Source: Candidatus Cloacimonadota bacterium (GTDB lineage: Bacteria > Cloacimonadota > Cloacimonadia > Cloacimonadales > TCS61). From it: a DNA stretch of 52,625 bases. Below are positions 1 to 52,625 of this stretch, piece after piece. A program made the translations under genes and the position numbers. Position 1 is the stretch's first letter; each line of letters begins with the position of its first letter. Location of the stretch: contig JAIPGP010000016.1 of the NCBI GenBank assembly GCA_021735645.1, positions 1 through 52,625 of the forward strand, read 5' to 3'. The notes under the pieces are model-generated. The model ran no database searches and had not been told where the DNA came from. It saw nothing but the letters and a program-made list of their open reading frames with translations.

Positions 1-1071
1 AGTTTTAATAACATAGGGCATTACAGCTTTGACGTATTGCAGTATATATTTGATGCTGAAGGAGAACTGCTTGATATTTCCACAGCAGGAAGTGAGCACA
101 TAAATACCTGGGTAAATACTCCCTATCTTTATCTGGAGGCAGAACCGGGCTGGCAGGGTACTGAGACAATAACGGTGTATGCTTTAGATGGCTGGCAAAG
201 AATAGTGGCATCGGATACTATGCTGGTGGAAGTGTATTGTGAGCCGGTAGCGTATTGCGGAGAAGATGTATATGCCAGAGATGGAGAGGGAGCTGTACTG
301 GATGGGAGTTTATGTATTGATCCCCTCCTGAATGGTTTGAGTTATCAGTGGAGCACAGAAGCCGGAATGCAGATTGATAATGCTGATAGTGTTTTGGCAA
401 TAATGCATTTACCGGAAACAGAGGAAATGGGGGAAGTCGTAGTATATCTGGAGGTTAATGATGGCTATAATAGCTCTATCGATAGTCTGTATCTATTATA
501 TTGGGATGATGAACCCTTAGAGGTGGAATTAGATGTGTTCCCGGCAGCAAACCTGATCAGGATATACTGGGAAGCTCCTTTAGCAGCAGCGTGTGAGCAA
601 ATAGAGCTTACAGGTTACCAGATGTATTTTGAAGGATGTGAATATGACACATTGCAGAATACAAATGATCGGTTATATTCATTTACTTTACCGGAAGGTG
701 AGTATAATTTTGGGGTTCAGGCAGTATATAGTGATGGAGAGTCTGATATGGTAGAAGTAAGCAGCGTGGATACTGATGAGAATGAATTGATATTAGTTAC
801 CGGATTAAAGAGAATATTCCCCAATCCTTTTAATCCGGAAGTGAATATTGAATTTGCACTGATTAAAGAAGATAGAGTATTGCTGGAAATCTATAACATA
901 AGAGGTCAAAAAGTGAAAACACTGGTTGACGAAACATTTAGACCAGATGATTACAATATTGTCTGGCGGGGTAATGATGATAAGGGGCATAAGGTTGGTT
1001 CAGGCATCTATTTTGTTAAGCTGAAAGTTGATAATGAGTTGTTTACCAACAAGGTAGTGCTGATCAAATAG
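1..1071 (+). CDS. C-terminal part of a secreted protein with a type IX-like sorting domain (5' end outside window)
   Basis: The frame is open from base 1, reading SFNNIGHYSF upstream of the TTG that the ORF track uses as its start, so this is a 5'-truncated gene. The middle (about residues 175-255 of the track ORF) resembles a fibronectin type III or Ig-like beta sandwich. The last ~85 residues are a FlgD-like/T9SS type A sorting domain: FPNPFNPEVNIEF, then IYNIRGQKVKTL, then GSGIYFVKL. In the FCB group such tails direct export across the outer membrane and are then cleaved or anchored. The enzymatic or binding part lies outside the window, so function cannot be stated. Confidence 0.85.
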   Translation, partial: SFNNIGHYSFDVLQYIFDAEGELLDISTAGSEHINTWVNTPYLYLEAEPGWQGTETITVYALDGWQRIVASDTMLVEVYCEPVAYCGEDVYARDGEGAVLDGSLCIDPLLNGLSYQWSTEAGMQIDNADSVLAIMHLPETEEMGEVVVYLEVNDGYNSSIDSLYLLYWDDEPLEVELDVFPAANLIRIYWEAPLAAACEQIELTGYQMYFEGCEYDTLQNTNDRLYSFTLPEGEYNFGVQAVYSDGESDMVEVSSVDTDENELILVTGLKRIFPNPFNPEVNIEFALIKEDRVLLEIYNIRGQKVKTLVDETFRPDDYNIVWRGNDDKGHKVGSGIYFVKLKVDNELFTNKVVLIK

Positions 1072-1108
1072 TGATTCGTATCTCGAGACTCGAAACTCGA
1101 AATTAAGC

Positions 1109-1141
1109 AATCCTGACGTCCCGCAAGGGGGCGTCAGGATT
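1109..1141 (+). terminator. GC-rich hairpin after the sorting-domain gene
   Basis: AATCCTGACG pairs perfectly with CGTCAGGATT, and the inner CCC-GCAA-GGG closes on a GCAA (GNRA-type) loop. It sits 37 bases after a stop codon and 17 bases before the next start. It lacks a T-run, so it may be a processing or weak termination site rather than a strong intrinsic terminator. Confidence 0.45.
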
Positions 1142-1158
1142 CAAAATGGAAGGTTAAT

Positions 1159-1591
1159 ATGAAAAATATTGTCGTTTTATTATTATTAACAGTATCTGCC
1201 TTAAACCTGTATAGTGTGTTGATTAATGTTCCGGACTGGGATAATGAAATCTACTCAATTCAGGCAGGTATTGATATTTCTGCTGATGGAGATACTGTGT
1301 TAGTGGCACTTGGAACTTATCATGAAAACATCAACTTTCTGGGAAAGAAGATAACTGTAGCATCTGAGTTTATTATGTCTGGTAATGAAAATGATATAAA
1401 CAATACTGTTATAGATGGTGGAGGATTAGATTCTGTAGTGCGCATGGAGAGTGGAGAAGATACTGCCCCGAAGAGCAGTTTGGGATTTGCGTGATGAGGC
1501 TGGGGAAGTTGTGAGTAGTGGAGTGTATTTTGTGCGGGTGAAATCCGGTGATGAGTATTGGGGGCAGCAGAAGGTGACGGTGGTTAAATAG
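1159..1591 (+). pseudogene. Decayed secreted beta-helix-like protein: N-terminus joined to sorting tail by internal deletion
   Basis: The ATG-started frame (111 codons) has a signal peptide (MKNIVVLLLLTVSALNLYS) and then a segment typical of the first turns of secreted right-handed beta-helix proteins (SIQAGIDISADGDTVLVALG, then a GTYHENINF-like stretch). At about 1470 the homology stops. In another frame the DNA continues as WDLRDEAGEVVSSGVYFVRV..., ending QQKVTVVK-stop at 1589-1591, which is the end of a sorting domain. The simplest reading is a large internal deletion plus frame change that removed the body of the protein. It is probably not functional. Confidence 0.7.
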
Positions 1592-1865
1592 AGATTAGTG
1601 AAAAAGAAAACAAGTGAAAAAATGAAGAAGAATTATAGAATACGGATTGGACAGATTAGACGGATTTAACACAGATAATGTGTGTTTTTCATCGTAGATG
1701 ATACTTATTTGTAGAAATGATGGGACTTTCTCCTGCGTTTCCCGTGGTATTTAGAAAATTTTGAATTTAGTATATACCAAATCAGGGATTTGGCTTTATT
1801 GTGTGTATCTCTTTCTGGGAAGGAATGTTGTTATTACTCATCACCTTATATTCTTCTCAGGTCAA

Positions 1866-1897
1866 CCATTGCGAAGGACTAAAGCCCATTCGCAAGG
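1866..1897. repeat. TTGCGAA hairpin repeat, copy 1
   Basis: CCATTGCGAA ... TTCGCAAGG forms an imperfect inverted repeat around GGACTAAAGCCCA. The same arms recur at 18471-18501, embedded in CAACC...GGTTT flanks, so this is an interspersed intergenic element and not a gene-specific terminator. Confidence 0.6.
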
Positions 1898-2104
1898 TTT
1901 CAGATAGTGGAAGTTGAACAGTATCCTCTGTTTTAAGCATCACCTCATAAATATCTGTAACTTTTAACTAGCCCTTTTAAATTCTATCTGCGTTGTTCAT
2001 CCCTTCAATATCAAAGGATATTGAAACTCTTCACGCCTTGATATAATTCAAAATTACTGCGTTAAAATGTGACACATATTTATGAGGCAATGCTTATTAT
2101 CTAA

Positions 2105-2233
2105 AAGGCACTTAATTTTATTGACTTCCCAAATGATGAATCTTTAGTGGAAACCATGAAGAACAGCAGGAAATATGTTGCCGAAACCTTTGTGGGCGAG
2201 GTAAAAGCTGCCGGCAATCCGGCAAAGAATTGA
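2105..2233 (+). pseudogene. Short coding remnant (C-terminal ~42 codons of an unidentified gene)
   Basis: Between a TAA at 2102 and a TGA at 2231 the frame reads 42 codons of protein-like composition (e.g. FPNDESLVETMKNSRKYVAE) with no upstream start. It looks like the preserved 3' end of a deleted gene. I do not recognise the family. It could also be a chance open stretch. Confidence 0.3.
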
Positions 2234-2286
2234 GGGCTAAAATGAATGAAGTAAGCGTCTGGAATAAGGATGTATAGGAGAAATTT

Positions 2287-3504
2287 ATGAATTATCGGGA
2301 AAATCCTGCCAATGGCAACAAGGTTTCTATCTTAGGCTTTGGCTGCATGAGATTACCGCAAAAGGGAATGCGGATAGATTATGAAGAAACCAGAAAACAG
2401 ATACTGTATGCCATAGAACAAGGAGTGAACTATTTTGATACTGCCTGGCCCTATCACAATGGCGAGAGCGAAGTGGTTTTAGGCAGGATCATCAAAGATG
2501 CAGGGATCAGGGATAAGGTCTTTATTGCTGATAAACTGCCACCCTGGGTAGTGCAGAAAGCGGAAGATATAGAAAGAATATTCCAAAAACAGCTGGAGCG
2601 ATTGCAAACTGATTATATAGATTATTATCTAATTCATGCTTTAGACGGGAAGAGCTGGGACAGGATCAGGACTTTTGGGGTAGAGGAATTTCTCAAGAAG
2701 GTCAAAGCGGCAGGTAAAATTAAGAATATGGGCTTTTCGTTTCATGGATCCAGAGAAGATTTTAAGCGGATTGTTGACGAATATGACTGGGATTTTTGCC
2801 AGATACAGTATAATATCTTAGACGAGCAGAATCAGGCAGGGAAAGAGGGCTTGGAGTATGCCAGTTCAAAAGGTCTGGCAGTAGTGGTCATGGAGCCGCT
2901 CAGAGGCGGAAATCTGGCTAGGGAAATGCCTTCCCAGGCCGCAAAAATCTATGATTCTGCTCCCCGGAAACGCAGTAATGTGGAATGGGCTTTGCGCTGG
3001 GTGTGGAACCATCCGCAGGTGATGTGCATATTATCAGGAATGAACAATATGGAGCACATCAAAGAAAATATTAGAATTGCAGAAGATGCCTTACCAGATT
3101 CGCTTACAACGGAAGAGCTGGATATTATAAAACGTGTGGCAGACAGCTATCGGTCAGCAATGAAAGTGCCCTGCACCGGGTGCCAGTACTGCATGCCATG
3201 TCCGGCAGGTGTGAATATTCCCTCCTGCTTTGAGCATTATAATAATTACCACATGTTTGGCAAAAAAATCATGTCAAAAGCAATGTACCATGCACAGCTT
3301 GGCGGGTTAATGAGCGTGAAAAAACAGCTTGCCAGCCAGTGTATTAGTTGCGGGAAATGCGTACAACATTGTCCACAGAGCATTGATATTCCGGGGGAAA
3401 TGAAAAAAGTAAGCAAAGAATTGGAAGGCTTTTTCATTAATAATCTGATGAAGATAGTGGGTGTTTTTTTCAAAAGAATGGGACGTGGTGAGCTGAAATC
3501 TTAG
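2287..3504 (+). CDS. Aldo/keto reductase with C-terminal 4Fe-4S ferredoxin-type region
   Basis: A 405-residue protein. Residues 1-290 form an aldo/keto reductase TIM barrel with the expected tetrad: Asp51, Tyr56 (DTAWPYHNGE), Lys83 and His117 (YLIHALD). Residues 296-305 (CTGCQYCMPC) and 352-362 (CISCGKCVQHC) are cysteine sets suited to two [4Fe-4S] clusters. This fused architecture is widespread in anaerobes and is usually annotated as a ferredoxin-linked oxidoreductase; the physiological substrate is not known from sequence. ATG start with TAGGAG 8 bases upstream. It stands alone in its orientation, between debris and a repeat, and is probably cytoplasmic. Confidence 0.9.
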   Translation: MNYRENPANGNKVSILGFGCMRLPQKGMRIDYEETRKQILYAIEQGVNYFDTAWPYHNGESEVVLGRIIKDAGIRDKVFIADKLPPWVVQKAEDIERIFQKQLERLQTDYIDYYLIHALDGKSWDRIRTFGVEEFLKKVKAAGKIKNMGFSFHGSREDFKRIVDEYDWDFCQIQYNILDEQNQAGKEGLEYASSKGLAVVVMEPLRGGNLAREMPSQAAKIYDSAPRKRSNVEWALRWVWNHPQVMCILSGMNNMEHIKENIRIAEDALPDSLTTEELDIIKRVADSYRSAMKVPCTGCQYCMPCPAGVNIPSCFEHYNNYHMFGKKIMSKAMYHAQLGGLMSVKKQLASQCISCGKCVQHCPQSIDIPGEMKKVSKELEGFFINNLMKIVGVFFKRMGRGELKS

Positions 3505-3527
3505 TTTTTAAACTTTTATTTTCGTAG

Positions 3528-3585
3528 ATCAAACTTTCCAGTTTGATTAAAATATAAATCTTAATCTGGAAAGATTAAGCTACAT
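3528..3585. repeat. Double-hairpin repeat, copy 1 (left edge of recG duplication)
   Basis: Two neighbouring perfect inverted repeats: TCAAACT-TTCC-AGTTTGA and CTTAATCT-GGAA-AGATTAAG. The unit recurs at 5632-5690 upstream of intact recG and, in related form, three times at 51721-52065. Each hairpin has a GGAA (GNRA) loop when read on one strand, and the two hairpins use opposite strands. Confidence 0.8.
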
Positions 3586-3660
3586 AAATGTTCTACTGTT
3601 GAGGGAAATTTGCTTGACTGCTGCGGGAGTATTTTGTGATTATAGAAATTGAGGTGAAAG

Positions 3661-4455
3661 GTGGATTTATTTACAACTGAGATCAAATTTCTGAAGGGTG
3701 TGGGTGAGCATCGAGCCAAGCTTTTGCAGAAGCTGGGAATAAACACGTTTAATGATCTGCTGGAATTTTTCCCGCGGGATTATATAATGCGTGATGCAAA
3801 AAGCTCTATCGGTGAACTGGAAATTGGCAGTCGCTCTTCATTGACGGCAGAGATCGTGAGCATTCGTGAATCTCAGCGCGGCAGGCAGAAACAGCTTAAT
3901 GTGGTGCTGTCTGACGGCGAATACAATCTGCTGTGCACCTGGTTTCAATATGGGAGCTGGCTCACAGATATGATAGTGCGGGGACAGAAGGTGTGGGTAT
4001 CCGGCATGATCACTACTTTCAGAGACCAGTTTCAGATCATTCATCCCGAACTGGAAGTGCTTGATAAAGGGGGAGATACTGCCAGTTTCTGGCATTCACG
4101 CACGGTTTTGCCGGTATATCCGCTGACTGATAAGCTGAAAATCTGGCAGGTACGTCAGATGATCTATAATATTTTCCGGCTTTACGCAAATGATATTGAA
4201 GAGACACTTTCGGATGATATTCTGCAAAAATTTAGCTGGCTGCCGCGTCGCATAAGTTTGCAGAAAATCCATTTTTCTACGCAGCCGGAGCAGGTTGCTG
4301 CCTATAAAACCCGTTATGCCTTTGAAGAGCTTTTTTATAACCAGTTGATGCTGGCAAAAGTGCGGTGTGGCCATGAAGATCAGCAACAAGGGATAGCATT
4401 TAACTTCATAAGATTTGTAACTCCCGGATTTCACTCTTCCAATAACGGTTGCTGA
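3661..4455 (+). pseudogene. Truncated duplicate of recG (N-terminal wedge region only)
   Basis: GTG-started and nearly identical to the first ~240 residues of the intact RecG at 5765 (same start context, same KFLKGVGEHRAKLLQKLG opening), covering the wedge/OB-fold part that binds branched DNA. The identity ends near base 4392. The frame then runs through the antisense of a small-gene fragment (FNFIRFVTPGFHSSNNGC) to a stop. All helicase motifs are missing, so it cannot be a motor. The duplication also includes the upstream double hairpin (3528 and 5632), giving a copied block of about 865 bases. A DNA-binding fragment could still be made, but decay is more likely. Confidence 0.85.
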
Positions 4456-4458
4456 CAT
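4399..4458 (-). pseudogene. 5' fragment of the 58-aa small gene
   Basis: The antisense strand reads MSATVIGRVKSGSYKSYEVK, matching the first 20 residues of the intact small gene at 4921-5097 (MSATIIGRVKSESYKSYEVK), and then breaks into the antisense of recG. The shared DNA is about 60 bases. The GGAGG ribosome site of the intact copy is not conserved here. It marks a recombination junction: two broken gene ends abut at about 4393-4399. Confidence 0.75.
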
Positions 4459-4467
4459 AATTTCAAA

Positions 4468-4911
4468 CTATTTCCTATGAACAGTTGTATGAATATTAAC
4501 ATTATTATATTTATCAATTTCAAAATGTAATGTGCCAACCATGTATTGTGCACTCATCTCAGGATTCATTTTATTGCATTCATCTGCAGAAATAGAAAAT
4601 AAATATCCCTCTGCAGAACTATTGCCAAGGGGGTAGTGATATATTAAAGTATGAATTAATAAGTATTTCGGTTTATTTTTAAAATTCGCTGAAATTGAAT
4701 GGCGTAATGAGATATGACTGAAAAACTGCTTTTCAATCTTAGAATCAATACTGGAATAAAAATCTATGTCAAGATTTTGTAATCTAAAATCCATTTTTTC
4801 ATTATTGCTTTCTTTTGGTTCTATTTTTTGGGTTTTCTTTTGGGCTTTCTTTTTATTGAGAATGATAAAAATAATAACAAACAATATAACAATTACAATT
4901 AGATATATCAT
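4468..4911 (-). CDS. Unknown 147-aa protein with an N-terminal membrane anchor
   Basis: Not recognised. Residues 1-20 (MIYLIVIVILFVIIFIILNK) form a single transmembrane segment followed by a lysine-rich stretch and a ~110-residue soluble domain containing FSISADECNKMNPEMSAQYM. It is the second gene of a two-gene minus-strand operon: it starts 9 bases after the stop of the 58-aa gene with AGGAGG in the gap. The DNA is clearly AT-richer than recG on either side, which suggests acquisition by transfer. No function can be assigned. Confidence 0.65.
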   Translation of the reverse strand: MIYLIVIVILFVIIFIILNKKKAQKKTQKIEPKESNNEKMDFRLQNLDIDFYSSIDSKIEKQFFSHISLRHSISANFKNKPKYLLIHTLIYHYPLGNSSAEGYLFSISADECNKMNPEMSAQYMVGTLHFEIDKYNNVNIHTTVHRK

Positions 4912-4920
4912 CGTATCCTC

Positions 4921-5097
4921 CTATTTATTATACAAAAATGCTTCCGCTTTAATCATCGCTTCTCCTGCAGAGTATGCTTTGCCAAGGCTTGTCCATCCCG
5001 CATAAGATACATAAGCATCTTTACTGGCAGAATCCCATTTAACTTCATAAGATTTGTAACTCTCGGATTTCACTCTTCCAATAATTGTTGCTGACAT
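4921..5097 (-). CDS. Small 58-aa protein, unknown function
   Basis: Too short for the ORF track. The minus strand reads MSATIIGRVKSESYKSYEVK, continues WDSASKDAYVSYAGWTSLGK and ends FLYNK. AAGGAGG precedes the ATG by 5 bases, a strong ribosome site. The spacing of aromatic and charged residues suggests a small folded beta-rich domain. A second 5' end of the same gene occurs at 4399-4458, which shows that the sequence has been conserved as coding (Ile/Val and Glu/Gly changes only). It is co-transcribed with the 147-aa membrane protein. Function unknown. Confidence 0.7.
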   Translation of the reverse strand: MSATIIGRVKSESYKSYEVKWDSASKDAYVSYAGWTSLGKAYSAGEAMIKAEAFLYNK

Positions 5098-5157
5098 AAT
5101 TACCTCCTTTTTTATTTCCCCTTACCAGGGAATAGTGCTTGCAAAAATCTCCTTTCT

Positions 5158-5187
5158 AAATTAGGAATATACCTCCATAGACGTCAA
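5158..5187 (-). promoter_or_regulatory. Possible sigma-70-type promoter of the small minus-strand operon
   Basis: On the minus strand TTGACG is followed after 18 bases by TAATTT, about 60 bases upstream of the 58-aa gene start. The -35 is good; the -10 and spacing are only fair. Confidence 0.4.
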
Positions 5188-5337
5188 GTTAAATTAATTT
5201 TATCCATATTAAAAAATTAAAGAAGGCTTCCTGTTGCCACTCTATAATACAACTTATGGGACCTTAAATGAATGCTCAGGTTGAAGATCCAGGCTCATGT
5301 CCGATACCGGGAGAGTGCAGAACATTGTAAATTATCG

Positions 5338-5628
5338 ATAGGGGTAGGGGAGCTACTATTGCTAACTCCCCTCCCTCCGAACCGTACGTGCGGTTCTCCC
5401 AGATACGGCTCTCCAGAAAACAGTTAACCTCCGTAGAGGACTATCCACTGCGAGCTTTGACAACGGCTATCTTTCGATTTTCTACCGTTGTCATCCTACG
5501 GACTGGACGTTCGCTTCCAGTTGCTCCCCAGCCCACCTCTCAGTGACGCAGTTACTTTCAGCTACATGATTTTCCGTTGACATGAAGGGGACTCTCACCC
5601 ATCTGACTCCGAATGCCCATCAGCGCAC
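5338..5628 (-). mobile_element. Group II intron deletion derivative (5' end plus domains V-VI, no ORF)
   Basis: Read on the minus strand, the element begins GTGCGCTGATGGGCATTCGG, matching the GUGYG 5' end of bacterial group II introns. Near its 3' end 5411-5379 reads GAGCCGTATC...GTACGGTTC, a 33-base hairpin with the AGC triad and GUUC closing strand of domain V. It is followed by GGGGAG...CTCCCC, a domain VI-like hairpin, and ends CCCCTAT. A GACAACGG...CCGTTGTC stem lies in the middle. Only ~290 bases separate the ends, so most of domain I and any reverse transcriptase are missing, and the upper domain V stem has a mismatch. It lies just after a hairpin (TCAAACT-GGAA-AGTTTGA), the kind of site favoured by class C introns. 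Probably dead, or movable only in trans. Confidence 0.72.
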
Positions 5629-5631
5629 TAT

Positions 5632-5690
5632 ATCAAACTTTCCAGTTTGATTAAAAATATAAATCTTAATCTGGAAAGATTAAGCTACAT
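5632..5690. repeat. Double-hairpin repeat, copy 2
   Basis: Same pair of inverted repeats as 3528-3585 with one extra A in the linker. The group II intron relic ends four bases to its left, suggesting that the hairpin marked the intron insertion site. Confidence 0.8.
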
Positions 5691-5764
5691 AAATGTTCTA
5701 CTGCTGAGGGAAATTTGCTTGACTGCTAGGGGAGTATTATGTGAAAATAGGATAGAGGTGAAAA

Positions 5765-7840
5765 GTGGATTTGTTCACAACTGATATTAAATTTCTGAAG
5801 GGCGTGGGCGAGCATCGAGCCAAGCTTTTGCAAAAGCTGGGAGTTTACACGTTCAATGATCTGCTGGAATTATTTCCGCGGGATTATATTCTGCGTGATG
5901 CTAAGAGCTCTATAGGCGAACTGGAAATTGGCTGCCGGTCATCGTTGACTGCCGAGATCGTGAGCATTCGTGAAACTCAGCACGGCAGGCAGAGGCAACT
6001 TAATGTGGTGCTGTCTGACGGGGAATACAATTTGCTGTGCACCTGGTTTCAATATGGCACCTGGCTCACTGATATGATAGCGCGGGGACAGAAGGTGTGG
6101 GTTTCCGGGATGATCACAACATTCAGAGACCAGTTTCAGATCGTGCATCCTGAACTGGAGGTGCTTGATAAAGGTGAAGATACCGCCAGTTTCTGGCATT
6201 CACGCACCGTTTTGCCGGTTTATCCGCTGACTGATAAATTAAAGATCTGGCAGGTACGTCAGATGATCTATAATATTTTCCGGCTTTACGCAAATGATAT
6301 TGAAGAGACACTTTCGGATGATATTCTGCAAAAATTTGGCTGGCTGCCGCGTCGCATAAGTTTGCAGAAAATCCATTTTTCTACGCAGCCGGAGCAGGTT
6401 GCTGCCTATAAAACCCGTTATGCCTTTGAAGAGCTTTTTTATAACCAGTTGATGCTGGCAAAAGTACGGCGTGGACATGAAGATGAGCAGAAAGGCAGGG
6501 TTTTTGAGCTGAAAAAGACCTATACTACCCAGTTGAAGAATTCCTTGAAATTCCAGCTTACTTCTGCCCAGAAACGGGTTATCAGGGAAATTGTGGAAGA
6601 TATGACTTCCGGCTACCAGATGAACCGACTGCTGCAGGGCGATGTGGGTTCCGGCAAGACAATTGTTACCCTTTTTGCTATGCTGATTGCAGTGGAAAAT
6701 GGCTGTCAGGCTGTTATTATGGCACCTACTGAGATATTGGCGGAGCAGCATTTTTTGAGTTTCACGGCTTTTCTGGCTGAGATGGATATCCGTATTGCCA
6801 TGCTCAAAGGTGGAAATTACAAGGGCAAGAAGAAAACTAAAGAAGAGATCAAAAGCGGTGATATTCAGATCATAGTAGGCACGCATGCTCTTTTGCAGAA
6901 GGATGTGGAATTTCATAAGATAGGCTTTGTGGCAGTGGATGAGCAGCACCGTTTTGGAGTAGTGCAAAGGTCTTTGATACCAGCAAAAGGTGATAATCCT
7001 GATCTTTTATACATGTCTGCTACGCCTATTCCGCGTTCGCTGGCTCTCACGGTTTATGGTGATCTCACCGTGAGTGTGATCGATGAAATGCCCCCGGGAC
7101 GCAAGCAGATAAAAACGGTCTGGAAAGGTGAAGGCAGAAGAATAGATGCCTATAGTCATGCCACCGCTGAAGTGCGTGACGGCAGGCAGATTTACATAGT
7201 CTGTCCTCTAATCGAGGAATCAGAAAAATCTGATCTGCTGGCAGCGGAAACGCTGTATGAAGATATTAAGACTACTATAATGCCGGGCTGCAGAGCAGAA
7301 TTATTACACGGCAGAATGAAAAATAAAGAAAAAGATGAGATCATGAACCGCTTTAAGAACCATGAATTTGATGTGCTGGTTTCCACTACCGTGATTGAGG
7401 TGGGGATTGATGTGCCAAATGCAACAGTAATGATCATCGAGCATGCCGAACGCTTTGGACTGGCTCAACTGCACCAGTTACGCGGCAGGGTGGGCAGGGG
7501 CAGTGCTGCTTCTTTCTGCTATCTGGTCGCCTATTATCCGCTTACTAAAGTCGGGAAAGAAAGACTGGGCACTATGGTGGAGACGAATGACGGCTTTGTG
7601 ATCGCGGAAAAGGACCTGGAACTGAGAGGACCCGGGGAATTCTTCGGCACAGCTCAAAGCGGCATGGATTTATTTAAGCATGCCAATATTGTACGGGACA
7701 GACAACTCCTCATCCACGCCAGAGCCGTAGCTGGCTGGGTGCTGGATAACGATCCCGAATTAGATAGCGACGATAATCAGGTAATCAAAAAGACTTATGA
7801 AAGATTATATTCTGAGCGGGAGAAGCTGTTTAGTTTTTAG
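5765..7840 (+). CDS. recG: ATP-dependent DNA helicase RecG
   Basis: A 691-residue protein, full family length. RecG is a monomeric double-stranded DNA translocase that reverses stalled forks and migrates Holliday junctions. The N-terminal helix-hairpin and wedge region covers residues 1-260. SF2 motor motifs follow in order: Walker A GDVGSGKT (292-299), DEQH box (392-395), SAT (418-420), LRGRVGR motif VI (572-578), and the RecG-type DLELRGPGEFFGT (617-629). GTG start with GAGGTG upstream; the same start and leader are copied in the truncated duplicate at 3661. Being the only intact copy here, it presumably carries out the cell's RecG function. Confidence 0.97.
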   Translation: MDLFTTDIKFLKGVGEHRAKLLQKLGVYTFNDLLELFPRDYILRDAKSSIGELEIGCRSSLTAEIVSIRETQHGRQRQLNVVLSDGEYNLLCTWFQYGTWLTDMIARGQKVWVSGMITTFRDQFQIVHPELEVLDKGEDTASFWHSRTVLPVYPLTDKLKIWQVRQMIYNIFRLYANDIEETLSDDILQKFGWLPRRISLQKIHFSTQPEQVAAYKTRYAFEELFYNQLMLAKVRRGHEDEQKGRVFELKKTYTTQLKNSLKFQLTSAQKRVIREIVEDMTSGYQMNRLLQGDVGSGKTIVTLFAMLIAVENGCQAVIMAPTEILAEQHFLSFTAFLAEMDIRIAMLKGGNYKGKKKTKEEIKSGDIQIIVGTHALLQKDVEFHKIGFVAVDEQHRFGVVQRSLIPAKGDNPDLLYMSATPIPRSLALTVYGDLTVSVIDEMPPGRKQIKTVWKGEGRRIDAYSHATAEVRDGRQIYIVCPLIEESEKSDLLAAETLYEDIKTTIMPGCRAELLHGRMKNKEKDEIMNRFKNHEFDVLVSTTVIEVGIDVPNATVMIIEHAERFGLAQLHQLRGRVGRGSAASFCYLVAYYPLTKVGKERLGTMVETNDGFVIAEKDLELRGPGEFFGTAQSGMDLFKHANIVRDRQLLIHARAVAGWVLDNDPELDSDDNQVIKKTYERLYSEREKLFSF

Positions 7841-7923
7841 AATTTGTTCTGATTGGTAAGTATAAAATAAATCTCCTGCTTAACCTTATTTAATAGTTAA
7901 CTCGTTAGCTTAATTGTGGGAAT

Positions 7924-8018
7924 ATTGAGTTAGGACGGTATTTCCGGACTGACTTAAGGTTGGGTTGGCAGGTGTCGTCCTCAAGTCAATTCGATGGTTA
8001 CATCGCCTTAACTCGATA
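7924..8018. repeat. Two facing copies of the CTCAAGTC / AACTCGA hairpin repeat
   Basis: Right copy (7979-8018): CTCAAGTCAATT, hairpin CGATG-GTTA-CATCG, then CCTTAACTCGAT. Left copy (7924-7959) is the same element in reverse and more diverged (GAGTTAGGA, short CGG-CCG stem, GACTTAAGG). Further copies lie at 9649, 38423 (reverse) and 51677 (reverse, partial). The arms are conserved while stem bases change in matched pairs. Confidence 0.65.
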
Positions 8019-8052
8019 ACTTATTTTGGATTTGCTTTGGGGAAAAAATATC

Positions 8053-8087
8053 TTGACTATCTCCAGTAAGTATCAGAAATAGTACTT
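8053..8087 (+). promoter_or_regulatory. Possible promoter and operator of the AbiE pair
   Basis: TTGACT (8053-8058) provides a -35 candidate; the -10 about 17-18 bases on (GAAATA/AAATAG) is weak. AAGTA (8068-8072) and TACTT (8083-8087) form an inverted repeat overlapping the presumed -10, just before the GGAGGT ribosome site. AbiEi antitoxins are known to autorepress through inverted repeats; this assignment is inference. Confidence 0.35.
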
Positions 8088-8100
8088 GGTGGAGGTAATA

Positions 8101-8700
8101 ATGATAAAGCCACATGTTTTACTGGTTGATGAATTAAGGAAATATGCTTCGCCTAAAGCGAAGATCACGCGTCTGCTGCAAAAGCGTGAGCTGATTCAGG
8201 TGAAGCGGGGATTGTTTTTGGCAGCAGATGATAGTGATTATTCACTGATGAGTATATCTTCAATTGTTTATGGACCTTCTTATGTATCCTTTGCAAGTGC
8301 TTTGTCCTATTATGGTTTTATACCGGAGCGGGTAGCTGGGATAACCTGTGCTACTTATGGCAAAAATAAGAACCGTGAATTTCATACTCCGGTTGCTGAT
8401 TTTTATTATTACTATCTTCCGGGGGCAGTTTATCCTTATGAAGTGGTTATCCGGGAAGAGAATGGTCAGAATTTTCTGATAGCAACACCGGAAAAGGCAA
8501 TATGTGATTCTTTGTACAAAATAAAAGGCATCAATAATTTAGAGGAAATCGCGGAACTCATTTTATCCGACTGGCGCATTGATCAGGAAGCACTTGATTC
8601 CTTGAACAAAGATGTTTTAGATTTTTTAGTTCCGCTTTACCGGAGACGGATTTGCGGTTTATTTCTTAAATGGCTGACTAAGAGGAGGAAAAATGGATAG
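8101..8700 (+). CDS. AbiEi-type antitoxin / transcriptional regulator (type IV TA)
   Basis: The track starts at a GTG (8086), but the ATG at 8101 has GGAGG spaced correctly, giving MIKPHVLLVDELRKYASPKA and 199 residues. The N-terminus is a winged helix-turn-helix (VDELRKYASPKAKITRLLQK... then KRGLFLAAD). The C-terminal domain has the family pattern YVSFASALSYYGFIPE and ATPEKAICDSLY. In AbiE systems this protein represses the operon and counteracts the AbiEii nucleotidyltransferase without needing stable binding. It overlaps the toxin gene by 8 bases, so the two are translationally coupled. Confidence 0.85.
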   Translation: MIKPHVLLVDELRKYASPKAKITRLLQKRELIQVKRGLFLAADDSDYSLMSISSIVYGPSYVSFASALSYYGFIPERVAGITCATYGKNKNREFHTPVADFYYYYLPGAVYPYEVVIREENGQNFLIATPEKAICDSLYKIKGINNLEEIAELILSDWRIDQEALDSLNKDVLDFLVPLYRRRICGLFLKWLTKRRKNG

Positions 8701-9565
8701 TGCTATCGCTTCAATGCTCAGTACATATAAAGCAGTTACCCTTTCGCAGCAGAAAAATGCGTTACAGGAAATCATCCAGGAAATTGCACTTTTGGGTTTA
8801 TTCCGTTCGGATTTTTTCAGTAAAGCAGCTTTTTATGGAGGTTCTGCCCTGCGGATATTTCATGGTTTAGACCGGTTTTCCGAAGACCTTGATTTCAGTC
8901 TTTTAGAGCCGGATAAAGCTTTTGATCTGCTGGAATACAGTCAATATATTAAGAATGAATTGGAAGCTTATGGTTTTGATATTAATCTGGAGGTTAAAGC
9001 TAAAACAAAAGAAACTTCTATTAAATCTGCTTTTATCAAGGCAGGTACGGCAGTTAATCTTTTGCAGATCAGACCGGCAGTGCCGGAAGTAGCCGGGGTT
9101 CATCGGGATGAACTGCTGAAGATTAAGCTGGAAGTGGATACTGATCCGCCGCAAGATGCTGAGAGTGAAGTGAAATATCAGCTTAATCCGGTGCCATATT
9201 CGGTGAGATTATATACTTTACCGGCAATATTTGCCGGCAAAATTCATGCTTTGCTGTTTAGAAACTGGAAGAATCGCGTGAAAGGCAGGGATTTTTATGA
9301 TTATGTCTGGTTTCTGGCGCGGAATATTAAGCCAGACCTGCTGCATCTTACCCGGTGTATGCAGCAAACTGGGCATTGGCAGAGGAATGAGATCATAACG
9401 CGGGAAAAGTTACTGGCTTTATTGAGAGAGAAATTTTCTATTACTGATTTTGAACAGGCGAAAAGGGATGTGAAACCATTTCTTGCTAATCCGGCAGTGC
9501 TTGATATCTGGTCGGAGGAGTTTTTTGTTAAAATAAGTGAGCGGGATTATCAGGAAATTGTCTGA
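8693..9565 (+). CDS. AbiEii/AbiGii-type nucleotidyltransferase toxin (type IV TA)
   Basis: A 290-residue protein of the AbiEii/AbiGii family (DNA polymerase beta-like nucleotidyltransferase fold). The signature GGSALR (49-54) and RFSEDLDFS (61-69) supply the GS motif and metal-binding acidic residues. KGRDFYDYVWFL (197-208) is the family's conserved downstream motif. Characterised relatives add nucleotides to tRNA acceptor ends or bind GTP and stop growth, giving phage abortive infection. The ATG lies inside the antitoxin gene end with GAGGAGG ahead. All key residues seem present, so the toxin is likely active. Confidence 0.88.
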   Translation: MDSAIASMLSTYKAVTLSQQKNALQEIIQEIALLGLFRSDFFSKAAFYGGSALRIFHGLDRFSEDLDFSLLEPDKAFDLLEYSQYIKNELEAYGFDINLEVKAKTKETSIKSAFIKAGTAVNLLQIRPAVPEVAGVHRDELLKIKLEVDTDPPQDAESEVKYQLNPVPYSVRLYTLPAIFAGKIHALLFRNWKNRVKGRDFYDYVWFLARNIKPDLLHLTRCMQQTGHWQRNEIITREKLLALLREKFSITDFEQAKRDVKPFLANPAVLDIWSEEFFVKISERDYQEIV

Positions 9566-9648
9566 ATCAGGATTTGGGATATTTTCAGGATTAATATGTG
9601 GGGGAAGGGGGGATTTTCGACGTGGCTGGTGATTTTTGAGGTCGAATT

Positions 9649-9685
9649 CTCAAGTCGATCCGATGAGTACATCGTCTCAACTCGA
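9649..9685. repeat. CTCAAGTC / AACTCGA hairpin repeat, copy
   Basis: CTCAAGTCGATC, hairpin CGATG-AGTA-CATCG, then TCTCAACTCGA. It lies between the AbiE toxin and the convergent Sel1 gene, and is the cleanest forward copy of the family described at 7924-8018. Confidence 0.65.
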
Positions 9686-9717
9686 AATCCTTAACCGGGT
9701 GGATTGTACTTTTTTTA

Positions 9718-11247
9718 TCAGTTACCCAGAATCTGGTTTACTTCGTTAGTTGCGGCTTCTATTTGAGATGCGTTCAGTTGTTCTGCTGCCAGATTCAGGT
9801 TAGTTTCTGCTGACTGGTATAATTCTCCTGTAGCAAAATTGCAGGTTAATAAGTAGTATTTGTATGCTTCCTGAAAATCCTGAGTTACACCATTTCCCAG
9901 GGCATAACAGCTTGCCAGACTGTAAAGAGCATCGGGATGTGCCTGATCGGCAGCAAGAGTGAAACATTTAACAGCTTCGGAAAAATTCTGCTCAACACCC
10001 AGGCCATTGGCATATAATAAACCCAGATTGTAGCAGGCTGGGGCATAACCTTCCGTAGCAGCAGCATAATACCATGTTACTGCCAGCTCATAATTCTGCT
10101 CTATACCGCTGCCGGTTTCATAGCAGATACCCAGACTGTGCTTTGCTGGAATATAACCATTATCAGCAGAATAACTATACCATTCCACCGCAGTTTCATA
10201 ATTTAAATCTACTCCAATACCATTGGCATAACATCCGGCAATATAATATTGGGCGATCTCATTGCCCTTCTCAGCAGAAAGCTCAAACCATCTGGCTGCT
10301 AACTCCAGATCCTGCTCCACTCCCCAGCCGTTATAATAACAAAATGCTAATCCAAGCTGCCCCGCGGCATTATCTTGATCTGCTGCCAGATCATACCACC
10401 TGAATGCTTCCTGAAAATCCTGAGCTACACCTGCTCCATTTTGATAAAATTCCCCCATTTTTGCCTGGGCATAAGCTTCTCCCCGTTCAGCTTCCAGGAG
10501 ATAATATTTCGCTGCGTTTTCATAGCTTTGCGCGATACCGGTTCCATTTTCATACCGTTCAGCAATATCTTTCTGTGCCAGAGCATTGCCCTGCTCTGCC
10601 GCCTGCAGAAACCATCTGGAAGCTTCTGCTTCATTTTGTTCCACTCCAGTACCGGAGGCATAACATACCCCAAGATTATATTGAGATTTTATTTGTCCCT
10701 GCTCCGCTGCCCGTGAATACCACTTAAATGCTTCAGCAGCATTCTGTGCAACTCCTGTACCAAAATCGTAATATACTCCCACTTTATATTGAGCGTCGGC
10801 ATTTCCCTGTTCTGCTGCCTTTAAGTACCATTTAAACGCTGCTTCGTAATCCCGATCTACCCCTTTTTCTTGTTCATAGCAGAGTGCCAGGTTGAATTGT
10901 GCTTCCCATTTACCCTGCTGGGCTGCTGCGGTGTACCACTTTACTGCTTCCACATAATTATGAAGCACTCCTTCTTTAAAATCGTAAAGACAGGCTAAAC
11001 GAAACTGTGATTCCATGTGACCCTGCTGGGCTGCTGTCAGATACCAGCTCATTGCTTCAAAACCATTCTTTTCGATTCCATATCCTTCTTCATAGCAGAT
11101 TCCCAGGTAATACTGTGATTCAATATCACCCAATAAAGCATGTTTTTCTGTCCTTCTGAAGACTTCCTCTTTTGACAATTCTTCTGATACCAGGGGTGTT
11201 ATTATTAAAATAAATAAAATTAGAGATAATATTAGCTTTATTTTCAT
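9718..11247 (-). CDS. Secreted Sel1-like (SLR/TPR) repeat protein
   Basis: The track begins at a TTG, but the adjoining ATG at 11247 has AAGGAGG 8 bases upstream and is preferred (509 residues). A signal peptide (IKLILSLILFILIITPLVS) is followed by about twelve 36-residue Sel1-like repeats of the pattern AQYNLGxxYxxGxGVxQNxxEAxxWYxxAAEQG, then a short helical tail. Such solenoids act as protein-interaction scaffolds in envelope or signalling processes; no partner can be inferred. It is the only gene on the minus strand of this island and converges with the AbiE pair. Confidence 0.88.
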   Translation of the reverse strand: MKIKLILSLILFILIITPLVSEELSKEEVFRRTEKHALLGDIESQYYLGICYEEGYGIEKNGFEAMSWYLTAAQQGHMESQFRLACLYDFKEGVLHNYVEAVKWYTAAAQQGKWEAQFNLALCYEQEKGVDRDYEAAFKWYLKAAEQGNADAQYKVGVYYDFGTGVAQNAAEAFKWYSRAAEQGQIKSQYNLGVCYASGTGVEQNEAEASRWFLQAAEQGNALAQKDIAERYENGTGIAQSYENAAKYYLLEAERGEAYAQAKMGEFYQNGAGVAQDFQEAFRWYDLAADQDNAAGQLGLAFCYYNGWGVEQDLELAARWFELSAEKGNEIAQYYIAGCYANGIGVDLNYETAVEWYSYSADNGYIPAKHSLGICYETGSGIEQNYELAVTWYYAAATEGYAPACYNLGLLYANGLGVEQNFSEAVKCFTLAADQAHPDALYSLASCYALGNGVTQDFQEAYKYYLLTCNFATGELYQSAETNLNLAAEQLNASQIEAATNEVNQILGN

Positions 11248-11275
11248 CAATCAAACCTCCTTAAGGTCTAAATTA

Positions 11276-11304
11276 AAATAAATAATGAATCATATTCAGG
11301 TCAA
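11276..11304 (-). promoter_or_regulatory. Probable promoter of the Sel1-repeat gene
   Basis: On the minus strand TTGACC, 17 bases, TTATTT, ending about 30 bases before the start codon. It is a reasonable sigma-70-type match in AT-rich context. Confidence 0.4.
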
Positions 11305-11762
11305 GATAATTATTGATGACCTGGACTGACTGGGCGAAAAAAAATATGCAGAACACGGATTAGACGGATTAAGCGGATTTACACTGATAATGTAATGTAA
11401 GATTTTCTAACCACTGACCACACTGACCACACGGAAAATGTAATGCGAAAAAAGATGGATCATTTTATATGGCTGGAGATAACGTTGTATCCAGTGCATC
11501 CTTGCTCTGGGTGGGTGAGATCGTGATTAATTGATAATAGATTGTGATATAATGTAAGAGATTTTTTACCACAGAGAACAGATAACGAAGAGAGCGCAGA
11601 GGAACGTTAGAGATTTTTTAGGTGATATAAACTGATTAGAGATTTTCAGTGGGGGTGTTCGTCCAGTCATGTCCTGAGTACCGTTCATAACTTTTGACTT
11701 ATGTAAGATATTATTTAGCCGCGAACAAAATATGAAATACCTGTCAAGTTAGGTTCTAACCT

Positions 11763-12074
11763 TCTAACTTTCTAACTTTCTAACTTTCACTTACATTCAG
11801 CAATGAATATAGTTGACTCATGCTTTATTGTGCTAAAAATCCGCTCTCCCTGAGCATTATCATAACATTTACCATTCACCAGTTAATGTATTTAACCACT
11901 AATGCACAGGGAAAAGAGCAGAAATGTAAGGAATGTAAGGAAAATGTAAGGTCGTAAATATTTGCTATTATGTTAATTACGACTAATTATTACATTTTTG
12001 CCCCTTTTTGAAGATATATACCTCCTATATTTAACTTTTTAGAAAAAACCTCTCTCCACTAAATGTAAAATGAG
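11763..12074 (+). repeat. ~310-base direct repeat, copy 1
   Basis: Runs from TCTAACTTTCTAACTTTC through CAGCAATGAATATAGTTGAC and CACAGGGAAAAGAGCA to CCACTAAATGTAAAATGAG. Copy 2 at 12364-12670 keeps the same order of blocks, roughly four fifths identical. It contains CATTTT/TAAGG(A)-rich segments but no open frame. Confidence 0.75.
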
Positions 12075-12310
12075 GTGCACCGCCGGGTATTTCCAGGTGG
12101 GGCGCAGATAACGACCGCTATCAGTCATTCCCTGAAAACAAACTTGCTGCAGTGAAAAACATAGATAGCTGCTGATAACTGCGCGTAGTTCTCGCCCCTC
12201 GTAGACCGTGCGTAGACTTCTGAAAGTGCTCCCTAACTTTAGTGACGGAGTAGGCGAAGGATAGACTTCTCGCCACCGCCCGTTGTGCAAGTTCTACTTC
12301 TCTAGTCAAT
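12075..12310 (-). other. GC-richer island between the two direct repeats, related to a segment near 23650
   Basis: About 235 bases of clearly higher GC than its flanks. Read on the minus strand it contains CGGTCGTTATCTGCGCC and a CCCGGCGGTGCACCTCATTTT block. A similar order (GATCGTTATCTGCGCC ... CACCGGCGCTGTACATATAAC) occurs on the plus strand at about 23650-23710. Two minus-strand frames are open, but neither has a start context or a recognisable protein. It may be a repeat or a structural-RNA-bearing element; function unknown. Confidence 0.4.
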
Positions 12311-12363
12311 TATCATCAAGATTTCCGATATGAAAACAAAAAATACAGGGGGATGCCTGATGG

Positions 12364-12670
12364 TCTAAACTTTCTAACTTTCTAACTTTCAATATTCAGC
12401 AATGAATATAGTTGACTCATGCTTTATAGTGCTAAAAATCCGCTCTCCTGAGCATTATCATAACACTTACTATTTACCAGTTAATGTATTTAACCAGGAG
12501 GGCACAGGGAAAAGAGCAAAAAAGTAAGAAGAGTAAGGAAAGAGTAAGTTCATAACTCCCTGCAATAATATTAATTACAACAAAATCTTACTCTTTTAGC
12601 GATTTTTGAAAATACATACCCTTATATTTAATTTTTTTAAATAAAATTTCTCCACTAAATGTAAAATGAG
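12364..12670 (+). repeat. ~310-base direct repeat, copy 2
   Basis: Second copy of 11763-12074, ending at the same CCACTAAATGTAAAATGAG block, 60 bases upstream of the HigB promoter. The CTTACTCTTTT and AGTAAG words differ from copy 1 (TTACATTTTT, TGTAAGG) in a coordinated way: inside each copy the left word is the complement of the right one. A hairpin with compensatory change is therefore possible. Confidence 0.7.
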
Positions 12671-12729
12671 TTCTAATCTAATAATAAGTTAAAATTATGA
12701 AAACTTAACTAAGTTTGCAAAAATATAAC

Positions 12730-12757
12730 TTGACATTATATTATCTTGAAATATATT
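12730..12757 (+). promoter_or_regulatory. Promoter of the HigB/HigA-ImmA/nuclease operon
   Basis: A perfect -35 TTGACA (12730-12735) and a near-perfect -10 TATATT (12752-12757) are separated by 16 bases, about 100 bases before the HigB start codon. Confidence 0.55.
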
Positions 12758-12772
12758 ATCTTTATATGTGAG

Positions 12773-12795
12773 ATAACTGATTTAAGATCAGATAT
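12773..12795 (+). promoter_or_regulatory. Operator-like palindrome downstream of the promoter
   Basis: ATAACTGAT-TTAAG-ATCAGATAT is an inverted repeat (core CTGAT / ATCAG) 15-20 bases after the -10. HigA-type antitoxins repress their own promoters by binding palindromes in this position, so this is the best candidate autoregulatory site; assignment is inference. Confidence 0.4.
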
Positions 12796-12855
12796 TATTA
12801 AAAGAGGATGTATTGAAATTAATCTCATACCATTATACATCCGAAAGTTGGTAAA

Positions 12856-13167
12856 ATGCACATTGTTGGCAACAAGATAACTAAGGAATTTGTTAATAAA
12901 TATCCTGAAGCAGATGGTGCAGTAAACGCATTGATGCTTGAGATTAAAAATGCAACCTGGGAAAATCCTCATCAAATGAAGGAACAATATAGATCAGCAA
13001 GTGTAATTGGCAAGGGATGTATTGTATTTAATATTTGTGGCTATAAGTATCGATTAGTTGTAAAGATTGATTTCATTAGTCAAATTGCCAAAATACGCTG
13101 GGCAGGGACGCACAAGGAGTATGATAAACTCAAGATTAAGGAGTCGAAATGTTTAAGCTCAAAATAA
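12856..13167 (+). CDS. higB: HigB-type mRNA interferase toxin
   Basis: A 103-residue member of the HigB toxin family (RelE-like fold), which cleaves mRNA on the ribosome. Recognisable family blocks are KEFVNKYPEADGAVNAL near the N-terminus, YRSASVIGKGCIVFNICGYK, YRLVVKIDF, and the terminal IRWAGTHKEYDKL. The start codon has only a poor ribosome site (AAAGTTGGTAAA). The gene overlaps the next by 19 bases, so toxin and antitoxin are tightly coupled in the toxin-first order typical of higBA. The AT-rich DNA differs from the housekeeping genes nearby. Confidence 0.88.
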   Translation: MHIVGNKITKEFVNKYPEADGAVNALMLEIKNATWENPHQMKEQYRSASVIGKGCIVFNICGYKYRLVVKIDFISQIAKIRWAGTHKEYDKLKIKESKCLSSK

Positions 13168-14369
13168 TCAAATCTGAATCAGATTATGATCTGGCATCTG
13201 AACGCTTAGATGAACTTATGGATAAGGATGAACTAGCTCTTAATAATAGAGAAGAAATGGAATTGATTGCGCATTTAATTGAGGAATATGAAGAAAAAGC
13301 ATATCCAGTTGAGTTACCCTCTCCGATCGAAGCGATCAAATTCCGCATGGAGCAGATGAATTTAAAGCAGAATGATCTGGTCCCTTACATTGGCAGTAAA
13401 GGGGTTGTGTCAAATATATTGAATGGAAAACGCCCCTTGACCTTAAAAATGATAAGAGCTCTCCATAAAGGGCTTCAGATCCCATTAGAAGCATTAGTAA
13501 AGGAAGAGGAATTAGAATATGTTGACCAACCTCTTGAAATCGACTGGGATAAATTTCCCATCAAGGAGATGTATAATACAGCTAAAAATGTTTTCTTTAG
13601 GAATTTTGAAGCTTCCTGCAATCAAATTAAAGAAAATGCGGAATATTATCTACGCGAATTGTTGACGCCATATTCAAATGTGGCAATGGGTAATACCTTT
13701 TGCAGACAGAATGCCAGAATGAGTGACCGGGTGGATAATTATGCCTTGGCTGCCTGGATTGCCGGATGTCGCCTTATTGCCGATGAAACCACATTGGATA
13801 GGAAATTTGATAAAAATAATGAGCAAACTATCATCCAACAATTAAAAGCTCTAACAATATTTGATGAAGGACCAAAGCTGGCAGGAAAATACTTGCAAAA
13901 AGAAGGTATCCATTTAGTTATTCTACCTAATTTACCAAAAACGTATCTGGATGGTGCAGTATTTCGGGCAAAAGACGATAATCCTGTGATAGCACTTACT
14001 TTGAGATATGACAGAATTGATCACTTCTGGTTTACTCTTTTTCACGAACTGGGACATGTTTTTAGACATTTAGGTGAAAGTGAAGCAGAATGTTATCTGG
14101 ATGAGCTTGAAATATCACCAAATGACCAGGAAGAACGAGATGCCGACCTGTTTGCCTCTGAAAACCTCATCAGAGATGAAGATATGGATGAAGCAGCACT
14201 TTTTGATGAGTATTCTAAGGTCAAGGTGATAGAATTTGCCAGAGAACACAATATTCATCCGTCCATAGTCGCAGGAAGAATCCGCTACAAAAATAATAAT
14301 TACAGGATACTATGGAGTCTGGTTGGCAAAGGGGAAGTTAGAAAGCTGTTTAATCCTCATATAAGCTAA
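13149..14369 (+). CDS. HigA-like XRE antitoxin fused to an ImmA/IrrE-type metallopeptidase
   Basis: A 406-residue two-domain protein. Residues ~1-120 match HigA antitoxins: an acidic helical N-terminus, then an XRE helix-turn-helix (QNDLVPYIGSKGVVSNILNG). Residues ~150-400 carry an ImmA/IrrE-type zinc peptidase domain with WFTLFHELGHVFRH (HEXXH) and, 40 residues on, ERDADLFASENLI with a further acidic ligand. Related fusions link operator binding to regulated proteolysis, as in phage and ICE repressors. Here it should both neutralise HigB and repress the operon; what triggers the peptidase is unknown. GGAG precedes the ATG inside the toxin gene. Confidence 0.85.
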   Translation: MFKLKIIKSESDYDLASERLDELMDKDELALNNREEMELIAHLIEEYEEKAYPVELPSPIEAIKFRMEQMNLKQNDLVPYIGSKGVVSNILNGKRPLTLKMIRALHKGLQIPLEALVKEEELEYVDQPLEIDWDKFPIKEMYNTAKNVFFRNFEASCNQIKENAEYYLRELLTPYSNVAMGNTFCRQNARMSDRVDNYALAAWIAGCRLIADETTLDRKFDKNNEQTIIQQLKALTIFDEGPKLAGKYLQKEGIHLVILPNLPKTYLDGAVFRAKDDNPVIALTLRYDRIDHFWFTLFHELGHVFRHLGESEAECYLDELEISPNDQEERDADLFASENLIRDEDMDEAALFDEYSKVKVIEFAREHNIHPSIVAGRIRYKNNNYRILWSLVGKGEVRKLFNPHIS

Positions 14370-14404
14370 TGGAAAAGTTGATGTAGTAGCTTGGAGTGTG
14401 AGTT

Positions 14405-16009
14405 ATGGACATAAAATATCATTCAGATCCCCAAAAAAATGAATTGAAGAAATTACAAATGATTGCTTCATCCTTAAACAAGTATAGTTTAAATTACCTA
14501 TTGCAATTGTCATCATTTTTGTCCTTTATTTCCTCTTACGAAGAAGAAATCGGTAATTTTTCTCAATATAGATTTTTTGATTATTCCTTCATAGAAATGT
14601 TCTGCAAAGCAATTCTGCTATCTAAATCGAGAAATTATAAGGAAAAAATATTAGACTCGAAAATATTTTGCAAGATACATGATAAATTGAGAGAAGTAAA
14701 TATTCACTATATTGCAGATTGTGATGAAGAAGTAAATATAAATAAATTGCTGTCAATTGTCTCAAATACCCAATGTCATCATCAGCAAAAAAACTTCTTT
14801 ATTGAATTTGGAAGACAATTAATGGTATATAAAATAATTCCAGAGAAATATAAACTTAATAAGAAAGAAGATTGGATTGATTTTATAAGTATATTTGAAG
14901 AAAAGATACAGGTTAATTTTGAATTGTATTTTTTATATAATGCTTACTTATTTGTATTTTGCTTAGATCGTGGAAAGAAACTCATTCAACAGTTAAATAA
15001 ATTCAAAGTTGATGCAGCAAAAATTGTAGATTTTTTTAACCAAGTAATTTACATAAACAGTACAAACTTCTCAATAGACACATCAAAAGCATTTGAAGAT
15101 ATTAAGAGAAAAACAGGATTTAATGGGGATTATTTAACGACATTTTTTTCAATTGATATTTCTGAAATAAAAAATTTAGTGAGAATAAAAGATTATGATA
15201 GATTAATATCTGATTGGCAGCCATTTAGAAATAAATCATTGATAAAAATAGAAAACGGTAATTTCATTATTCCCTCTCTATATGATTACAAATTGAGAAT
15301 GTTAGATGTAATCCCTACTTATATAAATAGCCAAGAAAAACCAATATTAAAGGGAATTTTTACAGAGTTAGGCTACTGCTATGAGAAATATGTACTCAAT
15401 TATTTTGCTGAAAAAATCCCTAATATTATTATTATACCTGAACGGAATTTCAATTCCAGCAATCTAGGTCCTGATATTGTTATTGTCGATAGATCGAAGA
15501 ACATCCTAATCGCAATAGAAATCAAATCAAAACATATTAAATTAAATTCAAGGCATAATCCAAGTAATGAAGAAAAAAATGGTCTAATAGATATATCATT
15601 AACTGAAATGCGTAATCTCAATGAGAAAATTAAAAAAATATTCAGATACGAAGGCGACTACAAAGAATACCAGAGTGCTATTTCATCTTGTAAGATTGAA
15701 AACAGCTTTTCATTAGTAATATGTGCTGACTATGGATTCTTTATTGATAAGGAAATCTGGGAAAGATATTCTGAAAATAATGATCACATTAATTACAATT
15801 ATATTTTTATGGATATTCCTAGAATTGAGAATGTTATAGAATATACAGCACATCACAACAAGTTAATCAGTGATTCGTTACAGACCTACATGGACATTTT
15901 AGTGAAAAATGAACCAAAAACCAGTGTTGAAGAATACTTTAGGAATTTTGATATCAAAAATAGTCTTATATATCAAATTTTTAATAATTTCATGAAGTCT
16001 TTTGATTGA
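14405..16009 (+). CDS. Putative PD-(D/E)XK nuclease-like protein, third gene of the HigBA operon
   Basis: A 534-residue protein not assigned to a named family by eye. The N-terminal ~310 residues are helix-rich and featureless. Residues 315-376 resemble a PD-(D/E)XK nuclease core: FTELGYCYEKYVLNYF helix, then GPDIVIVDRS (P356-D357), a strand, and IAIEIKSK (E372-x-K374), followed by a long helix and a strand (FSLVICADYG). It starts 35 bases after the HigA-ImmA gene with only a weak ribosome site (TTGGAG). It is strongly AT-rich like the TA genes, so all three probably arrived together. A role as defence effector or additional toxin is inference. Confidence 0.55.
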   Translation: MDIKYHSDPQKNELKKLQMIASSLNKYSLNYLLQLSSFLSFISSYEEEIGNFSQYRFFDYSFIEMFCKAILLSKSRNYKEKILDSKIFCKIHDKLREVNIHYIADCDEEVNINKLLSIVSNTQCHHQQKNFFIEFGRQLMVYKIIPEKYKLNKKEDWIDFISIFEEKIQVNFELYFLYNAYLFVFCLDRGKKLIQQLNKFKVDAAKIVDFFNQVIYINSTNFSIDTSKAFEDIKRKTGFNGDYLTTFFSIDISEIKNLVRIKDYDRLISDWQPFRNKSLIKIENGNFIIPSLYDYKLRMLDVIPTYINSQEKPILKGIFTELGYCYEKYVLNYFAEKIPNIIIIPERNFNSSNLGPDIVIVDRSKNILIAIEIKSKHIKLNSRHNPSNEEKNGLIDISLTEMRNLNEKIKKIFRYEGDYKEYQSAISSCKIENSFSLVICADYGFFIDKEIWERYSENNDHINYNYIFMDIPRIENVIEYTAHHNKLISDSLQTYMDILVKNEPKTSVEEYFRNFDIKNSLIYQIFNNFMKSFD

Positions 16010-16060
16010 TTTATTGATATATCTCGTTCATATATTTAAGATTATCGGGATATAAATGCC

Positions 16061-18310
16061 TTAGCATTTAGACCAGCCGCAACTGGGGCATTTGAGGCAG
16101 CCTTCTTCGTGCTGGATGCTGCTGCCACATTCGGGGCAGGTGCTGTTTATTTTATGGCGTTTACCAGAAGATGGTGCTGAGCCGGTTTCTTTGCTGATGA
16201 AGTCTCCCATCTCGATCAGGTCAAATTTCTCCAGAGATTTGGCAACGGCATCTGCACAGGAGGTTACCACATCACCTTTATTCCACATTGGAGAGGGGCA
16301 GCGGATAGCTTTCAATTGCCGGGCGATCACGTCACTATCTATATTAGAACGCAGGCAGAGCGATACTAATCGGGCTATAGCTTCCAATTGAGCTGAAGCA
16401 CAGCCACCGACTTTGCCCATAGTGGTAAATAATTCAAAAGGTCCTTCGCTGTCGTAATTGATAGTTACATAGAGATGTCCACAGCCGGTTTCTATCTTCC
16501 TGGTCATACCTTGCGTGAATTCCGGTCTTTGACGTGGTTTCAGCTGAGTACATGGAGCTTCCTTTTCTTCTTTGATCGATGAGCCTACGTTAAGTACCTG
16601 GTTCTGCCGGCTGCCGTCTCGATAGACTGTTACACCTTTGCAGCCCAACTCATAAGCCAGTTCATAAGTAATGCGGATGTCTTCTACAGAGGCATTATTA
16701 GTGAAATTAATTGTTTTAGAAACGGCATTATCCACAAAATCCTGGAAAGCTGCCTGCATCCTGATATGCCATTCGGGAGTGATATCATGCGAGGTGACAA
16801 AAACTTCTCTGATCTCGGCAGGAATATCTTCCATATGCTGGATAGAGCCTGTTTCAGCTACCCTTTCCATTAATTCTGCGGAATATAGTCCGGCATCTCG
16901 CACAGCTTTCTCAAAATGAGGATTCACATAGAGTAATTTTTCACCGTCCATTACATTTTTTACATAAACCAGTGAGAATTGCGGTTCCACGCCACTGGAG
17001 GTATTGGCTATCATACTGATAGTGCCTGTGGGAGCTATTGTAGTGGTAGTGGCATTCCTGATGCCTTTTTTGGCAATATCTTCACGCAGCTTGTCCCAGT
17101 TCAGTTCACCTTCTCGTATCAGGTTGCCATTTTCATAGATACTTCCTTTATAATTAGGGAATGAGCCTTTTTGTTCTGCCAGTTCCATGGAACGGACTTT
17201 GGTGTGATAATCAATGAATTCCATGATCTTACTGCCCAGCAGAGTTCCCTCATCCGAGTTATAAGGTATTTTCATCTGATAAAGCAGATCAGACCAACCC
17301 ATTACGCCCAAACCAATTTTTCTATTCTGCTTCACGGTATGATCTATCGCTTTCAAGGGGAATTGTGAACGGTCTATCACATCATCCAGAAAATCAACAC
17401 AGTCATAAACAACCTGCTGCAATTTATCCCAGTTATATTCTCCATCTTCCCAGAAATTTGCCAGATTTATCGAACCCAGATTACAGGCTTCATTAGCCAG
17501 TAGAGGCTGTTCTCCGCAGGGATTGGTAGATTCTATAGTTCCCGCCAGGGGAGTGGGATTATAATTATTTATGCGGTCTAAAAACACAATACCGGGTTCA
17601 CCATTCTTATGTGCCATTTCCACGATCAGATTAAAGACTTCTACTGCCTTCATTTTTTTGGTAACTTTGCCGGAATGGGGCGAAATAAGCGGGTATTCTT
17701 CGTCATTATGAACTGCCTGCATAAATTCTTCGGTGATGCCTACGGAAATATTAAAGTTTGTCAGATTATTGATGTCTTCTTTGCAGGTGATAAATTCCAG
17801 AATATCCGGATGATTTATGCTGAGGATTGCCATATTGGCACCACGCCTGGTTCCACCCTGTTTCACGGCATCAGTAGCAGCATTAAAAACTTTCAGAAAA
17901 CTTATAGGTCCGGAAGAAATGCCATTAGTGGAACGCACCCGGGCATTCTGTTCACGCAGATTGCTGAAACTGAATCCGGTGCCTCCACCTGATTTATGGA
18001 TCAGAGCGGCATTTTTAATGCTTTCAAAAATGCCTTCAATACTGTCTTCCACAGGTAATACAAAACAGGCAGAGAGCTGTTGCAGATCATTGCCTGCATT
18101 CATTAATGTAGGTGAATTAGGCAGAAAACTGCCGGAATCTAATAGGTTTATATAACGCTCTGTTTTGGCTTTATCACCGTCGGCAATATTGGAAGCTACA
18201 CGTTTGATCAGGTCTGCCCAAGTCTCAACACAATTTCCCTCTGAATCTTTACGTAAATATCTTCTTTCTAATACTTTAAGAGCATTTTCACTAATATACA
18301 TAAGTGCCAT
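16061..18310 (-). CDS. nrdJ: Adenosylcobalamin-dependent (class II) ribonucleoside-diphosphate reductase
   Basis: A 749-residue NrdJ that reduces ribonucleotides to deoxyribonucleotides using adenosylcobalamin to make its thiyl radical. FLPNSPTLMNAG, then C82 (QLSACFVLP) is the first redox cysteine; STNPCGEQ places the catalytic Asn263, Cys265 and Glu267. The C-terminus has a zinc-ribbon-like set CPECG...CLKCPSCGWSKC (725-749), which also supplies the terminal cysteines that re-reduce the site. The preceding GGCTGG is a poor ribosome site; Met4 is an alternative start. No cobalamin riboswitch was recognised in the 300 bases upstream. Oxygen-independent DNA synthesis fits an anaerobe. Confidence 0.96.
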   Translation of the reverse strand: MALMYISENALKVLERRYLRKDSEGNCVETWADLIKRVASNIADGDKAKTERYINLLDSGSFLPNSPTLMNAGNDLQQLSACFVLPVEDSIEGIFESIKNAALIHKSGGGTGFSFSNLREQNARVRSTNGISSGPISFLKVFNAATDAVKQGGTRRGANMAILSINHPDILEFITCKEDINNLTNFNISVGITEEFMQAVHNDEEYPLISPHSGKVTKKMKAVEVFNLIVEMAHKNGEPGIVFLDRINNYNPTPLAGTIESTNPCGEQPLLANEACNLGSINLANFWEDGEYNWDKLQQVVYDCVDFLDDVIDRSQFPLKAIDHTVKQNRKIGLGVMGWSDLLYQMKIPYNSDEGTLLGSKIMEFIDYHTKVRSMELAEQKGSFPNYKGSIYENGNLIREGELNWDKLREDIAKKGIRNATTTTIAPTGTISMIANTSSGVEPQFSLVYVKNVMDGEKLLYVNPHFEKAVRDAGLYSAELMERVAETGSIQHMEDIPAEIREVFVTSHDITPEWHIRMQAAFQDFVDNAVSKTINFTNNASVEDIRITYELAYELGCKGVTVYRDGSRQNQVLNVGSSIKEEKEAPCTQLKPRQRPEFTQGMTRKIETGCGHLYVTINYDSEGPFELFTTMGKVGGCASAQLEAIARLVSLCLRSNIDSDVIARQLKAIRCPSPMWNKGDVVTSCADAVAKSLEKFDLIEMGDFISKETGSAPSSGKRHKINSTCPECGSSIQHEEGCLKCPSCGWSKC

Positions 18311-18618
18311 CCAGCCTTTTATTTTTATTATTAAACCGCTGATAAAATGTCTATTTGATCTCTTATTATCTAAGCGATTTCAGGTTAAATTCTAACAGCC
18401 ACCTCAAGTGTCAAACCAATTTTTTCACCTATATCAATTTTTTAGAAAGAGACTCTTTACTATGATCAACCCTTGCGAAGGTGCGAGCACCATTCGCAAG
18501 GTTTTAGCTGTAGGAAAAAGAACATTCATGCGGGCAATGTTAATTTTTGAAGGAAAATTTCTTGACCGGATAAAGAAAGTGGATAGTAAAGGATTTAAAT
18601 AGATTTCAGGAGTGTTTA
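18311..18618. other. Divergent intergenic region between nrdJ and the importer
   Basis: About 300 bases that must hold the promoters of both divergent genes. The only clear structure is the TTGCGAA hairpin repeat at 18471-18501. No confident promoter was read. AGGAGTGTTTA precedes the TTG start of the fusion gene. The 64-codon ORF here is not supported. Confidence 0.5.
18471..18501. repeat. TTGCGAA hairpin repeat, copy 2
   Basis: CCTTGCGAA ... TTCGCAAGG with an inner GGTG-CGAG-CACC extension gives a long near-perfect hairpin. It matches copy 1 at 1866-1897 in arms and flanks, but the inner stem differs. Confidence 0.6.
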
Positions 18619-21069
18619 TTGGAAAAGTTAGCTCGGAAGATTTTATTTTTCATAATATTTATCCTTATAATATCAAGCTTGCAAGGTGAAGAGAAAGTTA
18701 TATTAAAAGTATTTTCACTTCCTGATCCCAAAGCTACTGATGCTTTTAACCGGGCAGATATGGAAGTGATCAAAGCATTCAAACAAAAATATCCCTGGAT
18801 AGAGCTGCGTTCTTTCTCTGGTATTCAAATTGAGAATATGGAGCTGGATGCCGGACCGCTCATGGCAATTGCCGGCGGTGTCTCGCCGGATGTGATCTAC
18901 GTAAATTTCCGCCAGTCAGATACTTATATCGAGAATGATTTTCTATATCCCCTGGATGAATTTCTGGCACGTCAAACTGAGCAGGAAATAGATTATCCCA
19001 TTGAAAAGCCGGTGATGCCTGTGATCAAGAGGAAAAAGGTTGGAGAATCTCAGGAGCATGTGTGGTGCCTTCCCTATGAAACCCTGGTGCGGGTGCTGAT
19101 GTATCGCAAAGACCTTTTTCATAAGGCAGGCATTGATCCTGAGCGACCACCGCAGAACTGGGAAGAACTGCTGGATTATGCGCGCAGGCTGACTATTCCT
19201 TCTGAGGGAGTATATGGTTTATTTCTTGCCTCGGGACCGGAAATGGCTTATGACTGGATAACCTATCTCTGGTCAGCGGGTGGCGATGCAGTATTGCAGG
19301 ATCCTTATACAGAAGAATGGTATGCGGCTTTTAATAGTGAAGCAGGTGTGGATGCCATGGAATTTTATCTGGATTTGATCACTACTCCCTGGATTGATGC
19401 GGAAGGTAATAAGCAGGAAGGCTTTGTGATCCGGGAAGGAGACTGGGGCAGGATGTGGGATGAGGGCAAGATCGGGATGCGGATGATGTATATGGATCAG
19501 CGTAATCTGGGGGGACAGATTGATCCTAATCTTTATGGAGCTGCTCCTCCGCCTTATGGACCCACAGGAGAGCGGGGTTCAGAAATAAATTCACGCATGA
19601 TGGGGATTTTTTCGCAAGCTGGAGAAACTAATAATGCCGGGCTGGGCGATCGTGATCCGCAAAAGGTGAAGGAAGCTGCCTGGAATTATATCTGGTTTTA
19701 TGATTCCGAGGAAGCGCGTCAGATCAGAATGAAAGTGATGATAGAAGCCGGTTATGGCAAGATGCAAAATCCGATCTATCTGCAGCGTTATGGTTATGAC
19801 GAATACCTGAAATATGTACCTCCAGGCTGGCTGGAAACCTTTGAAGAGGCGGTAGCCAGCGGCAATCCTGAGCCTTATGGGCATAATTGCCAGAAAATAT
19901 ATTACTTTATGACTTATCCCATTGAGACCTGTATTTCAATGGAGCGGGAAGGTAAACTGGGAGAAACCCGAGAGGAAAAACGGGGAAATATCAAGAGTAT
20001 TCTTGATAACGGTGTACAGCGGACAAATGAGAAGATGATCGGGAAAGTAAGCGAAGCTGAACGCAAGAAGCGCAACAGCATCGCCTTTCTGGTGGCAACA
20101 TTTATCTTTCTGGTTTTCGTTGTCTCGCTGATCAAGGTCTGGAAAATTTTCACTCCCAAAACCCTGGTACGAAATAAATCCAATCTGAAGAAAAAGAGTT
20201 ATTTCTGGGCGTGGATGATGATAATTCCTGCACTGGGTTCGATCATATTATGGAAATATGTGCCAATGATAATGGGCTCAGTGATGGCATTTCAGGATTA
20301 TCAGATCGTGGGTGACAGTCAGTTCATCGGTTTGCAGAATTTTGCGGATGTGCTGTTTGATCCCGTATGGTGGTCTTCCCTGGGCAAGACGCTTTATTAC
20401 ATGTTCTTATCCCTGTCGCTGGGATTCTTTCCACCGGTTATTCTGGCTATTCTGCTGCAGGAAGTATCGCATGGGAAGCTGGTTTATCGGGTCATTTATT
20501 ACCTGCCGGCTGTGATCAGTGGAGTGATCGTTATTTATTTGTGGAAGCTGCTTTATGACCCTTCCGATGCAGGAGGTTTGAACCAGATACTCATGGCACT
20601 GGGCATGGAAAAAAGCCGTTGGATCAGGGATGAGAATCTGGCAATGCTCTGCTGTATATTACCCACAGTGTGGGCAGGAGTGGGACCCGGCTGCCTGATC
20701 TATCTGGCAGCGCTGAAGGGGATTCCTGATGAAAATTATGAAGCTGCCGATATTGATGGAGCAAACTTTTTTCATAAGATAAGATATATCGTAATTCCTA
20801 ATCTGAAAGCTTTGATCATTATCCAGTTCATTGCTGCTTTCATCGCCTCCAGTCAGCAAAGCGGATTCATTCTGGTAATGACCTTTGGAGGGCCTAATGA
20901 AGCTACGCGAGTGGCGAATCTGCTGATCTTTGAGAAAGCTTATCTTTTTCTCAAATTCGGGGTGGCTACTACCATGGCATGGATGCTGGGTATGATGATG
21001 ATGGGATTCACGGTTATTCAATTACGCCGCTTAAATAAAATGGAATTTAAGACAGCTTCTGCTGAATAA
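18619..21069 (+). CDS. Fused ABC importer: extracellular solute-binding protein + MalF-type permease
   Basis: An 816-residue chimera. Residues 1-22 are a signal/anchor (ILFFIIFILIISSLQG). Residues ~25-470 are a family-1 carbohydrate-type binding protein (VSPDVIYVNFRQ, LPYETLVRVLMYRKDLFHKAG, GIMGIFS-like region). A transmembrane segment at 487-508 and a basic linker lead into a six-helix permease (525-805) with the EAA loop YEAADIDGANFFHKIRYIVI (707-726). Binding protein and channel are usually separate genes; here the binder is tethered to the membrane. The TTG start with AGGAG is the only sensible start. The next gene, 13 bases on, is the second permease. No ATPase gene is in the window. The substrate is probably a saccharide (inference). 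Confidence 0.88.
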   Translation: MEKLARKILFFIIFILIISSLQGEEKVILKVFSLPDPKATDAFNRADMEVIKAFKQKYPWIELRSFSGIQIENMELDAGPLMAIAGGVSPDVIYVNFRQSDTYIENDFLYPLDEFLARQTEQEIDYPIEKPVMPVIKRKKVGESQEHVWCLPYETLVRVLMYRKDLFHKAGIDPERPPQNWEELLDYARRLTIPSEGVYGLFLASGPEMAYDWITYLWSAGGDAVLQDPYTEEWYAAFNSEAGVDAMEFYLDLITTPWIDAEGNKQEGFVIREGDWGRMWDEGKIGMRMMYMDQRNLGGQIDPNLYGAAPPPYGPTGERGSEINSRMMGIFSQAGETNNAGLGDRDPQKVKEAAWNYIWFYDSEEARQIRMKVMIEAGYGKMQNPIYLQRYGYDEYLKYVPPGWLETFEEAVASGNPEPYGHNCQKIYYFMTYPIETCISMEREGKLGETREEKRGNIKSILDNGVQRTNEKMIGKVSEAERKKRNSIAFLVATFIFLVFVVSLIKVWKIFTPKTLVRNKSNLKKKSYFWAWMMIIPALGSIILWKYVPMIMGSVMAFQDYQIVGDSQFIGLQNFADVLFDPVWWSSLGKTLYYMFLSLSLGFFPPVILAILLQEVSHGKLVYRVIYYLPAVISGVIVIYLWKLLYDPSDAGGLNQILMALGMEKSRWIRDENLAMLCCILPTVWAGVGPGCLIYLAALKGIPDENYEAADIDGANFFHKIRYIVIPNLKALIIIQFIAAFIASSQQSGFILVMTFGGPNEATRVANLLIFEKAYLFLKFGVATTMAWMLGMMMMGFTVIQLRRLNKMEFKTASAE

Positions 21070-21082
21070 AAGGATATCAGAA

Positions 21083-23374
21083 ATGCCAATTATAGGAAAA
21101 GTGGGACGTAAAACCTTAAAAGTAAGAGCTTTGAGCCTGATAATACATATCGTGCTGCTGCTCGGTGCGGTTACTATGATCTATCCTTTTATGGTGATGA
21201 TCTCTGCTTCATTCAAAAGCAACGTCGATGCACAGACCTTCTCGGTGTATCCGCAGTTCTTTTTTGATGATGAGATGCTGTATCGCAAATACATTGAAGC
21301 CAGAATGAATGAACTGGGCGACAGGATGGCTGAGCAATATAAAAACCGGGCTCTCAGTTTCACACTGCTTGATTCTCCGGCAAAACTGATACTGCAGGTG
21401 CATGATGACTGGTTTGAATTTCTGGAGGAAAATTACCGGAAGCATGATATTTTTGATTACTATATTTCTGAGCAATATGGCAGAGGGATATACCCTCGCA
21501 ATGAGCGGAAATTCCGTAATTATATGAAGAAGAAAACCGGAGGCAGTCTTGACCGCCTGAATGAGCAATATGGCACATCCACTCTTAACTGGGATGAGGT
21601 GCGACTGGAAGAAACCGGCATAACAGGCAGGAATTTTAATGGTGACTATACCGGTTTTCTGGCAGAATATAGTGATTTCCGGCATGATCTGCCGCTTTGG
21701 CAAAGGGTATATGTAAGTCTGGATGGTAATTTCATCAATTCGGAATTACGTCCGCTTTTTAAGAATGAGATACGGCTGATGAATGACAGCCTGCAGACTA
21801 ATTTTATGAACTGGGAAGAGATCAAGCTGGCAGAAACTATGCCTGATGGTGCTTTGCAGCCTTTCTGGATCAATTATGTGAAGCAGCGCCTTAATATCCA
21901 TCATATTCAATTACTACCCGAAGCATTGGCTTCCTGGCAGGGCTATATTCAGGAAAAATATGATGATATCAGTCTGCTGAATAAAACCTGGATAACAGAT
22001 TATCCTCAGTTCAGCTCTATCCAAATTCCGGTAGAATTACCGCGCAGTGGGGCATTGCCGGTTGATTACACCTTTTTCATTGAAAATATTGCCCAGCCGC
22101 AATGGCTGAAAGTTACCTCAGTTGAACTCGATTACCGCGGGTGGCTGGCAGATAAATATGGCGATGTTGACGATTTGAATATTGCCTTTGAGCGAGGATA
22201 TAGTGAATTCAAAGAAGTTGAGCTGCCCTTGACAAATCCAGAATTCAATCTGGCTAAAGAAGAGGACTGGAGCTGGTTTGTGCGTCAGGAAGTTTATCCG
22301 TGGTCTATCAGACTAAAGCCATTGAGCCAGCAGGAATTCCTTACATTTATGCGAAAACTGCATCCCGGAAAAGACGGTTCAATTGATCTGGACAGCTTTA
22401 ATCGGGAATATAATACGGATTATGAACAGGAGATATTTATCTATCCCCCGCTCGCTTTGCCTGAAAATTTTAATTACCGGATGGACTGGCTCTATTTTGT
22501 GAGAAATGTTACGTCAAACCGTTTTCTGGAAGTTACTCCTGATAAACAAGGGGAGTGGATATCATACCTTGAATCAAAATATCATAATACCAGAGATTTG
22601 AATCAGGCATGGCACTTGAGCTGGCAGGATTTTAATCAAGTGTCGATAGATCATTACCAGATAGATTATAATATCTTTAAAGAGCATAAAACGAGTATCT
22701 TCTGGGAATTCGCCAAACGTAATTACGTGATGGTGCTGGATGAAATGCTCTATAACGGCAGGGCTATGCTGAATACTATTATCTATTGCCTGCTGGCGAT
22801 CATCTCTGCGCTTATCGTTAATCCTCTGGCTGCCTATGCCATGAGCCGCTATAAACTACCTGCCACCTATAAGATCATCCTCGTTCTCATGCTCACAATG
22901 GCATTCCCCGCAATGGTGATGGGCATTCCGAATTTCCTGATCATGAAAAAATTCGGGATGCTGAACACTTTCTGGGCGCTTATTCTGCCCGGACTGGCAG
23001 ATGGATATTTTATCTTCCTGCTCAAAGGTTTCTTCGATTCGCTGCCCAAAGAATTATTTGAAAGTGCCACCTTGGATGGTGCCAGCGAGTGGACAATATT
23101 CTGGCGGATCGCCATGTCACTTTCCAAGCCTATCATGGCAGTGATTGCCCTAAGTGCTTTTAATGCTGCCTACCGCAATTTCATGTTCGCTTTCATTGTC
23201 TGCCAGGATAAATCCATGTGGACAATGATGGTGAATATCTATCAAATGATGCAGCGCACCAGTGCCGGAGTAGGATTTGCCGCCTTAGTAGTAGCATCCA
23301 TCCCCACTTTTGCCGTATTCGTCTTCTTCCAGAATATTATTATCAGAGGAATTGTAGTTCCTACTGAGAAATAG
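21083..23374 (+). CDS. MalG-type ABC permease with a ~510-residue repeat insertion after TM1
   Basis: A 763-residue protein, more than twice the usual ~280. TM1 spans ~17-42 and ends in the family motif MISASFKS. Residues ~45-550 are an extracytoplasmic insertion made of about six ~68-residue units whose second half reads WxxYLxxKYxxxxxLNxxWxxxYxxFxxVxLP (units centre near 145, 222, 285, 353, 420 and 491). From 559 the permease resumes with PLAAYAMSRYKLP, the EAA loop ESATLDGASEWTIFWRI (660-676) and the C-terminal helices. The KYG...LN.AW pattern resembles a motif seen in some glycosidases such as GH42, hinting at sugar handling. It pairs with the preceding fusion gene as the heterodimeric channel. 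Confidence 0.88.
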   Translation: MPIIGKVGRKTLKVRALSLIIHIVLLLGAVTMIYPFMVMISASFKSNVDAQTFSVYPQFFFDDEMLYRKYIEARMNELGDRMAEQYKNRALSFTLLDSPAKLILQVHDDWFEFLEENYRKHDIFDYYISEQYGRGIYPRNERKFRNYMKKKTGGSLDRLNEQYGTSTLNWDEVRLEETGITGRNFNGDYTGFLAEYSDFRHDLPLWQRVYVSLDGNFINSELRPLFKNEIRLMNDSLQTNFMNWEEIKLAETMPDGALQPFWINYVKQRLNIHHIQLLPEALASWQGYIQEKYDDISLLNKTWITDYPQFSSIQIPVELPRSGALPVDYTFFIENIAQPQWLKVTSVELDYRGWLADKYGDVDDLNIAFERGYSEFKEVELPLTNPEFNLAKEEDWSWFVRQEVYPWSIRLKPLSQQEFLTFMRKLHPGKDGSIDLDSFNREYNTDYEQEIFIYPPLALPENFNYRMDWLYFVRNVTSNRFLEVTPDKQGEWISYLESKYHNTRDLNQAWHLSWQDFNQVSIDHYQIDYNIFKEHKTSIFWEFAKRNYVMVLDEMLYNGRAMLNTIIYCLLAIISALIVNPLAAYAMSRYKLPATYKIILVLMLTMAFPAMVMGIPNFLIMKKFGMLNTFWALILPGLADGYFIFLLKGFFDSLPKELFESATLDGASEWTIFWRIAMSLSKPIMAVIALSAFNAAYRNFMFAFIVCQDKSMWTMMVNIYQMMQRTSAGVGFAALVVASIPTFAVFVFFQNIIIRGIVVPTEK

Positions 23375-23882
23375 GAGACTGCCATAATCACACCCTCACC
23401 GGCTATATGACCATAGGGCTTATAGGACTTATAGGACTTATAGGTCATATAGAGAGGAATTGGTGAAACTGGCATCCCCCTGCTTTATTTTGTTTTCATA
23501 GCAGTAGCTTTAACGATAACTAACCAGATAAGTAAGACTTGCACCGCTAATGTTACTCCAGAAGTGGGGCGAGGATTACGTGACTCGGAACTCGGGATAA
23601 GTCCCCAGTCCGCAATCCCAAGTTAGAGTTATCCACTTCCATAACTGATTGACAATGATCGTTATCTGCGCCGCATCTGTGAGTACACCGGCGCTGTACA
23701 TATAACTTTAAAGCAGAAATATAATTGACAGGTAATGCCAGGAAATCGGTGAAAATCTTGACAGGAAAATGGGGGTGGGCGACTTTGTTTTTCATAAAAG
23801 CTGGAGGTCTGTATAACCTGAGAAGTTATTAATTTGTTTTGTTTATTTACATGAGATCAGAAAGGTTAATAACGGAGGTATA
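23375..23882. other. Intergenic region with repeats
   Basis: About 500 bases. Besides the inverted/tandem repeat at 23403-23452 it contains a segment at about 23650-23710 (GATCGTTATCTGCGCC...CACCGGCGCTGTACA) related to the island at 12075-12310. GGAGGTATAGTGG at its end introduces the short ORF at 23883. No full gene was seen. Confidence 0.5.
23403..23452. repeat. Inverted repeat enclosing three 9-base tandem repeats
   Basis: CTATATGACC (23403-23412) and GGTCATATAG (23443-23452) are perfect inverted repeats. Between them CTTATAGGA is repeated three times in tandem. It lies just after the permease stop. It could act as a terminator-like hairpin, but there is no T-run. Confidence 0.6.
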
Positions 23883-23975
23883 GTGGATAAAATCCCAAAA
23901 CAGAGTTTCAGCTTAAACTATTTTAATGCAATTGTTGCAGGTATTGAAAACAAACTAAAAAACAGAGGGATATAG
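23883..23975 (+). CDS. Possible 30-aa peptide or gene remnant
   Basis: A GTG with a strong GGAGGTATA ribosome site begins a 30-codon frame containing SFSLNYFNAIVAGIENKLKN. It ends 50 bases before the C25 gene. It could be a short leader peptide, a small protein or the preserved N-terminus of a deleted gene; there is no further evidence. Confidence 0.25.
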   Translation: MDKIPKQSFSLNYFNAIVAGIENKLKNRGI

Positions 23976-24025
23976 CTCAAAAAAATAAGATATCAGTTTT
24001 CTTTATTTCAAAGATGGAGGACAAG

Positions 24026-25818
24026 ATGAAAAAGTCTTATTTTGTAGCCCTTATCCTGTTTTGCTTGAGCGTAAATATGTTAATGTCAGAAGTACGTCAT
24101 TTGATAATTGCTCCGGAAGATTTTATGGAAGCTGGAGCAGAACTGGCAGATTATTATGCAGAGAATTATGGTATAGTACGGGAACTGCATGGAATTGAAA
24201 CGATAATCTCAGGTGCAGATGATGCCTCAGAAGCGCTGCACGAATACCTGGAAGCCTGTTTTACTGAACCTGGAATAGAAACAGAAGGCAGCAGTGTGCT
24301 GTTAATAGGCAGTGGTACCAGAAACTGGTCAAGTGGAAGTATCAGGAACCGGATACCAGTATATGAACAAAATGGGATCATGAGTGATAGCTGGTTTGTT
24401 GATTTTGATGATGATAATCGGGCAGATGTGGCAATCGGCAGAATACCAGCGAGTACAGAAAATGAAGTAGCTGGTTATCTAAACAGGTATGTTCATACCT
24501 GGATAATGACAATAGCGGTTTGTGGCAAAGAAGTCTACTGTTTAGTGCAGATGATGAGATGAAGACTGGTGAAATCGAAGGAAATTACCCCGGCAGTAGT
24601 TTGAATCACTCGGCAAGAAGTGATGATTTGATGAATAATATAAATGAATATTATCTGAAACGGCAGGTTTATGGCATTGATTATGAGGCTGATGAGGATG
24701 GTTATAAGCCCGCAGCCAGAGATGATATTGTGGAAATATTGAATGAAGGTGTTAATTTTTGGTGTTATACGGGACACAGCAGTTCTGAAATGTTAGGTGA
24801 TGAGCATTACTTTTCAGAAGAAGATGTAGCCAATTTGGATAATAATGGCAGGCGAGGTTTTATGTTTGTGGCAGGCTGCCAAACAGGAGATTTTGGTAAT
24901 GAGGAACCATGTCTTACCGAACAACTGCTGTTTGCCGGAGATGGCGGGATTATTGGCAGTTTTGCACCAACAGAATCAAGTGGACCCGCTAGTAATATAT
25001 TAATGGGCCTGGTTTTTCTGAGTTCCTTGTATAATGATAACGTAAGATGGGGCGAAGCTATGCTGGAAGCACAATTTAATTCGACAGCTTCAATATTTAA
25101 TACAGTAAAATACAATATATTAGGAGACCCATTAGCTAAGATCATGAATGGCACAGCTAATGACCTGATCACAAATGAAGTAATAGAAATAATGCTGCCT
25201 GGTGAGGAACTGGGTTTTTTCTGGCAATGTGAGGAAAGCTGCACAGAAGCATTGACAGCAATCCGAGAAGCCAGCAGTTATATAGAATACAGTCATACTC
25301 TGGATGGAATCACTTATGAATACAACCGCTGGCGTCCTGGTGAAATAATATATAGTCAGGTGAGACCAGTTACTGGAGGTTGGGGAGTAGTTCTTATAAC
25401 ATTACCAGAGGATGTAGTGGAAGGCTTTGACGGCAGGATAGTATGTCTTTCTGAGAATGAACAGGGAGAAACATTGAGCTGGTTTTCCGGTGATATTCAG
25501 ATGGGAAATAATAGTGGTGAAGAACCGGATATTGTGCCTGCAAATTGCATAAGTATCAGTAATTATCCCAACCCATTCAATCCTGAGACCACTATTAGAT
25601 ATTATTTACCTGAAAGCGGAGCTGTTAAGCTGTCAATTTATAATATCAAGGGGAAACTGGTGAATAATCTGATAAATAATAATGAAAATGAAGGTTGGCA
25701 TGAAATGGTTTGGAATGGCAAAGATCAGGCAGGCAGAGCAACTTCCAGCGGGGTATATATAATCAAACTGCGCAGCGGTGAATATTCCATCAGCAGAAAA
25801 ATCAGTCAGTTGAAATGA
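24026..25818 (+). pseudogene. Gingipain-like C25 cysteine protease with sorting domain, split by a frameshift
   Basis: Two track ORFs (24014-24562 and 24520-25818) are halves of one gene. The start is ATG 24026, since GGAGG overlaps the track start. A signal peptide is followed by a C25 N-terminal region ending FDDDNRADVAIGRIPAS. The frame must shift by one base near 24490-24497, after which the reading continues YLDNDNSGLWQRSLLFS. The second half has the His of YTGHSS (codon 24775) and the Cys of VAGCQTGDF (codon 24877), the expected catalytic pair. The tail is a sorting domain (NYPNPFNPETTIRYYLPESG...). A real mutation or a base-call error are both possible; all other features are intact. 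Confidence 0.85.
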
Positions 25819-25891
25819 AAAACTGTGGACAATGAGAATGAGAGAGCAGAAATGGTATTTAGAGAAAAAAATATAGTGTAACGGGTGAAAT

Positions 25892-28800
25892 ATGAAAAAA
25901 GAAAGAGTTATAGTGCTGTTGATACTGGCGTTTTCTTTGTCAGTATTATGGTCAGCACCTCCGGCACCTGGAAGCTGGTGGCAGGACGATATGTCATTTG
26001 CAGGAGTATCTGAGAAATACAGTAATTATCAGTCAGAGCGTGATTTTGATCTGCCGGATAATATTCTGGTATTACGCTGTCAGTTCATCGATGTAAGCTT
26101 TGATCTTGATCCGAACTATCCTCCCGGGGAGCCAGACCCTTTACCGCATGATGCTGCCTATTTTGAGCGGTTCATGTTCCATCTGGGAGCTTACTGGAGC
26201 GATGCTTCTGCTGGTAATTATCAGATAAATCCTGAGAATTACACTCTATATCCTGAGGTATTTACTCTGAGCCGGGAGATGTCTTATTACGGCAATGATG
26301 AGCTTAGTCAGGAGCGTGTGAGTGAGATGATCGTGGAATTACTGGATATGGGAGATGCTGAGATAGATTATTCGCTTTATGACAGCTTTATCATTTTTCA
26401 TGCCGGAGCGGGACAGGAAGCGGATATCAGTGGAGCGAATACCGCAGACATCTGGACGACCTTTGTGAGCAGGTCAACTTTGCAGGCAGGGCTTGATCCC
26501 GAGAATGATGATTTCCCGGGACTGGAATATGATGGCGTATTATTAAAGGAGTTTGTGATAGTGCCGGAAACAGAGCGCCAGCCGGATATTCAGGAGAATG
26601 ATCCCATTTTTGGAGTTTTAGGGGTATTATGTCATGAATTCGGGCGTCAAATAGGGCTTCCCACCTTATATGACAATCAGTCATCAAACGGTAAATCTGC
26701 CGGAATAGGTAATTATGGCGTGATGGGTACGGGGCTGTGGAATGCCGCCGGCTATGTACCGCCACTGCCAGTTGCCTGGTGCAGAATATACCTGGGCTGG
26801 TCTGATTTTGTGACAATAGATAGTTTTACTGAGGCGGCAGAACTTACTTATCCAATGAATACAGATTCTGAGATGCCTAAAATTTATAAAGTTCTGATAA
26901 GTGAAGATGAATATTTTCTTCTGGAGAACCGGCAGCAGAATCCTGATGGCAGCGTTATAGTGGACACAGTAGGTAATTCAGCGGCAACTTTCAGCTTTGA
27001 GATCGTGGAAGGTCAGATTTATTATGAAGACGGGACACCATATTTTGATTTTATGACTAACACCTATGCTGGTTGTGAGTGGGATTTTTTCCTGCCCGGT
27101 TATGGAGAAGGTGATGCCCTTGATATGGATGGTTCTGGTATTTGCATCTGGCATGTGGACGAGTTCGTGATGCGGGAGAAATTTAATCTGGCAGAAGAGA
27201 TCAATGTACCCAATGGGGTAGAAGAACATAAAGGAATTGATCTGGAAGAAGCTGATCATAATCAGGGACTTGATGTGTATGGCTACTACGGATATAAAGA
27301 CGATACATATAGACAGGGTAATAATGATTATTTTGGGTATGTGGAATATAATGGATTGCCCTGGAATCCCACAGCAGAAAGCTATTATGGCGGTATTCAG
27401 CTTGAGATTTATGATATTAGTGCATCTGCTGAGGTGATGAGCTTTTCAGTTGACTTTGAATGGTCACTTGATACTGGATATACGGGGGAAAATACCTTAC
27501 CGGCAGCCTGGCTGGATTTTGGCGATGGTGAGCAGAAATTATTTTACCCGATGCCCAATGGAGATGTCTTTCTTTGGGAAAATGACACTTTAATAGCAGA
27601 AGAAAATATTCCCAGGGACTGTCTGCCTGTGTGCTGGGCCTGGCTGGAAAGCAGAAAAAAAATACTGATACCGGCAGAATTTGCCAATGTAGCCTCTTTG
27701 CATATGCTGGATGAGAATCTGTATACAACCGGACAATTGTTGTTTGTAGATTACTCCTGGGCAGCCCCGCCAATGGTGATAACAGATGAAACCGGAGAGG
27801 AAATGATCGTGCTGGCATTAAACAGCACAGTGGATGATGATAATAACCGAATCGGGCTTTATGATAGTGACTTGACCGAGATTGGCGAGTACTTTAACAT
27901 AGCAACATATCAGGTATGCGGAAATATGATGTATGATGGAGATGTGCATATACCAGTGAGAGATGGCAACCAATTTATGATTTATAAAATAGACCTTGCA
28001 AATCATTATCTAAACATGGAAGCAAGCCTGCAGACAGAGCTGGAACTTAAGAATGGAATATTAACAGAATTCCGGGAAAATGCCGGAAAGAAAATGATTT
28101 TCACCACTAATGACAGCTTGCTGGTGCAATTTAATCAGACGGGAGATACATATTCATTTGAGAAGGAAATACCATTACCCTTTATCTGCAATTCCTATCC
28201 CAGCTATGGTGATCTGGATAATAACGGAGTGCGGGAATTATTGTATGGTGGCGAAAACAGCTTTGTGGCAATTGATGAAGCAGGAAACACGATTAAATCA
28301 TCTGAGGAGCTTGCAATACCTGATTCCAGCGGGATATGTGCCGGAGTGGTGCCAATTGATCTGGATGGTGATAATAAACTGGAAGTAGTGGGTATGATGA
28401 GCCATAACCGGCTTTGTATCTGGGAAAGCCAGCATGATAATGATTACCGGCTGAAAAGATATTATCCCGTTACTTACGGGCAGGGCAGCAGGCAGTATCC
28501 GGTCATTAAAACCGGAACTGCTGAAACAGTGATCTATCTGCCGGCTGATAATGGCAGAATATTCAGAAATACAGGTCATAATTTCCTGACCAGTGAAATA
28601 CCGGTTGTCTATGTGGGTCTGGCAAGAACGGCTTATATACCGTGGCAGGCAGGAAATAATGAGTATGAAATCAGCAGTTTATTTATCGATAAAGAAACTT
28701 ATATCTATCCTAATCCCTATTCTACCATCTATAACAGCACTTTTGTAGGTGGTAAGGAAGAATTTGGAAAAGTGGGAGTGCACATTATGCTATCAGAAAG

Positions 28801-28987
28801 CACAGATGCTGAGATATGGGTTTATGATATTGCCGGCAACCTGGTGGAAAGCAGCGAAATATCGCTTTCTGCTTATAAAGCGGAAGTATATCTTATAGAC
28901 GTAGGCAGGCTTGCCAGCGGCGTGTATATTGCCAGAGTGAAATCTGGCAGTGAGCAGAAAATATTAAAATTTGGCGTAGAGAAATAA
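25892..28987 (+). CDS. Secreted M6-like metalloprotease homologue with an altered zinc motif and sorting tail
   Basis: 1031 residues. Signal peptide (VIVLLILAFSLSVLWS), then an M6/immune inhibitor A-like catalytic region. The motif reads LCHEFGRQIGLPTLYD (H248, E249, R252) where the family has HEFGH, so the second zinc histidine is replaced by arginine (CGT at 26645). The downstream Met-turn-like region NYGVMGTG is kept. The middle has FG-GAP/propeller-like calcium motifs (YGDLDNNGVRELLYGG, IDLDGDNKLEVVG). The C-terminus is a diverged sorting domain (YIYPNPYSTIYN ... SGVYIARVKSG). It is probably exported, but catalysis is doubtful. It is followed after 11 bases by the PorV/PorQ-like gene. Confidence 0.85.
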   Translation: MKKERVIVLLILAFSLSVLWSAPPAPGSWWQDDMSFAGVSEKYSNYQSERDFDLPDNILVLRCQFIDVSFDLDPNYPPGEPDPLPHDAAYFERFMFHLGAYWSDASAGNYQINPENYTLYPEVFTLSREMSYYGNDELSQERVSEMIVELLDMGDAEIDYSLYDSFIIFHAGAGQEADISGANTADIWTTFVSRSTLQAGLDPENDDFPGLEYDGVLLKEFVIVPETERQPDIQENDPIFGVLGVLCHEFGRQIGLPTLYDNQSSNGKSAGIGNYGVMGTGLWNAAGYVPPLPVAWCRIYLGWSDFVTIDSFTEAAELTYPMNTDSEMPKIYKVLISEDEYFLLENRQQNPDGSVIVDTVGNSAATFSFEIVEGQIYYEDGTPYFDFMTNTYAGCEWDFFLPGYGEGDALDMDGSGICIWHVDEFVMREKFNLAEEINVPNGVEEHKGIDLEEADHNQGLDVYGYYGYKDDTYRQGNNDYFGYVEYNGLPWNPTAESYYGGIQLEIYDISASAEVMSFSVDFEWSLDTGYTGENTLPAAWLDFGDGEQKLFYPMPNGDVFLWENDTLIAEENIPRDCLPVCWAWLESRKKILIPAEFANVASLHMLDENLYTTGQLLFVDYSWAAPPMVITDETGEEMIVLALNSTVDDDNNRIGLYDSDLTEIGEYFNIATYQVCGNMMYDGDVHIPVRDGNQFMIYKIDLANHYLNMEASLQTELELKNGILTEFRENAGKKMIFTTNDSLLVQFNQTGDTYSFEKEIPLPFICNSYPSYGDLDNNGVRELLYGGENSFVAIDEAGNTIKSSEELAIPDSSGICAGVVPIDLDGDNKLEVVGMMSHNRLCIWESQHDNDYRLKRYYPVTYGQGSRQYPVIKTGTAETVIYLPADNGRIFRNTGHNFLTSEIPVVYVGLARTAYIPWQAGNNEYEISSLFIDKETYIYPNPYSTIYNSTFVGGKEEFGKVGVHIMLSESTDAEIWVYDIAGNLVESSEISLSAYKAEVYLIDVGRLASGVYIARVKSGSEQKILKFGVEK

Positions 28988-28998
28988 GCGGAGGATAA

Positions 28999-29895
28999 AT
29001 GAAGAGAATAGTACTGATAATAGCATTTATAGCAGTGATCGGGCTGTTACAGGCTGAAGTGGATGGCAGTAAAGGATTTCAAATGCTGAGGATCATTAAT
29101 GATCCGGTGACAGCAGCACAGGGCGGTAATGGCGTGATCAATTCCATTTCTGGTTATTCATATCTGGATAATGCCGCAGCTCCACTGCTGCAAAATGGGA
29201 AAGTGGTTAGTTTCTGCCAAAATTTATGGCTGTTTGATACAAAGCTGGGCAATATAGGATATCGCAACAGTATGGGAAAAACAAGTTTTGGATTTGCCAT
29301 GCGCTATCTGGATTATGGAGAAATACCTCGCACTACAGATGTGGGCGATCCTATCGGAAATTATCAGCCCATGGACCTGGCGATTACCTTTAATTTCGGT
29401 CTGCGACTGGCGGCGAGCCACTATCTGGGAGTCAATCTGACGGGGCTTTATGAGAAAATAGACAATTCGTCCAGTAACGGTATTTCGGGTGATATTGGGT
29501 ATATATACCTGACCCCGATCCGGGATTTGCGGGTATTGGCAGGCATGAAGAATTTTGGCAGTACCACAAAAATGGATCAGGAAAATATTGAGCTGCCATT
29601 TACTATGGAACTGGGATTCAGTAAGGATTTTACTGTAAATGATAATCGTCTAACTACTGAGTTTAAACTGGTCAAAGACATTGATAATGACGAATTGAAG
29701 GGTTCTTTGGGCGTGGAAGCTAATGTCTATAAGATTCTGTTTATACGTACCGGGTACAAGATTGGTTATGATCTGGAAAATATCAGTGCCGGTTTTGGCG
29801 TGAAAATGTACGGAATCAGTATTGATTATTCTTTTAATCCAATCGGGGAAGATCTGGAAGATGTTCATCTTCTTGGATTGAGCTATCACTTTTAA
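28999..29895 (+). CDS. PorV/PorQ-like outer-membrane beta-barrel protein
   Basis: 298 residues with a signal peptide (IVLIIAFIAVIGLLQA). The opening GSKGFQMLRIINDPVTAAQGG followed by YLDNAAAPLL is the typical start of PorV/PorQ (UPF0164) barrels, and the rest alternates like beta strands, ending in the aromatic HLLGLSYHF. In Bacteroidetes PorV shuttles type IX substrates to their attachment complex. Its place between genes for sorting-domain proteins supports such a role, though a specific partner cannot be named. GGAGG lies 6 bases upstream of the ATG; it is closely spaced with both neighbours, so an operon is likely. Confidence 0.8.
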   Translation: MKRIVLIIAFIAVIGLLQAEVDGSKGFQMLRIINDPVTAAQGGNGVINSISGYSYLDNAAAPLLQNGKVVSFCQNLWLFDTKLGNIGYRNSMGKTSFGFAMRYLDYGEIPRTTDVGDPIGNYQPMDLAITFNFGLRLAASHYLGVNLTGLYEKIDNSSSNGISGDIGYIYLTPIRDLRVLAGMKNFGSTTKMDQENIELPFTMELGFSKDFTVNDNRLTTEFKLVKDIDNDELKGSLGVEANVYKILFIRTGYKIGYDLENISAGFGVKMYGISIDYSFNPIGEDLEDVHLLGLSYHF

Positions 29896-29909
29896 ACAAA
29901 TAAAGGCAA

Positions 29910-32900
29910 ATGAAAAAGATTGTTATTCTGCTGGGGTGGGCAGTTATCGCTACAGGGCTCTTTGCTCAGGATTACACCCCGGGCGAATTGATCATCAAAA
30001 CCAGCAGTCCCCGCTCCCTGGAAAGAAATTGTCTGGGACTGGCGGAGCTGGATAGTTATTTAGCTGAAAATGGACTTTTAGATATTCAGCCAATAGTCAG
30101 CGGTGCTGAAAGTGAGTATTTTATTGCCCGGGTTGCTGAACCAATAGAGATAGAAAACTTAAATTCGCTGAGACTGGCTGGGGTGGAATACATCGAACCT
30201 AATTATCTCAGTGAATTCCTGGTCTATCCGAATGATCCGCTGCTGTATGAGCAGTATATGGATATTATCAATGTGCCCTCAGCCTGGAATATAACCACCG
30301 GCAGGAAAGAAATTCTGGTGGCTATCGTGGATTCAGGCACGCATAGCGATCATCCTGATCTGCAGAAAAACCTCTATATTAACCAGTCTGAAATCCCCAC
30401 TACACTACTGAATGAAATAGATGTTAATAATGATAATGAAGCTTCTAACCCGGAACTGATTGCCTGGTTTACTGCGGAAAACCTTGATCTTGATAATGAT
30501 GGCGTGATTTCGCATCAGGACCTGCTGGCGGAGCAGTCACCCTTGATAAATGGTATTGATGATGATGGAAATGGATATATTGATGATATCTGGGGCTGGG
30601 ACTTCACAGATGCCGGGGAACTGGCGAATATAGCATCCGGTGACTATTTACATCAGGATAATGACCCCGAAGATGAATATAATCACGGTACTCACGTTGC
30701 CGGTATTATTGGAGCAACTCCTAATAATAGCCAGGGAATTTCTGGTGTTTGCTGGGATGTGAGAATACTCACAGTACGGGCAGGATTTAAAACTGCTGAT
30801 GGTTTGAGTGGTGTGCTGCAGGACGATGATGCTGCTGCCGGAATTATCTATGCTGCTGATATGGGCGCAGATGTGATAAATCTTTCCTGGGGAGATTATG
30901 TCTATGCCGCTATTATCGCTGATGCCTGCGAATATGCCTATAATTGCGGCAGTATCATAGTTGTGAGTGCCGGTAATACCGCCTCGGCAGGTTTAATGTA
31001 TCCCGCCAGACTGGCTCATACAATATCTGTGGGCGCAGTTGATGATCAGGGAGACAGGTTCTGGCAATCAAGTTATGGTGAATATCTTGATATTATGGCA
31101 CCCGGAGTGAGTGTGATGAGTTGTTTTGATATCGAAGAGCCTTATTACGAGCAGATGAGCGGTACTTCCATGAGTGCACCCTATATCAGCGGTGCTATTG
31201 CATTACTGCTGGCATATAAACCGGATAGCAGCTTTGAGGAAATCCGTGCCAGACTGGCATATTCGGCACTTGATCTGGGAGAAATCGGCAAAGATAATTA
31301 TTACGGCAATGGTCTTCTGAATGCTTACGCTTTATTACAAATTGAAGATACTCCCTTTATAGAAGTCACTTATCCGTTTGATAATGCCGGTATCAGCAGC
31401 AGTACTACTATTTGCGGAACTGTAACCGTTCCTGATTTTTCCCGCTATTCTGTGATGTTTACCCGGGAAAAAGAACCTACTTCTTTAGACTGGCTTTCAG
31501 TGGAATATCCGCATGAAAATTCCCCGGAATGGCAAAATGAAATCGTGATTGATGGAGAACTTGCCTGGTTTGAAATTCCCGCAGAAGATGGGGACTGCAT
31601 CGTGAAAATAGAAGTTGTCACTATCTCTAACCAGCACTATGAATATGTATTTAATTTAAATATTGATCAGACTCCTCCCCTGCTGAACGAAGCAGAAACC
31701 ACTATGCAAACCAGATATGAAGGCGAGAATCTGGTTAATTACCTGAAACTGAAATACAATGAACCGGTTGATCTGGAAGTGGTTATGCAAAACTCCGAAA
31801 ATGACCCCTTTACACTGTATTCCAGTGATACAGACAGCCTTCATTTTCTGAAACTGCCCGTGCTTCAGCAGCCGGGTGATTACAGTGCAGTTATTCACGC
31901 GACAAATATTTGCGGACTTATTGCCATCTCTGAGATTACTGAAATATTGCCGGTACAAAGATACTGTCTGGATTACAGTTCCTGGGAATACAGCGTTACC
32001 GGAGAAGCATTAGTGTGCCTGCCACATCCATTTGATTATGATGAAGATGGTCTTGATAATGATATTCTGGGTATGCATCTTGACGCAGAATTGAATCGCA
32101 CTATCTCTATCTGGGAAGATTCCGGCTCCAGTTTGCAGCAAAGAGAGACAATATCTGGTTTATCTGCCTGGTTCTGGCCCCACAGCATTGGCAATGTGGC
32201 ATATAACAGTTTTGAAGTAGTGGGAGTAGAAGCAAATTCCGCTACTGTATATGAAGTGAATGGGGCGTCTGCAAATCTCTCCTGGACTTTGAATAACAGT
32301 TACGGTGGATCATTTATTGATTATAATGGTGATGGTATTGATGATCTGGCATTGATCCAGAACATTACTCAGGGCAATATCACAAAACGCGTGCTGGGAC
32401 TGCATAAAAAATTCGGTAATTCTTGGCAGACCCAATATATTATCTATAATGATACTGATACCTACAGCAAAAATGAGTTTTTGAATAAGGTGGAATGCTG
32501 CGATCTTGATAATGACGGTAATCAAAATATCATTACCTGTGATAATGACGGTGATGTGATCATTTATGAACAGAGTGCTCCGGTACAGCCTTTTTTACAG
32601 GTCTGGCAGCAGAGAATGCCGGTAACTGATGCAGACTATCTGGTGAGTGGAAATTTCAGAATGGCAGACAGCACAGATTTTTGTGCAGGTGCCTGGAATT
32701 ATGACTCCAAAAGTGATGCCAAAACTTTTACCTGCTTCGTATTTTTCTCCGCTGCTGGCAATAATGATCAATATATTGCTACAGATACCCTTTACTTTGA
32801 CGAATATCGGGAAAATAATGCTATTACCTGCTCTGACCTGGATGGTGACGGTGATGAAGAACTTATCTTTGCCTTAGACCCTAATCTCTATATTATTGAT

Positions 32901-34259
32901 TATATAGACACCGATGATGACCAGATCAATGACAGCTATATGCCTGTCTGGAAGGGACTTTCTGACCAGCATTACCCACATTCTGTCACGGCTGTGCCGG
33001 CAATGAACGGAGCTTCCGGACATATCATTGCTAATTCCCTGGTTTCTGGTGACAGAAAAAGTAATTATATCATGCCGCGGGAAGAATTCTCCGGTCCACC
33101 AGCTGTGGAAGGTTTTCAGGCAAAAGTAATTGATCAGAATTCTATCAGCTTAACCTGGCTGCCTAGTCAGACCGCAGAATCATACCGCATCTATCGAAAA
33201 GCAGAAACTGAAAATGACTGGCAGGAAATCCTGCTGACTGAAACTGCTGAAAACTGCTTTACAGATAGCGGTTTAGTGCCGGGAACTGCCTGGAATTACC
33301 GGATTACAGCATTTCACAGCAATTATGAACCTCCTGAAAGCCTGCCCTCTTTCTGGCAGTCCGCCACTCCTGATTACCCTCCTGCTTTAGCACAGGAAGT
33401 TCAAATGATCTCGCCCTGGAATCTGAAACTTGTCTTTGATCAGCCCCTGGCAAACACGGCTGTAAATACAGGTCAATACCTGGTGAATAATAATCTGGGC
33501 AGACCGGCTTCCGTGAATATTATCCAGCAAAAAAAAGGCGTTTTGCTGGCATTTCACAACCAGATACCGGAAAATGATAATTACCAGATTGAAATCAGCG
33601 GTCTCACTTCCGAAACGGGTATTTCTCTCGGGCACAGTGTATATGACTTTATCTGGCAGCCGGATACTTTTGCTCCCTGCATCATCTCTTCAGAAGTTGT
33701 GGAACCCCGCAAAGTGGTAATTCGCTTTAATGAACCAATTGACGTAAATACAGCCGCCCAGCTGGCAAATTACCATCTCACAACCATTTTAGCTGATCCG
33801 GATAACTATATCACCCAGGTACTGCCGGAATCTGAACTGGTATATATCAGGCTGGCAAATGATCTCGCTGCCAGCAATCAGCCCTACTATCTTAAGATAA
33901 GCGGTATCTCTGATCTGGCAGGTAATCTTATTAACAACCTGGGTAATAAAACATATTTCACCTTGACAGATAGAACCCTGTTAAATATGGTAGCTTATCC
34001 TAATCCCTTTGAAACAGGAAAGTATGAGGAGTTCAGGTTTGCTGCACTGCCTCTTGGTGAAGCCGGGGAATTATGGATATATGATTTAGCCGGAGGCCTG
34101 GTTTTTCACGCCAGTTTTGCACCCCGTACAGTACTGGAGAATTATTATTCCTGGAAAGGGAAAAATAGTTCGGGCAAACAGGTATCTTCCGGTATGTATT
34201 TTTATATAATGCAGATAGGTGAAAACAGGCAGCGGGGAAAAATTGCAGTAATTAATTAG
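29910..34259 (+). CDS. Large secreted subtilisin-like (S8) serine protease with sorting domain
   Basis: 1449 residues. Signal peptide 1-20; an I9-like propeptide (YTPGELIIKTSS ... VEYIEPNYL) to ~105; S8 domain ~125-475 with Asp141 (AIVDSGTHSDHPD), His259 (NHGTHVAG), Asn356 and Ser420 (MSGTSMSAP), so catalytically complete. Between Asp and His there is a ~90-residue insertion with EF-hand/dockerin-like calcium loops (NLDLDNDGVISHQDL, GIDDDGNGYIDD). Further on lie FG-GAP-like repeats, a fibronectin III domain (~1060-1150) and Ig-like domains. The C-terminus (YPNPFETGKYEEF ... SSGMYFYIMQIG) is a sorting domain. It likely degrades extracellular protein for this presumably peptide-using organism (inference). 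Confidence 0.93.
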   Translation: MKKIVILLGWAVIATGLFAQDYTPGELIIKTSSPRSLERNCLGLAELDSYLAENGLLDIQPIVSGAESEYFIARVAEPIEIENLNSLRLAGVEYIEPNYLSEFLVYPNDPLLYEQYMDIINVPSAWNITTGRKEILVAIVDSGTHSDHPDLQKNLYINQSEIPTTLLNEIDVNNDNEASNPELIAWFTAENLDLDNDGVISHQDLLAEQSPLINGIDDDGNGYIDDIWGWDFTDAGELANIASGDYLHQDNDPEDEYNHGTHVAGIIGATPNNSQGISGVCWDVRILTVRAGFKTADGLSGVLQDDDAAAGIIYAADMGADVINLSWGDYVYAAIIADACEYAYNCGSIIVVSAGNTASAGLMYPARLAHTISVGAVDDQGDRFWQSSYGEYLDIMAPGVSVMSCFDIEEPYYEQMSGTSMSAPYISGAIALLLAYKPDSSFEEIRARLAYSALDLGEIGKDNYYGNGLLNAYALLQIEDTPFIEVTYPFDNAGISSSTTICGTVTVPDFSRYSVMFTREKEPTSLDWLSVEYPHENSPEWQNEIVIDGELAWFEIPAEDGDCIVKIEVVTISNQHYEYVFNLNIDQTPPLLNEAETTMQTRYEGENLVNYLKLKYNEPVDLEVVMQNSENDPFTLYSSDTDSLHFLKLPVLQQPGDYSAVIHATNICGLIAISEITEILPVQRYCLDYSSWEYSVTGEALVCLPHPFDYDEDGLDNDILGMHLDAELNRTISIWEDSGSSLQQRETISGLSAWFWPHSIGNVAYNSFEVVGVEANSATVYEVNGASANLSWTLNNSYGGSFIDYNGDGIDDLALIQNITQGNITKRVLGLHKKFGNSWQTQYIIYNDTDTYSKNEFLNKVECCDLDNDGNQNIITCDNDGDVIIYEQSAPVQPFLQVWQQRMPVTDADYLVSGNFRMADSTDFCAGAWNYDSKSDAKTFTCFVFFSAAGNNDQYIATDTLYFDEYRENNAITCSDLDGDGDEELIFALDPNLYIIDYIDTDDDQINDSYMPVWKGLSDQHYPHSVTAVPAMNGASGHIIANSLVSGDRKSNYIMPREEFSGPPAVEGFQAKVIDQNSISLTWLPSQTAESYRIYRKAETENDWQEILLTETAENCFTDSGLVPGTAWNYRITAFHSNYEPPESLPSFWQSATPDYPPALAQEVQMISPWNLKLVFDQPLANTAVNTGQYLVNNNLGRPASVNIIQQKKGVLLAFHNQIPENDNYQIEISGLTSETGISLGHSVYDFIWQPDTFAPCIISSEVVEPRKVVIRFNEPIDVNTAAQLANYHLTTILADPDNYITQVLPESELVYIRLANDLAASNQPYYLKISGISDLAGNLINNLGNKTYFTLTDRTLLNMVAYPNPFETGKYEEFRFAALPLGEAGELWIYDLAGGLVFHASFAPRTVLENYYSWKGKNSSGKQVSSGMYFYIMQIGENRQRGKIAVIN

Positions 34260-34286
34260 GCGCTTTGCCCAGGAAAGGAGAAAATT

Positions 34287-35102
34287 ATGATATCAATGGA
34301 CTGGAAAGAGCGGTTGCGCAGAGATTCGGATGATTTCTTCAAGAATAAAATCCCGGTGGGTTTTTATGATATTGAAATTGTTTATAATGCATATCCTTTA
34401 AGGATCAATAACAAAATACCTAATGAGGTCATTGCCTTTGTAGGTAAAAAAATTGCATCCAAAATCGCTGATCAACCCACAGAATACATCAAGTTTTATG
34501 ATTATTTATTTGATCATAAAGGGGAAACCGGTAAAATCCTGTTTGCCTATATTATCACCCGGGCATTACAGAAATCTCCCGATATTTTCTTTCCTTATCT
34601 GGAGAAAAAACTTTTCACTCTTAAAGATGCAAAATTAGCGGTTCTCATAGTTGATAAAGCTATCTGTCCCCTAGTTCGAAAAGAACCAACTAAATACCAG
34701 AATATCATCATTAGCTGGGCAAAAATTGATCACCCGAGCCTTACGCTCTCAATGCAGAAAATCATTACCAGTATCATGCAGACCCACCCGGAAAATATCC
34801 CGGAAATATTTCATCATCTGGAATCCGGCTGGCTGAACGCCGGAGAACCTGTGATTAAAATGAATATTGCTGTCATGAAATCTATTTATAAGATCAACCC
34901 TGATTTCTATTATAAAATTTATGGTCATTATCAAAATACCCGGGAACCTATCTTTGCCGAAATCCTTACTGGTGCCATTATGGATTATCATCCCGATATT
35001 GAAACAGCAGTTACTCACTGGTCGCAGAGCGGTAATACCCGGCTCAAGAAGTACGGAATGCATGCTCTTAAGTTAATCAATAAAAAAAGGAAAAATAAGT
35101 AA
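34287..35102 (+). CDS. Alpha-helical (HEAT-like) repeat protein of unknown function
   Basis: 271 residues of regular paired helices, including FDHKGETGKILFAYIITRAL and repeated 'hxxPxxxxxhhxxh' turns, with no signal peptide. It resembles DNA-alkylation-repair/HEAT solenoids in texture, but no catalytic or DNA-binding residues are evident. AAAGGAG precedes the ATG. Its stop overlaps the greA start (TAATG), so it is translationally coupled to a transcription elongation factor. Function unknown. Confidence 0.7.
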   Translation: MISMDWKERLRRDSDDFFKNKIPVGFYDIEIVYNAYPLRINNKIPNEVIAFVGKKIASKIADQPTEYIKFYDYLFDHKGETGKILFAYIITRALQKSPDIFFPYLEKKLFTLKDAKLAVLIVDKAICPLVRKEPTKYQNIIISWAKIDHPSLTLSMQKIITSIMQTHPENIPEIFHHLESGWLNAGEPVIKMNIAVMKSIYKINPDFYYKIYGHYQNTREPIFAEILTGAIMDYHPDIETAVTHWSQSGNTRLKKYGMHALKLINKKRKNK

Positions 35103-35572
35103 TGGCGAACTATATCACAAAAGAAGGAATGCAGAGGCTGCGACTTCGCATTCAAGAATTAATAGACCAGAGGGCAATTATTATCAAACAGGTAGTGGAA
35201 GCCCGAGAAATGGGCGATTTAAGTGAAAATGCTGAATATCATGCTGCCCGAGAAAAACAGCGGGATATCGAAAACGAATTTAATAACCTCAATAAACGGA
35301 TGAGCTGTCTGATGGTGATAGACCCTGATAACATCTCCAAAGATACTGCCCGTTTCGGAGCTAAAGTGTGTATGCAGAGCCTGGAAGATAAGCAGAATAT
35401 TTATCTGCGACTGGTCGGCGTGGATGAAGTATATAAAAGTGATGATGAGTATGAAAGAACTTCAATTCTTTCACCCCGCGGAAAAGCTGTGATTGGTAAA
35501 AAAGTGGGCGATATTATCACTGTGAGAGCTCCTAAAGGGGTTTTTGAATATAAAATCATTTCAATACAATAA
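35102..35572 (+). CDS. greA: Transcription elongation factor GreA
   Basis: 156 residues, normal length. The N-terminal coiled coil carries the acidic tip MGDLSENAEYH (Asp39, Glu42) that enters the RNA polymerase secondary channel to stimulate cleavage of backtracked transcripts. The C-terminal FKBP-like domain ends in ILSPRGKAVIGKKVGD and APKGVFEYKI. ATG overlaps the stop of the upstream gene by one base, so no separate ribosome site is needed. Confidence 0.95.
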   Translation: MANYITKEGMQRLRLRIQELIDQRAIIIKQVVEAREMGDLSENAEYHAAREKQRDIENEFNNLNKRMSCLMVIDPDNISKDTARFGAKVCMQSLEDKQNIYLRLVGVDEVYKSDDEYERTSILSPRGKAVIGKKVGDIITVRAPKGVFEYKIISIQ

Positions 35573-35591
35573 ACCTAGATAGAGGAATGTT

Positions 35592-37013
35592 ATGAAAAAA
35601 ACTGAAGATATCCAAAAGGATCTTATTTATTCAAGAAAGAATTTCTGGAAAGAATTCAGTCAGGAAAAGGATGAAGCTTACGAATTATGTGACGAATACA
35701 AGCAATTTCTGGATGAATGCAAAACTGAACGAGAATGTACTGATTTTTATCAGAAAAAGCTGCAGAATATGGGATATACTGAGCTAAAAGACGGGGTGAC
35801 AGGTAAAAAATACTTCCGCACTTCCCGTTGCAAAAATGTCGCTATTGCCCAAAAGGGCAAGCTGCCCGTCAGCGCTGGAGTTAATCTGATAGTCTCTCAT
35901 ATTGATGCTCCTAGAGTAGATTTCAAGCAATCACCACTCGCTCAGGATTCTGCCAGCGGCTTAGGCATCATTAAAACTCATTATTATGGTGGTATAAAAA
36001 AATACCAGTGGATGTCCACTCCCCTGGCAATACATGGGGTGATTATCCGTCAAGATGGCACTAAGGTGAATATCTGTCTTGGTGAAGATGAAAATGATCC
36101 CGTTTTCGTGATGCCGGACCTGCTGCCGCATTTAGCTAAAAAAGTGCAATACACTGAAAAACTCGCTACTGCTGTTAAGGCAGAACACATGCAGATCGTC
36201 TTTAATTCTATCCCTTATATTGATTCCGAAGATAAAGAAGTTAAAGATGCTGTTAAGCTGAATGCCCTTATTTTACTGAATGAAAAATATGGCATCTGCG
36301 AAGAAGATTTCCTGAGCGCTGAACTGGAAATTGTCCCTGCCGGAAAAGCACGTGATGCCGGACTTGACAGGTCTATGGTTATGGCTTATGGACAGGATGA
36401 CCGCATTTGTGCCTTCACTTCTGCCCGGGCTATCACAGATATCACTGCCGAAGATTTCCAAAAGACAGCTATCGTATTTCTGGCTGATAAAGAGGAAATT
36501 GGCTCAGAAGGTAATTCTGGAGCAAAATCTATCTTTATCATTGATTTTATTGCTGACCTTCTGGCTGCCAGCGGTGAAAAAAATGACAGCGTTACCCTGC
36601 GGAAAACTCTGCTTAACAGCCAGATTCTCTCAGCAGATGTGAATGCTGCTATTAATCCCAATTATCCTACTGTGCATGAAAAACAGAATGCCGTGCATCT
36701 GGGCTGCGGGGTAGGAATCGCCAAATACACCGGCTCCGGCGGAAAAGGCGGCTCTAATGACGCTAATGCCGAGTTTAATGCTCACGTCTTTAAGATATTC
36801 AATGAAGGCGGTGTCTGCTGGCAATCCGGCGCCTTAGGCAAAGTGGATGAGGGCGGCGGTGGCACGATCGCTAAATTCATGGCTGAATATGGCGCTGATG
36901 TTATTGATTGCGGTCCCGGTGTGCTGGGAATGCATTCTTTATATGAACTCACCAGTAAAGCTGATATTTATTCATCATACAAAGCCTATAAGGTTTTCTT
37001 CCTGAAAGGTTAA
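35592..37013 (+). CDS. M18-family zinc aminopeptidase
   Basis: 473 residues, similar to bacterial M18 (aminopeptidase I) enzymes that remove N-terminal, often acidic, residues from peptides in the cytoplasm. Metal and catalytic residues are in place: His103/Asp105 (VSHIDAPR), Glu301/Glu302 (DKEEIGSEG), Asp349 (SADV) and His448 (LGMHS). Glycine-rich TGSGGKGGSNDANAE is the family signature. No signal peptide. GAGGAA precedes the ATG; a strong terminator follows. Confidence 0.93.
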   Translation: MKKTEDIQKDLIYSRKNFWKEFSQEKDEAYELCDEYKQFLDECKTERECTDFYQKKLQNMGYTELKDGVTGKKYFRTSRCKNVAIAQKGKLPVSAGVNLIVSHIDAPRVDFKQSPLAQDSASGLGIIKTHYYGGIKKYQWMSTPLAIHGVIIRQDGTKVNICLGEDENDPVFVMPDLLPHLAKKVQYTEKLATAVKAEHMQIVFNSIPYIDSEDKEVKDAVKLNALILLNEKYGICEEDFLSAELEIVPAGKARDAGLDRSMVMAYGQDDRICAFTSARAITDITAEDFQKTAIVFLADKEEIGSEGNSGAKSIFIIDFIADLLAASGEKNDSVTLRKTLLNSQILSADVNAAINPNYPTVHEKQNAVHLGCGVGIAKYTGSGGKGGSNDANAEFNAHVFKIFNEGGVCWQSGALGKVDEGGGGTIAKFMAEYGADVIDCGPGVLGMHSLYELTSKADIYSSYKAYKVFFLKG

Positions 37014-37021
37014 ATATTATT

Positions 37022-37055
37022 CAGGCAGGCTGAACACTCAGCCTGCCTGGGTTTT
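37022..37055 (+). terminator. Intrinsic terminator between the aminopeptidase and bamD
   Basis: CAGGCAGGCTGA-ACAC-TCAGCCTGCCTG is a perfect 12-bp stem followed by GGTTTT. It begins 8 bases after the aminopeptidase stop. The short T-run and the ribosome site of the next gene (TTGGAG) follow directly, so some read-through is likely. Confidence 0.8.
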
Positions 37056-37064
37056 GGAGATTAT

Positions 37065-37823
37065 ATGTTAAAAAAATTCTGGCTGATCTTTCCCCTGGCA
37101 ATACTAATACTTCTCTCTGCCTGTTCGTCCAATAAGGCTTTGCAGCAAATGAGCCCCGGTGAAGCAAAAATCATCGGCGATAAGTTCTTTGCCCAGGGAA
37201 AATATAAAAAAGCAATGCCCTACTACCAGAAAATAGTTAATGAAAGCAATACAATTCTGCTGGCAGATGCCCAATTACGCCTGGCAGATTGTTTCTATTT
37301 CCGCAAAGAATACATCGACGCCCGTTTTGAATACGAAGAATTTATCCGCCAATTCTCTGATCATCCCCAGGTTGCTTATGCTTTTTTCCAGATTGGCATC
37401 TGCTTTTACAATCTCTCGCTGGATGCTCATTATGATCAGGATGAGACCTTTTCTGCCATTGATGCCTTCACAGAATACATTGATAGATTCCCCTTCCATG
37501 AAAAGAAAAACGAAGCAGTGCAATACATCAAAGACTGCCGCTATAAGCTGCTGGAAAAAAAGTATTACAATGGCTATGCTTATTATAATATGTCCGATTT
37601 CCCCGCGGCTCTGCTCTATTTTGATGAAATCATCGCCTTGAACAATTTCGATGAACTTGATAAAAAAGCGATATATTATTCCGCAAAAATGTATCTCTAT
37701 AGAAAAGACCTTGAAAATACAGATATTATGCTGGCTAAATTGACCGAAAAATATCCCGATGCCAAAGAAACTAAAAATATCCAAAGAAAAAGGGATAAAC
37801 TGGTCAAAAAACTGCAAGAATGA
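37065..37823 (+). CDS. bamD: BamD-like outer-membrane assembly lipoprotein
   Basis: 252 residues. The signal peptide ends in the lipobox LLSAC (Cys20). TPR-like helices follow (KIIGDKFFAQGKYKKAMPYY; DAQLRLADCFYFRKEYIDAR; HPQVAYAFFQIGICFYNLSL), the arrangement of BamD/ComL, which works with BamA to insert outer-membrane barrels. The stop overlaps the nadD start (ATGA). It could alternatively be another TPR lipoprotein; the length and the three-helix-pair start favour BamD. Confidence 0.82.
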   Translation: MLKKFWLIFPLAILILLSACSSNKALQQMSPGEAKIIGDKFFAQGKYKKAMPYYQKIVNESNTILLADAQLRLADCFYFRKEYIDARFEYEEFIRQFSDHPQVAYAFFQIGICFYNLSLDAHYDQDETFSAIDAFTEYIDRFPFHEKKNEAVQYIKDCRYKLLEKKYYNGYAYYNMSDFPAALLYFDEIIALNNFDELDKKAIYYSAKMYLYRKDLENTDIMLAKLTEKYPDAKETKNIQRKRDKLVKKLQE

Positions 37824-38389
37824 AAATCGGACTGCTGGGCGGTTCTTTTGATCCCATTCACAACGGGCACATTGAAATTGCCCAGGCAGCTTTGCAACAG
37901 AACTTTGTCCAGCAGGTCTGGTTCATTCCCTCCTATATCCATCCGCTCAAAGACAGCAATGTTCACGCTGATTTTGAACAGCGTCTCAGCCTCATAAAAA
38001 AAGCTCTTGCCACTCTGCCCCATTGCGAAGCTCACGACTTTGAAAAACGCTCCCAGAATCCCAGCTTTACCCAAAAACTGATGCTATATCTCTACCAGAA
38101 TTTTCCCCAGCATGAATTCTATTTTATGACCGGCTATGACATTATCCCCGATTTACCTAAATGGTATAACTATCCCTGGCTCAAAGAAAATGTAAATTTC
38201 CTGATCATCACCCGCTCATCCAGCCAGAACATCGATAATGCCGACGAATTAAAACATCATCAATTCCTGCATATTCCACCTGTAGACATCTCCTCAACCC
38301 AGATCAGAAATCTGGCAGCTCAGGGAAAATCCATCCACGGACTGGTTCCCCATATCATAGAACCAGACATCATAGAAATCTATAAATAA
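37820..38389 (+). CDS. nadD: Nicotinate-nucleotide adenylyltransferase
   Basis: 189 residues. Catalyses NaMN + ATP to deamido-NAD in NAD biosynthesis. The nucleotidyltransferase motif GGSFDPIHNGH (7-17) and ISSTQIR near residue 160 are intact, and FIPSYIHPLKDS matches the NadD substrate loop. ATGA overlap couples it to bamD. It is the last gene of the plus-strand run and is convergent with the unknown gene at 38531. Confidence 0.94.
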   Translation: MKIGLLGGSFDPIHNGHIEIAQAALQQNFVQQVWFIPSYIHPLKDSNVHADFEQRLSLIKKALATLPHCEAHDFEKRSQNPSFTQKLMLYLYQNFPQHEFYFMTGYDIIPDLPKWYNYPWLKENVNFLIITRSSSQNIDNADELKHHQFLHIPPVDISSTQIRNLAAQGKSIHGLVPHIIEPDIIEIYK

Positions 38390-38422
38390 CCCAGCCTGAA
38401 ACAGTAATTACCCCGCTAAAGA

Positions 38423-38462
38423 TATCGAGTTAAGACAACGTACACGTTGGATTGACTTGAGA
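38423..38462. repeat. CTCAAGTC / AACTCGA hairpin repeat (reverse copy)
   Basis: TCGAGTTAAGA, hairpin CAACG-TACA-CGTTG, then GATTGACTTGAG: the reverse complement of the family at 7979 and 9649. The stem differs (CAACG/CGTTG instead of CGATG/CATCG) yet still pairs, so the hairpin itself seems to be selected. It lies between convergent genes. Confidence 0.65.
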
Positions 38463-38530
38463 ATCAGACCATTTATTCCCAGCCCAAATCACCTGCCCAT
38501 GTCATCCAGAACCCCTGGCTTTTCTAACAT

Positions 38531-39424
38531 TCACATTACATTCTTCCGGGTGTAGAGATTAAAGCCTGTCAGCTTCTGTTTTTTGTTCCTCGCGGCCTGT
38601 GTATTCCAGTTATCACGCTGATTTTGCGAAAGTGTTTGCCAGTTTTGACCAATTTCGATTATCTTATTATTAAAATACTGGGTCTGGGGATTGGCAGCGT
38701 GGTTATACTTTCGCCGGTGATAAAGCCAGGGATTCTGGTGTTTTTGGTCTTTATAACTGTAATCCGGAATGTCATAGACTACTTCTTCATGAAACTTCCC
38801 GGTGAGTGCCTGCAGCCAGTTGACTTTGCTGCGCATACCACGCCGATAAGTTTTCAGGCTTTCATACTGCGGTTCCGGCAAACTAAGAACGTGTTCCAGA
38901 TTGGCACTCAGCCAGGCATTATAGGCAATTTCCAGGTCCCCGCTGCTGATAATGAAGCTGCGGCTGCAGTATAATTCGCCCTGAAAATAAATCTCCAGTT
39001 CAAACTCGCCTTCGGCATGAAAGCTCAGCTCCACCTGCGTCCGCCCTGCTACTGTCCGCACAAACCCCATTGGCATGCCCTGCCACCTGAACTCATAATC
39101 ACCCCGCTCCCGCACATAAAACACCGTTTCACCCAAAAATTTCTGCTGCCCGCAAGGCAGGATATAGGGAGTATAATAGTTCAGCTTTTTGATAACTGAG
39201 GAATAATCGCTTTCTCTGGGATTACTCACCATGGCAGCAAAACGCCGGATGACTTCATTACGGATTGTCAGGGCAGTTTTCTGATAATAAGATACCGGCT
39301 GATAAGGATATTTCTCCTGCTCTCCGTTCCGCTTCTCATGGTAAACCACTCCCTCAAATTCTCCATGCACCTCAAAATTCCGCTCTACAAAATCTATCAC
39401 GCTTTTGTCTCTTCCCGTTTTCAT
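38531..39424 (-). CDS. Unknown 297-aa protein
   Basis: The track starts at a GTG (39433); the ATG at 39424 with AAGGTGG upstream is preferred. No signal peptide or membrane segment. The middle (~100-175) is beta-rich (YEFRWQGMPMGFVRT, FELEIYFQGELYCSRSF). The C-terminus is basic and aromatic, with WQTLSQNQRDNWNTQA and GFNLYTRKN, which resembles short DNA- or RNA-associated segments seen in several unrelated proteins. No family recognised. It is isolated, downstream of the 33-bp hairpin array. Confidence 0.65.
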   Translation of the reverse strand: MKTGRDKSVIDFVERNFEVHGEFEGVVYHEKRNGEQEKYPYQPVSYYQKTALTIRNEVIRRFAAMVSNPRESDYSSVIKKLNYYTPYILPCGQQKFLGETVFYVRERGDYEFRWQGMPMGFVRTVAGRTQVELSFHAEGEFELEIYFQGELYCSRSFIISSGDLEIAYNAWLSANLEHVLSLPEPQYESLKTYRRGMRSKVNWLQALTGKFHEEVVYDIPDYSYKDQKHQNPWLYHRRKYNHAANPQTQYFNNKIIEIGQNWQTLSQNQRDNWNTQAARNKKQKLTGFNLYTRKNVM

Positions 39425-39504
39425 AATTTCCACCTTATTTAAAATTTTCCCCCCTCAATATAATAAACAGATTAGCTCTTATGCCAACAAGTAATTATCA
39501 AAAT

Positions 39505-39760
39505 CCCAGACCAGAGATGGTCTGGATACGCAAAAAACCCAGACCAGAGATGGTCTGGATACGCAAAAACCCCAGACCAGGGATGGTCTGGATACGCAAA
39601 AACCCAGACCAGGGATGGTCTGGATACGCAAAAACCCCAGACCAGAGATGGTCTGGATACGCAAAAAACCCCAGACCAGGGATGGTCTGGATACGCAAAA
39701 ACCCCAGACCAGGGATGGTCTGGATACGTAAAAAACCCAGACCAGGGATGGTCTGGATAC
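39505..39760 (+). repeat. Eight tandem 32-34-bp hairpin units
   Basis: Eight copies of CCCAGACCAGRGATGGTCTG followed by GATACGCAAAAAAC, the last cut after GATAC. Each unit holds the perfect stem CCAGACCA / TGGTCTGG around a GAGA or GGGA loop; both loops fit GNRA on the plus strand. Unit length varies only in the A-run (32-34), so reading frame is not kept and the overlapping ORFs are artefacts. There are no unique spacers, so this is not a CRISPR. Confidence 0.95.
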
Positions 39761-39815
39761 AATCCGTCCACTGCGTCCACTTAGTCCACTGTCCACTCTC
39801 CCCCCTTTCCCCCAG

Positions 39816-39861
39816 CAACAAAGCACAATCCCGCATTTTTTTGTGGGATTGTGCTTTGTTG
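39816..39861. repeat. Long 20-bp hairpin
   Basis: CAACAAAGCACAATCCCGCA and TGTGGGATTGTGCTTTGTTG pair over 20 positions with one wobble, around a T6 loop. It lacks a T-run outside the stem on either strand. It could be a small RNA, a processed 3' end or a miniature element. Confidence 0.6.
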
Positions 39862-39889
39862 TTGTGGGAGAAATCTACTTGTAAAAAGG

Positions 39890-39920
39890 AAAGGCAGCTT
39901 CTGGTATGAAGCTGCCTTTT
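39890..39920 (-). terminator. Intrinsic terminator of the large minus-strand gene block
   Basis: On the minus strand AAAGGCAGCTTC-ATACCA-GAAGCTGCCTTT is followed by CCTTTTT. It lies 90 bases after the KOW-protein stop. Because the plus strand also shows a TTTT after the stem, it may stop transcription both ways. Confidence 0.75.
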
Positions 39921-39932
39921 GGTTTATCTATA

Positions 39933-39958
39933 GTAATTGAAAGTGAAATTTCAATTAC
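39933..39958. repeat. 10-bp AT-rich inverted repeat
   Basis: GTAATTGAAA-GTGAAA-TTTCAATTAC is perfect. It lies between the minus-strand block's last stop and its terminator; possibly a secondary terminator or a protein-binding palindrome. Confidence 0.45.
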
Positions 39959-40009
39959 CAGGTCGAATAAAACTAATTATTTTTAAATTACCCGGTTTTG
40001 CGGGGCAAA

Positions 40010-41134
40010 TTATTCTTCGATAACTTCCACATTTGCGCGGGGGATACTGATTTTTTTGCCATTATCGAGTTCGGCTTCGAGGATACGGACGAGGGTTTCG
40101 GATTCTACTTTAGTGAGTTCTTCGGGTAGGGCAGTAATTTTGCCGATTTCGCCGAAATTCGGTTGGCGGATGATGCGGATACGGGAGCCGATCTCTAAAG
40201 TAGAAGATTTAGGTTCTTCCACCACGAGGTCTTCTTCGGAGAACTGGAGGGGGATGATAATTTCCGGTCTCATCACACCTGCTCTGATCTGGGTCATCCC
40301 GTGGCAGGAGGCATCTTTACCTTCAAACTTCTTGAGGAGAGTAAAGGTGTTTTCAGCCATTTTAATATTACCAAAACCTTCCGTGCAGATGATGGAAAGA
40401 CCGATATTTTCGTGTCCGGTAATAGCCACACCGATATTATAACCGAGTAGTTTTTTGAGGTCATTATCATCAATACCGCCGGTGATGAGGGCACTAACGC
40501 CGATTTTCCGGGCTTTAATGATAGTATCATAATCCACCATGGCACCACAGACGCAGATTTTGTCTTTGCAGCTATCATCCAGATCATTGGCATTAATAGT
40601 GTCTTGAGGATTTTTTACGAGAACTTTGATCTGACCATATGTTTCGCCGCCAATGCCAAAGATACCCTGCACGTAAGCTGAGCGGTTTTCGATGATCACA
40701 CCTTCTTCGGGAACCACATCCACGACGATACCATCGATGAAAGCTTTCACCTGAACAGGGATGCGCGGTTCACGCAGCAGCAGCTGTCCGGTAATTTTAG
40801 AGATATTTTCAATTTCGCCGGTCAAGGGGCATTTTACAGTAGTTTTAAACATCCCGAGAAAGCCGTTAGTCTTGGCAATTACGTCACCTTTAGTGATATT
40901 ATCACCGGCAGTGACTTTTATATAGTTTCTCACCTGATCAGCAGGCACACCGAGTTTATTTGCGAGGTTAAAAGGTATAACTTTGCCGGGCAGCAGAGTT
41001 TGAGCTACCAGGTCCTGTGCTTTTACCTTGTCTCCTTTTTTTACGAGAACCTTCCCTTTCAGAGGAAGAATGCGTTCTTTTCTCAGGGTAATACTTTCGG
41101 TAACAGTTAATCCAGCAGAATAAGCTTGAGCCAT
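40010..41134 (-). CDS. KOW-motif, barrel-sandwich protein linked to GlmL
   Basis: 374 residues, unknown function. The N-terminus (LKGKVLVKKGDKVKAQDLVA ... KVTAGDNITKGDVIA) has two biotinyl/lipoyl-like barrel-sandwich hairpins as in RnfC-type proteins but no lysine motif for lipoylation. The middle is alpha/beta (VCGAMVDYDTIIKARKIGVSALITG). The C-terminus has a KOW-type segment (GSRIRIIRQPNFGEIGKITA). It follows the GlmL-like gene by 9 bases with AGGAGG upstream, and both proteins begin MAQ. A joint role, for example in cofactor-enzyme maintenance, is inference. Confidence 0.7.
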   Translation of the reverse strand: MAQAYSAGLTVTESITLRKERILPLKGKVLVKKGDKVKAQDLVAQTLLPGKVIPFNLANKLGVPADQVRNYIKVTAGDNITKGDVIAKTNGFLGMFKTTVKCPLTGEIENISKITGQLLLREPRIPVQVKAFIDGIVVDVVPEEGVIIENRSAYVQGIFGIGGETYGQIKVLVKNPQDTINANDLDDSCKDKICVCGAMVDYDTIIKARKIGVSALITGGIDDNDLKKLLGYNIGVAITGHENIGLSIICTEGFGNIKMAENTFTLLKKFEGKDASCHGMTQIRAGVMRPEIIIPLQFSEEDLVVEEPKSSTLEIGSRIRIIRQPNFGEIGKITALPEELTKVESETLVRILEAELDNGKKISIPRANVEVIEE

Positions 41135-41143
41135 TTTAACCTC

Positions 41144-43006
41144 CTATTTCAAGATAGATTCGGGATAAGCATTCAGTTCCCGCATCCATTTTTTTAGCAA
41201 GCCAACACGTTCTTCTGTATTTTCGGGAAGATCAAATGGTCTTCTGCCTCTGGTATCCAGAACGATTCCCACAACGCCGCCATGGAGTTGAGTAGTGATT
41301 TCCTGATTTTTACCTTCCCCGATATCGAGACCCTGCTGCGGTTTAAGAACAGCTTTTGCTTTTTCGCCAACCCCGCATTTGAGGAGTCTCAGTTCACCAA
41401 AGGGGATGTCTTCTTTGAAGGTAGAGCCGTCCGGGAGAGTGATTTCGGCAGAGAGTGCTGTTTTGCCAGGTTTGCCTTTACCTACCGGGGCAACACAGGT
41501 GCCCAGATAGACAATACAATCTTTTTCAAAAACTTCAGTAGCAGCTTTCTCCGAGATTTCTGCCAGAACACCCAGATGGGGCATCATAAAGATGCTATCC
41601 ACAGCCAGTCGTGTGATACCTTCCGGCAGGAAGGCATCTATCATCATCATCACACCCTGATGCCGGCGGGGAGCATGCGAGAGCACACCTCCAGAACCAA
41701 CCAGCAGATCGAGTGACATCATATCCACAATAGTTTCACCGGAAGTACTTTGTGAGAAAGCTTCATCAATACCACGTTGACGCTGAGCTCCTTTCAGAGA
41801 AACAGCGAATTCCTTATGCTGGATGAAAGCGTATCTAAGTGCTTCTTTGGCAATAGCCTGTTCCAGAACCAGTTCTTCCAGTTTTTGAGGAATAGTGGTA
41901 GGACGGATCATTTTATTTTTGATCATATTACGAAGTTCAGATTCATCAATATGGAAAGGTACCCAGCGTAGAATATCTTTCACACCGGCAGTAGCCAGTA
42001 CATTTGAGATACTGTAGCTCATACCCAGATTAGCAGAAACAGTTCTATTGAAGACATGATCATCGGTGAATACGGAGAATACATCAGTAGTAGCTCCGCC
42101 GATATCAACGCCCAGAACCTCAATTTTGTAGTTACGGGCAATAGTTTGCATAATATTTCCTACAGCAGCGGGGGTGGGCATGATGGGGATATTTTCCAGC
42201 TTGCCATCGACCGGACCTACTGTCCAGGACATCAATTTATTATATCCGGGAGCCTGCTGCATAACGTGTTCCATAAAGAGGTCATGGATTTTATCACGGG
42301 CAGGGCCCAGGTTTTCACGTTCCATAGTGGGACGCAGATTTTCGGTAATTATCAGGTCAACTTTCTCTTCCAGGGTTTCTTTTATGATGTCTCTGGCATC
42401 TGTATTACCGGCATAAATAATAGGAAGTTTATAGCTGGAGCCGAGGCGGGGTTTGGGATCAGCAGCGCCTACAAGTTCAGCCATTTCTGCCACGTGCTTG
42501 GTGGTGCCGCCATCCACACCGCCAGCCATGAGTATCATGTCTGGTCGTAATTGACGAATGCGTTCGATTTTTTCATGATTCGCGCGTTTATCGTTACTGG
42601 CAATGAGGTCCATCACAATAGCACCGGCACCCAGGGCAGCACGTTCAGCACTTTCACCGGTCATTTTGGCAACCACGCCGGTAACCATCATTTGCAGACC
42701 ACCGCCGGCAGATGAGGTGGACACATAAGCATCAGCACCATTATCGCCCTGGCGGGGCACGATCAGGGTTTCCCCATTTGTCAATAGTATATCGGGATTA
42801 TCATATTTCAGTCTGGCAAGTTCCTGCAGTTCAGTGACAGCATTGATCACTCCTCTGGTAACATCGTTAAGAGGTGCTTCCACAGTAGTGGGTGCTTCAC
42901 CGCGCACAGTTTGCCGGTATTCTCCATCAATATACTCAATCAGTATTGCTTTTGTGGTCGTACTACCGCAATCAGTAGCAATAATACGCCTTAACTCTTG
43001 AGCCAT
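41144..43006 (-). CDS. glmL: GlmL/MutL-type ASKHA protein (glutamate mutase accessory family)
   Basis: 620 residues. The ATP-binding ASKHA signatures are IIATDCGSTTTKAILIE at the start and VLGVDIGGATTDVFSVF in the middle, with LVGSGGVLSHAP as the adenosine motif. The family (named MutL/GlmL, not the mismatch-repair MutL) is encoded with B12-dependent carbon-skeleton mutases such as glutamate mutase, where it probably reactivates the enzyme. No mutase genes are in this window, so its client here is unknown. GGAGG precedes the ATG. It sits between two uncharacterised genes in a tight cluster. Confidence 0.85.
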   Translation of the reverse strand: MAQELRRIIATDCGSTTTKAILIEYIDGEYRQTVRGEAPTTVEAPLNDVTRGVINAVTELQELARLKYDNPDILLTNGETLIVPRQGDNGADAYVSTSSAGGGLQMMVTGVVAKMTGESAERAALGAGAIVMDLIASNDKRANHEKIERIRQLRPDMILMAGGVDGGTTKHVAEMAELVGAADPKPRLGSSYKLPIIYAGNTDARDIIKETLEEKVDLIITENLRPTMERENLGPARDKIHDLFMEHVMQQAPGYNKLMSWTVGPVDGKLENIPIMPTPAAVGNIMQTIARNYKIEVLGVDIGGATTDVFSVFTDDHVFNRTVSANLGMSYSISNVLATAGVKDILRWVPFHIDESELRNMIKNKMIRPTTIPQKLEELVLEQAIAKEALRYAFIQHKEFAVSLKGAQRQRGIDEAFSQSTSGETIVDMMSLDLLVGSGGVLSHAPRRHQGVMMMIDAFLPEGITRLAVDSIFMMPHLGVLAEISEKAATEVFEKDCIVYLGTCVAPVGKGKPGKTALSAEITLPDGSTFKEDIPFGELRLLKCGVGEKAKAVLKPQQGLDIGEGKNQEITTQLHGGVVGIVLDTRGRRPFDLPENTEERVGLLKKWMRELNAYPESILK

Positions 43007-43018
43007 ATATTCCTCCGT

Positions 43019-43402
43019 TTATTTCTTAAAAATTTTCTTAATAAATTTATGGAAATTTTCTTTTCTTTTTTTTCTTTTGAGCTGGGCAAGTTTTCTTTCT
43101 TCGCGCCAGATTTCGGTATCAAGTTCATCGATTCTTTCCAGCAGGATTTTGATATATTCATCATCTTCCATGAGGACGGCAAATTCCTGAAACTGCTTAG
43201 AATTAAAGAACAGTTCAGCAAAGGGCATGATCATATACATGATCTGGCTACCGATAAAATTAAGTGGACGCAAAGACTCAATGGTCATGAGAGCAGCTGG
43301 TGTGAGCTTTCGTTCCACGAAAAAGCGGGCAGCTTTATCGATGAGGATCAGGGCGCGTTCGCGGCTGATTTCGATGATGATACCTTGAGCATTATTCTTC
43401 AC
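43019..43402 (-). CDS. Unknown 127-aa coiled-coil-like protein upstream of glmL
   Basis: Starts at GTG with AGGTGG 6 bases upstream. It is alpha-helical, with a basic C-terminus (REERKLAQLKRKKRKENFHK) likely to form a coiled coil or bind nucleic acid or membrane. No signal peptide. Twelve bases separate it from the GlmL-like gene. Not recognised; its neighbours suggest a shared process with GlmL and the KOW protein. Confidence 0.65.
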   Translation of the reverse strand: MKNNAQGIIIEISRERALILIDKAARFFVERKLTPAALMTIESLRPLNFIGSQIMYMIMPFAELFFNSKQFQEFAVLMEDDEYIKILLERIDELDTEIWREERKLAQLKRKKRKENFHKFIKKIFKK

Positions 43403-43443
43403 TTTAATCCACCTCAGTATTTAATTTTCAATCAGGTAAAAAT

Positions 43444-44190
43444 TTAAGAGGGTCTTGCTATTGTCAAGACAAAGACTTGCTGAGCTTTTTTGTCTATCAG
43501 CAGACGTGCTAAACTATTACAGGTAGCTCCAGTAGTAAATACGTCATCCAGGAGCAGAACAGTTTTATTTTTCAGAGAATGTTTCGGTGAGATATCGAAA
43601 GCATTTTTAACGTTTTTGTGTCTTTCCTTTCTGCCCAGACTGGTTTGAGTGCGGGTGTATCTATTGCGTAAAATGATGTCATCTCTATATTCGATGCTGC
43701 TGAATTCTGCCAGCCAGCGTCCGATTTCAGCGCTTTGATTAAAGCCTCTTTCGCGAAATTTAACTTTGTGGAGCGGGACGGGGATGATGATGTCCGGTTT
43801 CTGCCATTTCCAGTGATTTTCCAGGTAGAGGCTGGCATAGGCAGCGAGCACAGGGGCGATTTTGAGGAAGCTGTAATATTTGAGCCCATGCACCAATCTT
43901 TGGGTACGCTCATCAAAGAGGAAAACGGAACGTGCAGCAGTGAAGACGAATTTGGTTTTTGTGCAGTGCGGGCAGCCGGAAGCGAGGAGCGGGTTACCGC
44001 ATTTGGGGCAGATGTCATCAGAAAGCACAACCAGGTTTTCCAGGCAGGCAGGGCATAAATAGCGGTTGATTTCCCAGAGTTTCTGTTGTCTGAGGTTATC
44101 AAAATCTGCTGGCACTTTGTAGCTGATGCGGTTACCGCAGCCAAAGCAGATTTGAGGAAAGAAGAGATCAAAAAGCGGTTTTAGAAACAT
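43444..44190 (-). CDS. comF: ComF-family phosphoribosyltransferase
   Basis: 248 residues. The N-terminal part has cysteine pairs for a zinc ribbon (CFGC, CPAC, CPKC, CPHC), followed by a type I phosphoribosyltransferase domain with the PRPP loop VLLLDDVFTTGAT and PVPLHKVKFRERGFNQS. In competent bacteria ComF helps single-stranded DNA uptake and recombination; in others its role is unsettled. No clear ribosome site before the ATG, 14 bases after the small membrane protein gene, suggesting translational coupling. Confidence 0.92.
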   Translation of the reverse strand: MFLKPLFDLFFPQICFGCGNRISYKVPADFDNLRQQKLWEINRYLCPACLENLVVLSDDICPKCGNPLLASGCPHCTKTKFVFTAARSVFLFDERTQRLVHGLKYYSFLKIAPVLAAYASLYLENHWKWQKPDIIIPVPLHKVKFRERGFNQSAEIGRWLAEFSSIEYRDDIILRNRYTRTQTSLGRKERHKNVKNAFDISPKHSLKNKTVLLLDDVFTTGATCNSLARLLIDKKAQQVFVLTIARPS

Positions 44191-44204
44191 GGATACAGCA
44201 GGTT

Positions 44205-44465
44205 CTAGTCCTGAGTAATTTCTTCTTTTCCATCCCCGGTTTCTGCCGAAATCCGATCAAGCTCTTTTCTCAATTTCTTCTGGTAATAGAAGCCAATTCC
44301 CAGATAGATAAGCAGGATGGCAACAGCCAGCCATTTAATGAATTCCATGGGCAGCCAGAAGTTATAGATAACAAAGGTGATCAGAATAAGAATCACCAGG
44401 GGCATACGCATTCTCAATTTTTCTTTGCGGATTTCATACATGATCTGTTTTTGTTTTTCGGTCAT
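44205..44465 (-). CDS. Small membrane protein, unknown
   Basis: 86 residues with two transmembrane segments (PLVILILITFVIYNFWLPM and WLAVAILLIYLGIGFYY), a basic N-terminus and an acidic tail. Its ATG overlaps the purB stop by one base (TAATG), so it is translated with purB. No family recognised. Confidence 0.75.
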   Translation of the reverse strand: MTEKQKQIMYEIRKEKLRMRMPLVILILITFVIYNFWLPMEFIKWLAVAILLIYLGIGFYYQKKLRKELDRISAETGDGKEEITQD

Positions 44466-45757
44466 TATTTAAACACCCTTTTGTAGATAAATTTCACATT
44501 TTTCAGGTAGCGATCATAACTGAATATTGCTCTGATCTCAGTTTCGGATAAGTATGGTTTCACGGCATCATCAGCCAGCAGGAGGTCAAGGAACTGCTCG
44601 CCGGTTTCCCAGCATTTCATAGCGTTTCTCTGGACAATAGCATAGGATTCTTCGCGTGAGATACCGGTTTTAGCTAATTCCAGGAGCAGCACTTGCGAGA
44701 AGACCAGACCATTGGTAAGTTCCAGGTTCTTTTTCATATTTTCGGGATATACCAGCAGGTTTTCGATAAGCGTGATCATTTTATTGAGCATATAATTCAT
44801 CATAATAGTGGCATCAGGCAGAATGATGCGTTCTACAGATGAGTGGCTGATATCGCGTTCGTGCCAGAGTGTGTTATTTTCCATGGCAGTGTGAGCATAG
44901 GAACGCAAAAGGCGAGACATACCGGTCATTTGCTCAGTAGTGATGGGATTTCGTTTATGAGGCATGGCAGATGATCCTTTCTGTCCGCTGGCAAAATTCT
45001 CTTCTACTTCACGCACCTCAGTACGCTGCAAATGCCTGATCTCAACAGAGATTTTTTCTATAGTAGAGCCTATTGCTGCCAGGGCATAAAGAAATTCCGC
45101 TATTCTGTCCCGCTGGATGACCTGAGTGGAAATATTAACCGGAGTGAGGTCAAGATATTCGCAGGTGATTTCTTCTATCACGGGTGATAAATGAGCATAA
45201 TTGCCCACAGCACCGGAAATCTGTCCCACCGATATACGTTCTACAGCAGTTTCCATACGGGCTATATTACGCTGCATCTCACCATACCAGAGTGCAAATT
45301 TGAGTCCGAAAGAAGTAGGCTCAGCATGAATGCCGTGTGACCTGCCGATGCAGAGCGTGTTTTGAAATTCTTCTGCCCGGAGCTTGAGTTCTTCGGAAAG
45401 CTTCACCATGTCCCGCAGTATGATGCCGCCAGCCTGCATCAATTGCAGCGAAGTAGCAGTATCCAGCACATCAGAAGAGGTCATGCCATAATGTATCCAG
45501 CGTGCGGAAGGACCCACAAATTCTGCCACACTGGTGAGAAAGGCGATCACATCATGCCTGGTAACTTTTTCAATTTCATCAATGCGTTCCAGGTTGAAAT
45601 CGGCATTTTCGAGGATATTTTCCAGGTCTTCAGCGGGGATAATGCCGGATTCGTTCATTGCCCGGCAGGCTGCCAGTTCCACATCCAGCATACATTGATA
45701 GCGGTTTTGCAGTTCCCATATCCGGCTCATTTCCGGTCTTGAATAGCGTTCTATCAT
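44465..45757 (-). CDS. purB: Adenylosuccinate lyase
   Basis: 430 residues of the fumarase/aspartase superfamily. Cleaves SAICAR and adenylosuccinate, releasing fumarate in purine synthesis. Family signature GSSAMPHKRNP (261-271) holds the mobile-loop serines; SHGIHAEPT (His141) supplies a catalytic His; GMTSSDVLDTA is the third conserved block. AGGAG precedes the ATG. It lies inside the minus-strand block rather than with other pur genes. Confidence 0.96.
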   Translation of the reverse strand: MIERYSRPEMSRIWELQNRYQCMLDVELAACRAMNESGIIPAEDLENILENADFNLERIDEIEKVTRHDVIAFLTSVAEFVGPSARWIHYGMTSSDVLDTATSLQLMQAGGIILRDMVKLSEELKLRAEEFQNTLCIGRSHGIHAEPTSFGLKFALWYGEMQRNIARMETAVERISVGQISGAVGNYAHLSPVIEEITCEYLDLTPVNISTQVIQRDRIAEFLYALAAIGSTIEKISVEIRHLQRTEVREVEENFASGQKGSSAMPHKRNPITTEQMTGMSRLLRSYAHTAMENNTLWHERDISHSSVERIILPDATIMMNYMLNKMITLIENLLVYPENMKKNLELTNGLVFSQVLLLELAKTGISREESYAIVQRNAMKCWETGEQFLDLLLADDAVKPYLSETEIRAIFSYDRYLKNVKFIYKRVFK

Positions 45758-45765
45758 AATTTCTC

Positions 45766-46389
45766 CTAATTTTTCCAGGTAAATTTATCTACTTCAATAA
45801 TTACAGCAATCTTCTTATGAAAATATAACTCAATTTTCTCAGGTTCGCTCATATTTTCTCTCAGAAAGTGTAATTCCACCTGCTGCTGCGGGAGGGCAAA
45901 AGAAATCAACTGCAAATTTTTATTAAATTTGAGGATTTTATCAGCAGTTTGGTATTTTTTGGTATTCATTATTTCAGGCAGCATTTTAGCTAATTCCTGC
46001 TGCGGGAAAATACCATTTTTCAGGATGAGCAAGCCGGTAATCAGATTATTTATCTGCTCATACTGCAAGGGGTTATCTATTGAGGGGATATTAATATATA
46101 TACTGTCAGTGATCGCCAGACTGGCAAAGGGCTGTGGTGAAAAACCAAAGAAACCGGTGTCATAGAGAGTCACTTTCACCTGCTGGTCATTGCGGATGAT
46201 AGCGATGTCCTTGATGAGATTAAAACCCTGGTCAGTGATCTTAATAATACCATCAATCCTGAAATCCTGCCAGAGCAGAGTTTCTGCCTGAAGGTTCTCT
46301 TGCTGACTGGTATTATTGATTTTGAAGATAGCGCAACTGCTGAGCAGTAGAAGAGATAAAACGGTCAATATTATCAGGCTGTGACGCAT
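45766..46389 (-). CDS. Predicted lipoprotein (LolB/DUF4292-like)
   Basis: 207 residues. A signal peptide ends in the lipobox LLSSC (Cys19). The body is beta-rich, with repeated strands such as QDFRIDGIIKITDQGFNLI and KKIAVIIEVDKFTW, like half-barrel lipoproteins of the LolB/DUF4292 type, which bind lipids or lipoprotein acyl chains at the outer membrane. It overlaps lgt by 16 bases, a fitting neighbour because Lgt modifies lipoproteins. The family assignment is tentative. Confidence 0.65.
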   Translation of the reverse strand: MRHSLIILTVLSLLLLSSCAIFKINNTSQQENLQAETLLWQDFRIDGIIKITDQGFNLIKDIAIIRNDQQVKVTLYDTGFFGFSPQPFASLAITDSIYINIPSIDNPLQYEQINNLITGLLILKNGIFPQQELAKMLPEIMNTKKYQTADKILKFNKNLQLISFALPQQQVELHFLRENMSEPEKIELYFHKKIAVIIEVDKFTWKN

Positions 46390-47159
46390 TTCCTGTCCGG
46401 TTTATGCCAGATGATCCCAGCCAGTCCAGCAATTATCATGAAGGTGCTCAGTATTTGTCCCATAGTAGTGAACCCCCAGATATAGCCTAACTGTTCATCG
46501 GGGATACGCAGAAATTCCACCAGAAAGCGGAAAATGCCATAACCCAGCAGCCAGCTCCAGAAAACCAGTCCACGTCTGTGGCTTTTCACTAATATAGTCT
46601 GAGTGATAATGAAGAGAATTATACCTTCAAATAATAATTCATAGAGCTGGGTAGGATGCCTTGGCAGATCGCCTCCGGCGGGGAAGATAATACCCCAGGG
46701 CAGGTCAGTAACCTTGCCATACAATTCGCCATTAATAAAGTTTCCCAGTCTGCCCAGACCCAGGCCAATAGTGCCAATGGGAGCTACGCAATCCGCTATC
46801 TGCCAGAAGCTGACAGCATGTTTGCGGCAGAAGCGGAAGCCAACATAGATAACGCCTAAGGCTCCGCCATGAAAGCTCATTCCACCTTCCCACACAGCCA
46901 GGAGCTTGAGGGGATTAGCAATGAAATATTCCAGATTATAAAACACAATATAACCCAGTCTGCCACCGATGATCACACCCAGGCAGAGATTAAAGAGAAG
47001 ACTTTCATAATCATCAGAACTGATCTTAATATCGCGATACTTGAAGTTCTTTTTCAGGAGAATATATCCTAATACAAAACTGAGCAGATAAAAGAAACCG
47101 TACCAGCGGATTTGCACTAAGCCAAAATCAACAATTACTGGATTGATATTATGAATCAT
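46374..47159 (-). CDS. lgt: Prolipoprotein diacylglyceryl transferase
   Basis: 261 residues with about seven transmembrane segments. It transfers diacylglycerol from phosphatidylglycerol to the lipobox cysteine of prolipoproteins. MSFHGG (His97) and GRLGNFINGELYG (Arg137) are the essential motifs. It supplies the modification needed by the BamD-like and neighbouring lipoproteins. Five bases follow the etfB stop. Confidence 0.96.
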   Translation of the reverse strand: MIHNINPVIVDFGLVQIRWYGFFYLLSFVLGYILLKKNFKYRDIKISSDDYESLLFNLCLGVIIGGRLGYIVFYNLEYFIANPLKLLAVWEGGMSFHGGALGVIYVGFRFCRKHAVSFWQIADCVAPIGTIGLGLGRLGNFINGELYGKVTDLPWGIIFPAGGDLPRHPTQLYELLFEGIILFIITQTILVKSHRRGLVFWSWLLGYGIFRFLVEFLRIPDEQLGYIWGFTTMGQILSTFMIIAGLAGIIWHKPDRKCVTA

Positions 47160-47164
47160 AAGAT

Positions 47165-47953
47165 TTATTTGCCTAATTCTTTGAGGCGGTGATAAATCCT
47201 TTCGGCAGCTTCCTCGGAAGTGAGACCTTCCAGTTTTTCCACTTCCTTATCCAGTTTAGGAGAGAAAATCTTTACTACTTGAGTAGGTGAACCATTTAAG
47301 CCGATTTCTTTTTCATCCAGGCCCAGATCATCAGCATTCCAGACGGTAAGCTGGGTATTTTTTGCCAGCCGTTTACCTCTTAGCGAGGGCAGGCGGGGAG
47401 TATTAAGGTCTTTCACTACCGAAAGCACAGTGGGCAGAGGAGCTTGAATAACGTCAAACCCTTCTTCCATGAGCCGCTTTACAGTAACGCTATTTTCTGA
47501 GATTTCCACGATTTCTTTCACAAAGCAGACTTGCGGCAGTTCAAGAAAGGCTGAGACGCCGGGACCTACCTGTCCTGTGTCTCCATCAATTGCCTGCTGA
47601 CCAAAGAAGATCAGGTCATATTCGCCAATTTTCTTAATAGCTTCAGAAAGGGTGTGTGAAGTTGCCCAGCTATCTGCTCCGGCGAATTTACGGTCGCTGA
47701 GCAGAATGATCTCATCCACACCCAGAGCTACGGCATCCCTGAGCGCTTTTTCCACTTGCGGAGGTCCCATGCTGAGGGCAGTAACTTTACCGCCAAATTT
47801 TTCTTTGATCCGCACCGCTTCTTCGATGGCATATAGATCAAAAGGGTTGATAATGCTTTCCACTCCTTCACGGATCAAAGTATTGGTTACAGGATCAATC
47901 CTGATTTCGGTAGTATCCGGAACCTGTTTTATACAAACTATACTATTCATCAT
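47165..47953 (-). CDS. etfB: Electron transfer flavoprotein beta subunit (no alpha subunit nearby)
   Basis: 262 residues, usual length. SIVCIKQVPDTTEIRIDP is the beta-subunit opening; FFGQQAIDGDTGQVGP and VKDLNTPRLPSLRGKR are conserved AMP/FAD-region blocks. EtfB works with EtfA, passing electrons from acyl-CoA dehydrogenases or in bifurcating complexes, and the two genes are normally adjacent. Here the neighbours are a DegT aminotransferase and lgt, so EtfA must be elsewhere or the gene has been separated. Two ATGs in tandem (MMNS) leave the start uncertain by one codon. Confidence 0.93.
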   Translation of the reverse strand: MMNSIVCIKQVPDTTEIRIDPVTNTLIREGVESIINPFDLYAIEEAVRIKEKFGGKVTALSMGPPQVEKALRDAVALGVDEIILLSDRKFAGADSWATSHTLSEAIKKIGEYDLIFFGQQAIDGDTGQVGPGVSAFLELPQVCFVKEIVEISENSVTVKRLMEEGFDVIQAPLPTVLSVVKDLNTPRLPSLRGKRLAKNTQLTVWNADDLGLDEKEIGLNGSPTQVVKIFSPKLDKEVEKLEGLTSEEAAERIYHRLKELGK

Positions 47954-47963
47954 AATTTCCTCA

Positions 47964-49073
47964 TCAATTATTGTGATAAAATTCTCTGACCTTGCTGATC
48001 ACATAATCCTGCTGCTCATTTGTAAGCTCGGAATAGATAGGCAGAGAGATCACCTGTTGTGTGATAGCTTCACTAATCGGGAAATCACCTTTTTTGTGAC
48101 CCAGATAGGAAAAACATTCCTGCAAATGCAAAGATTTGGGATAATAGATATTGCAGCCGACCTGATTTTTACGGAGAAATTCCAGAAGCTGGTCACGTCT
48201 TTCTGCTTTTAAAGTGAACTGATTGAAGATAGATTCTGCTTTAGGGTGGATATAGGGCAGCTCAATGCCCTTGATGTCCGCCATATTTTCGTAGTAATAT
48301 CTGGCATTAGCCTGCCGCTGCCGGGTCCATTTATCCAGATAGGGCAGTTTCACTAAGAGCACTGCAGCCTGCAGTGTATCCAGCCGGCTGTTTAAACCCA
48401 CCCATTTATGGATATATTTGGGATGCTCACCATGGGTACGCAGCAGTGTGATTATCTCTGCCAGTTCATCATCATCAGTGAGGCACATGCCGGCATCACC
48501 CATAGCCCCCAGATTCTTACTGGGAAAAAATGACAGAGTGGCAATGTCACCAAAATAACCGGCGGGTTTGTTCAGATATTTAGCGCCAATTGCCTGAGCA
48601 GTATCTTCGATGATCTTCAGGTTATATTTATCAGCTATTTCCCTGATCTTATCCATTTCGCAGGTTTGACCAAAGAGATGAACCGGAATAATTGCCCGGG
48701 TTTTCTCAGTAATAGCGGCTTCGATTTTTTCGGGATCAATATTAAAAGTTCCGGGATCAATATCCACGAATACCGGTTTACCATCTACCCGATGGATAGA
48801 GCCGGCTGTAGCAAAAAAGGTAAATGGAGTAGTGATAACCTCATCTTCGGGCTGGATATCAATAGCTTTCAGTGACAGTACCAGAGCATCTGTACCTGAC
48901 GCACAGCCAATTGCTCTGCCCACCTGACAATATTTTGCTACCGCAGCTTCGAGCTCTTGAACTTCTGGTCCCAGGATATATTGGTGACTGTCTAAAACCT
49001 TATTAATAGCAACTTTTATCTCGTCCAGGATTTCATTATACTGGGCATTCAGGTCTAAAAGTGGAACATTCAT
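47964..49073 (-). CDS. DegT/DnrJ/EryC1/StrS-family PLP aminotransferase
   Basis: 369 residues. The family moves an amino group onto nucleotide-linked keto sugars. SGTDALVLSL and the TPFTFFATAGS block precede the active-site Asp (EDTAQAIGAKY) and Lys186 (SFFPSKNLGAMGD), which forms the PLP aldimine. With the SDR gene upstream it forms a nucleotide-sugar modifying pair, probably for surface polysaccharide. AAGGTG before ATG. Confidence 0.93.
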   Translation of the reverse strand: MNVPLLDLNAQYNEILDEIKVAINKVLDSHQYILGPEVQELEAAVAKYCQVGRAIGCASGTDALVLSLKAIDIQPEDEVITTPFTFFATAGSIHRVDGKPVFVDIDPGTFNIDPEKIEAAITEKTRAIIPVHLFGQTCEMDKIREIADKYNLKIIEDTAQAIGAKYLNKPAGYFGDIATLSFFPSKNLGAMGDAGMCLTDDDELAEIITLLRTHGEHPKYIHKWVGLNSRLDTLQAAVLLVKLPYLDKWTRQRQANARYYYENMADIKGIELPYIHPKAESIFNQFTLKAERRDQLLEFLRKNQVGCNIYYPKSLHLQECFSYLGHKKGDFPISEAITQQVISLPIYSELTNEQQDYVISKVREFYHNN

Positions 49074-49084
49074 AATTCACCTTT

Positions 49085-50044
49085 TTATTTTTCAAAGTAA
49101 TCTATAATTCTGGTTAAAATATCTTTGAGATCATGCTTGGGCTGATAATCGATCAGGGTTTTGATCTTAGTGAGGTCAGGAACTCTTCTCCGCATATCTT
49201 CAAAGCCTTCTTCATAGGCATCTTCATAATTAATATACTCAATTTTGGACTTGCTTCTGGTCATTTCTTTGATTATGTGGGCTAATTCTTCTATGGTGAT
49301 ACTCTCATCATTACCAATATTATAAATTTCACCTTCAGCTTCTTTTTTATCCATCAAAGTGATCATACCATCGGTGACGTCATCCACATCGCAGAAGCAG
49401 CGGCTTTGCTTGCCGTCACCAAAAATCGTGATAGGATGATTTAAAAGTGCACTTTTCACGAACTTGGGAATCACCATGCCATATTGACCGGTCTGTCTGG
49501 GTCCCACAGTATTAAAGCAGCGCACGATCACGATAGGCAGTCTTTTTTCCCGATGATATGCCAGAGCCAGAAATTCATCAATAGCCTTGGAAGATGAATA
49601 GCTCCAGCGTGAAATATGCGTAGAACCCAAAAAGCGGTCGGCATTTTCTTTAAAAGGTATTTGATCACTTTTACCATATATCTCTGAGGTGGAGGCTATC
49701 AAAAGCTTCCGCTTGTAGTCATTGGCAAATTCCAGAACATTATCTGTTCCTGTGATATTCACCTTTAATGACTGCAGAGGATTATCAATGATATACTTCA
49801 CACCCACAGCTGCTGCCATGTGATAGATTTGATCATTTTGTTCTATCAGTTTCTTTAATATTTTGCGGTTTAGAATAGTGTCAATGGTATAGGAAAAGCG
49901 GGGATTTTTCAGAAATGGCTTAATATTAGAGAATTTTCCGGTAGATAGATTATCTATCACTGAAACCTCATTTCCGCTTTTCAACAGCTTTTCCACCAGG
50001 TGTGATCCGATAAATCCAGAGCCACCGGTTATTAGTATCTTCAT
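49085..50044 (-). CDS. NAD-dependent nucleotide-sugar epimerase/dehydratase (extended SDR)
   Basis: 319 residues. GGSGFIGSHLV (7-17) is the Rossmann motif and Tyr149-x3-Lys153 the catalytic pair, with STSEIYG before it. RCFNTVGPRQ and SRCFCDVDDV match epimerase/dehydratases acting on UDP- or dTDP-sugars. The exact reaction (4-epimerase, 4,6-dehydratase or UDP-xylose synthase-like) cannot be decided. AGGAG precedes the ATG. It lies between an export protein and an aminotransferase of the same likely pathway. Confidence 0.92.
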   Translation of the reverse strand: MKILITGGSGFIGSHLVEKLLKSGNEVSVIDNLSTGKFSNIKPFLKNPRFSYTIDTILNRKILKKLIEQNDQIYHMAAAVGVKYIIDNPLQSLKVNITGTDNVLEFANDYKRKLLIASTSEIYGKSDQIPFKENADRFLGSTHISRWSYSSSKAIDEFLALAYHREKRLPIVIVRCFNTVGPRQTGQYGMVIPKFVKSALLNHPITIFGDGKQSRCFCDVDDVTDGMITLMDKKEAEGEIYNIGNDESITIEELAHIIKEMTRSKSKIEYINYEDAYEEGFEDMRRRVPDLTKIKTLIDYQPKHDLKDILTRIIDYFEK

Positions 50045-50061
50045 ATTATCTCCTGATCAGA

Positions 50062-51423
50062 TTAATTTGTATTTATATTTCTAATGGCGATTATCACTGT
50101 TGCCAGTTGTGCCATAATGCTCAATGTTTCTTTAGTTATCTCCCAGATTTCAATTTCTTCTTTTTCAGGGACAAATATTTTGTCGCCCTGGTCAATTCTA
50201 TAGTTTTTATCTTTTTTCAACCATGACCCTGATTCAGCCATGATCAAACGGATTTTGCTTTTATGGGCTTGATTTGTATATCCTCCTGCCAGTTCCACAT
50301 AATACTCAAAATTTTTGCCAGCCTGCCATTTATATGCACCCGGATACATTACTGCTCCACTCACTTCCACGCTTGTTACCTGATCTGGTATATAGATATA
50401 ATCATTATCCTGCAGAATAATATCGGCATTTCCGGAGCCTTTTTCTCCCAGGGTCTCAAAATTTACTGCTATTTTACCTGCCAGCTCACGCTCTTTAAAT
50501 TTCAAATATTCCCTTTCCATCTGAGTAAGCTCTATATAGTTCATATCTTTCAGTCTTTGATATTCGGGATCAAAGATCACAGTAGTATCCCGTTCCGAAA
50601 TTCTTTGCAGATAAGCATTTTTCAAATTGCCAAACCGGCTGGCTCCGCCACTTTTTCTGAGAATAGCTGATAGCGTTGTCTTTCCCGGCTCAATAGCATA
50701 TTCTCCCGGATAGAGAGCATTTCCGGCAATTGTAACCTTGAATTTGCTCTCATATTCTGCCAGGCTGCGGATATAAATCCGGTCTCCGCTTTGCAGTGCT
50801 CTGTTATCAGGACTTTGTCTAGCAGATAGAATAGCCGCCGGTGAAAAATAGTATTCCTGTATCTCGCCTGTATGATAATCAATACGCACCAGACTGGCAC
50901 TATCCTTGCGGGCAGATTCGCTGATGCCTAATGCCAGGTCTATCAGATCAGTGATGCGGTCTCCTGCCAGAAGTTCATATTCACCACTGGCATTTACTGC
51001 TCCCCAGATGCTCAGATTTTTCACACCTGCAGGCAGATAGATCAGATCATTATCCCTAAGCTGAGGATTACTTCTCAGATCACCCTGCAGCAGATATTTC
51101 TGCAGGTCAATATGAATAATTTCTCCATTCCGGCGTAGCTCAATATTACGTTTTGAGTATTCAGTAGCTGATAAAGCATTTTCATCTTCTTCTTCACAAA
51201 TTTGTTTATCTTCCGAAGATTTTAATTCCCGATTGGCTTGTTCTGCCAGCCAGAGTGCCTCCGAGAGCCGGCTGCCTGCTTCCAGACTATACACTCCCGG
51301 GCAGTCAATAGCTCCGGTAAGTGACACTTTGATCATTAGATTGGGTGAAATCACGGTGGGAAGCTGAGCACTTAAACTAAATATTATAGTTAGTATTAAA
51401 ATAATACTGCCTGTTTTTTTCAT
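50062..51423 (-). CDS. SLBB-domain polysaccharide export-type protein
   Basis: 453 residues. A signal peptide (SIILILTIIFSLSAQ) precedes about four SLBB-type beta-grasp units, each with the pattern GxVxxPGxYxLxxGxxLxxxL...AGG, such as LTGAIDCPGVYSLEAGSRLS, IAGNALYPGEYAIEPGKTTL and VSGAVMYPGAYKWQAGKNF. A hydrophobic helix lies at the C-terminus (IMAQLATVIIAIRN). Such proteins form the outer-membrane/periplasmic export channel for capsule or exopolysaccharide (Wza-like), although the canonical N-terminal Poly_export domain is not clear. It is the first gene of the minus-strand block. Confidence 0.85.
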   Translation of the reverse strand: MKKTGSIILILTIIFSLSAQLPTVISPNLMIKVSLTGAIDCPGVYSLEAGSRLSEALWLAEQANRELKSSEDKQICEEEDENALSATEYSKRNIELRRNGEIIHIDLQKYLLQGDLRSNPQLRDNDLIYLPAGVKNLSIWGAVNASGEYELLAGDRITDLIDLALGISESARKDSASLVRIDYHTGEIQEYYFSPAAILSARQSPDNRALQSGDRIYIRSLAEYESKFKVTIAGNALYPGEYAIEPGKTTLSAILRKSGGASRFGNLKNAYLQRISERDTTVIFDPEYQRLKDMNYIELTQMEREYLKFKERELAGKIAVNFETLGEKGSGNADIILQDNDYIYIPDQVTSVEVSGAVMYPGAYKWQAGKNFEYYVELAGGYTNQAHKSKIRLIMAESGSWLKKDKNYRIDQGDKIFVPEKEEIEIWEITKETLSIMAQLATVIIAIRNINTN

Positions 51424-51720
51424 ACATTACCTGTTTCTTTATCCTTTATTTATTTTACCTTACATCTTACATCCATCTAAAGGCAAAATTACAGGGAAAA
51501 AAACTATCAACCCCTTATCTTGTCAAACACTTTAAAACAAGCTGCTCTACCTGTGTTTTGCCAGCAGAATATTTATCTATATTTCTATATTTCAGATAGT
51601 TGTTTATATCTCGGGGTACAGTAAATTTTCATCTGCCAAATATTATTGAGCTTTCCAGGCTAAAATCACACTCCAGCTATCGAGTTGAGCCGATATACTC
51701 ATCGGAAATGCCTGCCCCGA
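51424..51720. other. Upstream region of the minus-strand block
   Basis: About 300 AT-rich bases. The minus strand has a perfect TTGACA (51526-51521), but the following -10 position is only a T-run, so no promoter is called. A partial reverse copy of the CTCAAGTC/AACTCGA hairpin family lies at 51677-51706. Nothing else is recognised. Confidence 0.4.
51677..51706. repeat. CTCAAGTC / AACTCGA hairpin repeat (reverse, partial)
   Basis: CTATCGAGTTGAG followed by hairpin CCGAT-ATACTC-ATCGG. The other arm of the repeat is missing or diverged. It shares the TCGAGTT arm and paired stem with the copies at 7979, 9649 and 38423. Confidence 0.5.
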
Positions 51721-52065
51721 TGTAGCTTAATTCTCCCGGATTAAACATTATTTTCCCTCAAACTGGAAAGTTTGAATACATGGCAAACCACTTTGAGGTA
51801 AAAGGGAAGTCATAGGCAGCTAAGGGGTTTTGGATGTAGCTTAATCCTCCCGGATTAAGCATTAATTTTCCATCAAACTGGAAAGTTTGAATACATGGCA
51901 AACCACTTTGAGGTAAAAGGGAAGTCATAGGCAGCTAAGGGGTTTTGGATGTAGCTTAAACCCCGGATTAAGCATTAATTTTCCATCAAACTGGAAAGTT
52001 TGATCTACATAGAAAATCACTTCGTGGTAAAAGGCAAAATTCCACCCAGCTAAGCAGGAGTTATG
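51721..52065. repeat. Three tandem ~115-bp repeats carrying double hairpins
   Basis: Units start at 51721, 51835 and 51950 (TGTAGCTTAA...). Each has hairpin GCTTAATCC-TCCC-GGATTAAGC (first and third copies imperfect) and hairpin TCAAACT-GGAA-AGTTTGA, then a ~55-base tail CATGGCAAACCACTTTGAGG...AAGGGAAGTCATAGGCAGC. Units 1 and 2 are nearly identical; unit 3 has diverged in the tail. The hairpin pair is the same family as 3528-3585 and 5632-5690. The 64-codon ORF overlapping this array is an artefact. Confidence 0.85.
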
Positions 52066-52223
52066 AACGTTACTCAGGGTATGATTTCTGGCGACCACTT
52101 TCACCAAATTCTTAGTCAATTACATTCAATTCAAAATGAATAAAGTCAGTCCATGTCGCTCAATCCAGATAAATCCAATTCTTAATCCTTAATTCTTAAT
52201 CCTTAATTCTCTTCCTCCTCCTG
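52066..52223. other. Intergenic tail with short direct repeats
   Basis: The sequence CCTTAATTCTTAAT is repeated in tandem around 52180-52210, just after the stop codon of the last gene (minus strand: ATTAAGAATTAAGG). No gene was seen. Confidence 0.5.
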
Positions 52224-52625
52224 TTATTTAATCATAGTTATTTTCTTAAAATCCATCGTTTTCCCATTCAAGTTTAAGGTAACAAAATATATACCGGATG
52301 CCATCCTCTTGCCGGTTTCATTGCAACCATCCCAGACAACCGAATTTACCCCTAATTCTTTACCCATAATCCTTAATTCACGAACTCTTTGTCCTTTTGC
52401 ATTATAGACATTGATAGAAGCATTTTCATTTTCTCCTGATACTGTAAATGATATAGTAACTTCCGGATTAAAAGGATTGGGATAGCAGGCAAGGCATGAT
52501 TGGTTGATTGTTATTACATTCTGGTCAATTTCCACAAGCTCGCCTTCCCATTTCATCAACTGTGCTCCATTAAAGTAAAAAATGTATTCATTTTCAGATA
52601 ACCTTTGATAGTATGGCTTCTTATT
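52224..52625 (-). CDS. C-terminal part of a secreted protein with a sorting domain (5' end outside window)
   Basis: The minus-strand frame is open to the window edge (reading NKKPYYQRLSENEYIFYFNG), so the track start at 52559 is not real. The last ~85 residues are a FlgD-like/T9SS type A sorting domain: CYPNPFNPEVTISFTV, INVYNAKGQRVRELR, MASGIYFVTLNL, ending KKITMIK. It is the fourth clear tail of this type in the window. The functional part lies outside. Confidence 0.85.
   Translation of the reverse strand, partial: NKKPYYQRLSENEYIFYFNGAQLMKWEGELVEIDQNVITINQSCLACYPNPFNPEVTISFTVSGENENASINVYNAKGQRVRELRIMGKELGVNSVVWDGCNETGKRMASGIYFVTLNLNGKTMDFKKITMIK

Follow-up and report, generated by a model that had tools for sequence, protein, structure and literature searches.

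A binding protein–MalF fusion and a repeat-bearing MalG probably form a conserved, ATPase-sharing CUT1 importer of mannosylated glycans

How does a carbohydrate ABC importer operate when its binding protein is fused to a permease and no ATPase is encoded nearby? The question is raised by two adjacent plus-strand genes on a 52,625-nt contig of a Candidatus Cloacimonadota bacterium (JAIPGP010000016.1), the whole of which is called the window here. The first gene, ORF1 (18619..21069, 816 aa), has a TTG start with AGGAG ~6 nt upstream and is conserved over its full length in relatives. It begins with a hydrophobic export signal or anchor without a lipobox Cys (aa 1–24, 18619..18690; AlphaFold2 helix 2–20), followed by a family-1 solute-binding domain (SBP; ~aa 26–470, 18694..20028; Pfam SBP_bac_1 at aa 48–336, E = 1.5e-22). 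Its Foldseek matches were sugar SBPs, with 5ci5 and 6dtq the best, and the fold is common to many oligosaccharide binders. A 33-residue helix (aa 479–511, 20053..20151), which is kept in the alignment of relatives (A1), leads into a six-helix MalF-type permease domain (aa 522–814, 20182..21060; BPD_transp_1 at aa 618–799, E = 3.7e-08; NCBIfam UgpA/MalF matches) whose EAA-type coupling loop (aa 703–727, 20725..20799) contains near-invariant residues in alignments A1 and A4. The AlphaFold2 model (mean pLDDT 85.5, pTM 0.80) has these parts in the same order: N-terminal helix, SBP, long helix and six MalF helices. The Pfam domains and the model bear out the original prediction that a binding protein is fused to a MalF-type permease, and the long helix is the extra transmembrane segment predicted at the junction. 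Judged by sequence, SBP and MalF form a single chain with a 1:1 stoichiometry.

ORF2 (21083..23374, 763 aa) starts 13 nt past ORF1 and encodes the repeat-laden MalG-type permease that had been predicted. An insert of ~480 aa separates TM1 (aa 12–42, 21116..21208) from TM2. The membrane domain past the insert (aa 536–756, 22688..23350; BPD_transp_1 at aa 585–757, E = 2.6e-13) matched SugB, MalG and AlgM2 in Foldseek (including 8hps_B and 3rlf_G), and its EAA-type coupling loop (aa 655–683, 23045..23131) contains near-invariant residues in alignments A2 and A3. In the AlphaFold2 model (pLDDT 88.6, pTM 0.82), TM1 is followed by six helix-strand-helix-helix units (aa 104–534) and then the MalG core. 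The units correspond to six divergent repeats of 61–88 aa, R1–R6 (aa 104–523, 21392..22651), which carry a motif resembling a fragment of GH42. Sequence shuffles supported kinship for several pairs (z up to 12), most strongly R1–R2 and R3/R4/R6, with other pairs weak. A repeat HMM found 3–7 units per ORF2 homologue, and array length varies: the equivalent of ~two units is missing in relatives that belong to three other families. The largest MalG relative seen (L163 3582-6455) has 958 aa.

Together, the two MalF/MalG-type subunits with EAA coupling loops and the family-1 SBP give the pair the permease and binding parts of a CUT1 importer, and ORF1, with SBP and MalF on one chain, has the layout of an SBP-TMD fused one. 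The topology of MalG would place the insert in the periplasm; the models of ORF1 and ORF2 are of single chains and are silent on contact between insert and SBP. What sets the system apart is its repeat-built MalG. None of the best 50 Foldseek matches was specific to the insert, and the literature searched, which lay mostly outside subscription journals, yielded no account of a MalG bearing a repeat insert of this kind. The MalG core is also matched by a PHROGs family of unknown function (phrog_1577, E = 5.7e-21); this phage protein family therefore contains a MalG-like domain. Just 3′ of ORF2, at 23409-23450, lies a short tandem repeat of the GGACTTATA type. A scan for promoters and terminators gave results at chance level.

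The fusion was found in 18 of the 59 genomes searched, including its own (17/58 related genomes). Fourteen aligned relatives share 61–96% identity with ORF1, and their alignment crosses the junction without gaps except in a short loop past the linker helix. A wider scan of one genome per species yielded 80 best loci, at 79 of which SBP and MalF lie in one ORF; the exception is cut by a contig end, and in one of the 79 (L206) the SBP is split in two. These loci come from Cloacimonadota, Delongbacteria, Lentisphaerae, Kiritimatiellae, Verrucomicrobia, Omnitrophota, Hydrogenedentota and Sumerlaeota and from the cultured Oligosphaera ethanolica, taxon names that are mostly those of MAG records and as reliable as the binning. 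The repeat insert was present in 17/18 fusion genomes vs 0/41 others; in the remaining fusion genome (G027), the contig bearing the fusion is only 4.9 kb long. At five distant loci (L165, L173, L205, L207, L208), no solenoid MalG lies directly downstream of the fusion.

Variants of the arrangement were also seen. One genome, Candidatus Tenebribacter davisii by its record title (G029), has two fusion–MalG pairs (L086 on C70, L088 on C69) with GH130 near each. A stand-alone SBP of 464 aa from the ORF1 SBP subfamily adjoins the fused gene at L172 (8385-9779), and two loci (L231 4477-6255, L233 3315-5084) encode MalF-like proteins of ~590 aa with a C-terminal permease core and ~285 extra N-terminal residues.

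The reading that we favour, with moderate confidence, is a tethered importer of alpha-mannosylated Man-beta-1,4-GlcNAc-type oligosaccharides that is driven by an orphan MsmK-like ATPase encoded on another contig (C31). Between them, ORF1 and ORF2 would supply all of the membrane and ligand-binding portions of a CUT1-type importer whose binding protein is built in. The tethered SBP, presumably on the periplasmic side, would hand its ligand to the MalF/MalG pore, and the repeat array of MalG, which should face that side too, may act as a docking scaffold or partial enclosure. ATP hydrolysis would be provided by the C31 ATPase, which would dock on the conserved EAA loops and also serve one or more further CUT1 systems. 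The cargo, as suggested by gene neighbourhoods and co-occurrence, would be an alpha-mannosylated oligosaccharide with an N-glycan-like Man-beta-1,4-GlcNAc core. A cytosolic GH38 alpha-mannosidase would trim it and GH130 would split the remainder into mannose-1-phosphate and GlcNAc, with help from GH20 in relatives.

What would the importer carry? The genes beside the pair in the window have no relation to sugars, which counts against the favoured reading: a ribonucleotide reductase gene on the minus strand precedes it, and peptidases of the C25/M6 type follow downstream. In many Cloacimonadota, the operon runs on with GH38, GH20, GH130 and a CBM9-like protein, and at Delongbacteria-type loci GH130 lies upstream, in three of them (L137, L158, L177) directly before the ATPase. 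Among near-complete genomes, GH38 accompanied the fusion in 13/13 vs 2/25 without it (Fisher p = 1.9e-08) and GH130 in 11/13 vs 3/25 (p = 1.9e-05), p-values that are optimistic in that related genomes are counted as independent. Of the genome's own enzymes, GH38 lacks an apparent signal peptide and most resembles Ams1, and GH130 most resembles TM1225 and next UhgbMP. Both lie on contigs other than the window's, a further point against. Removal of mannose from N-glycans is a listed activity of GH38, and cleavage of Man-beta-1,4-GlcNAc one of GH130 (review PMC10154615). Because of the operon partners, the co-occurrence of GH38, the relatives of the genome's own enzymes and these known roles, N-glycan-like oligosaccharides are our leading guess for the cargo.

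The same importer and shared ATPase might instead serve another cargo, such as beta-mannan, plant or fungal mannan oligosaccharides, or sugars in general. The GH130 relatives include beta-1,4-mannooligosaccharide phosphorylases (5ayd), GH92 and GH85, families of N-glycan trimming and release, were absent from all 59 genomes searched, and the breadth of the SBP fold noted above suits many ligands. GH20 is absent from the own genome, and around the sampled Lentisphaerae-type and other distant loci the mannoside gene set is missing and no common catabolic theme emerged. However, pure beta-mannan does not readily account for the recurring set of GH38, GH130 and GH20, and the association of GH38 with the fusion is the strongest seen. 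We regard a different cargo as unlikely, though a serious contender.

Which ATPase would drive an N-glycan importer of this kind? The prediction that none is encoded nearby holds for the entire contig, which has none of the 53 ABC_tran matches in the genome. MalK-type ATPases with an OB domain (OB_MalK) number exactly two in this genome, which is 95% complete: one on C141, which closes a cluster containing an amylase-like gene, and the orphan on C31. Elsewhere, an MsmK-like ATPase adjoins the pair at seven loci, upstream in five (L135, L136, L137, L158, L177) and downstream in two (L159, L180), in Delongbacteria and some other genomes. It is thus well supported that, as predicted, the ATPase of the window pair is shared or located elsewhere. 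In the ATPase tree, the operon-linked ATPases form a lineage separate from the orphan clade. Replacement by a shared ATPase is thus a better reading than simple relocation, and the separate lineages fit a dedicated ATPase that gave way to a shared one, or a change in the opposite direction. The C31 ATPase had a match at 62% identity or more in 13/13 near-complete fusion genomes; since ATPases of the MsmK-like kind are also present where the fusion is missing, C31 is not tied to the fusion as a dedicated partner. Within the stretches read, neither the window pair nor a permease pair on C123 has an ATPase of its own, and C31 is therefore likely to be the shared motor of the window pair.

Alternatively, the ATPase on C141, from the maltodextrin cluster, could be the motor, alone or along with that on C31: both are of the MalK type, and CUT1 systems are documented to share ATPases (PMC4519317), as has also been proposed for an N-glycan importer (PMC5215778). 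We consider this rather unlikely, as C141-type ATPases lie beside amylase-like genes in the own genome and in two others (G001, G015), whereas the orphan has its match in every near-complete fusion genome. At its locus (L050, G000:C31 2422-6988), the orphan gene follows genes that resemble those for FtsA, FtsZ and FKBP, and among the loci fetched its adjacency to FtsZ was confined to the genus and G015. MsmK of Streptococcus suis is reported to interact with FtsZ (PMC8546688); the link to this neighbourhood is possibly a coincidence.

The fusion could be thought a diverged form of a known maltodextrin transporter. At L047 (G000:C25 982-5307, minus strand), the own genome encodes a second SBP–MalF fusion of 759 aa, which has the domain order of ORF1 and a similar TM linker, is likewise of the CUT1 type and is accompanied by a normal MalG of 278 aa. 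Its SBP domain has as its best PDB match 6ffl (E = 1.5e-96), which we take to be the MalE domain of the MalE–MalF system described by Licht and colleagues, reportedly from Bdellovibrio. A MalE–MalF CUT1 fusion is characterised in that work, as cited in PMC7756565 (ref. 38; Licht et al, 2019, Res Microbiol 170:1-12, pmid 30193862). The SBP–MalF fusion is therefore not new in kind, and the claim that such fusions are uncommon for CUT1 importers needs to be qualified, given one already characterised and a second in the same genome. In G015 (L226), the counterparts of the C25 and C141 genes form a single cluster, made up of the fused MalF, its MalG, the amylase-like gene and the ATPase of the MalK type. 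Because this cluster continues from C141-type genes to the second SBP–MalF fusion, C25 and C141 of the own genome (L047, L051) are probably one maltodextrin system. The genome thus holds a fusion of the Licht type separately from the window pair, and 6ffl was not among the PDB matches of ORF1. Moreover, the MalF domain of the window fusion falls in a clade other than that of the C25-type fusion, and a single clade was rejected (AU p = 0.0007), a comparison that carries a long-branch warning and reaches the published protein, which is outside the tree, only through the C25-type fusion. Common descent with the maltodextrin fusion was rejected as an explanation on the same test and with the same reservations, and we consider descent of ORF1 and ORF2 from that transporter very unlikely.

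It is still more doubtful, to the point of being highly improbable, that the insert in MalG works as an active glycosidase domain of the GH42 type within the translocation path. The GH42 beta-galactosidase family (PF02449) shares a short sequence motif with the ORF2 repeats, reaches 45.5 bits on the insert and matches 40/50 homologues. However, the best stretch covers only profile positions 151–213 of 376 (63 positions), and in place of a complete TIM-barrel catalytic domain the model has a repeat array with no barrel; the Foldseek matches listed were ABC permeases only. Finally, an assembly or annotation artefact in which a lost stop joined two genes, a caution raised by the original prediction for which no support was found, is as good as ruled out because this junction recurs in 17/58 related genomes and SBP and MalF share one ORF at 79/80 best loci from many phyla. 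The refuting pattern, homologues with two separate genes and a stop lost in this assembly alone, was thus not observed.

The tethered mannoside importer with a repeat-bearing MalG and a shared ATPase remains the probable reading of the pair. More tentatively, it may represent a CUT1 subclass of its own that occurs across many phyla. The tethered SBP and the periplasmic MalG array would have co-evolved in it into a chamber that delivers large mannosylated glycans, and the array, with its variable number of repeats, would handle or gate the oligosaccharide. Such a subclass would be a natural test of docking geometry and SBP stoichiometry in ABC import, and the proposed route would be one of glycan uptake for Cloacimonadota, a group of poorly known metabolism.

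CUT1 importers are textbook ABC importers whose extra periplasmic mass is known on MalF. In E. coli MalEFGK2 it lies in MalF P2, whereas in the window system it is a repeat array on MalG between TM1 and TM2. The two systems are alike in their MalG/MalF membrane cores, EAA loops and expected MalK-type ATPase (2r6g, 3rlf), but the SBP is soluble in E. coli and fused to MalF in ORF1. The N-glycan importer NgtS–NgtP1–NgtP2 of Streptococcus pneumoniae likewise has no ATPase nearby, with MsmK the proposed motor, and a GH38 proposed to act with it in the cytoplasm (PMC5215778); its SBP is separate, unlike that of the window pair. The fate of Man1GlcNAc in the pneumococcal system is unknown (PMC5215778), whereas GH130 would handle it here. 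The MalE–MalF importer of Licht et al (2019) resembles ORF1 in having a CUT1 SBP and MalF on one chain, with a single SBP per MalF. Judged through the C25 fusion, the window system differs from this type in its MalF clade and SBP subfamily, in a MalG that carries a 480-aa repeat insert where the C25 MalG is a normal one of 278 aa, and in relatives with a mannoside rather than an amylase neighbourhood.
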